A stretch of 44,463 nt of DNA, from assembly GCA_016197185.1 (NCBI GenBank), contig JACPWH010000018.1, positions 1 through 44,463 of the forward strand, written 5' to 3'. Below the pieces are notes generated by a model that was given only the letters and a program-made list of their open reading frames with translations, was not told where the DNA came from and did not search any database. This document shows positions 1 through 44,463 of the stretch, one piece after another (the stretch's first letter is position 1; every line of letters starts with the position of its first letter). Origin of the DNA: Ignavibacteriota bacterium. Its GTDB lineage: Bacteria > Bacteroidota > Ignavibacteria > Kapaibacteriales > UBA961. Both the position numbers and the translations under genes were made by a program.

Positions 1-2
1 GT

Positions 3-215
3 TTATTGCGTTTGGTTTTGCCCCCGGAAGTGCCAAAAGTGGAAGAAGGGTATCCAGGAGATACAAAACCGCAAACTGTCGAATACGCTTTATCGGATAA
101 AAATGTTAAGTTTATTATCGGTGTAGCGAAACCAATCGGTCCTGTGACAATATTCCTTGATTACAATATCAGTAAGTTTAATATATTTACTGCAGGTGCT
201 GATGTAACCTTCTAA
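3..215 (+). CDS. Outer-membrane beta-barrel protein, C-terminal end (5' truncated by window)
   Basis: The reading frame is open from the window edge and stops at 213-215, so only about 70 C-terminal residues are visible. The last residues (..FTAGADVTF) alternate polar and hydrophobic positions and end in phenylalanine, the usual last-strand signal of an outer-membrane beta-barrel recognised by BamA. The segment IIGVAKPIGPVTIFLDYNIS also reads as amphipathic beta strands. I infer an outer-membrane protein but cannot name the family. It converges with the DUF1573 gene, only two bases separating the stop codons. Confidence 0.5.
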   Translation, partial: LLRLVLPPEVPKVEEGYPGDTKPQTVEYALSDKNVKFIIGVAKPIGPVTIFLDYNISKFNIFTAGADVTF

Positions 216-217
216 TG

Positions 218-694
218 TTATAGAACGTTAAGGTGATTAATGGTTTGTATTGAAGAATCTCTTTCAACTCGGCGGAGATAGACAGGAAAAGTGAAAACTG
301 AATCGCGAGCATTACTCCAAATAGTATAGTCAATTCTCTGGATTGAATCTGTAAGTTTTTGAGTGTTAAAGGAAAGACGTACTTTTCCTAAACCAAATGG
401 AGGAATAGAGAAATTTATCACGGCTGCATTTGCACAGTAACAAGATGCCTTAGTCTTTTTAATTTCAAGAGTCTGCCCTCCCCTGTTTAGCAGTGTAATA
501 TCTTTTGTTATAAACTCATTAGGATAAAAATCCAATTGAATTATCTGTGGTTTTATCTCAATTTCTGCAGGATAAATAGTGTCGTTTAGAATTAGGTCAG
601 TGTATTTTTCATTTGCACTTTCACCGGCAGGTACAAATTGAATCGAAGCAAATGCAGCGATTAATATACTAACACAAATATGTTTAAATTTCAT
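218..694 (-). CDS. DUF1573-like secreted protein
   Basis: 158 residues with a Sec signal peptide (hydrophobic core about 6-20). The rest resembles DUF1573, an immunoglobulin-like beta-sandwich family common in Bacteroidota: a region rising to TKDITLLNRGGQTLEIKK (64-81), a Cys-x-Cys motif (C85, C87) where family members usually carry the conserved 'CGC'-type site, then PPFGLGKVRLSFN. The function of the family is unknown; it is periplasmic or exported. It is the third gene of a leftward run ftsE-dapB-DUF1573, 17 bases after the dapB stop, so probably cotranscribed. Family assignment is by pattern only. Confidence 0.7.
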   Translation of the reverse strand: MKFKHICVSILIAAFASIQFVPAGESANEKYTDLILNDTIYPAEIEIKPQIIQLDFYPNEFITKDITLLNRGGQTLEIKKTKASCYCANAAVINFSIPPFGLGKVRLSFNTQKLTDSIQRIDYTIWSNARDSVFTFPVYLRRVERDSSIQTINHLNVL

Positions 695-711
695 ATAATT
701 ACTTACTGATA

Positions 712-1464
712 TTACTTTTCAAGTATTTCCGTAAAAACGGAAGTAAAATCATATACCCCTTTTTTCTTCCAAATCCACCCGGCAGCCTCTAAAGCACCAA
801 GAGCAAACCCACCTCTGTTTTTTGCACGATGAGTCAATTCAATTGTATCAGCTTGAGAATCTACATATACAGTGTGTGTTCCTGTAATTTCTCCGCCGCG
901 AACTGAACTGATATGCAATTCATTTTCATTAATTTTACTGTGAAGCGTCTCAGAAACTATTATCTGCTTTCTTTCAATTTCTTCCAGAATTATATCAGCA
1001 AGAGATAATGCAGTTCCACTTGGACTGTCAATCTTCCGCTTGTGATGAATCTCATGAAGGAATATATCATACTCATCAACTGTATTGATTAACATTGATG
1101 CCTGACGAACAACCCTAAAGAACATTTGCATCCCAATTGAATAATTTGATCCATAAATTGCACCAACACTATTATTTTCAATATGCTGTACTACTTCTTG
1201 AAATTGATCGTTCCAACCTGTTGTTCCGATAACAATATCTTTTTGGAGCTTTGAAACGAGGCGAACATTTTCAATGATTGATGCAGGAGTCGAAAAATCT
1301 ATAGCAACATCGAAATTATCGGGAGATGATAATGATAGTGGATTATCAATATCAAAAATATTTGAAATAGTAATTCCTTTCTTATGGGCAATTCTTTCAA
1401 TCTCCTTGCCCATAGAACCGTAACCTATCAATGCTATTCGCGGAAAATCATTTCCTGTTATCAT
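712..1464 (-). CDS. dapB: 4-hydroxy-tetrahydrodipicolinate reductase
   Basis: DapB reduces 4-hydroxy-tetrahydrodipicolinate to tetrahydrodipicolinate with NAD(P)H in the diaminopimelate/lysine pathway in the cytoplasm, supplying peptidoglycan precursor. The 250-residue protein has an N-terminal Rossmann motif GYGSMG (14-19), the substrate-binding/catalytic block EIHHKRKIDSPSGTA (138-152) with the paired histidines and Lys144, and the C-terminal LTHRAKNRGGFALGAL block. Length is typical for the family. The ATG at 1462-1464 lies 12 bases after the stop of the upstream ftsE-like gene, suggesting one transcript. No other lysine-pathway gene is in the window. Confidence 0.95.
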   Translation of the reverse strand: MITGNDFPRIALIGYGSMGKEIERIAHKKGITISNIFDIDNPLSLSSPDNFDVAIDFSTPASIIENVRLVSKLQKDIVIGTTGWNDQFQEVVQHIENNSVGAIYGSNYSIGMQMFFRVVRQASMLINTVDEYDIFLHEIHHKRKIDSPSGTALSLADIILEEIERKQIIVSETLHSKINENELHISSVRGGEITGTHTVYVDSQADTIELTHRAKNRGGFALGALEAAGWIWKKKGVYDFTSVFTEILEK

Positions 1465-1476
1465 TCTAAGACTACC

Positions 1477-2163
1477 TTATGAAATTGTTTTCGTAATCGG
1501 TGGAATAACTTTCGTAATTTTGCCTTCGGACATTTCTAATCGTGTTGCTTTAGGAAAACAGGCTATTAGCTCAGAGCTATGAGTTGATATAACCACAGTA
1601 ACTCCTTTATTTATTTGATTTTGCAGTACTGTGGCAACTTCCAGTGTCGAATCTGCATCCAAATTTCCTGTAGGCTCATCTGCAATCAAGAACTCCGGTT
1701 TGTGGATAATCGCTCTTGACAAGGCAACTAAATGTTTCTCCCCACCTGAAAGCTGATGCGGGTATTTGTCTCTCAAATGACTTATTCCTGTATCTAAAAG
1801 GATTTCTAAACACTTATGATCAATTTCATTTTTGGGAAATTCATTAATAATTAGGGGGTAAAGAACATTTTCGTAAACCGTTGAATGCGGTAACAATTTA
1901 CAATCTTGAAAAACAATTCCTGTTTTTTGTAAGAATGAGCGTTTTTGATGAGGCTTCATAATAGCTGTATTTTGTCCGTTAAGGAAGACCGAACCGGTAT
2001 GAGGAAAAATATCAGCGAATAGCAGTCTGAGAAGTGTAGTTTTCCCAGCACCTGTCGGACCCACCAATAAGGTAGTTTGTCCGTCAGGAAGTACTGCGGT
2101 TATGTTCGAAAGTGCGGGAATAACGTCGAATTGGACAGAAACACCGCGAAAATCTATATGCAT
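1477..2163 (-). CDS. ftsE: FtsE-like ABC transporter ATP-binding protein
   Basis: A 228-residue single-domain ABC ATPase. Walker A is GPTGAGKT (35-42), the signature is LSGGEKHLVALSRA, Walker B is FLIADEPT followed by GNLD, and a switch-region histidine lies in VVISTHSSE. The GNLD after Walker B and small size are characteristic of the FtsE/LolD/MacB class; in FtsE the partner FtsX couples ATP hydrolysis to cell-wall hydrolase activation at the septum. The start at 2161-2163 (MHIDFRGVSV) fits family N-termini; an upstream ATG would run into the divergent anmK gene. No ftsX is adjacent, so FtsE rather than LolD is a best guess. Confidence 0.8.
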   Translation of the reverse strand: MHIDFRGVSVQFDVIPALSNITAVLPDGQTTLLVGPTGAGKTTLLRLLFADIFPHTGSVFLNGQNTAIMKPHQKRSFLQKTGIVFQDCKLLPHSTVYENVLYPLIINEFPKNEIDHKCLEILLDTGISHLRDKYPHQLSGGEKHLVALSRAIIHKPEFLIADEPTGNLDADSTLEVATVLQNQINKGVTVVISTHSSELIACFPKATRLEMSEGKITKVIPPITKTIS

Positions 2164-2184
2164 ACTATTAAATGATTTAATACA

Positions 2185-3360
2185 ATGAAATATCAACAAA
2201 CAGAATGGTTTTCTATACCAAGAATTATGTGTGGTTTAATGTCGGGAACCTCACTCGACGGCATTGATGCAGCAATCGTTGAATTTGCAGATCGCGACGG
2301 AAAACACAGCTTTATTCTAAAATCTCAGCTTACCGTTCCCTATTCAAATGAAATTCGTGACGAAATAACTCGGCTTATCGAAAAGAAAAGTACAATTGCT
2401 GAGGTAAGTTGGCTTCATACTGCCCTTTCTGAATTACATGCTTCAGCAACGCAAAAAGCGTGCGAGATTGCAGGAATTTCAACCGATTCATTAGACGGAA
2501 TAGGATTTCACGGTCAAACTGTGTGGCATGCTCCACGTGCTAAGAAAAAATTCGGTCTTAACTTCGGTTCTACGCTCCAACTTGGCTCCCCCTCCGTTCT
2601 TGCAAATGTTCTCGATGCTCCTGTTGTTGGAGACTTCCGCTCGGCAGACGTTGCAGTAGGAGGTCAAGGTGCGCCGTTAGTTCCTATTTTTGACTCAACC
2701 TTTTTACGGGAAGAGCACCATAACGTTATTGCATTAAACATCGGAGGTATTGCAAATATAACACTATTGCCTCCTATAGGAAGCAAAGATGAAATTCGTG
2801 CCTTTGATACTGGACCTGGAAATGTACTTATTGATGCTGCAGCACGTATGTTTTTTGGTAAGCAGTTCGATTCAAAAGGATCAATAGCAGAAGCCGGACG
2901 GACAATCAAAGCTATGCTTGAGCAATTAAAACAACATACCTTTATTACGAAAACCCCTCCAAAATCCACCGGACGAGAAGAATTTAACTCAACTTGGTTA
3001 GAAAAGCGTATTCGAACAACATTCCAACCGTCTATCCCCACCGAAGATATACTAAGGACGATTACTGAATTTACAGCATGGTCAATTGCCGAAAATATCC
3101 GTTTATTTGCCAGCCCAACTTCCAAAATAATTGCATCAGGAGGAGGAATTCACAATAGAACATTGATGTCCTTGCTTCAAAATGAATTACCTATTGCACA
3201 AATAACCACTGCTGATGCAATCGGCATCCCATCGGATGCTAAGGAAGCTGTTTGCTTCGCATATCTTGCTTACCGAACACTCGGAGGATTAACAGGGAAT
3301 ATACCATCCGTTACAGGGGCAAAACGACCTGTAAAACTTGGTGTTGTTGCATTTCCATAA
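2185..3360 (+). CDS. anmK: Anhydro-N-acetylmuramic acid kinase
   Basis: AnmK phosphorylates and hydrolyses 1,6-anhydro-MurNAc to MurNAc-6-phosphate, recycling peptidoglycan fragments in the cytoplasm. The 391-residue protein has the diagnostic MSGTSLDGIDAA (19-30), the GFHGQTVWH block, GGQGAPLVPIFD with the catalytic aspartate region, NIGGIANIT, FDTGPGN, and the C-terminal ATP-site ASGGGIHN. The start is uncertain: ATG 2185 gives 18 residues before MSGT and leaves only 21 bases to the divergent ftsE start. ATG 2227 would give a family-like shorter N-terminus. It is followed by the DnaA-box-rich intergenic region. Confidence 0.93.
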   Translation: MKYQQTEWFSIPRIMCGLMSGTSLDGIDAAIVEFADRDGKHSFILKSQLTVPYSNEIRDEITRLIEKKSTIAEVSWLHTALSELHASATQKACEIAGISTDSLDGIGFHGQTVWHAPRAKKKFGLNFGSTLQLGSPSVLANVLDAPVVGDFRSADVAVGGQGAPLVPIFDSTFLREEHHNVIALNIGGIANITLLPPIGSKDEIRAFDTGPGNVLIDAAARMFFGKQFDSKGSIAEAGRTIKAMLEQLKQHTFITKTPPKSTGREEFNSTWLEKRIRTTFQPSIPTEDILRTITEFTAWSIAENIRLFASPTSKIIASGGGIHNRTLMSLLQNELPIAQITTADAIGIPSDAKEAVCFAYLAYRTLGGLTGNIPSVTGAKRPVKLGVVAFP

Positions 3361-3663
3361 AATAACTGTCTGATTACAAAGAAGATAGAATATCTGTTAA
3401 AGTTATCCACAATATTGTCCACAAATTAACATTTTTACGTGGAAAGGGTTTAATTTACCGTGAACACAAAATGCAGAACGTGAATAAAAATATTTCTTTC
3501 CACACAATGGTTGAAAACTTAAAACTTATTAACAATTCTTTCCACAGTATCAACAAGATAAATATTTATCTTAACATACTATAATTTTTAGGTTTATTCA
3601 TTCTTTTCCACAATGTTATCCACATTTCCACACTCTGTATTTACTCTTACATTAAGAAAATTT
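3361..3663. other. oriC: Candidate chromosomal replication origin (DnaA-box cluster)
   Basis: This gene-free, AT-rich 303-bp region contains seven 9-mers close to the DnaA-box consensus TTATCCACA, all on the plus strand: 3403-3411 TTATCCACA, 3415-3423 TTGTCCACA, 3496-3504 and 3538-3546 CTTTCCACA, 3604-3612 TTTTCCACA, 3616-3624 TTATCCACA, 3624-3632 ATTTCCACA. The two outer groups each contain a pair offset by 12 bp. Between the groups lies an 18-bp perfect palindrome (3555-3572) followed by a very AT-rich stretch to about 3600 that could be the unwinding element. dnaA is not adjacent. Origin function is inference; a DnaA-titration locus would look similar. Confidence 0.6.
3555..3572. repeat. 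18-bp perfect palindrome inside the DnaA-box region
   Basis: AAGATAAATATTTATCTT reads identically on both strands. It sits between the left and right DnaA-box groups and directly before the AT-rich segment 3573-3600. It could be an operator, part of the DNA-unwinding element, or a binding site for another initiation regulator. No protein can be assigned. Confidence 0.75.
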
Positions 3664-4386
3664 TTAAATAATTGAAGATAATGAAGAATGAGAAGAGAGC
3701 ATCACAGGTTTAAAGGGCAAATGTGAATCACAAAAAAGGAGAACCTCTCCATCGTGAATTTCGACGGATATATTTGAATCAACTGCACAATTTCTTGCTC
3801 CTTCACGTACTCCCAGTTCTAAAAGCTCATTTCTAAGATTCCATTGTAAACCGGATGTTGTCAGAATGGCTTTGGGTTGTGGAATAAGGGAAATAGTTTC
3901 TCCTATCTGTGCTGAAAATGAAATCGATTCTCTTAGGGGAATTGCATACCGACCATTTTCATACAAACAAATGGAAAGTATTTGTGAATGACGCATAAGT
4001 ACACTCCAATTATTCAAGGAATGCTCAGTTAATCCTCCGTGAAATCCACAAACTAAAATAGAGCTATATCCTTGTTTCTTGCAGAAAACCAAACACTTCT
4101 CAAAATCATTAGATTCTTGGTCAGGAAAATGGAGAATAGTTGAATCAGGAAAATCAGATGCATCTCCGTGTTGGTGAAAGGAATCAAGGTCGCCAATGAT
4201 GAACGTTGGTGAAACATTCATTTGTTGAAGTTTGTGAGCAGCTCCATCTGCTGCAATTACAGGTGAATTTTTAAAAAAATCAAAAAAATCTTTTAGTAAA
4301 GGTAAATTACCGTCAAGGCATAACAATACATCAAAATTATTATTCGAACTATTATGTAAATCAGTATGTTGATGAAATCTATCCAT
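3664..4386 (-). CDS. thiN: Thiamine pyrophosphokinase-like protein
   Basis: TPK transfers pyrophosphate from ATP to thiamine to make thiamine diphosphate, the cofactor used for example by the transketolase encoded at 6.3-8.8 kb. The 240-residue protein shows the family blocks in order: VIAADGAAHKL (43-53), PTFIIGDLDS (60-69) with the metal-binding aspartates, NDFEKCLVF (93-101), and GFHGGLTEHSLNN (114-126), corresponding to the G-x-x-GGRxDH motif with Glu in place of Asp. The C-terminal half has the beta-sandwich pattern of TPK. There is no TPP riboswitch-like sequence upstream. It is divergent from the M3 peptidase gene. Confidence 0.82.
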   Translation of the reverse strand: MDRFHQHTDLHNSSNNNFDVLLCLDGNLPLLKDFFDFFKNSPVIAADGAAHKLQQMNVSPTFIIGDLDSFHQHGDASDFPDSTILHFPDQESNDFEKCLVFCKKQGYSSILVCGFHGGLTEHSLNNWSVLMRHSQILSICLYENGRYAIPLRESISFSAQIGETISLIPQPKAILTTSGLQWNLRNELLELGVREGARNCAVDSNISVEIHDGEVLLFCDSHLPFKPVMLSSHSSLSSII

Positions 4387-4462
4387 TGTCGTTAATTATA
4401 CATTTTAGACTCTTTACAATCAATAAAACCCGGGTTTCTTCTGTTTGTTTGAAAACTCGAAT

Positions 4463-4493
4463 TTCAAAGGAAGCTAAAGTTTTGTTAAATTTG
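4463..4493 (+). promoter_or_regulatory. Candidate Bacteroidota-type promoter for the M3 peptidase gene
   Basis: TTC (4463-4465) then exactly 20 bases then TAAATTTG (4486-4493), which fits the -7 element TAnnTTTG. The -33 element differs by one base from TTG. The spacing is identical to that in front of the tRNA genes in this window. It lies about 65 bases before the ATG at 4561. Confidence 0.45.
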
Positions 4494-4560
4494 TAGTTCC
4501 GCAAAAATACAGAATTAAATTGTGAATTGTTTTTTACTCTTATTACTATCATAAACTGAA

Positions 4561-6185
4561 ATGACAAGTGGCTTACAAAAATTCTCCGAACTGCCCTACG
4601 AACGTCCAAATCTCGACACAATAGAAGCAGCATACAAAGACATTACAAAACGTTTTATTGCTGCAACTACGGCAGATGAACAAAATAATGTTATACGAGA
4701 TTGGAATGCTCTCCGTAGCGTGCATTTAGTGATGAAAACTCGCCAACAATAGCTGAATGGAATCAAAATTTCGTAAAAATCATTCTTTCATCACGTTTTT
4801 TAAAAGAAATTGAAAAAGAATGGGGAGCACTTTTTATTTCAAACTTAGAGCAAGGTATCAAAACATTCTCGAATGAAATCAAGCCGATGCTGATTCAACA
4901 ATCTGAACTCACAAAGCAGTATGACGGAATCCTTGCTTCTGCAGAAATTGAGCTTGATGGCGAAACATTCAATCTTTCACGTCTCGAACGTAAACTTCTT
5001 GACCCGAACCGTGATGTACGTAAAAAAGCTCAACAAGCACGTTTTGATTTTCTCGCTTCAAATAAGGAAGAATTAGACCAAATATATGATGATATGGTAA
5101 AGCTTCGCCATAAAATGGCACAGCAACTTGGCTTCAAAAATTTTATAGAATTTCGTTATGTAGAAATGGGACGTAATGAATACACCCCTTCAGATGTTGC
5201 CCGTTTCCGCGATTATGTTCACGAAAAAATTGTTCCTCTGATCGCCAAACAGCGTAAAAAACAAGCTGAACGTTTAGGTGTGAAAGAATTACATTTTCAG
5301 GATGAAATTCTTCAGTTTCCCGAGGGGAACCCTACTGCACAAGGAAATCCTGAGTGGATTGTAGAGCAGGCACGTCAGATGTACAGCGAACTTTCACCGC
5401 AAACGGATGAGTTCTTCAATATGATGATTGACCGTGAATTGATGGACTTGGTTACTCGTCCGAATAAAGCAGTAGGAGGTTATTGTACTAATTTCCCTAC
5501 TTTCGGAATTCCGTTTATTTTCTCGAATTTTAACGGTACAACTCATGATGTAGAAGTGTTGACACACGAGGCAGGGCACGCTTTCCAAGCATATAAAAGC
5601 CGTAATAACAAAGTAGTTGATTACATTTTCCCGACTATGGAAGCATGTGAAATCCACTCAATGGGAATGGAATACCTTACATGGAATTGGATGGATAAGT
5701 TCTTTGGCACACAAACATCGAAATTCAAGTTCTATCATTTACTGCGCTCGTTGATGTTCCTCCCGTACTGTTGTGCAGTGGATGAATTTCAACATTGGGT
5801 ATATGAAAACCCTGAAGTTACTCCTGCAGACAGAAAAGCGAAATGGCATGAATTGGAGTTGAAGTATTTGCCATGGCGCATTTATGAAGATTTACCGTAT
5901 GCAGAAGAAGGCACGGTATGGCAATTCCAAAAACACATTTACGAAATGCCGTTTTACTACATAGATTATGCACTTGCTCAAATATGTGCGTTGCAAATCT
6001 GGAGTAAATCACGTAAGAATATGGATGAGGCACTCAAGGACTATATCAGAATCTGCGAAATCGGGGGAAGCAAAACATTCCTAGAAATCGTAAAAGCCGG
6101 AAATATGCACTCTCCTTTCGAGACAGAATGTTTGGATCAGGTGATTCATGAAGCTGAGAATTGGTTGGAGGAGTGGAAGAATTGA
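4561..6185 (+). pseudogene. M3-family oligoendopeptidase (PepF-like), N-terminal frameshift/deletion
   Basis: M3 oligopeptidases are cytoplasmic zinc enzymes that cleave short peptides. The 3' frame (4887-6185, 432 residues) has the catalytic HEAGH (227-231 of that frame; 5565-5579), the upstream GGYCTNFPTFGIPF block, and the downstream EACEIHSMGMEY with the third zinc ligand. The 5' frame from ATG 4561 carries the family N-terminus (KFSELPYERPNLD) up to WNALRS and stops at 4752. The other frame continues upstream of 4887 with clearly homologous residues (FSDENSPTIAEW, KEIEKEWG) back to about 4719. By family comparison roughly 25 residues between LRS and FSDEN are missing, so the junction near 4715-4725 is a deletion plus frameshift. 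It is a real lesion or an assembly error; a shorter protein from ATG 4887 is possible. Confidence 0.75.
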
Positions 6186-6257
6186 TAAATCAAAATGTTA
6201 AAGACTGATAAATGTACCATCAAATATTGAGTTAATCATTAACAAAAAGAAAACACA

Positions 6258-7130
6258 ATGAACGTAGAATTTAGCGACATTTCATTCGAAAACAGACGTC
6301 GTACACCTCAAGAATTGACCGAAATCGCAACGGAAATCCGCCGCGATATTATGAAAATGCTTGTACTTGCAAAATCAGGTCATAGCGGTGGTCCTCTTGG
6401 TTCGTCAGACATTTTTGCAGCACTCTATATGGGCGGTGTAATGCGCCATCATAAGAATGACCCACATTGGGAAGGGCGCGACAGATTTGTACTAAGTGCA
6501 GGGCACATGTGCCCGGTGCAGTATGCTACGATGGCAAACGCAGGTTTCTTTCCTAAGCAAGAATTATCCACCTTACGGAAATATAATACCCGTTTGCAAG
6601 GTCATCCGGGGCGCGATATGGGGCTGCCGGGGATCGAAACTTCATCAGGTTCACTTGGTCAGGGTATTTCCATCGCAGTGGGAATGGCGATGAGTGATAA
6701 ATTACTCGATAAATCTGACCGCAGAGTGTTTTCACTGACAGGTGACGGAGAATTACAAGAAGGTTCTGTGTGGGAAGCTGCAATGTCGGCTGCGCATTTC
6801 GGACTTGATAATTTCTGCTGGATCATTGATAACAACGATTGTCAAATCGACGGAAGAATCCGCGAGGTGATGAATGTATATCCGATAGATAAAAAATGTG
6901 AAGCGTTCGGTTTTGAAACAATTGTTATTGACGGACATAATTTTGATGAAATTATGGGCGCATTTGATAAATTCATTGAAAACAACAAAAACGGAATTGG
7001 CAAACCAACTGCTATCGTTGCAAAGACATATATGGGACGCGGAGTTTCATTTATGGAAGATAATTTCAAATGGCACGGCAATCCTCCTAATGAACAACAA
7101 GCCGAACAAGCACTTGGGGAATTAGCATAA
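6258..7130 (+). CDS. Transketolase, N-terminal (TPP-binding) subunit
   Basis: 290 residues corresponding to the first domain of transketolase, encoded separately as in archaea and many bacteria. It binds thiamine diphosphate pyrophosphate and Mg2+: GDGELQEGS (162-170) with DNNDCQIDG (191-199) is the complete TPP motif. GHSGGPLGSSD (41-51) and GHMCPVQYA (82-90) are substrate/cofactor loops. With the second subunit it transfers two-carbon units in the pentose phosphate pathway. Unusually, the partner gene is not directly downstream: a lipoprotein gene begins at the base after this stop codon and separates the pair by 654 bp. Confidence 0.93.
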   Translation: MNVEFSDISFENRRRTPQELTEIATEIRRDIMKMLVLAKSGHSGGPLGSSDIFAALYMGGVMRHHKNDPHWEGRDRFVLSAGHMCPVQYATMANAGFFPKQELSTLRKYNTRLQGHPGRDMGLPGIETSSGSLGQGISIAVGMAMSDKLLDKSDRRVFSLTGDGELQEGSVWEAAMSAAHFGLDNFCWIIDNNDCQIDGRIREVMNVYPIDKKCEAFGFETIVIDGHNFDEIMGAFDKFIENNKNGIGKPTAIVAKTYMGRGVSFMEDNFKWHGNPPNEQQAEQALGELA

Positions 7131-7760
7131 GTGAGAACGTTTATACAACATATTCTTATCTCAGCCGGGATTATTATGTGTATAGGGTGCAAAGATCCCC
7201 AGCAGCAAATACCCGTAAAACAAGGAACAACACCCTTGCCTACGCAAGATCAACAGCAAACCAAACCTGCATTAGAAGCCGAGGAAAATGTAAGTAAAGA
7301 TTTTGAGAATCTTAAACTCACTAAAAAAAATCCTTTGCCTGCAAAAGCCCTCGTAGAGTTTTTACCAGAGAAATTAGTAGAGGCCGGTTACCCTGCTTCA
7401 GTAATGAAGTCTGAAAGAGACGGATATATGGTAACATTGGCACGGAGACAATTTTCCATACCGCCAAAAGGTTCTATTATAATTTCAATTACAGACTACG
7501 GAGGAAGTGCAATACTTAATACAAAAGGGTACGAAATGCCGCACACTGAGATTGGTATTAGAATTGAGAAAATCAGACTTCCCGATGGTGTGGGATTTAA
7601 AACATTTAATCCAAATAATAACAGCGGTATAGTTGCTGCATTGGTTGGCGGGAGATTTGGGATTGATATAGAAGCAGTCAATATTCCAGAAAGTTTTGGA
7701 GATATTGGACAACTATTGGAAAAAGTGAATATAGAAGGACTCCTTAAAAAAGCAAAATAA
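7131..7760 (+). CDS. Hypothetical lipoprotein between transketolase subunits
   Basis: 209 residues from a GTG that immediately follows the transketolase stop (7128-7130). The start is supported by the lipoprotein signal peptide it yields: charged N-terminus, hydrophobic stretch and a lipobox ending IGC with Cys20. A short Gln/Pro/Thr-rich linker follows, then a globular region from about residue 70. I recognise no family. The segment GSIIISITDYGGSAIL and the later NSGIVAALVGGRFGIDIEAVNI look beta-rich. The tight spacing implies cotranscription with transketolase, but nothing suggests an enzymatic link. Confidence 0.75.
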   Translation: MRTFIQHILISAGIIMCIGCKDPQQQIPVKQGTTPLPTQDQQQTKPALEAEENVSKDFENLKLTKKNPLPAKALVEFLPEKLVEAGYPASVMKSERDGYMVTLARRQFSIPPKGSIIISITDYGGSAILNTKGYEMPHTEIGIRIEKIRLPDGVGFKTFNPNNNSGIVAALVGGRFGIDIEAVNIPESFGDIGQLLEKVNIEGLLKKAK

Positions 7761-7784
7761 AGTATTTAATAATTACTATATACA

Positions 7785-8792
7785 ATGGAAGAATATACAT
7801 TATTGGGTTCAAAACCCACAAGACACGGATTTGGTGAAGCGTTGGTTGTACTTGGCGAGCGAAACGAAAATGTGGTTGTACTCGGAGGTGATATAACAGG
7901 ATCAGTTATGACTTCCCTTTTCAAGGAAAAATTCCCGGAAAGATTCTTTTCAATTGGAATTGCAGAGCAAAATGCTACGACTATAGCTGCCGGACTTGCT
8001 CTTTCAGGCAAAGTGCCGTTCTTTGCAAGTTATGGTGCATTCTGCGCTTTACGTAATGCTGATCAAATTCGTATTTCTTGCTGCTATAACGAGGCGAATG
8101 TGAAAATAGGAGGAGGTCATGCAGGAATCAGTGTAGGACCGGATGGAGCTACACACCAAGTACTCGAGGAAGTTGCCTATCTTAGGACATTGCCGCACAT
8201 GACAATGCTTGTACCCTGCGATTATCTTGAAGCAAAAAAAGCAACGATTGCTATGGGCGAGATGGTTGGTCCGGCTTATATCCGTTTTGGACGCTCTCCT
8301 GTACCGCTTTATACAACAGATGCAACTCCTTTTGAAATAGGAAAAGCACATGTGCTTCGTGAAGGTAATGATGTTGCTTTGATTGCATGTGGTGCTCTCG
8401 TGTGGGAGTGTTTGCTTGCAGCTCAAGAATTAGCTAAAAAAGGAATTCAGGCTCGCGTAATCAACAATCCGTCTATCAAACCGTTCGATGTAGAAACTAC
8501 AGTAACAGCAGCTCGCGAATGCGGTGCAATTGTTACTGCTGAAGAACATCAGGTTCATGGCGGTTTGGGGGGAGCAGTTGCAGAAGTAATTGCAAAGAAC
8601 GCTCCGGTTCCGATTGAGTTTGTGGGTGTAAAGGATAGTTTTGGCGGTAGCGGTGACCCTGACGAATTGATGATAAAATTCGGCTTGACATGGAAAGAAA
8701 TATATGCTTCTGCTTTGAAGGCTATTGAACGTCGGGATAAGGGTTCTGTAGGATTCAGACGTGTGAAGGATGTGGAGCGGTATATCGGGTAA
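7785..8792 (+). CDS. Transketolase, C-terminal (pyrimidine-binding) subunit
   Basis: 335 residues covering the pyrimidine-binding and C-terminal domains. The glutamate that activates TPP lies in FFSIGIAEQNATTIAAGLAL (E61), followed by FASYGAFCALRNADQIR and the GGHAGISVGPDGATHQ substrate/cofactor loop. The C-terminal domain begins about residue 190 (HVLREGNDVALIACG) and includes EEHQVHGGLGGAVAEV. Together with the 6258-7130 gene it makes one full transketolase. 1-deoxyxylulose-5-phosphate synthase is excluded by the split organisation and the DGATHQ loop. It is followed by a good intrinsic terminator. Confidence 0.93.
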   Translation: MEEYTLLGSKPTRHGFGEALVVLGERNENVVVLGGDITGSVMTSLFKEKFPERFFSIGIAEQNATTIAAGLALSGKVPFFASYGAFCALRNADQIRISCCYNEANVKIGGGHAGISVGPDGATHQVLEEVAYLRTLPHMTMLVPCDYLEAKKATIAMGEMVGPAYIRFGRSPVPLYTTDATPFEIGKAHVLREGNDVALIACGALVWECLLAAQELAKKGIQARVINNPSIKPFDVETTVTAARECGAIVTAEEHQVHGGLGGAVAEVIAKNAPVPIEFVGVKDSFGGSGDPDELMIKFGLTWKEIYASALKAIERRDKGSVGFRRVKDVERYIG

Positions 8793-8818
8793 TTTCATCT
8801 GATACGTTTGGAAATAAG

Positions 8819-8851
8819 AAGGATTGCGGCAAGACGCGCAGTCCTTTTTTT
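8819..8851 (+). terminator. Intrinsic terminator after the transketolase operon
   Basis: A 10-bp stem AAGGATTGCG / CGCAGTCCTT with one G-T pair, an 8-base loop, and a run of T to 8851. It lies 27 bases after the transketolase C-terminal subunit stop and before the CCA enzyme gene. Confidence 0.85.
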
Positions 8852-8882
8852 ATGATAAACAGGGAATGAATAAAAAGAAATA

Positions 8883-10325
8883 ATGGAAAAAACGCTCGAA
8901 ATACACGAGGTGATGCTACGCACATTGGGTAAAATCGCTGATGAAAGAAGTATAGAGCTCTATGCCGTCGGTGGATGGGTGCGTGATTATTTTATGGGGA
9001 GAGAAGTACATGACATCGATTGTACTGTTGTAGGTGATTCCTTAAATTTTGCTGAAATCGTAGCTCATTACTTTTCATCCAAAGCTGTTGTTTATGAACG
9101 ATTCCGAACGGCATTAGTCCCTGTAGGTGATTACAAACTTGAATTTGTGGGTACACGAAAAGAAGAATATCTGTCGCACTCTCGAAAGCCGATTGTGAGT
9201 GAAGGAACACTTGAAGATGATCTGCGCAGACGTGATTTTACCATCAATGCTATGGCTGTTTCGCTTAACTCAACTTCTTTTGGTAAATTGATTGATATTT
9301 TCAGAGGGCAAGAGGATTTGGAGCGAAAAATACTCAGAACCCCACTTGACCCGATGGTAACATTTAGTGATGATCCGCTCAGGATGATGCGTGCAGCCAG
9401 ATTTGCTGCGCGGCTCGGATTTACCCTAATGCCTGAAATAAAAGAAGCGATGAAGCAAATGGCAGACAGAATCACCATAATTTCACAGGAACGTATTACT
9501 GATGAATTTCTGAAAATGCTTGCTGCACCTAAACCAAGCATTGGGTTAATTACTCTCTATGAAACAGGTCTCTTGAAGTATATATTTCCCGAAGTGGATC
9601 GTTTGGCCGGTATCGACCTTGTACAAATCGGTGAACAGGAATATGCCCACAAGGATGTTTTTTATCATACTCTTCAAGTGTTGGATAATCTAGCAGTTGT
9701 ATCTGATAATCTTTGGCTAAGATTCGCAACACTCATGCACGATATTGCCAAACCGAAAACAAAACGGTTTTTGCAGGGTATCGGCTGGTCATTTCATGGA
9801 CATGAGGAAATCGGGGCAAGATGGCAACAATCCATTTTCCGAAGATTGAAATTGCCGATGGAGAATCTTCCTTATGTAGAAAAGCTCGTGCGGCTTCACC
9901 AACGTCCGATGATCCTCATTGACGAAGAAGTTACCGATTCAGCTGTTCGTCGGCTTGCAGTGGCAGCAGGAGATGCTCTTGAAGACCTTTTTACATTATG
10001 CCGTGCAGATATTACGACCAAAAATCCTAAAAGAGCAGAAAAATATTTACGGAATTACGATGTTGTCTTCAAAAAAATCATGGATGTGCAGGAAAGAGAC
10101 CAATTAAGGGCATTTCAATCTCCAGTACGCGGTGAAGAAATCATGGAATTTTGTAATCTCCAGCCTTCGCGAACAGTAGGTTTTATTAAAAATGCAATAG
10201 AAGAAGCAATTTTGGAAGGGTATATTCCTAATGAATATGATGCAGCAAAGGCATACTTAATAAAGTATAAAGATGAGTGGCTTGCTGCAGCTGAACAAGA
10301 AATCCCTAAAAAATCTAAAATCTAA
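8883..10325 (+). CDS. cca: CCA tRNA nucleotidyltransferase with HD domain
   Basis: This enzyme adds CCA to tRNA 3' ends without a template. The nucleotidyltransferase head has GGWVRD (30-35), the metal-binding pair in VHDIDCTVVG (D44, D46) and the ribose/NTP block RRRDFTINAM (115-124). It is followed by the helical neck and an HD phosphohydrolase domain (LMHDIAKP about 290, GHEEIGA), as in many class II bacterial enzymes. The 480-residue length fits the HD-containing form. Poly(A) polymerase cannot be wholly excluded, but the HD domain and single copy here favour CCA addition. None of the tRNA genes in the window encodes its own CCA, consistent with a need for it. Confidence 0.9.
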   Translation: MEKTLEIHEVMLRTLGKIADERSIELYAVGGWVRDYFMGREVHDIDCTVVGDSLNFAEIVAHYFSSKAVVYERFRTALVPVGDYKLEFVGTRKEEYLSHSRKPIVSEGTLEDDLRRRDFTINAMAVSLNSTSFGKLIDIFRGQEDLERKILRTPLDPMVTFSDDPLRMMRAARFAARLGFTLMPEIKEAMKQMADRITIISQERITDEFLKMLAAPKPSIGLITLYETGLLKYIFPEVDRLAGIDLVQIGEQEYAHKDVFYHTLQVLDNLAVVSDNLWLRFATLMHDIAKPKTKRFLQGIGWSFHGHEEIGARWQQSIFRRLKLPMENLPYVEKLVRLHQRPMILIDEEVTDSAVRRLAVAAGDALEDLFTLCRADITTKNPKRAEKYLRNYDVVFKKIMDVQERDQLRAFQSPVRGEEIMEFCNLQPSRTVGFIKNAIEEAILEGYIPNEYDAAKAYLIKYKDEWLAAAEQEIPKKSKI

Positions 10326-10356
10326 TCGAGAAAAAACACCTTAATAAAAATATTTT

Positions 10357-10387
10357 TTGCGGAAACGGTGATATTCTCGTATTTTTG
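10357..10387 (+). promoter_or_regulatory. Promoter of the tRNA-Ala/tRNA-Asp unit
   Basis: TTG (10357-10359), 20 bases, then TATTTTTG (10380-10387). This is an exact match to the Bacteroidota housekeeping promoter, -33 TTG and -7 TAnnTTTG. The mature tRNA-Ala begins 22 bases after the -7 element. Confidence 0.8.
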
Positions 10388-10408
10388 CGTTCCCCAAATT
10401 AAAGACTA

Positions 10409-10481
<73 letters not shown>

Positions 10482-10520
10482 CGCGCTAAGATAAGATAGA
10501 AATAAAAATTTGACAATAGT

Positions 10521-10595
10521 GGGATCGTAGCTCAGCTTGGTTAGAGCGCCTGCCTGTCACGCAGGAGGTCGCGAGTTCGAGTCTCGTCGGTCCCG
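10521..10595 (+). tRNA. tRNA-Asp (anticodon GTC)
   Basis: Seventy-five bases: acceptor GGGATCG/CGGTCCC, anticodon stem CCTGC/GCAGG with loop CTGTCAC, T arm GCGAG-TTCGAGT-CTCGT, discriminator G as expected for aspartate. CCA is not encoded. It lies 39 bases after tRNA-Ala and before a shared terminator, so the two are likely cotranscribed. Confidence 0.96.
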
Positions 10596-10600
10596 CAATT

Positions 10601-10631
10601 AAAAAGACGCTGATATTCAGCGTCTTTTTTT
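10601..10631 (+). terminator. Terminator of the tRNA-Ala/tRNA-Asp unit
   Basis: A perfect 13-bp stem, AAAAAGACGCTGA (10601-10613) pairing with TCAGCGTCTTTTT (10617-10629), with a TAT loop and further T residues. It starts five bases after tRNA-Asp. Confidence 0.92.
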
Positions 10632-10795
10632 ATTTTAGTGAATAGCACAGTATTCAAAAAGCGATTTTGAAATGACAGCTTAGACCCAGCTTCCTATTGA
10701 TCCTACCAAGCCTCAAATACTCCTCCCAAATTTCATTTGTCTTTTTTATCTCTTTCCGTTCTCAAATGTAAATTCAGTAAAAAATCAAAAAAAAT

Positions 10796-10826
10796 TTGCG
10801 TAGTTAAATAACTACGCTTATATTTG
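10796..10826 (+). promoter_or_regulatory. Promoter of the arsR cassette
   Basis: TTG (10796-10798), exactly 20 bases, TATATTTG (10819-10826); a full match to TTG-N20-TAnnTTTG. A 20-bp dyad fills the spacer, so a repressor bound there would block RNA polymerase. Confidence 0.75.
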
Positions 10827-10843
10827 TAGCCAAATAGCTTCGC
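10798..10843 (+). promoter_or_regulatory. Tandem operator-like dyads overlapping the arsR promoter
   Basis: GCGTAGTTA-AA-TAACTACGC (10798-10817) is an inverted repeat with 9-bp arms lying between the -33 and -7 elements. A related degenerate copy, GTAGCCAAATAGCTTCGC (10826-10843), matches the first at 14 of 18 positions and would cover the transcription start. ArsR-family repressors bind such dyads as dimers, so autorepression by the gene at 10865 is the likely use. This is inference from position and symmetry. Confidence 0.65.
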
Positions 10844-10864
10844 AATGAATTTTAAAAATACTAC

Positions 10865-11188
10865 ATGAATTTAAGACGAGACGTATTTCAAGCCATAGCT
10901 GACCCGACAAGAAGGGCAATCCTTCTGTTGGTAGCTTCACAATCCATGACAGCAGGTGTAATAGCTTCCAACTTTGATACAGCAAGACCGACAGTTTCAA
11001 AACATTTGCAAATACTCACTGAGTGTGAATTACTTGAACAAGAGCAAAACGGAAGAGAAATTTATTATCATATCAATGCAAAAAAAATGAAAGAAGTAGC
11101 CGACTTTATTGAACCGTTCCGTACAATGTGGGATGACAGGTTTAATAAATTGGAAACTATAATGAAAAATTATAAATCAATTACGTAG
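10865..11188 (+). CDS. ArsR-family winged-helix repressor
   Basis: 107 residues forming a single winged helix-turn-helix: [20 protein letters not shown] at the N-terminus is characteristic, the recognition helix is in [13 protein letters not shown] (39-51), and the wing is [13 protein letters not shown] (59-70). No cysteine pair for metal binding is visible in the alpha3 helix, so it is unlikely to be an arsenic sensor. This subgroup usually accompanies an AHSA1/SRPBCC protein, as here: the next gene starts six bases after this stop. The dyads overlapping its promoter suggest it represses its own operon. The ligand is unknown. Confidence 0.88.
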
Positions 11189-11194
11189 AATACT

Positions 11195-11659
11195 ATGGAA
11201 CAAAAAACAAAGATCAATGCCGAAGACGGCAAACAGGAGTTAGTAATTACAAGGGAATTTGACTTGCCGGTGGAATTACTTTTTAAAGCGTATGTTGAGG
11301 CGGAAATTGTGGAACAATGGATGGGAACGAAAGTGCTGAAACTCGAAAATAAAAAGCACGGCAGTTATCAATTTGAAACGACTGATACAAAAGGAAACAA
11401 ATACGGATTCAACGGAACAATCCACGAGTTTAGCCCGAACCTGAAAATCACAAGGACATTTGAAATGGAGAATACACCCTTTGGCATTCAGCTTGAGTTC
11501 TTAGAATTTGAAAAACTCAAAGAGGGCACCAGCAAACTCATTATGCACATTGTCTATAGATCAGTCGAAAATAGGGATCAAATACTACAGCTACCTTTTG
11601 CTCAAGGCATAAACATGGCACATAACAGATTACAAGACATCGTAAACAAATTAAGGTAA
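11195..11659 (+). CDS. SRPBCC (AHSA1-type) domain protein
   Basis: 154 residues of an Activator-of-Hsp90-ATPase-1-like/START fold: ITREFDLPVELLFKAYVEAE (19-38) and VEQWMGTKV are the classical opening, followed by GTIHEFSPNLKITRTFEM and a long C-terminal helix (FAQGINMAHNRLQDIVNKL). Such proteins form a hydrophobic ligand cavity; the ligand is not known. In many genomes the gene is paired with an ArsR repressor and a DoxX-like membrane protein, the order seen here. Cytoplasmic, cotranscribed with arsR. Confidence 0.88.
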   Translation: MEQKTKINAEDGKQELVITREFDLPVELLFKAYVEAEIVEQWMGTKVLKLENKKHGSYQFETTDTKGNKYGFNGTIHEFSPNLKITRTFEMENTPFGIQLEFLEFEKLKEGTSKLIMHIVYRSVENRDQILQLPFAQGINMAHNRLQDIVNKLR

Positions 11660-11667
11660 AAAACAGT

Positions 11668-11969
11668 ATGACAAAGAGAAATAAAATTATCTATTGGATT
11701 TCTACTCTCTGGCTTGCATTAGGGATGGTTTCCACCGGTTTGGTACAGTTATTAAAAGTTAAGTCAGAAGGTGCCTTGGCACCGCCGGGAACATGGGGTA
11801 TTTCACAGTTGGGGTATCCTGTCTTGTTATGACGGGAGCGGTATTTTCACATTTCGCTACAGGTAGTCCGATGGTTGAAATATTACCCGCTTTGTTACTT
11901 CTCATCCTGACAATAGTATCATGGTATTTCAGACCTGAAGATAGAAAAATCATTTCAGGTAAGCAATAG
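11668..11969 (+). pseudogene. DoxX-like membrane protein gene with internal deletion and frameshift
   Basis: From ATG 11668 the frame reads a typical DoxX-like N-terminus (first helix ISTLWLALGMVSTGLVQLL, then GISQLGYPVLL) and stops at 11830-11832. A second frame resumes at once with VMTGAVFSHFATGSP and the last helix LPALLLLILTIVSWYF, ending at 11967-11969. By comparison with the family, about 30 residues containing the second helix (normally ..GxxKLLG..KEWAYAGF..) are missing at the junction near 11820-11830. The product would be non-functional. It is third in the arsR cassette, eight bases after the AHSA1 stop. Confidence 0.75.
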
Positions 11970-12057
11970 ACGCTCTGAAGTTATAAAAGTATAAACTTCA
12001 AAACAGTAAGAGAAAAGCTCATAAATCAAACAAGTGTATGAAATAATGGTGAGTGAA

Positions 12058-12088
12058 GTGCTTAGTATGAAACTTTTTGTTAAATTTG
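12058..12088 (+). promoter_or_regulatory. Possible promoter upstream of the DUF2269-like gene
   Basis: TAAATTTG (12081-12088) fits the -7 element TAnnTTTG. Twenty bases upstream is GTG rather than TTG. The gene start is about 145 bases downstream. The evidence is weak, resting on one good element with the right spacing. Confidence 0.3.
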
Positions 12089-12231
12089 ATTTGTAGGTAG
12101 CATATCAAGAGTCGTCTAAAAATTGACATCATACCCCAAAGTTCCTAACAGTTAGGGTAGCTTTAGGACATCAGGACATCTGAGCAAAATATAAAACATA
12201 TAATCATTAATTTTAACTAAAAATAAAAACC

Positions 12232-12864
12232 ATGGCAATGACACCTCGTCTAAGTAAAGCGTTTCTGACATCTCACATCACTTTTTCTGTAGGTTGGCTT
12301 GGATCAGTAACAGTATTCTTAGTCCTTGCCATCACCGGTTTGACAAGTCAAGATAATCAGTTAGCCCGCTCCTCACTCATTGCAATGAAATTGAGTGCTT
12401 GGTTGGTAATAGTTCCATTCTGCTTGACATCGTTATTAACCGGTGTTGTTCAGGCAGTCGGGACAAAATGGGGTTTGTTCAAGTACTATTGGATTGTAGT
12501 AAAACTATTTTTAACTGTAGCTTCTACTGTGCTTTTATTACTTCATATTCAGCCAATAAGTTACTTAGCGGATGTTGCGACCGACTCTTCGTTTTCAAAT
12601 TTGCAACACGCAGGACAAATCATTGACCTAATAGCAAAAGCAGGGGCAGCAATTTTGGTTTTGCTTGCACTTACAACAATTTCTATTTACAAACCTTGGG
12701 GTAAAATTCAATTGGCACAAAGTAGTAACATCCAATTAATAAACCCACAAGGCAAAATGAGAACTAAAAAACAGTGGGTAACTTATATGCTTATCGGACT
12801 AATGTGTTTGCTTCTAATTGTAATTATCAAACACCTGTCGGAAGGTGGTATGCACGGTCATTGA
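12232..12864 (+). CDS. Integral membrane protein (DUF2269-like)
   Basis: 210 residues with about five membrane segments: near 12-35, 52-72, 85-104, 130-150 and 182-202. Sequence such as SHITFSVGWLGSVTVFL at the start and a C-terminal histidine cluster (EGGMHGH) resemble small bacterial membrane proteins annotated as DUF2269; I am unsure of the family. ATG 12232 or 12238 could be the start. It lies 262 bases after the broken DoxX gene, on the same strand, and may belong to the same acquired cassette. No function can be assigned. Confidence 0.65.
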   Translation: MAMTPRLSKAFLTSHITFSVGWLGSVTVFLVLAITGLTSQDNQLARSSLIAMKLSAWLVIVPFCLTSLLTGVVQAVGTKWGLFKYYWIVVKLFLTVASTVLLLLHIQPISYLADVATDSSFSNLQHAGQIIDLIAKAGAAILVLLALTTISIYKPWGKIQLAQSSNIQLINPQGKMRTKKQWVTYMLIGLMCLLLIVIIKHLSEGGMHGH

Positions 12865-13025
12865 AAAAACGATATTGAAAGAAAATTTCAAATAACTATT
12901 TAAATTTTAACCATGTACTATTATAGCAATACGGCTTATATGCTTACAGAACAATGATTATAAAGCTGCATTAATTTGTAAAAGTCGCAGGCAAATTTTT
13001 CTTAAAACGATACTATTGTACATAA

Positions 13026-13955
13026 ATGAAACTGTGTTTTATCATATTTTTGATTGTAACCATTACAAAAAGTTATAGTCAACAATACAAATATGTATTC
13101 AAAAACGCGAAGGATAGTACATCAAATTGTTATCTGACAGTTCTTCCAGCATCAAAGGAAATAAAAGGAGTAATAATTCGGGATTATAGCAGTCTCCCGG
13201 ATACTTCAAAAAAATCACCCTATAAATTCAACAAGTTGTGCTCTGACAGTGGGCTTGTGGTTGTTTACACTGTTTCATCCAGTTTCTTCCCTGAGTTTTT
13301 TTATAACGACAGCACAATTAATCTCCTTGACAGAATGGTGTCGGAGGTTGTTCAGAAATACAATATTCCGAGGAATGCAATATTTATTGGCGGCATATCA
13401 TCAAGTGGAACAAGGGCATTGAAATACGCACAGTTCTGTGAGCAAGGAAGATCAAAATTTGGTATAAAAATCAAAGGTGTTTTTGCAGTTGATCCTCCAT
13501 TAGATTTGGAACGATTCTATAACTCTGTAAAGAGACACAAGCATAACTTTAAAGCAGGAATGCTTTGGGAAGCAGAGCTTATGTCTAAAGTATTCCCGGA
13601 AAAGATGGGAGGATCGCCAACTGATTCCCCCGAAAAATATTTAAAAGTTTCAGTGTTTTCTCATAGTGACAGCTTAGGAGGTAATGCTAAATTTTTAAAG
13701 AATGTCAATGTTATTCTATTTCACGAACCTGATATAGATTGGTGGATTAAAGAGAGAGGATCCTCATACTATGATATGAATTCTTATGATATAGCAGCAT
13801 TGGTAGTCAAAATGAAAGAGCTAGGCAGCACTACCATAGATTTGATTACTACAACCGGTAAGGGGTTTGAATCTAATGGAAACCGTAATTGCCATTCATG
13901 GACTATAGTAAACGAGAAATTCTTGACCAACTGGATTTTGAATAAGATAGAATAA
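13026..13955 (+). CDS. Secreted alpha/beta-hydrolase-like protein
   Basis: 309 residues with a signal peptide (hydrophobic 4-14, likely cut after SYS/QQ near 18-20). The alpha/beta-hydrolase pattern is visible: strand AIFIGG followed by the nucleophile elbow GGISSSGTRALKYA (122-135; Ser125 or Ser126), an acid candidate in FHEPDIDWW, and a late histidine in NCHSW. The substrate is unknown; the elbow is a variant of GxSxG. The protein would act in the periplasm or outside the cell. It stands alone with its own upstream region and is followed by a possible gene remnant. Confidence 0.7.
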   Translation: MKLCFIIFLIVTITKSYSQQYKYVFKNAKDSTSNCYLTVLPASKEIKGVIIRDYSSLPDTSKKSPYKFNKLCSDSGLVVVYTVSSSFFPEFFYNDSTINLLDRMVSEVVQKYNIPRNAIFIGGISSSGTRALKYAQFCEQGRSKFGIKIKGVFAVDPPLDLERFYNSVKRHKHNFKAGMLWEAELMSKVFPEKMGGSPTDSPEKYLKVSVFSHSDSLGGNAKFLKNVNVILFHEPDIDWWIKERGSSYYDMNSYDIAALVVKMKELGSTTIDLITTTGKGFESNGNRNCHSWTIVNEKFLTNWILNKIE

Positions 13956-13986
13956 TGGTATGAACCGTTCAACAATTGAAGAATAA

Positions 13987-14079
13987 AATGTCATCGAAAA
14001 ACCTTTGGCAAATGAATCCCATGCAACAGTAGAGAAGCTTACTGATATGATGATTGAAGCATCAGTTAATGGGTTTTGA
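13987..14079 (+). pseudogene. Possible 3' remnant of an unknown gene
   Basis: A short open frame without a start reads EKPLANESHATVEKLTDMM and ends at a TGA (14077-14079). Its composition is protein-like and unlike the AT-rich surroundings, suggesting the tail of a deleted coding sequence. I cannot identify the parent gene. Confidence 0.25.
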
Positions 14080-14131
14080 AACATTTGTATTTACCTGCTT
14101 AACACACTTATTCAATAGTTAATATAAAAAT

Positions 14132-14707
14132 ATGAGTAACAATATCAGCAATAAAAAGAAATTGTCACCTGAGCGACTTGAAGAATTACTCAAAACGTTA
14201 AAAGTTAGGTTTGAGAAAAACATGAGCAGGCATAAAGGTCTTGAATGGGATAAAGTACAGGCAAAACTGATAGCTAACGATACAAAATTGTGGTCTCTGG
14301 GTAAAATGGAAGAAACCGGCGGTGAACCGGATGTTGTCGGTTATGATAAAAAGACCGACGAATACATTTTTTATGATTGTTCGGCAGAGAGCCCTAAAGG
14401 TCGCAGAAGCCTTTGTTATGACCATGAAGCTCTGGAGTCAAGGAAAGAACATAAACCGGAAAACAGTGCTACTACAATGGCATCTGATATGAATATTGAG
14501 CTTTTAACAGAAGAGCAATACAGGGAGTTGCAGAAACTTGGAAATTTCGATACAAAAACATCAAGTTGGGTGGTAACACCCGATGAGATTAGAAAACTCG
14601 GCGGTGCACTTTTTTGTGATCGCCGTTACAATTCTGTATTCCTTTATCACAACGGTACAGAATCTTACTACGCAGCGAGAGGTTTTCGAGGCTCGTTAAA
14701 GGTATAA
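14132..14707 (+). CDS. DUF4256 family protein
   Basis: 191 residues matching DUF4256, a cytoplasmic family of unknown function found sporadically in bacteria. Recognisable blocks are LKVRFEKNMSRHKGLEW (28-44), LWSLGKMEETGGEPDVVGYD (64-83), FYDCSAESPKGRRSLCYD, and SSWVVTPDEIRKLGGALFCDRR with a final HNGTESYYAARGFRG. The length is typical. No signal peptide. It is in the accessory stretch between the tRNA pair and maeB. Confidence 0.85.
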   Translation: MSNNISNKKKLSPERLEELLKTLKVRFEKNMSRHKGLEWDKVQAKLIANDTKLWSLGKMEETGGEPDVVGYDKKTDEYIFYDCSAESPKGRRSLCYDHEALESRKEHKPENSATTMASDMNIELLTEEQYRELQKLGNFDTKTSSWVVTPDEIRKLGGALFCDRRYNSVFLYHNGTESYYAARGFRGSLKV

Positions 14708-14910
14708 ATTTTGTTCAAATAGTAAGATTTAAGAAAATGAATCGTAAAGTTGTTTTTGCATCAATAAAACAAAAAAGTGATAGTGGGAATTAGAATTATT
14801 GAGAGATATCCTTCTTGCTTGTAGTATTTACCGAAGAATTGAAGTGAGGGTTCTCCTTGTTAAAAGTGCGCTAAGGGTTCGATTGTACTCCCATTCAGCC
14901 AGATTCAAAA

Positions 14911-14944
14911 AACAAAAAACCGTTCTTGTGAACGGTTTTTTGTT
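14911..14944. terminator. Bidirectional intrinsic terminator
   Basis: A perfect 15-bp stem (14911-14925 with 14930-14944) and TTGT loop; A-rich on one side and T-rich on the other so it can serve both directions. It stands 20 bases after the maeB stop and in the convergent space with the DUF4256 gene. Confidence 0.92.
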
Positions 14945-14963
14945 AAAAGTTTTACAGTAGAGA

Positions 14964-17267
14964 TTAGACGAGTACCGGTTCAATCTTTTTTTTTTCAAAT
15001 GCCTCATCCGCACAAATAGCCGCCATACTTACGATATCCTGCACATCCGCATCACGTTCCAAAATATGAATCGGCTTGTTCATCCCGATAAGAATAGGTC
15101 CTACCGCTTCTGCTTCACCTAAACGAATCAGCAATTTATAAGCAATATTAGCAGCATTCAAATCAGGAAAAATAAGAACATTAGCATCGCCTTGAATCGA
15201 ATTGAACGGAAACTGTTCACGCGCTTTGTCAGCCCATACTGCCGTATCCGCTTGCATTTCTCCGTCAATAATAAGATTTGGTCGTTTTAATTTTACAAGC
15301 TCCATTGCTTCCCTCATTTTCAATACACTCGGGTCATGCGACATTCCGAAATCGCTGAACGATAACATTGCGACACGAGGTGTAATTTTAAAACGTTCAG
15401 CTGCCTCTGCAGTAATCATTGCTATGTCAGCGAGTTGTTCGGCTGTAGGGTTCGGTGTGACTGTAGTATCCGCAAAAAAGAGTGTATCACCGCGCTTTGT
15501 AATTACAACATACATCCCGGCAACACGCGAGAATCGCTTATCTGTCCCGATAATCTCGAGTGCCGGACGAATTGTTTCATCATACCGAAGATTCAAACCG
15601 GAGAGAAGACCATCGGCATCCCCAGCCTCAACCATCAACGCCCCGAAATAATTGCGACGCATGACAAGTTTACGAGCTTCGCCGAGGGTCATTCCGCGCC
15701 GTTGGCGTTTATTAGTAAGAATATTGGCATATTCTTCGCTTTTATCCGAGTAATAAATGTCAATTGTTTCAAATTTTGAAAGGTCAATGCCAATTGAGTC
15801 CGCAACACTTTTCATTCGAGCTTGTCCCCCGAGAAGAATAGGATTTGCAATACCGTCCTCCAAAATAATTTCTGCTGCTCTGAGTGCCTTCGGCTCTTCT
15901 CCTTCTGTTAAAATAATCCTTTTCTTTACAGCCCTCCTTTGGACAGCAGTCGTAATATTTACTTTGAAACGTTTTGCATTCCCTTGTTGAGATTGTAAGT
16001 GGGTTTTATATTCTTCTATGTTAAAATCGAGTTTTCTTGCTACTCCGGATTCAATGGCTGCTTTGGCAACCGCCGGAGGAACAGTCAACAGAACACGCGG
16101 GTCTAATGCTTTAGGGATAATGTACCCCCTGCCGAAACTGGTTTCCTCACCACCATAAGCTCGTGCTACCGATTCAGGCACTTCTTGTTTGGCGAGTGAT
16201 GCCAAAGAGTATGCTGCAGCAAGTTTCATTTCGTCATTGATTGCTTTTGCCCTTACATCAAGTGCTCCTCTAAAAATATATGGAAATCCCAATACATTAT
16301 TTACCTGATTAGGGTAGTCGCTTCTGCCTGTTGCTACAATAATATCATTACGAACTACAATAGCATCAGTATAGGATATTTCGGGGTCGGGGTTGGCAAG
16401 TGCAAAGACAATTGGATTTGGCGGCATTGAGGCGACCATTTCTTTGGTAACAAGTCCGCCCGCACTTAAACCCAAAAACACATCTGCTTTGTGCATCATC
16501 TCGGCAAGAGTAGCCGGAGCATCACCGTTAGCAAAAAACAGTTTTTGTTCTGACATATCCTCAGTGCGACCTTTGTAAACCAGCCCTTTCCTATCACACA
16601 GGAACATATTTTCCCGTTTTACACCAAGTTTTATATAGAACAAACTACATGCAATAGCAGAAGCACCGGCACCGCTCACGACCACAGTAATATCAGCCAG
16701 TTTTTTGCCCTGTACCTCGCACGCATTCAAGAGTGCTGCACCGCTAATGATGGCAGTCCCGTGCTGGTCATCGTGAAATACGGGAATTTGCATCCTGCGT
16801 TGTAGCTCTTTTTCTATATAGAAACATTCGGGTGCTTTAATATCTTCCAAGTTTATGCCGCCAAAGGTCGGCTCAAGATTGGCAACAGCGTTGATAAACT
16901 CTTCTGCATCCAGGGTTTTCACTTCAATATCGAAAACATCTATATCGGCAAACTTTTTGAAGAGAACACCTTTTCCCTCCATCACAGGTTTACTTGCTGA
17001 TGCTCCTATGTTGCCCAAGCCGAGAACTGCAGTTCCATTGGAAATAACGCCAACAAGGTTTCCTTTTGCAGTATATTCATAGACTAATTCTTCATTTTCT
17101 GCAATGTCACGACATGGTTCTGCAACCCCAGGAGAGTAAGCAAGTGACAGTTCATATTGTGTATCACAAGGTTTTGATGGGATAACTTCAATCTTTCCTT
17201 TTCGTCCTGAAGAGTGATACTTAAGTGCTTCCTCACGGTTAATTTTCTTTTTGTACATTTCGGACAT
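14964..17267 (-). CDS. maeB: NADP-dependent malic enzyme MaeB (malic enzyme-phosphotransacetylase fusion)
   Basis: 767 residues. The N-terminal malic enzyme domain (about 1-425) oxidatively decarboxylates malate to pyruvate: YSPGVAEPC (44-52), [17 protein letters not shown] (103-119), the catalytic FHDDQHGTA region, and the Rossmann motif SGAGASAIA. The C-terminal region (about 435-767) is a phosphotransacetylase-like domain ([20 protein letters not shown], ..[13 protein letters not shown]..), which in MaeB is regulatory (acetyl-CoA sensing) and not a working Pta. Length and two-domain order are those of standard MaeB. A -7-like TAATTTTG lies upstream on this strand (17334-17327). Cytoplasmic. 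Confidence 0.94.
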
Positions 17268-17583
17268 CTGGGTTCCTATCTATAGAAGGTTTCAAAAACA
17301 GTTAGTACTTTCACCTTGTTTTATTACAAAATTAAGATAATTTGAATGAAGATGACCGTGATGTCATATTTTACACATAAAATGACTAAAAAAAGATTTC
17401 AAAAAAAGCAGGTTTTTATGAATGAATTTGTATTTTACCCAATCAAAGAGTGATGAAATAGTAGTTTTTGGATACTTCATACATATTCATAAAAAAATCT
17501 TTGTGTAGTAGGAAAAGAAATACGTAAGTTAACTGAAAGCACAAAATGTGTTCTTTCACTTTTTATATTCTATAGAATCAATT
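17268..17583. other. Intergenic region between divergent maeB and DUF4234 genes
   Basis: 316 bases, AT-rich, with several poly-A and poly-T runs. On the minus strand TAATTTTG (17334-17327) fits a -7 element for maeB but lacks a TTG at the expected distance. No RNA, repeat or open frame of note is visible. Confidence 0.4.
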
Positions 17584-17957
17584 ATGACAACATATCCTTA
17601 CCCTGTAGAAGAAGGTCGTCGTGATATTGTTATGAGTATTATTTTCACAGTAATTACATGTGGAATTTATGGTCTTTATTGGCAGTATAAACAATGGAAT
17701 GTATCAATGCTTGGCTTAGAAGGGGAGAATACAATTTTTGGGCGGTTTTCTTTATTTCGATTATAACCTGTGGTATCTATTATATTTATACCAAGTACAA
17801 GATGGCAGAATCAATAAATGCGATTCAAAGTGCAAACGGTTTTAATGTAAACTCCAGTCTCCCGTTGATCACTCTTTTACTGTCAATTTTCGGTTTGAGT
17901 ATAGTAGCGGATGCGATTCAGCAGAGTGAAATGAATGATTGGTATGTTGGGGCTTAA
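17584..17957 (+). pseudogene. DUF4234-like membrane protein gene with a frameshift
   Basis: ATG 17584 starts a small membrane protein: VMSIIFTVITCGIYGLYWQYKQ, the classic DUF4234 signature, then a second copy of the same hairpin, FFISIITCGIYYIYTKYKM, and a last helix LPLITLLLSIFGLSIVADAIQQ. The first frame stops at 17766; the second copy is in another frame ending at 17957. The switch lies around 17735-17750, next to TTTTTGGG, a homopolymer prone to one-base indels. Restoring one base would give an intact protein of about 124 residues. Sequencing error or recent mutation cannot be distinguished. Confidence 0.7.
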
Positions 17958-18034
17958 ATCGATAGCTTTGTTGAGGCAGAGAGTGCTTATTTGTAAGTAA
18001 GTTTTTATCTGATTACGTCTAAGAATGGATATAT

Positions 18035-18066
18035 AAAAAAGGTAAGTCAATTGACTTACCTTTTTT
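18035..18066. terminator. Bidirectional terminator, perfect palindrome
   Basis: A 32-bp uninterrupted palindrome centred on CAATTG, A-rich at one end and T-rich at the other. It lies between the DUF4234 gene (+) and the lipoprotein cluster (-), serving both. Confidence 0.9.
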
Positions 18067-18084
18067 ATAGCATACAAACTCTAT

Positions 18085-18465
18085 TTATTCATTCAAATCA
18101 TATTCTTTTTTAGAATACTCGAATGCCTCGATGCCAATATCTTCCAGAAGAGGATTATTGCTTCTTGAGAATTGATAAGGATAACCCCAATAGATAAGTT
18201 TATCATTTTCAAAAGCATAATAATATACCTCTTTAAAAACGGCACCTCTAATTGTGGTCATATAAACTTCATATTTATTTTTGTTCTTTGCACTTAACTT
18301 TGGTAGAGAGACAACCTTGTCATAATCTACATCTTCCGTTTTAAATGCCTGAAGTGTTGTGCCCTTCGATAGCCGTAAATTACTTTCAGTAATAAATGTT
18401 TGACAAGAAGCCAATCCTATAAACGAAAGTAGAATTATACTTGATTTAATAAATTTACCGTACAT
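18085..18465 (-). CDS. Small lipoprotein, paralogue 3 of a tandem family
   Basis: 126 residues with a lipoprotein signal peptide and lipobox LAS-Cys21. It shares with its two upstream neighbours an early RLSKG-like turn after the signal and the motif NDKLIYWG (87-94). No known family is recognised; the layout (lipobox, short K-G turn, small alpha/beta domain, F-x-NDKL strand) resembles the BamE/SmpA-OmlA fold, which is a hypothesis only. Its ATG overlaps the end of the preceding gene by 11 bases, implying translational coupling. Last gene of the leftward operon. Confidence 0.75.
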   Translation of the reverse strand: MYGKFIKSSIILLSFIGLASCQTFITESNLRLSKGTTLQAFKTEDVDYDKVVSLPKLSAKNKNKYEVYMTTIRGAVFKEVYYYAFENDKLIYWGYPYQFSRSNNPLLEDIGIEAFEYSKKEYDLNE

Positions 18466-18910
18466 ATTCTATGCCTTTCTTTTGTAAATAGTTTTTATAA
18501 CCGGCTTCCAAAGCCAAACCAAATTGACTTCCTTTATTGGAAGGGTCATTTTTGAATTCATATAAATAACCCCAGTTAAAGAGCTTGCTGTTTTTAGTAA
18601 TCAGAAAATAAAAATCTCTGAAATAAGTAGTTTTCTCAGAGCGACCGCCATTATATTTCTGCTCTTGCGGAGTAGTGAATTCTTTATGAAAATAATTCGT
18701 AACCGGCAATACTTGACACTGATATTTTTGATTATCGAATTCAAATTCAAATATAGGAATCATATCAGAGTCCACTGTCAATTCTTTCGAAAAATCCATT
18801 CCTTTTTTTAGTCGTGCAAAATCGTTTGCTCCGATAAATTTATTACCGCATGACGACATAAAGACCGTAGTAATTACCAAAAATAGATTAATACATAATT
18901 TGTTTTTCAT
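18455..18910 (-). CDS. Small lipoprotein, paralogue 2 of a tandem family
   Basis: 151 residues; lipobox MSS-Cys21. After the signal comes FARLKKGMDFSKEL (31-44), similar to the K-G-M turn of BamE-like lipoproteins, and later the family motif NSKLFNWGYLYEF (107-119). It is the longest of the three because of an insertion around residues 75-95 (PQEQKYNGGRSEK). Function unknown, anchored in the inner or outer membrane. It lies ten bases after the first paralogue and overlaps the third. Confidence 0.75.
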   Translation of the reverse strand: MKNKLCINLFLVITTVFMSSCGNKFIGANDFARLKKGMDFSKELTVDSDMIPIFEFEFDNQKYQCQVLPVTNYFHKEFTTPQEQKYNGGRSEKTTYFRDFYFLITKNSKLFNWGYLYEFKNDPSNKGSQFGLALEAGYKNYLQKKGIEYVR

Positions 18911-18920
18911 AATTTTTCCC

Positions 18921-19322
18921 TTAATGTTTAATCCAAGTTTCAGAAATTAAAGCACCTAACCCGTTAGCAACATCATCATCCGCTCTTTTGAAGTCATCCA
19001 AATTTCCCCAAAAGTATAATTTGTCATTTTTAAAAGCAAATGCGAATAAATCATATTTGTCAGTGTACCAAAAGTCGTACCCTATCGCATAGGTCTGCAC
19101 CCAACGTTTGTAGATAAGTACCTTAAACTTATCGTTACTTCCTTGCATTGCAAGTTCTTTCTCCAAAACAGGATCTCTGTCCAAGTACTCTACTACTGAT
19201 TTGTAGTCTTCATTCTTGTTGAGCTTTCCTGCGGTATTATACCCTATAAGCGGGTGGCTACACGACCCGAGTAAAAGAAAAAGCAACGCACCTGCCAGCA
19301 AAAAGCTGTAATGTTTCTTCAA
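18921..19322 (-). CDS. Small lipoprotein, paralogue 1 of a tandem family
   Basis: 133 residues; lipobox LGS-Cys21, the lipid-attachment position shared by all three paralogues. The family motif is NDKLYFWGNLDDF (99-111), preceded by an aromatic-rich strand (YDFWYTDKYDLFAFAF). First gene of the leftward three-gene operon; the start is fixed by the signal peptide. It is divergent from the barrel-like gene at 19470. No known function. Confidence 0.75.
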   Translation of the reverse strand: MKKHYSFLLAGALLFLLLGSCSHPLIGYNTAGKLNKNEDYKSVVEYLDRDPVLEKELAMQGSNDKFKVLIYKRWVQTYAIGYDFWYTDKYDLFAFAFKNDKLYFWGNLDDFKRADDDVANGLGALISETWIKH

Positions 19323-19469
19323 AGTGTCACCTCATATTGATTGAAAATAAATTGTTTCCGTCTTAAAACAAATATACCACTGCTAAACTTAATAAAAAAC
19401 TACTCTTTTCTCCATGAAGCAATAATTTATTATATTGAACAAATTTTAGTAACTATTTCTTATCCCTTT

Positions 19470-20438
19470 ATGCGTGTATTCTTTACTTTTCTATTGTTTT
19501 TTGCTTTATTCTCGAATAATTTTTTTGCTGCAACAACTACTTCAATTCCCGATTCTTCGGATAATAAGACATATCAGAGAACTACTTTTGTAGAAGTTCA
19601 AGAAGCAAAACCAGGTAATCTATCTCCCTGGAAAGATACCCAAGGGTACCTCAGAAGAAGTATTGTAGGATTTGATTATGTAAAAAGAAGTGGAAACTTA
19701 GAATCTAAACTTTTTAAGTTCTATAATGGTGAACCCCTTCCTAAAGAAACAGTCAATGGTTTTGAAATAAGTATTGAAGGATTCTTTGCCAACAAATTTA
19801 TTGACAGCACCAAAGAGCATAACCTTATGTACTTCGATAATTTCAAAGCAGGGTATAAATTGGCATATCATAAATATTCCCTTGCCGATACTATTGCCAC
19901 TCAATTTGAACCCTATACGGTCGGTTTTATTGATATGGGGATAAATGTGGATTATACCAGAGGCTACGGATGGACATTCGAGGACAAAGCCAGTTTAAGT
20001 GTATATAAGACACTCGGGCTTACTGTCGGAATATTAGCTTTGACAGATGAAAGTACCAAAGATCCGGTAGCACCTTTTGGAGATTACAATGAAACAGGTT
20101 TTCGTTACCAAATTAATAAAACAATAGGGGCCGTTACAGGAATAAGGGAAAATCAATCCTATAACGGTTTCACTTTCGATAAATGGGCATTAAGTAAAAT
20201 AGTGGAGGTTTCGGGAAATGCTGTGCTGGATAAACTTCTAACTTCATATTTTGTCAATAAAAAAGATCAATGGACTCCTATCTATCAATTAGTCTATCAA
20301 TCGGCGTGGAGTTATCTTTTTTACGCGCTACGTCAAAAAAACACTTACTTCCCTTTTTCAAATACCGAAGGTGAATCAATGGTACAAGATACAAGATTTT
20401 TCATCGGGTTAAAATTTTCTTTTACAAATTATTTGTAA
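19470..20438 (+). CDS. Exported protein, probable outer-membrane or periplasmic barrel-like
   Basis: 322 residues starting at ATG 19470, chosen because it gives a clean signal peptide (MRVFFTFLLFFALFSNNFFA) with likely cleavage after FAA; an upstream in-frame ATG at 19341 would bury it. The mature part is rich in aromatic, alternating segments (YRQ..KSL type), and ends in GLKFSFTNYL, a possible last beta strand. No family recognised. It contains SIVGFDYVKRSGNLESKLF and FEISIEGFFANKF. I can only say exported and probably membrane-associated. Confidence 0.65.
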   Translation: MRVFFTFLLFFALFSNNFFAATTTSIPDSSDNKTYQRTTFVEVQEAKPGNLSPWKDTQGYLRRSIVGFDYVKRSGNLESKLFKFYNGEPLPKETVNGFEISIEGFFANKFIDSTKEHNLMYFDNFKAGYKLAYHKYSLADTIATQFEPYTVGFIDMGINVDYTRGYGWTFEDKASLSVYKTLGLTVGILALTDESTKDPVAPFGDYNETGFRYQINKTIGAVTGIRENQSYNGFTFDKWALSKIVEVSGNAVLDKLLTSYFVNKKDQWTPIYQLVYQSAWSYLFYALRQKNTYFPFSNTEGESMVQDTRFFIGLKFSFTNYL

Positions 20439-20521
20439 ATACCCAAACTAACAAGTTGTATTCAAGGCTGTATTCAAGTCACAAATGCAACTTTTTAATT
20501 TGACAAATTTATATTAAAAAA

Positions 20522-22654
20522 TTACCTGCACTCAATCAAGCAACTCTTCTCTTTCCCGCCGCCTGCCCAGGTCTGTTTCACTACAGTCCCGCTACCCTGC
20601 ACTTTCACCTTTACGTTTGCAGCATGGAGTACAGCCAATGCTCGACGCACCGACATTCCCCGAACATCAGGTCTGAGCGCATCGGCATGTGCTTTTTCAA
20701 TCGAATCGCGTTTGATTGCAGGAGTAGGAACTCTATATTCAGCAATTACGTCAGTTCCGCGCAATACTTTTTTACCAGGCAGTGGTGTTTGCTGGGCAAT
20801 TATCCCCTGTCCGTGATTATTAAGGCGTAATCCGTTTTGGTGTAAAACGGTCATGGCGTTTTCAACGGTGATACCTCGTACATCCGGCACGGAAACTGAA
20901 TCGGGCAGAGTGGCAGTTTTTGTTTCGGTGTCGGAAATACCCTCCATGTGGGTAGCAGAAATCCATTGTTGTGCAATTCTACGGAAAATCGGTGCAGCTG
21001 TTTTACCTCCATAAATATCAGTTTGTGGACGGTCGAGCATGATCATCATAGCAACTTTGGGCTTATCTGCCGGAAAATACCCTACGAACGAAGCGGTGTA
21101 AGCCTGTTTTGAGTATTTGCCATCCTCAAGTTGTTGTGCAGTTCCCGTCTTTCCGGCTATTCTCATCCCTTGCACCCGTGCTTCATTTCCTGTTCCACGT
21201 TCAACTACTCCGCATAGTAATTCTGTAAGCGTTGTGGCAGTTTGCTGAGAAACCACCTGGCGGATTTTTTGCGGAGCATAACTTTCGGTTTCCCTTCCGT
21301 CCTCGCCAAATACCTTTTTGATAAGATAGGGTTTCATCATCACACCGCCATTGGCAACTGCAGCATAAGCATTTACTATTTGCAATGCAGTTGCAGCAAG
21401 TTCATAACCATACGCCATAAAAAATTTTGTAGCACCGTCGAACTCTCGTGGCTTCTTCATTCTGCCGGAGGACTCTCCGGGTACATCAATTCCGAGTGTG
21501 ATCCCAAAACCAAAATCACGGGCATACTTGTAGAATTTATCATCCGGAATTTTCATGGATTGTGTGGCAAAAACCACATTACTCGATTGCTCAAGCCCCT
21601 GAGCAAATGTTATTCGTCCTAAAGGGTGGGTATCTTTAATTTCATAGCCGTCAGAAAGTTTCCATATACCACCATGAGCATCTACTGTATCGGCAGGTGC
21701 AACCGTTTTTTCTTCAAGTGCTGCTGCAGCAGTCACGAGTTTGAATGTTGAGCCGGGTTCATACATATCGGTGATCGCCCGTATTTTCATTGTCTCTTGG
21801 GATGCCTGTTGAGGGCGGTTGGGATTGAAACTCGGGGAGGAGGCAACAGCAAGAATTTCACCTGTTGATGGATCAAGTGCAATGATTGTACCCGATACTG
21901 CCCGTGCATCGGCAATTCCCCGTTCGAGTTCGTATTCTGCTATTCGCTGTAGTTCCATATCAAGTGTAAGCTGTACGGATTTTCCGTTGGAAGCGGCTGC
22001 TGAAGGTAAATCCACGGATGGACGAAGATTTCCACGTCCGTCCCGTTGCATCACCATATATCCCGACGAACCACGCAAGACGGAATCGAGAGCAAGTTCC
22101 ACCCCGCTTAATCCCTGATTGTCAACATTCGTGCAGCCGACTATTTGTGCTGCAGCATTACCGAAATAATAATTCCGTCGTGGCTCTGTTACGCGAATAA
22201 GTCCTATATCTTGCAAAGTGTCAAGAATAGAAGAGCGGTCAAGATTACTTCGTGCAACCCACAGAAATGATTTGTCGGAAGATCGTATTTTTTGTTCCCA
22301 AATAGATGCGGAATCTCCGGTTAATTGTTGCAAAGCTGATGCAATGGTATGGGTATGCTGTACCATACTAGGATCTACAGCAAATGATGCACTGTTGATT
22401 GTTGAGGCAATTACATGTCCATTGCGGTCATAGATTGACCCTCGTTGAGGTTTGAGTTCAATGCGAGATTCGTATTGTTTACGGGCAAGAGCACGATATT
22501 TTCCTGAATTGATAACTTGAACTATGAACAAACGAACCAATATTCCGATGAAACAGAGCGAAAGAACAACCAGCAGAAGACCTGTCTTCCAATTTTGATT
22601 GGATTCCTTTTCTTTGTCCGATTCCGTTTGAGATTTTGTTTGAGTAGATTGCAT
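20522..22654 (-). CDS. ftsI: FtsI/PBP2-like penicillin-binding protein with two PASTA domains
   Basis: 710 residues. A cytoplasmic tail and one membrane helix (about 25-46), the dimerisation domain opening KPQRGSIYDRNG (68-79), then the transpeptidase with all three motifs: SxxK as S302-T-F-K305, SxN as S357-S-N359, and KTGT 502-505. Two C-terminal PASTA repeats follow (about 592-645, VPDVRGITVENAM; and 665-710, RPDVRGMSVRRAL). It crosslinks septal peptidoglycan in the periplasm. The usual mra/mur neighbours are absent; upstream, 26 bases away and on the same strand, is a tyrosine-recombinase-like gene. The second PASTA ends unusually, KEKSCLIECR, with two cysteines. Confidence 0.93.
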   Translation of the reverse strand: MQSTQTKSQTESDKEKESNQNWKTGLLLVVLSLCFIGILVRLFIVQVINSGKYRALARKQYESRIELKPQRGSIYDRNGHVIASTINSASFAVDPSMVQHTHTIASALQQLTGDSASIWEQKIRSSDKSFLWVARSNLDRSSILDTLQDIGLIRVTEPRRNYYFGNAAAQIVGCTNVDNQGLSGVELALDSVLRGSSGYMVMQRDGRGNLRPSVDLPSAAASNGKSVQLTLDMELQRIAEYELERGIADARAVSGTIIALDPSTGEILAVASSPSFNPNRPQQASQETMKIRAITDMYEPGSTFKLVTAAAALEEKTVAPADTVDAHGGIWKLSDGYEIKDTHPLGRITFAQGLEQSSNVVFATQSMKIPDDKFYKYARDFGFGITLGIDVPGESSGRMKKPREFDGATKFFMAYGYELAATALQIVNAYAAVANGGVMMKPYLIKKVFGEDGRETESYAPQKIRQVVSQQTATTLTELLCGVVERGTGNEARVQGMRIAGKTGTAQQLEDGKYSKQAYTASFVGYFPADKPKVAMMIMLDRPQTDIYGGKTAAPIFRRIAQQWISATHMEGISDTETKTATLPDSVSVPDVRGITVENAMTVLHQNGLRLNNHGQGIIAQQTPLPGKKVLRGTDVIAEYRVPTPAIKRDSIEKAHADALRPDVRGMSVRRALAVLHAANVKVKVQGSGTVVKQTWAGGGKEKSCLIECR

Positions 22655-22680
22655 TACAATTATAGTATCTGAATTTGTCG

Positions 22681-23646
22681 TTATTTGTTCATTTCAACAG
22701 AGACTAAGTCGGCTGTTATTGGTGAGTCTTCGCTTCTAAGTTTTCCTTTTTGTCTGAAATAGAGCATGGCTGTCGGACGCCATTCGATTCTCATTCGTTT
22801 CATAATTTCTTCGGGAGTTGCTCCGAGTTCCGCCATGAGGATACCTGCTGTATGCCGGAGAGAAAAAGGTGTAAGTTTCAAATCCCTCCCGCGCTTTACA
22901 TTACTGTTTTTGAGACGAACGCTGATTGTCTCTCGAATACCACGAATACTCATTGATTTACCTTGTGCTCTATTGCTGTAACTTAGAAATAAAGGAGAAT
23001 CTTCAGGGATATCCTTACCTCGATTCGTCAGATATTTTTCAAGGGCATCATACGTAGCTTTTGGAACTCTAACCGGTTCATCTTTAATACTTTTGCCTTT
23101 TCCTTGGACATTGAGAATCCATAGACTCTCAACCTTTTTGAGATCGCCTACTTCTGCATGGGTAAGTTCAAGTTCGGCGCAGGCGCATCCCAGCATTGTA
23201 AGGATTAGGGCTTTATCCCTCAGACCTGTGGCAGTATCTTCTTCGATACTGTTTAAAAGCAATTCAATATCGTTAAGGGTAAGAAATGTTCTTGCATGAG
23301 CAATAGGTCGCCTTCCACCTTGAATACCCTTTGCCGGATTTTTTTCTATAACACCTGATTCTACAAGATATTGGCACAGTCTGCGAAGTGAAGTCATATA
23401 AGCAGCCACAGAAACATCCTGCATCTTTTTGGTGGTATGCAGGTGCTTCTTATAGCGTTCTACATCTTTTACTCTAAATTGAAATTGCCGATCTGCCGAA
23501 AAAAAAGTAACAAACTCCCTTAGGGTTCGCTGATATGTTCCTTGTGTCTCTTTGCTCTTATCTGAATATGAAGCGATGAATTTCTCCACATAGTCAGTCA
23601 ATGTGGATAGTTTCATTCTGGCAGGCTTGAAATAATCTTCAATCAT
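22681..23646 (-). CDS. Tyrosine-recombinase-family protein lacking several catalytic residues
   Basis: 321 residues: an N-terminal SAM-like core-binding domain (about 12-98) and a C-terminal catalytic-type domain (about 120-310). The fold motifs are clear (RDKALILTMLGC..., LTPFSLRHTAG, TAMLYFRQ), but the key residues are changed. Arg I is Ala155 in GCACAEL (normally GLRxSEL), the His of HxxR is Phe261, and the second His nine residues before the tyrosine is Ile287. Arg264, a lysine in GKGK (183/185) and Tyr296 remain. It may be inactive or use altered chemistry. Not clearly XerC or XerD. It lies just upstream of ftsI, apparently cotranscribed; no att or mobile genes accompany it. Confidence 0.75.
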   Translation of the reverse strand: MIEDYFKPARMKLSTLTDYVEKFIASYSDKSKETQGTYQRTLREFVTFFSADRQFQFRVKDVERYKKHLHTTKKMQDVSVAAYMTSLRRLCQYLVESGVIEKNPAKGIQGGRRPIAHARTFLTLNDIELLLNSIEEDTATGLRDKALILTMLGCACAELELTHAEVGDLKKVESLWILNVQGKGKSIKDEPVRVPKATYDALEKYLTNRGKDIPEDSPLFLSYSNRAQGKSMSIRGIRETISVRLKNSNVKRGRDLKLTPFSLRHTAGILMAELGATPEEIMKRMRIEWRPTAMLYFRQKGKLRSEDSPITADLVSVEMNK

Positions 23647-23836
23647 AAAGATATACAGGAAAGCGTTGAACGAAAGATGTATTCCGGTTTTTGTCCAAAA
23701 TTACCGCATTTTTCAATATAGAACGAGAAGGAATTTTTGTATCTTTGAAAAAAACTCGTGCTTTCTTGGGGTTTACGAAACAGAAACACTGTTTTGTAAA
23801 TGGCTATCATATCATTATTCATTTATTATCGTTTTC

Positions 23837-25048
23837 ATGAAAAACTATATCTATCTGTTGGCAGCATCTATCCTTCTTTTATCATCATGCACAAAAAACT
23901 CCTTATCGGACGGAAGTAAAACAATCAAATTTTGGCATTTTTGGAGTGAGCCGTCACAAAAACAGGCATTGAAAGACATCGTAGCTGAATTCGAGAAGCA
24001 AGAGCATTGCAAGGTTGAACTTACGGATTTAAGTTGGAATGATGGCAAAACAAAACTTCTCGCTGCTTTTAATTCAAATACCGCACCCGATATTATAGAG
24101 CTTGGTTCGGATTGGGTGGCACAATTTTCAAGCGCAGGTGTGCTGCAAGAATTACCGAAAGATTCTATTTTTTCAAAATTTGCTGAGTTTTCTCAGCCAC
24201 CTGCAATGTGGAAAGGAAAAGTATATGCGTATCCTTGGAATGTAGATACTCGTGTCATGTTTTGCAATAATGAACTGTTAAAGAAAGCGGGAATAACTTC
24301 AATTCCTACTAATACTATCGAGCTAATCACTGCTTGTGAAAAACTGCAATCAATAGAGGGGATATACCCTTTCGGTGCTAATGGGGACGACCGTCATCGC
24401 CTTTACAAAAAAATACTTCCGTTCTTTTGGAGTAACGGAGGTGATGTGATGGACGCAAACGGAAAACTAACCTTAAATTCAGCAGAGAATATCCAAGGAT
24501 TGAACACCTATATTACATTATCTCGAATGGGTCTGATAGAAACACAGCGACAGTTGGATGTATCGTTTGTTCAGGGCAAGGTGGGATTTTGGTTTTCAGG
24601 CGGGTGGCTGATGACAAAAATTGCTGCGGGAAATCCATCGTTGGATTATAGCGTGGCATTAGTTCCCGGAATGAAATCTTCAGGAGTATCATTTGCCGGA
24701 GGTGAATATATTGCTTTATCGGCTAAAGGAACAAATCAAGAATTAGCTGCAAAATTTGCAAAATATATAACTGATGGTAAAACCACTTTGGAATTCTGTA
24801 AGAGGGTACCTGAGGTCGGCTTCCCTGCCGACAAACGATATTTCTCTGACAATTATTTCAAGCAGGTTAAGAACCGCAGTATTTTTGCAGAACAATTAAC
24901 AAAAGCAAGAATGACACCTGTCCACCCAAAATGGTTAGAGATTGAAGTACTTTTGGAAAATGCAGTTGTTGAGGCATTGTATGGAAGAAAATCAGCTGCG
25001 AATGCTCTGAATGATGCACAGGCAGAGGCAGTTGGGCGGTATCAGTAA
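23837..25048 (+). CDS. ABC transporter extracellular solute (sugar)-binding lipoprotein
   Basis: 403 residues from ATG 23837, which gives a lipoprotein signal peptide ending LSSC; the open frame extends further upstream but without a signal. Family 1 solute-binding features: ITIKFWHFWSEPSQKQALKDIV-like opening, WNDGKTKLLAAFNSNTAPDIIELGSDW, AYPWNVDTRVMFCN, and GGWLMTKIAA. Such proteins deliver oligosaccharides or glycerol phosphates to ABC permeases. No permease or ATPase gene adjoins it, so it is an orphan in this window. TATCTTTG at 23740 matches a -7 element, but no TTG is at the expected spacing. Confidence 0.88.
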   Translation: MKNYIYLLAASILLLSSCTKNSLSDGSKTIKFWHFWSEPSQKQALKDIVAEFEKQEHCKVELTDLSWNDGKTKLLAAFNSNTAPDIIELGSDWVAQFSSAGVLQELPKDSIFSKFAEFSQPPAMWKGKVYAYPWNVDTRVMFCNNELLKKAGITSIPTNTIELITACEKLQSIEGIYPFGANGDDRHRLYKKILPFFWSNGGDVMDANGKLTLNSAENIQGLNTYITLSRMGLIETQRQLDVSFVQGKVGFWFSGGWLMTKIAAGNPSLDYSVALVPGMKSSGVSFAGGEYIALSAKGTNQELAAKFAKYITDGKTTLEFCKRVPEVGFPADKRYFSDNYFKQVKNRSIFAEQLTKARMTPVHPKWLEIEVLLENAVVEALYGRKSAANALNDAQAEAVGRYQ

Positions 25049-25126
25049 AAGAGTCTAAACAAATAGAAGATATGTGAATACGAGGGATTCTCATATTTAT
25101 ATAAAATTTAACAATGAAATTTCATA

Positions 25127-25143
25127 CGACCCTGACAGGGTCG
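25127..25143. repeat. GC-rich palindrome, REP-like
   Basis: CGACCCTGACAGGGTCG is a perfect inverted repeat with a single central base, in an otherwise AT-rich intergenic region. It has no T tract, so it is not a clear terminator; it looks like a dispersed palindromic element. Confidence 0.5.
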
Positions 25144-25214
25144 AAAGTTTAAATATAACTAAGATTGTTATAACTATTTAATTCCTATGGTGATTAATCA
25201 GATTATATTATAGT

Positions 25215-25241
25215 CATTCTCATTCTCATTCTCATTCTCAT
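25215..25241. repeat. Hexanucleotide tandem repeat (CATTCT)4.5
   Basis: Four full copies and a half copy of CATTCT, ending 58 bases before the sua5/tsaC start codon. Short tandem repeats can vary in copy number by slippage; an effect on expression of the downstream gene is possible but not shown. Confidence 0.85.
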
Positions 25242-25299
25242 ACCAATAAACTGTCAGCAAATTAGCTCTTAGAATTAATAGGAATTTTAATAACACTCA

Positions 25300-26274
25300 A
25301 TGACAACCGAATTATTAGATGCTCTAAACTCACCCGACTCTGCAATCATCCGTGCTGCAGAATTGTTACGTTCCGGTGAAGTAGTAGGTTTCCCTACCGA
25401 AACCGTCTATGGTCTTGGAGCATGTATATTTAATGAAACAGCTGTAAGGAAAATTTACGAAGCTAAGGGTCGCCCACAGGATAATCCATTGATTGCTCAC
25501 ATTGCTTCAATTGAAGATGCCAAAAGAATTGCCGTGAATATTCCTGATGAATTTTACAGGTTGGCTGATGCTTTTTTTCCGGGAGCATTGACAGTAATTT
25601 TACGTAAGCGAAAGCAAGTTCCTTCAATTGTTTCAGCAGGATTAGATACTATCGCCGTTCGGATGCCTGCACATGAGATAGCTTTAAGAATTATAGCGGA
25701 GGCGGGTGAGCCGCTTGTTGCGCCATCTGCAAACCGTTCAGGGAAACCGAGTCCAACTTCTGCCCAACATGTATTTGATGATCTGAACGGTAGAATTGCT
25801 GCAATCGTTGATGGTGGCAAGTGTAGAGTTGGGATTGAATCGACAATTATAGATATTCTAGGTGATATTCCGGTGATAGTTCGCCCGGGTTCGATTACCG
25901 GTGAAAATATCGAGCAAATATTGGGTAAAAAAGTGATTATACATTCAGCCGGAGAATCGCCGGTACCGATTGCACCCGGGATGAAGTATAGGCATTACGC
26001 CCCACAAGCAATTGTTAAACTAAAAAAATCATGGGAGGAAATTTCAGAGGAAATAGATAAGAATCCCAATTATAAACGGATGATATTAACGACAGAGGAA
26101 GCACCTGCCAAATTAAAAGATATTGTATTTTCATTGAGCACAGAGACAATTTATGCAGAATTTCGGAGAGCTGATGCTGAAAGTTTCCAAGAAATCCTTA
26201 TTTTGTGTAGTGATACTGTGCAAACCAACACCGCTCTGATGAATCGAATAGCAAAGGCAGCATCGGGAACGTAG
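25300..26274 (+). CDS. tsaC: L-threonylcarbamoyladenylate synthase (Sua5 type)
   Basis: Makes threonylcarbamoyl-AMP from threonine, bicarbonate and ATP for the t6A37 modification of ANN-reading tRNAs. The YrdC/Sua5 domain (about 10-205) shows GEVVGFPTETVYGLGA (26-41), KGRPQDNPLIAHI, VRMPAHEIALRII, SANRSGKPSPTSAQHV and the SIT site near RPGSITGENI. The extra C-terminal region (about 225-324, beginning APGMKYRHYAP) is the Sua5 domain with its linker, making it the long Sua5 form. Cytoplasmic. The hexanucleotide repeat precedes it and ptsH follows 44 bases later. Confidence 0.94.
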   Translation: MTTELLDALNSPDSAIIRAAELLRSGEVVGFPTETVYGLGACIFNETAVRKIYEAKGRPQDNPLIAHIASIEDAKRIAVNIPDEFYRLADAFFPGALTVILRKRKQVPSIVSAGLDTIAVRMPAHEIALRIIAEAGEPLVAPSANRSGKPSPTSAQHVFDDLNGRIAAIVDGGKCRVGIESTIIDILGDIPVIVRPGSITGENIEQILGKKVIIHSAGESPVPIAPGMKYRHYAPQAIVKLKKSWEEISEEIDKNPNYKRMILTTEEAPAKLKDIVFSLSTETIYAEFRRADAESFQEILILCSDTVQTNTALMNRIAKAASGT

Positions 26275-26318
26275 TCTATTTGCAATTGTTAAGTCGATAT
26301 ATTCCATAACTCGTTCCT

Positions 26319-26585
26319 ATGATTCAAGAAACACTTATAGTTCGTAATCGTGCCGGTCTTCATACTCGCCCTGCAGCGATGCTTGTGAAATTAGCTGCAA
26401 AATTCAAATCGGATATTTATCTTAACCGTGACGGATATGATATAAATGCTAAAAGTATTATCGGGGTTATGACACTTGCTGCCGAGCAAGGCAGTGAACT
26501 TTTGTTAACGGTTGAAGGTGCAGATGAGCAGGACGCAATTGTAGAGCTCAAATCACTTTTTGAAAACGGATTCGGTGAATTATAA
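26319..26585 (+). CDS. ptsH: HPr phosphocarrier protein
   Basis: 88 residues. The phosphoryl-accepting His15 is in RAGLHTRPAA and the regulatory serine is Ser46 in NAKSIIGVM, both at canonical positions. HPr carries phosphate from enzyme I to PTS sugar transporters or acts in HPr-kinase regulation. No enzyme I, PTS permease or hprK is in the window, so its role (transport or purely regulatory) is open; in Bacteroidota, HPr often occurs without a full sugar PTS. Cytoplasmic; same strand as sua5. Confidence 0.95.
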   Translation: MIQETLIVRNRAGLHTRPAAMLVKLAAKFKSDIYLNRDGYDINAKSIIGVMTLAAEQGSELLLTVEGADEQDAIVELKSLFENGFGEL

Positions 26586-26649
26586 ATAAATGGCGGGACT
26601 AAAATAATCGTCATAATTAATATTCATAATTTGGCAAGTATTAGAACAA

Positions 26650-26698
26650 CGACTAAGCTTAGTATGACATAACTTGATTACCATGGAGAGCTTAGTCG
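26650..26698. repeat. Inverted-repeat element between ptsH and ferritin
   Basis: CGACTAAGCT (26650-26659) and AGCTTAGTCG (26689-26698) are perfect 10-bp inverted arms separated by 29 bases. No coding frame and no T tract. It resembles a small dispersed palindromic (REP/MITE-like) unit; other copies would be needed to call it a family. Confidence 0.55.
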
Positions 26699-26827
26699 AA
26701 GCATTTAAGTAGTTGGCAATCTTCAGACAAATATTTTTTTATGTAATGTTTCGGTTGTTTTAGTACAATCACTTATCCGTCCCCTGAAAACACAGTACTA
26801 TATTTATTTACATTTAGAAAGAACGTT

Positions 26828-27337
26828 ATGTTAAAGGGAAAAGTATTAGAAATGCTCAATGAGCAAATGAACCGTGAGTTTTTTTCATGGTATCTCTACC
26901 TATCGGCAGCTACCTATTTTAACACGCTCGATTTGGAGGGGTTTGAACAATGGACTCGACGACAAGCAACTGAAGAAACAACTCATGCGATGAAAATATA
27001 TAATTATATGCTTGAGCGAAATGGTGAGGTGGTTCTCAGCAAAATCCCTGCCCCTACTCAAAAATGGAATTCACCAATAGAAGTCATTGAAGCGGTATAT
27101 CAACATGAGTGTGAACTTACAGGGCGGATTAACGACATCGTTCGCCTAACTCGCGAAGTGAGTGATTATACTACTGAAGTGTTCCTCCATTGGTTCATTA
27201 CCGAGCAACGAGAAGAAGAGGCAATGGCAAGCCGTGTATTACAAAAATTGAAAATGATAGGTAATGATATGGGTGGGTTATTAATGCTTGATGCTCAAGT
27301 TGCAACTGTTGGTCAAGCACCCGAAAGTGCTACCTAA
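26828..27337 (+). CDS. ftnA: Non-haem ferritin
   Basis: 169 residues of a four-helix ferritin. All six ferroxidase ligands of the FtnA family are at the same numbers as in E. coli FtnA: Glu17, Glu50, His53, Glu94, Gln127 and Glu130 (motifs NREFFSW, EETTHAMKIY, QHECELTG, ITEQREEE). It oxidises Fe(II) and stores iron as a 24-mer in the cytoplasm. Fe-dependent regulation is usual for the family, but no Fur box was recognised. The cobalamin adenosyltransferase gene starts 15 bases after its stop, suggesting one transcript. Confidence 0.95.
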   Translation: MLKGKVLEMLNEQMNREFFSWYLYLSAATYFNTLDLEGFEQWTRRQATEETTHAMKIYNYMLERNGEVVLSKIPAPTQKWNSPIEVIEAVYQHECELTGRINDIVRLTREVSDYTTEVFLHWFITEQREEEAMASRVLQKLKMIGNDMGGLLMLDAQVATVGQAPESAT

Positions 27338-27352
27338 TTTATAGGAAAAACA

Positions 27353-27910
27353 ATGAAAATCTATACAAAAACAGGAGATGATGGGACTACCGGACTTTTC
27401 GGAGGACAGCGTGTTGAAAAATATCATCTTCGCATTGCAGCTTACGGAACGGTAGATGAACTTAATTCTGTTATTGGAGTTGCCCTTACTCATAAGCCAA
27501 CCCATCGGCTGAAACATCCGCTTGAGCATTTGTCGTCCTTATTATTTACCGTTGGAAGTGATTTGGCAACTCCGCTCGATCCTCCTGCTAAATATCATAT
27601 TCCCCGTATTGAATTGGAGCATATTGAATGGCTTGAACATTTGATTGATGAATTCGAGGAAGATTTAACTCCATTGAGAAATTTCATCTTACCCGGAGGG
27701 TGTCCGCTATCGGCGCATCTTCATCTTGCACGAACGGTATGCAGACGTGCTGAACGAGCAGCTGTAGAGCTTTCCCATTCAGAAAATATCGGTGAATTTG
27801 CTATAAAGTTTTTGAATAGGCTTTCCGATTTTCTTTTTGTAACGGCGAGAATGGCTAATTTTCTTGAGGGAGTGGATGATGTGCCGTGGGTGCCGAATGA
27901 GAGGAAATGA
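27353..27910 (+). CDS. pduO: Cob(I)alamin adenosyltransferase, PduO/MMAB type
   Basis: Transfers the adenosyl group of ATP to cob(I)alamin to make coenzyme B12. The 185-residue protein begins with the ATP-binding motif KIYTKTGDDGTTGLFGG (2-18), then YGTVDELNSVIGVAL, and the C-terminal RTVCRRAERAAVEL with ARxxCRRAER as in PduO/MMAB enzymes, and LSDFLFVTARMAN. Length is typical. No cobalamin riboswitch lies upstream (only 15 bases from ferritin). It implies the organism uses or salvages B12. Confidence 0.94.
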   Translation: MKIYTKTGDDGTTGLFGGQRVEKYHLRIAAYGTVDELNSVIGVALTHKPTHRLKHPLEHLSSLLFTVGSDLATPLDPPAKYHIPRIELEHIEWLEHLIDEFEEDLTPLRNFILPGGCPLSAHLHLARTVCRRAERAAVELSHSENIGEFAIKFLNRLSDFLFVTARMANFLEGVDDVPWVPNERK

Positions 27911-28037
27911 TGAGTTTATATTGATGTTATTTGCATGTATTTATAATTCAAAAAAAATTCTTTTTTGGATGTAAATAAATTCGTAAGTTGTTTGTAGAAA
28001 AATATAGCGTTTTTTCTTTACTCTGTTCTTTGTTGAA

Positions 28038-28119
28038 ACTGATAATTTCTGAAAGAAACTTGAAGCAAAGTTCTCACTCTGCGTTAGCAAGGAGAGTGTT
28101 TCTTTCGTAAGTTATCAGT
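28038..28119 (+). ncRNA. Putative structured small RNA (long hairpin)
   Basis: Two 22-base arms (28038-28059 and 28098-28119) pair with only three mismatches, enclosing an internal hairpin (ACTCT 28076-28080 with AGAGT 28093-28097). An intrinsic terminator follows ten bases later. The whole lies in a 341-bp gene-free gap. The combination suggests an independent small RNA or a leader of the downstream gene. It does not match the 4.5S (SRP) tetraloop pattern and is too short for typical 6S RNA. The strand is inferred from the terminator. No promoter was recognised with confidence. Confidence 0.5.
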
Positions 28120-28128
28120 ATCTCGACC

Positions 28129-28158
28129 AAGGGCGTTTTGAAATTGCGCCCTTCTTTT
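28129..28158 (+). terminator. Intrinsic terminator after the putative small RNA
   Basis: A seven-base stem AAGGGCG (28129-28135) with CGCCCTT (28147-28153), an 11-base loop, then a CTTTTAT tail. It would end the RNA before the Cys-rich gene at 28252. Confidence 0.7.
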
Positions 28159-28251
28159 ATGCCTAAAATTTTCAAATCCTAAAAATGAGTAATAAATGAA
28201 TGTGTACTTAATTCTTTAATTTACTATACTTCCATCTTTATTTATGTTTTT

Positions 28252-28683
28252 ATGAAAAAATACATCGTTGTAAATATGTTGTTTCTATTCTTAGGAACAA
28301 TTTCATTGAGAGCAAATGTCGATCCCGCAAATAGAAAAAATTGTAATCCGCCATGCTGTGCAAATATTGTAACTGGATACGGAAATGTTTGTTCATCTCA
28401 AGCTGTCCGCTGTGTAATTGCATGCCGGATAATATGTAGTTCTAATTCAGAATATAATAATCAAAATTCCAGCGCAAATGCCTGTAGTGTACAAATGATC
28501 TCCTCAAATGCATGTAAGGTTAGAATAGGTGGTGCATTTTGCGATGAGGTATGCGACCCTTGTTCAGCTTCTGATGTAGGTGTAGATATTTGTGGTGCAG
28601 GTTCTTGCACACAAAGTCTTTTTAATTATAATAGTTACGGTGATTATTCTTGTTATTTGCAATCATATATTTTTTCACGGTAG
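28252..28683 (+). CDS. Cysteine-rich secreted protein of unknown function
   Basis: 143 residues. A signal peptide (hydrophobic 5-17, likely cleaved near SLRA/NV) precedes a mature part of about 122 residues with 15 cysteines, including KNCNPPCC, VRCVIACRIIC and FCDEVCDPC. Such density implies disulphide crosslinking outside the cytoplasm or metal binding. No known family is recognised. The next gene, a T9SS cargo protein, starts 27 bases after its stop, so they probably form an operon. There is no type IX tail on this protein. The odd number of cysteines leaves at least one free. Confidence 0.7.
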   Translation: MKKYIVVNMLFLFLGTISLRANVDPANRKNCNPPCCANIVTGYGNVCSSQAVRCVIACRIICSSNSEYNNQNSSANACSVQMISSNACKVRIGGAFCDEVCDPCSASDVGVDICGAGSCTQSLFNYNSYGDYSCYLQSYIFSR

Positions 28684-28710
28684 TTGTTAACTTAATAATA
28701 GGGGTATATT

Positions 28711-30033
28711 ATGAAAGAATTAATAATGTTTACCGTTACTTTCTTAGTGTCGGTAACCTCATTACTAGCTCAGTGGGGTACTCCGGTTTTTCGCATAAAA
28801 CCTGATGATGTAAATTATTTACGATACTTTTACTACCGAAATAATTTCGATTCTGCTTTTGTTACCTATAGCTTTGGCGAAGTTAAGGTTTCCTCAGGAA
28901 GTGGGTGGAACCGGTTATATCTATCATCTGCTCTAAAAATGAATGAACAAAAACAGGGAGAACAGGGTCAAGGTGAAAATACTCAGCTTCTGCAATATAG
29001 TCGTTCTGAACATTTTATTATGCCGGACAGCGGACAGATTAGTTATTACCGTGAGTTGTCAGTATCTCCATCACCGTGTGGAATATTCATTGACGATGGC
29101 GGGTCGGGGGGGGCAGGAGATGGTTTGGGGCATGCTTGGTTGGTGGGACAAAATAAAATAACCGACAAGACAGAATTTGTTGTCCAGCTTATCAGGGCTT
29201 CCGACAGTGTAGTGTTGGCTGTTCTTGACAGTGTAGGAGTTAAGCAGAATCCTTTATCTAACTATGCACCGTATTACGGCACAACCCCCAATCATTTCAA
29301 AACAATCCGTGTTTTGCCTCAAGGGTATGGAAATACTGAGGCTTACCTTCAGGTCTCTCCACGAAGGTATGGCCCTACTCCTTATGGGATAGATATGAAA
29401 ATGTACTCCTCATGGATCAGCAACTCTACTATTTTCGAGCGTGACGACACAACCCAAGTATGGGGATTAACCCCTGCTCAAAACAAAATTATAGACCAAC
29501 AGTATTTTGCACAAATTTTATCCTATTATGACAGTGTGAAAACGGCAACCGGACATTTACCGTACGAGGGTGCAGAATTGCTTTTCAGTTCGGATTCATT
29601 AGGTCAAATTTTTGATAACAGATATTACGATCAACACACAGAACCAAACGGTAGAGTTTACTATACAGAAAAAAGTGGCTTTTCCAAAAACGCATCGAAT
29701 GAGCCAGAGCGTTCATCTGTTAAGAATGGTATTGTTTGCGCTAATAATATTTGTAAATTGAGAGATGCACAGATTGAAAGTGTCATGCCTAATCCCAGTT
29801 CAGGAAATACTCAAATATCAATTACGGCATATAAGGAAATGTCAAATGTAGCAATTGAAATATATACAATAGGAGGTCAAAAAATAGGACGTATATGGTC
29901 AGGATTGCTTCTAAAAGGAACGAACACGATAAGTGTAAATATGTCAGACTATTCTAATGGTACTTATGGTGTTTATTGTAATAATCAGAATGGTGAGACA
30001 GTAGATTTTGATAGAATTATTATTGTGAGGTAA
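28711..30033 (+). CDS. Secreted protein with type IX sorting domain
   Basis: 440 residues with a signal peptide (to about residue 20, LLAQ). The N-terminal 340 residues match no family I know. The C-terminal part (about 355-440) is a typical type A T9SS sorting domain: VMPNPSSGNTQISI, a central VAIEIYTIGGQKIGRIW, LLKGTNTISVNMSDYSNGTYGV-like core, and the final RIIIVR. It would cross the outer membrane through type IX secretion and be processed by PorU. A Gly-rich loop GGSGGAGDGLG lies near residues 130-140. It is paired with the Cys-rich gene. Confidence 0.85.
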   Translation: MKELIMFTVTFLVSVTSLLAQWGTPVFRIKPDDVNYLRYFYYRNNFDSAFVTYSFGEVKVSSGSGWNRLYLSSALKMNEQKQGEQGQGENTQLLQYSRSEHFIMPDSGQISYYRELSVSPSPCGIFIDDGGSGGAGDGLGHAWLVGQNKITDKTEFVVQLIRASDSVVLAVLDSVGVKQNPLSNYAPYYGTTPNHFKTIRVLPQGYGNTEAYLQVSPRRYGPTPYGIDMKMYSSWISNSTIFERDDTTQVWGLTPAQNKIIDQQYFAQILSYYDSVKTATGHLPYEGAELLFSSDSLGQIFDNRYYDQHTEPNGRVYYTEKSGFSKNASNEPERSSVKNGIVCANNICKLRDAQIESVMPNPSSGNTQISITAYKEMSNVAIEIYTIGGQKIGRIWSGLLLKGTNTISVNMSDYSNGTYGVYCNNQNGETVDFDRIIIVR

Positions 30034-30114
30034 TTTATTATTGCGAAGCAATTTGTTATATTTTCACATTTGCCATATATTGCAAGATATGAAATAATTA
30101 TTAAAATAAAGAAA

Positions 30115-30135
30115 GGGGCGTATTCAATACGTCCC
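30115..30135. repeat. Short palindrome, REP-like
   Basis: GGGGCGTATT-C-AATACGTCCC, a near-perfect inverted repeat with one G-T pair, located between the convergent T9SS cargo and ABC-F genes. It could help end transcription or be a dispersed element. No clear T tract. Confidence 0.45.
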
Positions 30136-30193
30136 TATAATAGATTCTAATTTGCTTAATGCCAAGTTAGTGGTTTTCTCCTCAACACTTCTC

Positions 30194-32137
30194 CTACTCC
30201 AACTGTTCCTGCAACGTACTCCACAATTCCATAGCATCCTCTAGTTCCTTACGTTTATCGTTATAAAGTAGGGTAATGGATGACGAGCTTTTGGGGTTTG
30301 TATAAAACTCAGGATGACTCATTTCATTTTCAATGGTAGCGATTGCTTTTTCGAGCATTGCAATAAGAGTCTCGGTTTCGGTAATATGCTTTTCGATTGA
30401 CCGGCGGTCTTTATCATTGCGTTTTAGGTGACTTGGCGCAGGCGTATGTGGTTTCGGCTGAACAGCAGGTTTTATCTCGTTCTTGAGATTGTTTTGTGCA
30501 GTTTTCTTAATTTCCAATTGTCTGAGTGATTCAATCTTGTTGTCACGTAAGAAGTCATATACATCACCCGAATATTCTTTGAGTTTTCCGTTCTTGAATT
30601 CCACTACTTTATTTGTTAGACCCTGCAAGAATTCACGGTCGTGCGATACCACAATCATAGCACCGTCATAGTCCAAAAGCGATTGCTTCAACACGTCTTT
30701 TGCACGCATATCCAAATGGTTTGTCGGCTCATCCAATACCAGAAAGTTAATCGGTTCAAGTAATAGCTTAGCAAGGGCAAGACGTGATTTCTCCCCCCCT
30801 GAAAGTACCTTGACTTTTTTGAAAACAGCATCACCACTAAATAAAAATGCGCCTAACAAACTACGAACCCTAGTTCTCATTTCGCCTGCTGCTGCATTGT
30901 CAATAATTTCAAAAACAGTTGAGTTCCCATCCAAACTCTCTGCCTGGTGTTGGGCATAATATCCGATTTTAACATTATGTCCAATTTTGAGTGTTCCGAT
31001 ATAACTTTCCAAACCCACAAGGATTTTGGAGAAGGTAGTTTTACCCTCACCATTTTTACCAACAAAGGCAACTCTATCGCCACGTTCCAAACCGAAGTCA
31101 ATTTCATTTAGAATAGTTTTTTCGCCGTATTTCTTTGTTAATTTTTCTGTTTCAACTACTACTTGCCCTGAACGGGGTGCAGGCGGGAAACGGAATTTAA
31201 TAGCGGATGTATCCTCTTCTTCAATTTCAATACGTTCAATTCTATCAAGTGCTTTTACACGGGATTGAACGCGTGAAGCAAGGTTTGCTTTGGAACGAAA
31301 ACGTTCAATAAATTCTTCAGTCTTGGCAATTTCACGCTGCTGATTTTTATATGCGTTCATTGTTTGTTCGCGTCGCTCCTGACGAAGGACAACGTAACGG
31401 GAATAAGAAGCAGGATAATCCTCAATATTTCCATTGGTTATTTCGATTGTCCTTGTGCAGACCGAGTCAAGAAATGCACGGTCGTGCGATACAAGAACTA
31501 CCGAACCTTCATACGTTTTAAGATATTCTTCCAGCCATTGAATAGACTCAATATCAAGGTGATTTGTAGGCTCATCAAGAAGGATGCAATCCGGTTTGCG
31601 AAGAAGCATTTTGGCAAGTTCGATACGCATTTGCCACCCGCCGGAAAACTCATCTACAAGACGATCCATGTCTCTTTCCAAAAATCCTAAACCGGTTAAT
31701 ATACGCTGAACATCGCCTTCCATCGTATAGCCGCCGTGGAAATCGAAATATTCGTTTGCCTCACCGAGCTTGTGCAGAATATCACTGTATTCGTCGGATT
31801 CATAATCTGTTCGTGTAGCAAGTTGCTCTGAATAAAGATGAATTTTATGTTCGAGTTCTACGAGTTCTGCGAGAGCGGTTTTGGTTTCTTCATAGACTGT
31901 TTTACCAAGAGTTGCCTCAATATCTTGTGAAAGATAACCGACTGTAAAATCATTCGGTTGTGATACCGATCCAGTTTCGGCTTCCTGTTGACGCGCAAGT
32001 ATTTTTAAGAGCGTAGATTTACCGGCTCCGTTTTTACCAACCAAACCGATACGGTCGCGCAAACCGATGGTAAATGAAATATCGTCAAAAAGATAATAAC
32101 CGCCGAAATGGATAGAAAGATGTGATATTGAGAGCAT
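30194..32137 (-). CDS. ABC-F family ATPase (Uup/EttA-like)
   Basis: 647 residues with two fused ABC domains and no membrane segments. Domain 1: Walker A GKNGAGKST, signature DEFSGGWQMRIELAKML, Walker B LLDEPTNHLD. An interdomain linker rich in Arg/Lys/Gln follows (QERREQTMNAYKNQQ...). Domain 2: GKNGEGKTT, LSGGEKSRLALAKLLLEP and LVLDEPTNHLD. A C-terminal charged extension (about 530-647) ends in a coiled coil, as in Uup. ABC-F proteins act on ribosomes. Start 32135-32137 (MLSISHLSIHFGG) is chosen over an upstream ATG because it matches family N-termini. Antibiotic resistance is not implied. Confidence 0.92.
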   Translation of the reverse strand: MLSISHLSIHFGGYYLFDDISFTIGLRDRIGLVGKNGAGKSTLLKILARQQEAETGSVSQPNDFTVGYLSQDIEATLGKTVYEETKTALAELVELEHKIHLYSEQLATRTDYESDEYSDILHKLGEANEYFDFHGGYTMEGDVQRILTGLGFLERDMDRLVDEFSGGWQMRIELAKMLLRKPDCILLDEPTNHLDIESIQWLEEYLKTYEGSVVLVSHDRAFLDSVCTRTIEITNGNIEDYPASYSRYVVLRQERREQTMNAYKNQQREIAKTEEFIERFRSKANLASRVQSRVKALDRIERIEIEEEDTSAIKFRFPPAPRSGQVVVETEKLTKKYGEKTILNEIDFGLERGDRVAFVGKNGEGKTTFSKILVGLESYIGTLKIGHNVKIGYYAQHQAESLDGNSTVFEIIDNAAAGEMRTRVRSLLGAFLFSGDAVFKKVKVLSGGEKSRLALAKLLLEPINFLVLDEPTNHLDMRAKDVLKQSLLDYDGAMIVVSHDREFLQGLTNKVVEFKNGKLKEYSGDVYDFLRDNKIESLRQLEIKKTAQNNLKNEIKPAVQPKPHTPAPSHLKRNDKDRRSIEKHITETETLIAMLEKAIATIENEMSHPEFYTNPKSSSSITLLYNDKRKELEDAMELWSTLQEQLE

Positions 32138-32220
32138 GGAAGAGACAAAGAGAGAATATAAAAGAATTAACAGCAATTAAACATTAACGCTCAAACAGCT
32201 TTTTTAATTTATTTTGAAGA

Positions 32221-32664
32221 CTATTGTACAACTTCCATACTCGTAATAACAAAGACAGGTACGCGTTGGTCGCCAATAATAGCATTTGTTTCTGCTTCAC
32301 TTCTGCCGGCTTGTCCTGCGTATTCACGTGCATCATCTTCGTTAGTTAATTGTTCTTGAACTTTACCTTCGAGAGCTATTTTCTTACCTCCACAGTCCAT
32401 CGGAGCAGCAAAGTCCTTATCTTTGACAATTACATGCAGTTTTTGTTTGCCGTCGGTTACTACAAGCCAGCATCCTTCTGTTTGGCATACTTGATAGCAG
32501 TCGCCTTCTACTCGTATGATTCTATCGTAATTAGCAGGTTTGACAGCACCTGAGACAGTAATAGATTTTTCACTTTTAAGTGTGAAAGGCGCACCGAATG
32601 TAGCGTTCCTACCGGAGCATGACAGTAGAATGCAACTGCAAAAAAGAAGAATAATCAACTTCAT
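32221..32664 (-). CDS. DUF4920 lipoprotein
   Basis: 147 residues. A lipoprotein signal with lipobox LLSC (Cys16) is followed by the DUF4920 pattern: TVSGAVKP near 36-43, YQVCQTEGCWLVV (57-69) with the paired cysteines, HVIVKDKDFAAPMDCGGKKIALEGKV. The family is an OB-like domain of unknown function in Bacteroidota and Proteobacteria, periplasmic. It follows the tRNA-Thr on the same strand but a terminator separates them. Confidence 0.85.
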   Translation of the reverse strand: MKLIILLFCSCILLSCSGRNATFGAPFTLKSEKSITVSGAVKPANYDRIIRVEGDCYQVCQTEGCWLVVTDGKQKLHVIVKDKDFAAPMDCGGKKIALEGKVQEQLTNEDDAREYAGQAGRSEAETNAIIGDQRVPVFVITSMEVVQ

Positions 32665-32684
32665 AATATTAAATCAAGAATAGC

Positions 32685-32711
32685 AAAAAAGCCCAACGCG
32701 AAGTCGGGCTT
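32685..32711 (-). terminator. Terminator of tRNA-Thr
   Basis: On the minus strand AAGCCCGAC pairs with GTTGGGCTT (one G-T) around a short TTCGC loop, followed by T residues. It lies 13 bases downstream of tRNA-Thr and just before the DUF4920 gene. Confidence 0.75.
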
Positions 32712-32724
32712 GAAAAAAGGTAAG

Positions 32725-32797
32725 AGCCAATTGCCGGATTCGAACCGGCGGCCTGCTCATTACGAATGAGCTGCTCTACCAGCTGAGCTAAATTGGC
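32725..32797 (-). tRNA. tRNA-Thr (anticodon CGT)
   Basis: Reverse-strand cloverleaf of 73 bases: acceptor GCCAATT/AATTGGC, D stem GCTC/GAGC, anticodon stem GCTCA/TGAGC with loop TTCGTAA, T arm GCCGG-TTCGAAT-CCGGC, discriminator T. CCA is not encoded. Confidence 0.95.
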
Positions 32798-32808
32798 GTA
32801 TCGCTCTG

Positions 32809-32839
32809 CGAAATTACGGAAGTTTTCAAAATTTGACAA
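32809..32839 (-). promoter_or_regulatory. Promoter of tRNA-Thr
   Basis: On the minus strand TTG (32839-32837), 20 bases, TAATTTCG (32816-32809), one base off TAnnTTTG. Spacing is the same as for the tRNA-Ala, tRNA-Gly and arsR promoters. Confidence 0.7.
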
Positions 32840-33046
32840 GGAAAAATCCATGCGGAGGAGATGTGTAGCTCCATTATCACATACGGTCAAGCTGAAAAAA
32901 CACAGTATATTACTCTATAATTTGCTAATTTTGAAGACTTAATTCGTCAGTTCATACGTCAACTATAAACTTAGTTGATAGGATTTGCACGCCAATCATT
33001 ATCCAAGTCCATTTTCTTATATATCATATTTTTCAATCCGACCCCT

Positions 33047-34822
33047 ATGAAGTTTATCAAAAAGTATGCGTTTCTGTCCCTATTCTTGGTAAGTACACCA
33101 ACCCTTTTTGCAGGTAATGATGATATCCTCCGTGCAATGCGTGATGAAATCCAGCGTTCGCTTTCACAGTTATCTGTACCGACTCTCCAAAAACCTTATT
33201 ATGTGGAATATACACTCACTTTTCGTGATGCACAGAGCATGAAAGCATCTCTTGGGGGTATCGTTCATGAACGCCATAGCCCCGTTGCAACCCTCTCTGT
33301 CGGTATCCGCGTAGGTAAACCGGAGTTTGATAATACTAACTATTTCGATGTAAGTTTAGGCTTTTTTGGCAGTGCCGATGATGAAGAATCATTTCATAAT
33401 CGACGTGTTCCGCTTGAATTGGACTATTCTTCTCTTCGCCGCGAATTATGGCTTGCAACAGATGCTTGTTATAAACAGTCAGCCGAGCTATTTGCCAAAA
33501 AAGAAGCATCGATTAAAAACCGTATGCGTACCGATACAACTCCCGATTTCAAAGGATTGTCGGCACAAACATTGGCAGATACAGGGGCAGTACCTGTGTT
33601 TGATGCAGCATACTTCAGACAATTATGTAAAGATCTGTCGGCAATTTTCAGTGAATATAGTGCAATCAGCGCGTCGAGTGTGAATGTGGAATTTACACCT
33701 GAACATATTTATTATGTAAACAGCGAAGGACGGGAATATCAAAAAACGGAATATTATACTGGACTTGAAGTTGTAAGCTCAACACAGGCATCCGATGGTA
33801 TGCCTCTTGCGAATGTATATACTTCGTATAGTCGTAAACCGACTGAGCTGCCAAGTCAAGATTCTTTGATGAATGCTGTAAAACTGACGGCTGCTAATTT
33901 GAACCGACTTACATTTGCACCTACTCTAGCCGATGCGTATTCGGGTCCTGTGCTTTTTGAAGATCAAGCTGCTGCAGAAATTGTTGCACAAATGTTTGCA
34001 CCAAATCTTGTTGCGCAGCGTCAACCGCTTACCGAACGGGGTATGCAGGAATCTGAACGCTATAGTGCATTTCAAAACAAAATAGGGGGTCGTGTTTTAC
34101 CTGAGTTCCTATCAATAACAGCAATCCCTACTAAAAATAATTTTGGGACAACATCGCTTATCGGCAGCTATGTAGTTGATGATGACGGTATTGCTGCCCA
34201 ACAGGTCAATTTGGTAGAAAACGGTTACTTGAAAACATTGCTCTCGTCAAGAATACCCACTAAACGCATTAAACAATCTAACGGACATCAACGCGGCGGT
34301 GCTGCTATGCTCAGTACATTGGAATTGACAGCCAAACCCGAAAAGAAAGCGGATAAACAATTGGAGTCAGTCGCCCTACGCCAAAAAATGCTCAAACTTT
34401 GTAAAGATCGTGAATTACCGTATGGAATCGTAGTTCACAAAGCACTCAATCAAAATATTCTGTTTACAGCTTTGTATGAACAAACTGCAGGGGAATACCC
34501 GTTTGCACAAGGCGAAACAAAACTTTCACTTTTGGAAGTGTATAAACTCTATCCAAACGGGAAAGAAGAACTTGTGCGGGGCACAGAAGCAGCAGGCCTA
34601 ACAGTTCAAGCATTCAAAGATATAATTGCAGTAGGGAAAAAACAATCTGCGTATAATTATCTTGCATCTGCCATTGCGTCGCCATTTGTAACTGGAGGCT
34701 CTCAATATATGGGGGCATCACTAATTATACCTGATATTCTATTTGAAGATTTGGAAATTCGACCATTAGAAGGAGATTTTCCAAAACCTCCGTTCCTCGG
34801 ATCACCACTCGGGAAAAAGTGA
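33047..34822 (+). CDS. Exported TldD/PmbA (TldE)-like protein
   Basis: 591 residues from ATG 33047, which gives a signal peptide (hydrophobic 9-20, cut after LFA); an upstream in-frame ATG at 32975 would mask it. The middle and C-terminal parts resemble the modulator-of-gyrase family: GPVLFEDQAAAEIVAQMF, GTTSLIGSYVVDDDGIAAQ, VENGYLKTLLSSRIPTKR and a closing GGSQYMGASLIIPD. The HExxxH zinc site of TldD is not present (DQAAAEIVAQM aligns there), as in the TldE/PmbA subunit. Secreted forms are common in Bacteroidota and deltaproteobacteria and have unknown roles. Confidence 0.8.
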   Translation: MKFIKKYAFLSLFLVSTPTLFAGNDDILRAMRDEIQRSLSQLSVPTLQKPYYVEYTLTFRDAQSMKASLGGIVHERHSPVATLSVGIRVGKPEFDNTNYFDVSLGFFGSADDEESFHNRRVPLELDYSSLRRELWLATDACYKQSAELFAKKEASIKNRMRTDTTPDFKGLSAQTLADTGAVPVFDAAYFRQLCKDLSAIFSEYSAISASSVNVEFTPEHIYYVNSEGREYQKTEYYTGLEVVSSTQASDGMPLANVYTSYSRKPTELPSQDSLMNAVKLTAANLNRLTFAPTLADAYSGPVLFEDQAAAEIVAQMFAPNLVAQRQPLTERGMQESERYSAFQNKIGGRVLPEFLSITAIPTKNNFGTTSLIGSYVVDDDGIAAQQVNLVENGYLKTLLSSRIPTKRIKQSNGHQRGGAAMLSTLELTAKPEKKADKQLESVALRQKMLKLCKDRELPYGIVVHKALNQNILFTALYEQTAGEYPFAQGETKLSLLEVYKLYPNGKEELVRGTEAAGLTVQAFKDIIAVGKKQSAYNYLASAIASPFVTGGSQYMGASLIIPDILFEDLEIRPLEGDFPKPPFLGSPLGKK

Positions 34823-34979
34823 GAATATGTTGCAATATGAACGCAACTAATTTCAAATATTTTTATCTGCTAAGTATTAATAGAATAATCAAGTAAGACT
34901 TGTATAGCAGCCTGTAGGTAATAACAAGGTAAGTCATATCTCATCTTGTTTTGAATAGTATAAGTAAAGAAATTCAATT

Positions 34980-35609
34980 ATGATTGAAATCGAAGAATGG
35001 GGACTGATTGACTTCAATGAGGCTTGGGAAAGACAACGTATCCTTGCTGCTGATGTTCTTAAAGGTGAGAAACGAAGTACACTCGTGCTTTGCGAGCATC
35101 CTACGGTTATAACAATAGGACGTAACGGTACGGATGCAAACGTTATAGCCACTACTGATACGTTGACAGAAAAAAGAGTAAATGTTATTCCCATTAATCG
35201 CGGTGGGGACGTTACACTTCATAATCCCGGTCAGCTTGTCGGATACCCGATTTTTAAATTGACCGACTTCCGAGAAGATTTACATTGGTTCCTGAGAGAG
35301 ATTGAAGAATGTATTATTGCAACAATCGGACAATTCGGAGTTTTGGGCAGTCGTGTGGATGGTTCTACAGGTGTGTGGATTGAACATCAAAGGAAGGTCT
35401 GTGCTATTGGAATTCATTGTTCACGGTGGGTAACATCCCATGGTTTTGCTCTGAATGTAAATAATGATATTCGTGAATTTGAGATGATAATCCCGTGTGG
35501 GATTACTGACAAGGAAGTAACGTCAATCGAAATTGAAAGCTCCGATGTTATTATTTTCCAAAAAGTTAAAGAAATATGTGCGAGTGAATTTCTCCGTCGG
35601 TTCAGTTGA
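34980..35609 (+). CDS. lipB: Lipoyl(octanoyl) transferase LipB
   Basis: Transfers octanoate from acyl carrier protein to the lipoyl domains of ketoacid dehydrogenases and GcvH, the first step of lipoate assembly. The 209-residue protein has GRNG (47-50), RGGDVTLHNPGQLVGYP (74-90), the catalytic lysine region HQRKVCAIGIH (136-146, Lys139), SHGFALNVNND, and the catalytic Cys173 in IIPCGI. Length is typical. No lipA is adjacent. Cytoplasmic. Confidence 0.95.
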   Translation: MIEIEEWGLIDFNEAWERQRILAADVLKGEKRSTLVLCEHPTVITIGRNGTDANVIATTDTLTEKRVNVIPINRGGDVTLHNPGQLVGYPIFKLTDFREDLHWFLREIEECIIATIGQFGVLGSRVDGSTGVWIEHQRKVCAIGIHCSRWVTSHGFALNVNNDIREFEMIIPCGITDKEVTSIEIESSDVIIFQKVKEICASEFLRRFS

Positions 35610-35625
35610 GACGAGAAAATATTTT

Positions 35626-35656
35626 TTGACAGATTGTTGAAAACTTTGTAGTTTTG
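35626..35656 (+). promoter_or_regulatory. Promoter of tRNA-Gly
   Basis: TTG (35626-35628), 20 bases, TAGTTTTG (35649-35656): an exact match to TTG-N20-TAnnTTTG, 19 bases before the mature tRNA. Confidence 0.8.
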
Positions 35657-35675
35657 CGTCGAATTGAAAACGCAA

Positions 35676-35748
<73 letters not shown>

Positions 35749-35784
35749 CGACAGCGCAAGTTGTCAACCTCCTCTTTATGCTGC

Positions 35785-35824
35785 ATGCCTTGTCATCATT
35801 CCCCCCGATGACGAGGCATTTTTA
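35785..35824 (+). terminator. Terminator downstream of tRNA-Gly
   Basis: ATGCCTTGTCATC (35785-35797) pairs with GATGACGAGGCAT (35807-35819) with one G-T pair, a 9-base loop and a T tract. It is 36 bases after the tRNA. Confidence 0.88.
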
Positions 35825-36221
35825 TAAGTATATTTACGTATTTTAAGTAAAAAAAAGTATTTAAGCAAAAAAAGTATTTGGTTGCAAATATTTCTTAGTG
35901 TATTTTCGTCTCATAATTACATCTATATTAGCCGAACTAATTCTCTGCCTACTGCACATTTCTACCTCAACTATAAAACGCGGTTTGCTTGTGTTTTTCT
36001 TTAACACTATCTATTTTTAGAAGGTTAGAATAAACAAAGTGGGCGTTTTGTATCTATATCTGTCTTTATTCTCTTTTGTATTAACCGATTAGTTTATTAA
36101 CATTTCCGTGTGAATCATTCAACGGATAGTTTTTTACGCCTATACAAAATTCAAGTATGACCGGACGTTTACCCATTTAATTGTCAGTAGTTTTTATAAA
36201 ACCATAAGAGGTAACTCCTTT
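35825..36221. other. Intergenic region upstream of porU
   Basis: About 400 AT-rich bases without a gene. It holds a near-direct repeat of AAAAAAAGTATTT around 35849 and 35866, and the candidate porU promoter at 35989-36019. The roughly 195-base leader between that promoter and porU ends in AGAGGTAA, a possible weak ribosome-binding site. No RNA fold stands out. Confidence 0.45.
35989..36019 (+). promoter_or_regulatory. Candidate porU-porV promoter
   Basis: TTG (35989-35991), 20 bases, TATTTTTA (36012-36019), matching TAnnTTTG except for the last base. It would give a leader of about 195 bases before porU. Confidence 0.45.
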
Positions 36222-39200
36222 ATGAAACTATCATCTATCAAGCGTACATCACCTGTTTTTGTGGTGCTTTTTGCAGCAATACTTGTAATGCCAAGTTGCT
36301 TGTTCGGACAATCTATTTTTACCGGAAGAGGGCTGGAAGTAATTCGTTCTTCAGCCTCTGAATTAGTAATAAGTTATACTCCTCAATTTGAGAAATTGGA
36401 TACAATTCTCACTTCATCCGGTGAGCAGACTATTATCCCCAGGATTCAAGGAGCGGCAATCTCACAATCAAACTACGGAGCACCCTCTTTACTTACTGTT
36501 TCTGCTCCGATTGCAATCCCCTCACCTTCGGATTTTACAATTACAAACATTCAAACAATTGGTGTTCGCAGGATTGCGCAAAAAATGTCACCGGCACCTA
36601 CTCCGTATCGGAACGGTGAATTTCATGAAGCAGTTTACGAACTTCGTCCTGAATTATACCAATCGGCAGCACCAAAAGATTGGGCAACTCTTACTTACGG
36701 CGGGATTGCTCGAAACAAATATATTGCAGACTTGTCAATTATTGCTGCACGGTACGATGGTGTATCGCAAACAGTTGAACTCCCTTCTAAAATTATCATA
36801 ACAATACGTTTTGCAGGTGGCGTTCCCGTTAATAAACAGGGAAAAGATGACTATAACGTTTTTCAAGTTCTTAATAATGAGCAATCAAAGTCATGGAGAA
36901 TAAATGAGACTTCACTGGCAAAGCTGTCTGATGGCAATAAAATCCTAAGTGCAGGAAAATGGGTAAAAATTACAATTGAAAGTGAAGGGATTTATAAGAT
37001 AGATGCAGCAATGCTCTCAAAATATGGTATTAACCTTACAGCCTCCGATGTATCGACTATAAAAGTATTCGGGAATGGCGGAGTGCTTATGACGGAAGAC
37101 GGCAGCCAATCCCTCAAAAATAAAATGCAGGAACAGCCGATAATCGTCAGAACAAAACCTAATGGAGAACTTGAAGCTATTCTTTTTTATGCAAGCGGAC
37201 CCAATGGTTTTGAATATAAAAATAATTCGTTTATCCATTATACCAACCCATATTCAACAACAAGTTCTTACCTTATAACAGTTGGTGGTGAAGCTGGATT
37301 GCGTGCTTCTGAACTTGAAGAGCCTTCAACTCCTATTGTAAACAGACCGACAAGTTATACTGCCCGTTTGTTTAATGAAGAAGAATTGACAAATGCTTTT
37401 ATTATCCCTTCGGGCAGGACATGGTTCGGCAGAACTGTTGATAACTCCTTACCTCAGATATTTACCACACCCCTTCAAAATTTAGTAAAAAACGGTGAAA
37501 TCCTTTATCGTTATGCGGTTGCTCATCGCAGTGCAAAAAATGGAAGTTTCGCCATTACTGAGAATGGTACAACTTTGGACACAGTGCAAATACCCGGCGT
37601 GAATCAGAACAACAACTCGAGTAATTACACGGAATCCTATTCGGTGGTTGGTTCTGCTAAGATTCCTGCTTCCGCAATTGCTACCGATAATCGCAGTGTT
37701 CTAAAATTTACCTACTCAAATACAGGCAGCAGTTCAGCAAGCGGGTTGATGGATTGGTTCGAAATTCAATATCCCAGAGAGTGTATTGCAATCAATAACG
37801 AAATGGAATTTCTATCCGATGTAACACTTAACGGAGGTACCGAGTACTCTTTAAATGGGTTTTCAGGAGAGATATTCGGGTTTGATGCAACCAACCGTGC
37901 GCAGCCCAAGATGCTCAAGAATTTTGCATCGACAGGTGGTATGTTTATTGTTCGTAGTGATTTGGCTGCCGGAACACCAAAAAGATTCTATATATCATCT
38001 ACACTTAAAACGCCACGCTTATTAGAAACAGCAGATGTAGCTGATTTGCGTTCAAACTTTGCAAATACAGATGTTGTTGTAATTACTCACAAAAGCCTTT
38101 TGGAATCAGCTGTCAAATTCAAAGAATACCGTGAATCACAAAAAGAATTATCGGTAAGTGTTGTAACTACCGAACAGATTTTTAATGAATTTTCCGGTGG
38201 AATGACTGATGTGACTGCTATTCGCGATTTTCTTGCCTTTGCATATACTAACTGGTCGAACAAACCAAAGTATGTGCTTTTATGGGGAGATGGTCACAGC
38301 GATTATAAGAACATACAAACTCAAGAAACAAACTTTGTTCCACCGTATGAATCTGAGTATTACGATGGTCCATTCGATGAAACCGGAACTTACACCACCG
38401 ATGACTATTTTGCACGTATTGCAGGAAATGATCGCAAAGTTGATATGGCTATTTCACGTATCCCTATTCCTACACCTGAAATGGGACAGTGGATTGTGGA
38501 GAAAATTAAACATTACGAAACTGAGTCTCAGCAAGGTGAATGGCAATCTACAGTGACCTTAGTAGCTGATGACGGTTTAACAACACAAACTGATGACGGT
38601 ACGGAGCATACTCAGGGGTCTGAAGATTTATCGAAATACTCAATACCGGAGGATATGCAGCAGCATAAGGTTTATCTGGCTGAATATCCTGTTGAAAATG
38701 TTCCTAACGGTCGGCGTAAACCGGCTGTTACAGCACAACTTCTTAATGAAGTAAATACTAACGGCTCAGTTCTTCTAAGTTGGGTTGGGCATGGAAGTCC
38801 CCGAGTTTGGGCACATGAATTGATATTCGAAAGAGAAACAACAATACCACAGATGACTAATTTGAATAAATTGTTCTTCCTGACAGCAGCAACTTGTGAT
38901 TTCGCACGTTTTGACGATGGCGATCACCAAAGCGGTGCAGAGGAATTGGTATTCAGTAAAACAGGCGGTGCCATTGGAGTGTTTGCTGCGTCACGACCTG
39001 TTTTCTCCTATGAAAACAAGCAGATAGCAGCGTTGTTTTATAAATTTTTGTTCTCACGTGCTGCAGACGGGAAGTATCTGCGGTTGGGTGACATTATGTA
39101 TAATGTAAAGCAAGAAAGAGATTCTCAGAACGATGAAAAGTATTTTTTGCTCGGTGACCCAACTATGCGGTTGTTATTTCCTGAAAACATTGTACGCATA

Positions 39201-40271
39201 GATGCTATAAATGGTCAGAAGGTAACAGACAGTATTCCTTTAATGCCGCTTCTGAAAGCACTCTCTACTGTTACAATCGAGGGATCTATAATTACTCCAA
39301 AAAGTCCGGCAGTCGATACAAGTTTTAATGGTACTGCGCTGATTTCATTGGATGACAGTGATATTGACGCACGTGTAGAAGATGTTGCCGACGGTGTGGT
39401 ACATTCCATATTAAAAACCGGGGGGACTCTAAACAGAAGCGCATACAGGGTGAAAAACGGGTTGTTTAAAGCAGAGTTTGTAATGCCCCTGGATTTAAGT
39501 TTTACAAATAAACAGGGCAGGTTGTATGCGTATGCATTTTCCGATAAGAAAACGGCAAAGGGTGATTCACGTTCATTCCTGGTAGGTGGAATTATTGCAG
39601 ATGTAGAGCATTTTAATGATAAGAACGGACCGGCAATTTCTATATTTTTAGATGACCGTAGCTTTCAAGCAGGAAATTTGGTACGGAAATCGCCGTTACT
39701 TTTAGTGGATTTATTTGATTCAACCGGTATTAATACCACAGGGTCGAGTATTGGGCATAAGATTGAGGCGTGGTTTGATAATGAACCTGCCCCTCTTGAT
39801 CTCACTCCGAGTTTTACAACATCGCTGGATGATTCACGCAAAGGAAGTACTGAAAAACAAATATTTAATCTTGCTGCCGGTAATCATTCCGTAAAGGTAC
39901 GTGCATGGGATGTTCTCAACAATTATTCTGAAACCCAAACGAACTTTAGGGTTGCAAGCACAGACGGAAGGGTTATTACCGATAATTTACAATGCTATCC
40001 TAATCCTTCATCGAATGGAACAAACATAACGTTTCAACACAATCAATCACAGCCGTTTACTGTAGCAATTCATATCTTTACTGTAGATGGGCGCATGGTT
40101 AAATCAATAGCACAGACAATAGAAGGTCTGCATACTGCTTCGATAGCATGGGACGGTTTAGATGCTCTGGGGGCTAAAGTGAGCCAAGGCAGTTATGTGT
40201 TTACTGTGGATGTGCAAACAATCCTCGGTGATTCCGAACAATTGTTCGGAAAAATTTCAATAGTACAATAA
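36222..40271 (+). CDS. porU: Type IX secretion sortase PorU (C25 peptidase)
   Basis: 1349 residues, somewhat longer than the P. gingivalis protein. After a signal peptide (to about residue 29, LFGQ) comes a beta-rich N-terminal region, then the gingipain-type caspase-like domain with the catalytic His857 in SWVGHGS and Cys892 in TAATCDFARF, the right spacing for the C25 family. The C-terminus (about 1258-1349, CYPNPSSNGTNITF..) is an FlgD-Ig/T9SS-like sorting domain. PorU cleaves the sorting tails of cargo and attaches it to the surface. porV follows 30 bases later, as in other Bacteroidota. Confidence 0.94.
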   Translation: MKLSSIKRTSPVFVVLFAAILVMPSCLFGQSIFTGRGLEVIRSSASELVISYTPQFEKLDTILTSSGEQTIIPRIQGAAISQSNYGAPSLLTVSAPIAIPSPSDFTITNIQTIGVRRIAQKMSPAPTPYRNGEFHEAVYELRPELYQSAAPKDWATLTYGGIARNKYIADLSIIAARYDGVSQTVELPSKIIITIRFAGGVPVNKQGKDDYNVFQVLNNEQSKSWRINETSLAKLSDGNKILSAGKWVKITIESEGIYKIDAAMLSKYGINLTASDVSTIKVFGNGGVLMTEDGSQSLKNKMQEQPIIVRTKPNGELEAILFYASGPNGFEYKNNSFIHYTNPYSTTSSYLITVGGEAGLRASELEEPSTPIVNRPTSYTARLFNEEELTNAFIIPSGRTWFGRTVDNSLPQIFTTPLQNLVKNGEILYRYAVAHRSAKNGSFAITENGTTLDTVQIPGVNQNNNSSNYTESYSVVGSAKIPASAIATDNRSVLKFTYSNTGSSSASGLMDWFEIQYPRECIAINNEMEFLSDVTLNGGTEYSLNGFSGEIFGFDATNRAQPKMLKNFASTGGMFIVRSDLAAGTPKRFYISSTLKTPRLLETADVADLRSNFANTDVVVITHKSLLESAVKFKEYRESQKELSVSVVTTEQIFNEFSGGMTDVTAIRDFLAFAYTNWSNKPKYVLLWGDGHSDYKNIQTQETNFVPPYESEYYDGPFDETGTYTTDDYFARIAGNDRKVDMAISRIPIPTPEMGQWIVEKIKHYETESQQGEWQSTVTLVADDGLTTQTDDGTEHTQGSEDLSKYSIPEDMQQHKVYLAEYPVENVPNGRRKPAVTAQLLNEVNTNGSVLLSWVGHGSPRVWAHELIFERETTIPQMTNLNKLFFLTAATCDFARFDDGDHQSGAEELVFSKTGGAIGVFAASRPVFSYENKQIAALFYKFLFSRAADGKYLRLGDIMYNVKQERDSQNDEKYFLLGDPTMRLLFPENIVRIDAINGQKVTDSIPLMPLLKALSTVTIEGSIITPKSPAVDTSFNGTALISLDDSDIDARVEDVADGVVHSILKTGGTLNRSAYRVKNGLFKAEFVMPLDLSFTNKQGRLYAYAFSDKKTAKGDSRSFLVGGIIADVEHFNDKNGPAISIFLDDRSFQAGNLVRKSPLLLVDLFDSTGINTTGSSIGHKIEAWFDNEPAPLDLTPSFTTSLDDSRKGSTEKQIFNLAAGNHSVKVRAWDVLNNYSETQTNFRVASTDGRVITDNLQCYPNPSSNGTNITFQHNQSQPFTVAIHIFTVDGRMVKSIAQTIEGLHTASIAWDGLDALGAKVSQGSYVFTVDVQTILGDSEQLFGKISIVQ

Positions 40272-40301
40272 TCATTATTATTTTCAAAAGGACTTACGAT
40301 T

Positions 40302-41375
40302 ATGAAACGTAATTTTTTGGCAACGCCGTTATTGATAGCTGCTGCATTGTGTCTTTCGGCTTTCGACGCAACAGCCCAAGGAACATCTGCAGTTCCTTTT
40401 CTATTGATTTCGGCAGATGCCCGTGCAGGTGGGATGGGTGAAGTTGGAACAGCGATAGCGGACAACGTAAATGCAATGTTTTGGAATCCAGGCGGGTTGG
40501 GTTTCCAAAATTCACGTCAAATTTCACTGAATTTTTCTCGCTGGTTGCCACAGTTCAATGCAGATTTGTTTTATAGCTATGGCGGTTATGTTCAGAATGT
40601 AGAATCTCTCGATGGTATGATTGGTGTGAATTTTATTCTGATGAATCTTGGTGAATTCCAACGTACATTCGAAAATGGCGGACTTGGTTCGAAATTCCGT
40701 TCCAACGAATTTTCATTAGGTGTTTCTTACGGTACGATGATCGCTGATGATATTGGTGCAGGGATACAACTGCGTTATATCCAATCAAACTTAGCTCCAA
40801 TCAATGTGAGCAGCGGTAGTGCAGGCAAAGGTGTGAGCGGTAGCTTTGACTTGGGAGTGCTATGGAAACCGACTAAATTGGAATTGTTCGATGTAGATTT
40901 GAACGAAAAGTTTGCACTTGGTGTAAATTTGCAAAATGTGGGTCCGAAAGTAACCTATTATCAAGAATCAGACCCACTCCCTACTACCCTTCGTTTGGGT
41001 ACTGCCTTAAATTTGGTACGCGATGAGTTCAATGATCTGACATTTTCGATTGATATGTCGAAACTGCTTGTTCGCCGGGATAAAGATGTATCCGATCCTA
41101 TTCCGCTTTCGTTTATTACCTCATGGCAAAAAGGCGGGGTGGATGTATCGATGGGTGCTGAATATTGGTATGAAAAAATTGTAGCATTGCGCGTAGGTTA
41201 CTTTACTGAGCCAGCAACTGCCGGTAATCGTAACTTTATGACATTCGGAGCCGGGATTCGCTATGATATTTTTAATCTTGATTTTAGTTTCATCAATACA
41301 ATTGAAGATAATCATCCTCTTGCCAACACAATGAGATTTTCGATGGTGATTGATTGGGCAAACAGCGGAAAATAG
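40302..41375 (+). CDS. porV: Type IX secretion outer-membrane protein PorV
   Basis: 357 residues: signal peptide (to about 25, ATAQG), then FLLISADARAGGMGEVGTAIADNVNAMFWNPGGLG-type opening of the PorV/PorQ family (about 33-67; the A-R-A-x-G-M-G-x-x-G and W-N-P-A/G-G-L motifs), the FadL-like barrel strands throughout, and a late WANSGK tail. PorV binds the sorting tails of cargo emerging from the SprA translocon and delivers them to PorU. A GAAAAGGA-like sequence precedes the start. Second gene of the porU-porV operon; the length is slightly shorter than in P. gingivalis. Confidence 0.94.
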   Translation: MKRNFLATPLLIAAALCLSAFDATAQGTSAVPFLLISADARAGGMGEVGTAIADNVNAMFWNPGGLGFQNSRQISLNFSRWLPQFNADLFYSYGGYVQNVESLDGMIGVNFILMNLGEFQRTFENGGLGSKFRSNEFSLGVSYGTMIADDIGAGIQLRYIQSNLAPINVSSGSAGKGVSGSFDLGVLWKPTKLELFDVDLNEKFALGVNLQNVGPKVTYYQESDPLPTTLRLGTALNLVRDEFNDLTFSIDMSKLLVRRDKDVSDPIPLSFITSWQKGGVDVSMGAEYWYEKIVALRVGYFTEPATAGNRNFMTFGAGIRYDIFNLDFSFINTIEDNHPLANTMRFSMVIDWANSGK

Positions 41376-41545
41376 AATTTGAATTAAAATAAATCACGAA
41401 GAAATATCTTCGGGCAGATATTTTCCTGATTCTATCGGAACGGCTTTCCACAATAGAAATACTGTGGCTACGTCGTAGTAGTTCTTTTAATAAAGAAATT
41501 CCGAGTAAAACAGGAAGATTGTATCACTCTTACGAACGGTTTGGC

Positions 41546-42406
41546 ATGAGAATTACAAAGCAATATACTAATCGGGAAAGCCAGTCTTTAGATAAATATT
41601 TGCAAGAAATCGGGCGAGTAGAATTACTCAGTCCTAATGATGAAATAGACCTCGCTCGAGCAATCAAGCGTGGCGGGTGGGACGGAGAACGTGGGCTTGA
41701 AAGATTGGTAAAAGCAAATCTTCGATTCGTAGTGAGTGTTGCCAAGCAATACCAAAATCAGGGTCTTTCACTCGGCGATCTTATCAATGAAGGTAATCTT
41801 GGTTTAATAAAAGCAGCTAAGCGTTTTGATGAAACTCGAGGATTTAAGTTCATTTCTTACGCTGTATGGTGGATTCGTCAGTCTATCCTTCAAGCACTTG
41901 CAGAACAATCACGTATTGTCCGTTTGCCATTGAACCGGGTAGGTGCACTCAATAAAATTGGTAAAAAATTTAGTGAACTTGAGCAGGCTTTCGAGCGCGA
42001 ACCGACTGCATCGGAACTTGCAGAACAACTTGATATGAGTGTATCCGAGATAACGGAAACAATTAAAATATCAGGGAGACACTTATCAGTAGATGCTCCG
42101 TTTGTGCAAGGTGAAGACAATCGTTTGCTCGATATTTTGCCAAATGACCAACAGCCGCCTCCTGATGCTGAACTCATGAGAGAATCGCTTAGAGTAGAAG
42201 TTCAGCAAGTATTGAACACACTCTCTCTTCGTGAGGCTGAAGTTATCAAACTTTATTTCGGATTAGACGGTGTGTGCCTTACTCTGGAAGAAATCGGTGA
42301 AAAATTTAACTTGACCCGTGAACGTGTTCGGCAAATTAAAGAAAAAGCAATCAGGCGTTTGCGCCATGCCTCGCGTTCAAAGTCGCTGCGCTCCTATTTG
42401 GGGTAA
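41546..42406 (+). CDS. rpoD: RNA polymerase primary sigma factor, RpoD/SigA
   Basis: 286 residues from ATG 41546 ([20 protein letters not shown]), the standard Bacteroidota SigA N-terminus; the ATG-like start nine codons upstream is less typical. Region 1.2 ([27 protein letters not shown]), regions 2.1-2.4 ([34 protein letters not shown]), region 3 and region 4.2 ([29 protein letters not shown]) are all present. Bacteroidota lack region 1.1, as here. This factor reads the TTG-N20-TAnnTTTG promoters seen in front of several genes of the window. A terminator follows. Confidence 0.95.
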
Positions 42407-42422
42407 AAATTTCAATATTGAA

Positions 42423-42458
42423 AAAATGCCTGATAATAGTCAGGCATTTTGCTTTTTT
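42423..42458 (+). terminator. Intrinsic terminator after rpoD
   Basis: An 11-bp perfect stem AAAATGCCTGA (42423-42433) with TCAGGCATTTT (42440-42450), loop TAATAG, followed by GC and six T residues. It starts 16 bases after the rpoD stop. Confidence 0.92.
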
Positions 42459-42568
42459 GTTTGTTTGTGAACTGTTCAACCGCTATTTTGGGCGATTGGA
42501 AAGCAACAATATATAATGCTTCACCTGCCTGATTATCTTAACTACTATCTACTACGGGAGTTCCCAAA

Positions 42569-43849
42569 GTGGCTGAAGACGAAAATAAACAATATTCACA
42601 GAAAAGACCTCAGAGGAGACGGTATGATAACCGTCGCCAAGTATCAATTCAAACAGGTGATATTCAAGAAGTAGCGATATCAGGCGCACAGATTGATAAT
42701 TCACAAGATGCGTCGCGTCAAAACCCAAAGAAAGAACATTCTTCATCCCAGAGTACTCAGGCAAGCCCTTCAGGAAGTTCTTCCGCACAAACGGGTCAAA
42801 ATCCTCGTCCCAAAAATATTGATAAAGCACAGCAAAATCCTTCTGGAAATGCACCGTTGCAACCCAATCAAAATCCTCGATCTCGAAACCACGAAAACAG
42901 GAATCAACATTCTAACTCTCAACTTAATATCTCGGTTGTGATTCCTCTTCTTAATGAAGATGAATCCTTGCCAGAATTGGCAAAGTTGCTCAAAGAAACG
43001 CTCGGAATAGTAGCCGGAGACAAATATGAAGTGATTTTTATTGATGATGGCTCAACAGACAGATCATTTGAAGTGCTTCGTCAGATACATCAAAAGGATA
43101 ATCGTTTCAAAGCGATACGTTTTCGTAGAAATTATGGTAAATCTGCAGCTCTTGCTGTGGGATTTGCAGAGGCTAAAGGCGATATTGTGATTACAATGGA
43201 TGCCGATTTGCAGGACGATCCAAAAGAAATTCCCCATCTGATTCAGAAATTGAACGAAGGGTATGATTTGGTTTCGGGATGGAAAAAGATACGCCATGAT
43301 CCTTTTCATAAAACGGTTCCTTCACGATTTTTTAATTATGTTACCTCCACCGTAAGCGGAATTAAACTTCATGATTTTAATTGCGGGCTAAAAGCATATC
43401 GTAAGGAAGTTGTAAAAACGTTGCAAGTATATGGTGAAATGCACAGATATTTACCTGCACTTGCGCATTGGGACGGTTTCAGAGTGGCTGAAATACCTGT
43501 TACCCATCATGCACGGAGATTTGGTAAGTCAAAATTTGGATTCAGCCGATTTTTCAAAGGGTTTTTAGATCTACTTACTGTACTCTTTACCACAAGATAT
43601 GTAAAACGACCATTGCATTTATTCGGAACAGTCGGTACATTACTTGCACTCATTGGTTTCTGTACGGATTTATATTTAACAATAGAATGGTCATTAGGGA
43701 AAACTTCACTCAGTAACCGGCCGCTTGCTTTATTTGGTGTGGCATTGATTATCGTTGGCGTACAACTTATCAGTTTTGGTCTTATCGGGGAATTGTTAGT
43801 TAAGAATTTTCAAAAAAATGTGGAATATAGTGTCAGGGAAAGACTCTGA
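42569..43849 (+). CDS. GT2 glycosyltransferase (DPM1/ArnC-like) with disordered N-terminal extension
   Basis: 426 residues from a GTG at 42569, preceded at eight bases by GGGAG. Residues 1-118 are a Gln/Ser/Asn/Arg-rich, low-complexity segment without homology. The GT-A domain follows: ISVVIPLLNEDESLPEL (121-137), FIDDGSTDRS (157-166), MDADLQDDPKEI (210-221; DxD), GWKKIRHDP and FNCGLKAYR. Two C-terminal membrane helices (about 345-368 and 385-411) resemble the DPM1/ArnC/GtrB type that uses undecaprenyl phosphate. Likely transfers a sugar to a lipid carrier on the inner membrane. The acceptor is unknown. Confidence 0.88.
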   Translation: MAEDENKQYSQKRPQRRRYDNRRQVSIQTGDIQEVAISGAQIDNSQDASRQNPKKEHSSSQSTQASPSGSSSAQTGQNPRPKNIDKAQQNPSGNAPLQPNQNPRSRNHENRNQHSNSQLNISVVIPLLNEDESLPELAKLLKETLGIVAGDKYEVIFIDDGSTDRSFEVLRQIHQKDNRFKAIRFRRNYGKSAALAVGFAEAKGDIVITMDADLQDDPKEIPHLIQKLNEGYDLVSGWKKIRHDPFHKTVPSRFFNYVTSTVSGIKLHDFNCGLKAYRKEVVKTLQVYGEMHRYLPALAHWDGFRVAEIPVTHHARRFGKSKFGFSRFFKGFLDLLTVLFTTRYVKRPLHLFGTVGTLLALIGFCTDLYLTIEWSLGKTSLSNRPLALFGVALIIVGVQLISFGLIGELLVKNFQKNVEYSVRERL

Positions 43850-43915
43850 TATTGTCATTCAATGAATATATTGGTGCTAATATACATTCACCATCATTAT
43901 TTCTGAAGGAAAATT

Positions 43916-44463
43916 ATGATTAAAGTAGTGATAATGCTTGTAATTCTTGTTGGATTAGGGACTCAAACCGCATCATCTCAGACAGGGCTTGCCAAACCAC
44001 AACCTAAGAAAATAGTTTCTCAACCTATTACCAGACCATATACATTCCCTGAAATTCAAATTGGAATAGGACTTACTACTTCATGGCTTAACGGAGCAAA
44101 TCCTGCTACCGACATTATTTTCCCTAAAGATACAATCCATTCCATCGGAGGCGGTTTTAACGGTCAACAGCCGGGATTGGCAATCAGAGGCACTTTCATA
44201 ATGGACCCTGATCGACGTATGCGCATTACAGCAGGATTAGATTATATTTGGTACACGGGTCTCCAAAGAATTGAAGGACCGGGATATACATTTTATGCTC
44301 GCCATAATCTTGATTTGCCAACATTTGTATTAGGGTTCGAATATGCTTTTATGAATTTACCTCTTGCAAATGCCAGGATGTATGTAGGTGTAGATGCACG
44401 ATATGCCGTTCTTAGAAAGGGAGATTTCAGACGTAAAATTGTCTATAAACTTATTGATGTAAT
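43916..44463 (+). CDS. Outer-membrane beta-barrel protein, N-terminal part (3' truncated by window)
   Basis: ATG 43916 opens a frame to the end of the window, about 182 residues. It has a signal peptide (hydrophobic 5-15, cut near ASSQ). The mature part is amphipathic and glycine/aromatic rich with barrel-type strands: YTFPEIQIGIGLTTSW, GLAIRGTFIMDPD, ITAGLDYIWYTG, FVLGFEYAFMN, and MYVGVDARYAVL. AGAAGGAAAA precedes the start. It resembles small outer-membrane barrel proteins of the OmpW/OmpX-like group in Bacteroidota, without a firm family. The gene continues beyond the window. Confidence 0.6.
   Translation, partial: MIKVVIMLVILVGLGTQTASSQTGLAKPQPKKIVSQPITRPYTFPEIQIGIGLTTSWLNGANPATDIIFPKDTIHSIGGGFNGQQPGLAIRGTFIMDPDRRMRITAGLDYIWYTGLQRIEGPGYTFYARHNLDLPTFVLGFEYAFMNLPLANARMYVGVDARYAVLRKGDFRRKIVYKLIDV

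Follow-up and report, generated by a model that had tools for sequence, protein, structure and literature searches.

The intergenic stretch at positions 3361-3663 is predicted, at a probability of about 90%, to be the chromosomal replication origin (oriC) of a Kapaibacterium-like bacterium. This assignment, made from sequence, follows from the density of DnaA boxes, their conserved place, the switch in GC skew that occurs there, the location of box clusters of other families at skew inversions, and a dnaA gene that lies elsewhere. The window, by which we mean the whole 44,463-nucleotide stretch that was analyzed, is the entire contig C13 of a 3.36-Mb draft in 314 contigs, with a completeness of 92.7. 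The closest matches of its anmK protein come from MAGs labeled "uncultured Ignavibacteria" (89%) and "Bacteroidetes" (75%), followed by several Candidatus Kapaibacterium MAGs at 45-48%. From these matches we infer that the draft genome represents a Kapaibacterium-like lineage; NCBI taxonomy places Kapaibacterium in the Bacteroidota.

As a kind of element, an origin is nothing unusual; this one lies far from dnaA. Our literature search found neither an earlier report of this origin nor papers on replication origins of Kapabacteria. The assignment would show where replication starts in a lineage that is represented here by draft metagenome genomes alone, with uses in estimating peak-to-trough replication rates from metagenomes, in orienting assemblies and in designing oriC plasmids should a member be cultured.

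DnaA boxes and AT-rich DNA between anmK and thiN

The region was originally described as free of genes, and this held: anmK on the + strand and thiN on the - strand converge on it. The features of the locus are as follows.

2185-3360, + strand: anmK, anhydro-N-acetylmuramic acid kinase; left neighbor, kept in the family
3361-3663, no strand: candidate oriC, intergenic, 303 bp, 73% AT, flanked by convergent anmK and thiN
3403-3423, + strand: left DnaA-box doublet TTATCCACA-ata-TTGTCCACA with a 12-bp offset; the doublet aligns in both congeners (G001, G002) and in G009
3496-3504, + strand: DnaA box CTTTCCACA, core match only, from the box listing and alignment
3526-3546, + strand: middle weak doublet TTATTAACA-att-CTTTCCACA, from repeat D1 and alignment
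3547-3603, no strand: AT-rich spacer, candidate unwinding element A, from duplex stability
3555-3572, no strand: 18-bp palindrome AAGATAAATATTTATCTT, present here and not conserved in congeners
3604-3632, + strand: right module TTTTCCACA-atg-TTATCCACA with overlapping ATTTCCACA; best conserved part of the region
3633-3700, no strand: AT-rich flank, candidate unwinding element B, 3' of the boxes and overlapping the 3' end of thiN
3664-4386, - strand: thiN, thiamine diphosphokinase; right neighbor, kept in the family

The original prediction of seven same-strand DnaA boxes within 230 bp was confirmed, with all seven on the + strand between 3403 and 3632. These are TTATCCACA at 3403, TTGTCCACA at 3415 and CTTTCCACA at both 3496 and 3538, followed by a right group of TTTTCCACA at 3604, TTATCCACA at 3616 and ATTTCCACA at 3624. 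Two match perfectly, two carry one mismatch and three match in the TCCACA core only. Both of the proposed 12-bp pairs (3403/3415 and 3604/3616) are real, and a third, weaker pair (repeat family D1) consists of TTATTAACA at 3526 and CTTTCCACA at 3538; G001 has TTATCAACA as the first box of this middle doublet, and G004 and G007 have TTATTCACA. When tandem 12-bp pairs were counted at up to 3 mismatches in all, the window held only those at 3403 and 3604, and 1.31 Mb of relatives' sequence held 7, including some from the relatives' own clusters.

Across the window, TTATCCACA-like sites are not raised in number (15 versus 13.95 expected). Their arrangement is another matter: seven same-strand TCCACA cores fall within 230 bp, versus a maximum of three on any strand in 18 simulated 3.36-Mb genomes of window composition (Markov order 1 to 3). 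The exceptional feature is therefore the clustering of boxes and not their number, and the locus has the intergenic DnaA-box cluster beyond chance that marks an oriC. The same comparison bears on whether the region simply terminates transcription from both sides, with TCCACA repeats there by chance and a skew switch produced by gene direction. Its AT-richness and its place between convergent genes would suit a terminator. However, the simulations never yielded so many cores, the positions of the boxes are kept among relatives while the sequence between them drifts, and the skew switch holds for both gene strands (see below), all of which makes a terminator extremely unlikely.

As in an oriC, the boxes adjoin AT-rich DNA that should melt easily. 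Of all 60-bp pieces in the window, 99.75% are more stable than the one that begins at 3560; pieces starting from 3520 to 3560 lie at the 99.3-99.75 percentile, and the piece from 3640 lies at the 98.5 percentile. The central 18-bp palindrome that the original prediction placed here is present, but alignment with congeners gave no sign that it is conserved. We rejected AAGATAAATATTTATCTT as a functional part on this ground, and the palindrome is probably incidental.

In the basal unwinding system (BUS), tandem boxes no more than 3 bp apart beside DnaA-trios form the unwinding platform, where the trios (3'-NAN-5') number at least three and lie within 16 bp of a box (PMC8287927). The doublets at 3403 and 3604 both have a 3-bp gap, and a tandem pair of boxes at a 12-bp offset seems to be the working unit of the locus, as in other bacteria with a BUS. 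The likeness to the BUS of Bacillus subtilis and other bacteria (PMC6669920, PMC8287927) extends to the tandem boxes, the gap of at most 3 bp, the 12-bp offset and the AT-rich flank. It differs in the trios, since the anmK-thiN locus has three NTN triplets only and no clear run. These lie in TTACTCTTA at 3641-3649, a possible DnaA-trio run that fits the loose published rule. Three NTN triplets also occur at that place in both G001 and G002, although in AT-rich DNA such a pattern easily arises by chance. A search with the strict DnaA-trio motif gave no run above 2. Judged by its sequence, the right module with the flank at 3633-3700 has the box part of a BUS layout.

If the locus is the origin, DnaA, which is encoded on another contig, would bind the tandem boxes spaced 12 bp apart, presumably most tightly those of the right module (3604-3632). 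Bound DnaA would then oligomerize and open the adjoining AT-rich element, which may be either the spacer at 3547-3603 or the conserved 3' flank at 3633-3700. Helicases would then be loaded and two forks would leave in opposite directions.

Gene order and GC skew around the cluster

As far as the relatives' contigs reach, the order dapB, an ftsE-like gene, anmK, the boxes, thiN, an M3 peptidase gene and transketolase is kept in congeners G001 and G002. The same order is found in G004, G007 and G009 of a sister genus, at protein identities of about 35-88%. All five relatives carry a box cluster in the anmK-thiN gap, and in the alignment the box positions are kept and the intervening sequence drifts; both the position and the box layout are thus conserved among close relatives, as in an oriC. 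The best conserved part is the right module, TTTTCCACA-ATG-TTATCCACA-TTTCCACA, together with the AT-rich flank after it. A further sister genus (g2; G003 and G008) has few, degenerate boxes at the thiN site, and that site is no skew breakpoint there in the strand-controlled test described below.

In the window, the N- and C-terminal parts of transketolase are encoded by two different genes (6258-8792), and an ORF without an NCBIfam match (7131-7760) sits between them. This order of matches was also found in G001, G002 and G007.

We tested skew contig by contig, as the draft gives no whole-chromosome curve. Because gene direction also makes skew, we used GC skew at third codon positions with gene strand as a covariate. 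To the left of the cluster, where this contig offers only 3.4 kb and 279 third-position G+C sites, skew is negative for both gene strands (-0.218 and -0.065), and to the right it is positive for both (0.081 and 0.018). The same negative-left and positive-right signs were observed on both strands in G002, G004, G007 and G009, and in three of the four classes in G001. The best strand-controlled breakpoint of the window lies at 3511, within the cluster (rank 1/32). In G001 the best breakpoint is at 77,959 (rank 1/15), although it is weak (F 1.1). The cluster takes rank 2 in G004, G007 and G009, one gene away from the best breakpoint, and rank 7/11 in G002, where the best breakpoint lies elsewhere. 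Raw cumulative-skew minima also fall close to the clusters: at 5,059 versus a cluster center of 3,518 in the window (1.5 kb apart), and within 0.3-0.4 kb in G007 (21,431 versus 21,120) and G004 (23,471 versus 23,120).

Skew was a check to which the original prediction had pointed, and within the limits of a draft genome the inversion, once gene strand is controlled, falls at the cluster. A replichore switch is thus seen locally, on this contig and in most near relatives. Together with the conserved position and with a dnaA locus that has no cluster, this supports the oriC reading that the prediction had offered. It also shows that a draft in 314 contigs can yield an origin call when a strand-controlled skew breakpoint on single contigs is combined with a conserved box layout.

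The dnaA locus and a second box array

The dnaA gene lies on contig C30, so the candidate is not adjacent to dnaA, and in the source genus its locus has at most 2 box-like sites per 300 bp. A denser cluster near dnaA, a case that would have spoken against the original prediction, does not occur at the dnaA locus, and we rejected that locus as the origin because it has no box cluster in the source genus. On the 14-kb piece with dnaA, raw skew has a small minimum near the gene, and controlling for strand leaves very little signal (F 0.5, 12 genes). GGRDHTTV, the usual motif of the C-terminal box-binding domain, is present in the local DnaA, so binding to TTATCCACA is expected.

The oriC of Bacteroidetes is commonly distant from dnaA (PMC4755523), as the original prediction had stated for Bacteroidota, and adjacency to dnaA is for that reason not a defining feature of their origins. 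In two complete genomes of other families, the distance from dnaA to the estimated skew minimum is ∼585 kb (G016) and ∼141 kb (G023). The oriC of Prevotella intermedia OMA14 resembles our candidate as a DnaA-box cluster at a GC-skew transition far from dnaA (PMC4755523); here, by contrast, the neighbors are anmK and thiN, the lineage is uncultured and the evidence is per contig and not from a whole chromosome. Within the wider Bacteroidota/Chlorobi group, Melioribacter roseus has a predicted 303-bp intergenic origin with DnaA boxes at a skew transition (PMC3534657). It shares these properties with our candidate but lies between dnaA and dnaN, whereas our candidate and dnaA are on different contigs and the dnaA locus has no box cluster.

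A wider search for dense box clusters, also suggested by the original prediction, did return another one, although outside the source genome it was found in only one congener. This array (C206 427-584, L003) lies immediately 3' of a gene for a PhoR-type histidine kinase, and its boxes at 427, 448, 469, 490, 533, 554 and 576 are mostly 21-22 bp, or two helical turns, apart. The copy in G002 (G002:C91 1320-1476, L163) has five perfect boxes and a different following gene. No box cluster was found at the phoR loci of the other genera searched, and contig C9 of G001 ends just after phoR. With respect to skew, the phoR position shows no inversion in G004 and weakly one in G003.

One could take the C206 array for the real oriC of the genus and the thiN cluster for a remnant or accessory. 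The more regular spacing of its boxes and the five perfect boxes in G002 would favor this. However, the array was found in the source genome and G002 only, phoR has at most the weak inversion seen in G003, and it is the thiN cluster that coincides with the top-ranked breakpoint of the window and of G001. We therefore hold an origin at C206 to be very improbable.

The datA and DARS loci of Escherichia coli are non-coding clusters of DnaA boxes. That likeness offers a possible analogy for the C206 array, which we consider a candidate DnaA-titration or DnaA-modulating site; we know of no such site in Bacteroidota. Titration had also been raised for the anmK-thiN locus, with the true origin elsewhere. 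Dense boxes alone are no proof of an origin, and the cluster on C206 is an example. Yet a titrating site, which like datA would be a cluster away from the origin, need not sit at a replichore switch, and skew inverts at the anmK-thiN cluster in the window and on five sister contigs. Its position is also kept in two genera, and clusters at different addresses in other families sit at inversions as well (see below). The titrating role thus fits the C206 array better, and for the anmK-thiN locus we regard it as highly unlikely.

Box clusters in other families

Box clusters of three other families also mark skew inversions, beside other genes. The raw minimum and the cluster lie at 107,072 and 106,480 in G034, 22,725 and 22,840 in G019, 13,815 and 13,190 in G027, 44,840 and 45,620 in G040, 98,584 and 97,450 in G026, and 10,597 and 9,500 in G017. 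By the strand-controlled test, the cluster ranks 1/147 in G034, first in G027 and G040, second in G026 and G017, and third in G035. The G019 cluster coincides with the raw cumulative minimum but not with the outcome of the strand-controlled test, and in G020 the cluster is not at a skew inversion. The complete genomes G016 and G023 showed no convincing TTATCCACA-type cluster at the skew minimum; their sampled minima are near 140 kb and 1.466 Mb, and thiN is not at the minimum. These two genomes neither support nor refute an oriC at the anmK-thiN locus in the source family.

In another family of the order, with G034 (C7 106354-106592, L232), G040 (C12 45500-45760) and G027 (C10 13084-13300), the cluster and the inversion adjoin serS and pyruvate kinase genes, with cca ∼5 kb away and then transketolase. 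Such different neighbors imply that the address of the origin differs between families. We tentatively propose, as a scheme that is possible and still rather less than probable, that the order shares one origin design of tandem 12-bp DnaA-box doublets whose address has changed between families (anmK-thiN, serS-pyk and others), with dnaA elsewhere, and that the genus adds the helically phased 21-bp array downstream of phoR as a control site that titrates or modulates DnaA.

In G019 (C5 22810-22870, L246), two 12-bp doublets lie directly upstream of the gene for a B12-dependent ribonucleotide reductase. They might serve as a DnaA-regulated promoter, as an origin or in both roles; skew corrected for gene strand lends no support to an origin. 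Lastly, in G035 (C172, L157) the skew minimum at 21.9 kb lies between two box groups (20642-21083 and 24257-24308) separated by ∼3.5 kb, and these paired groups could be a bipartite origin.
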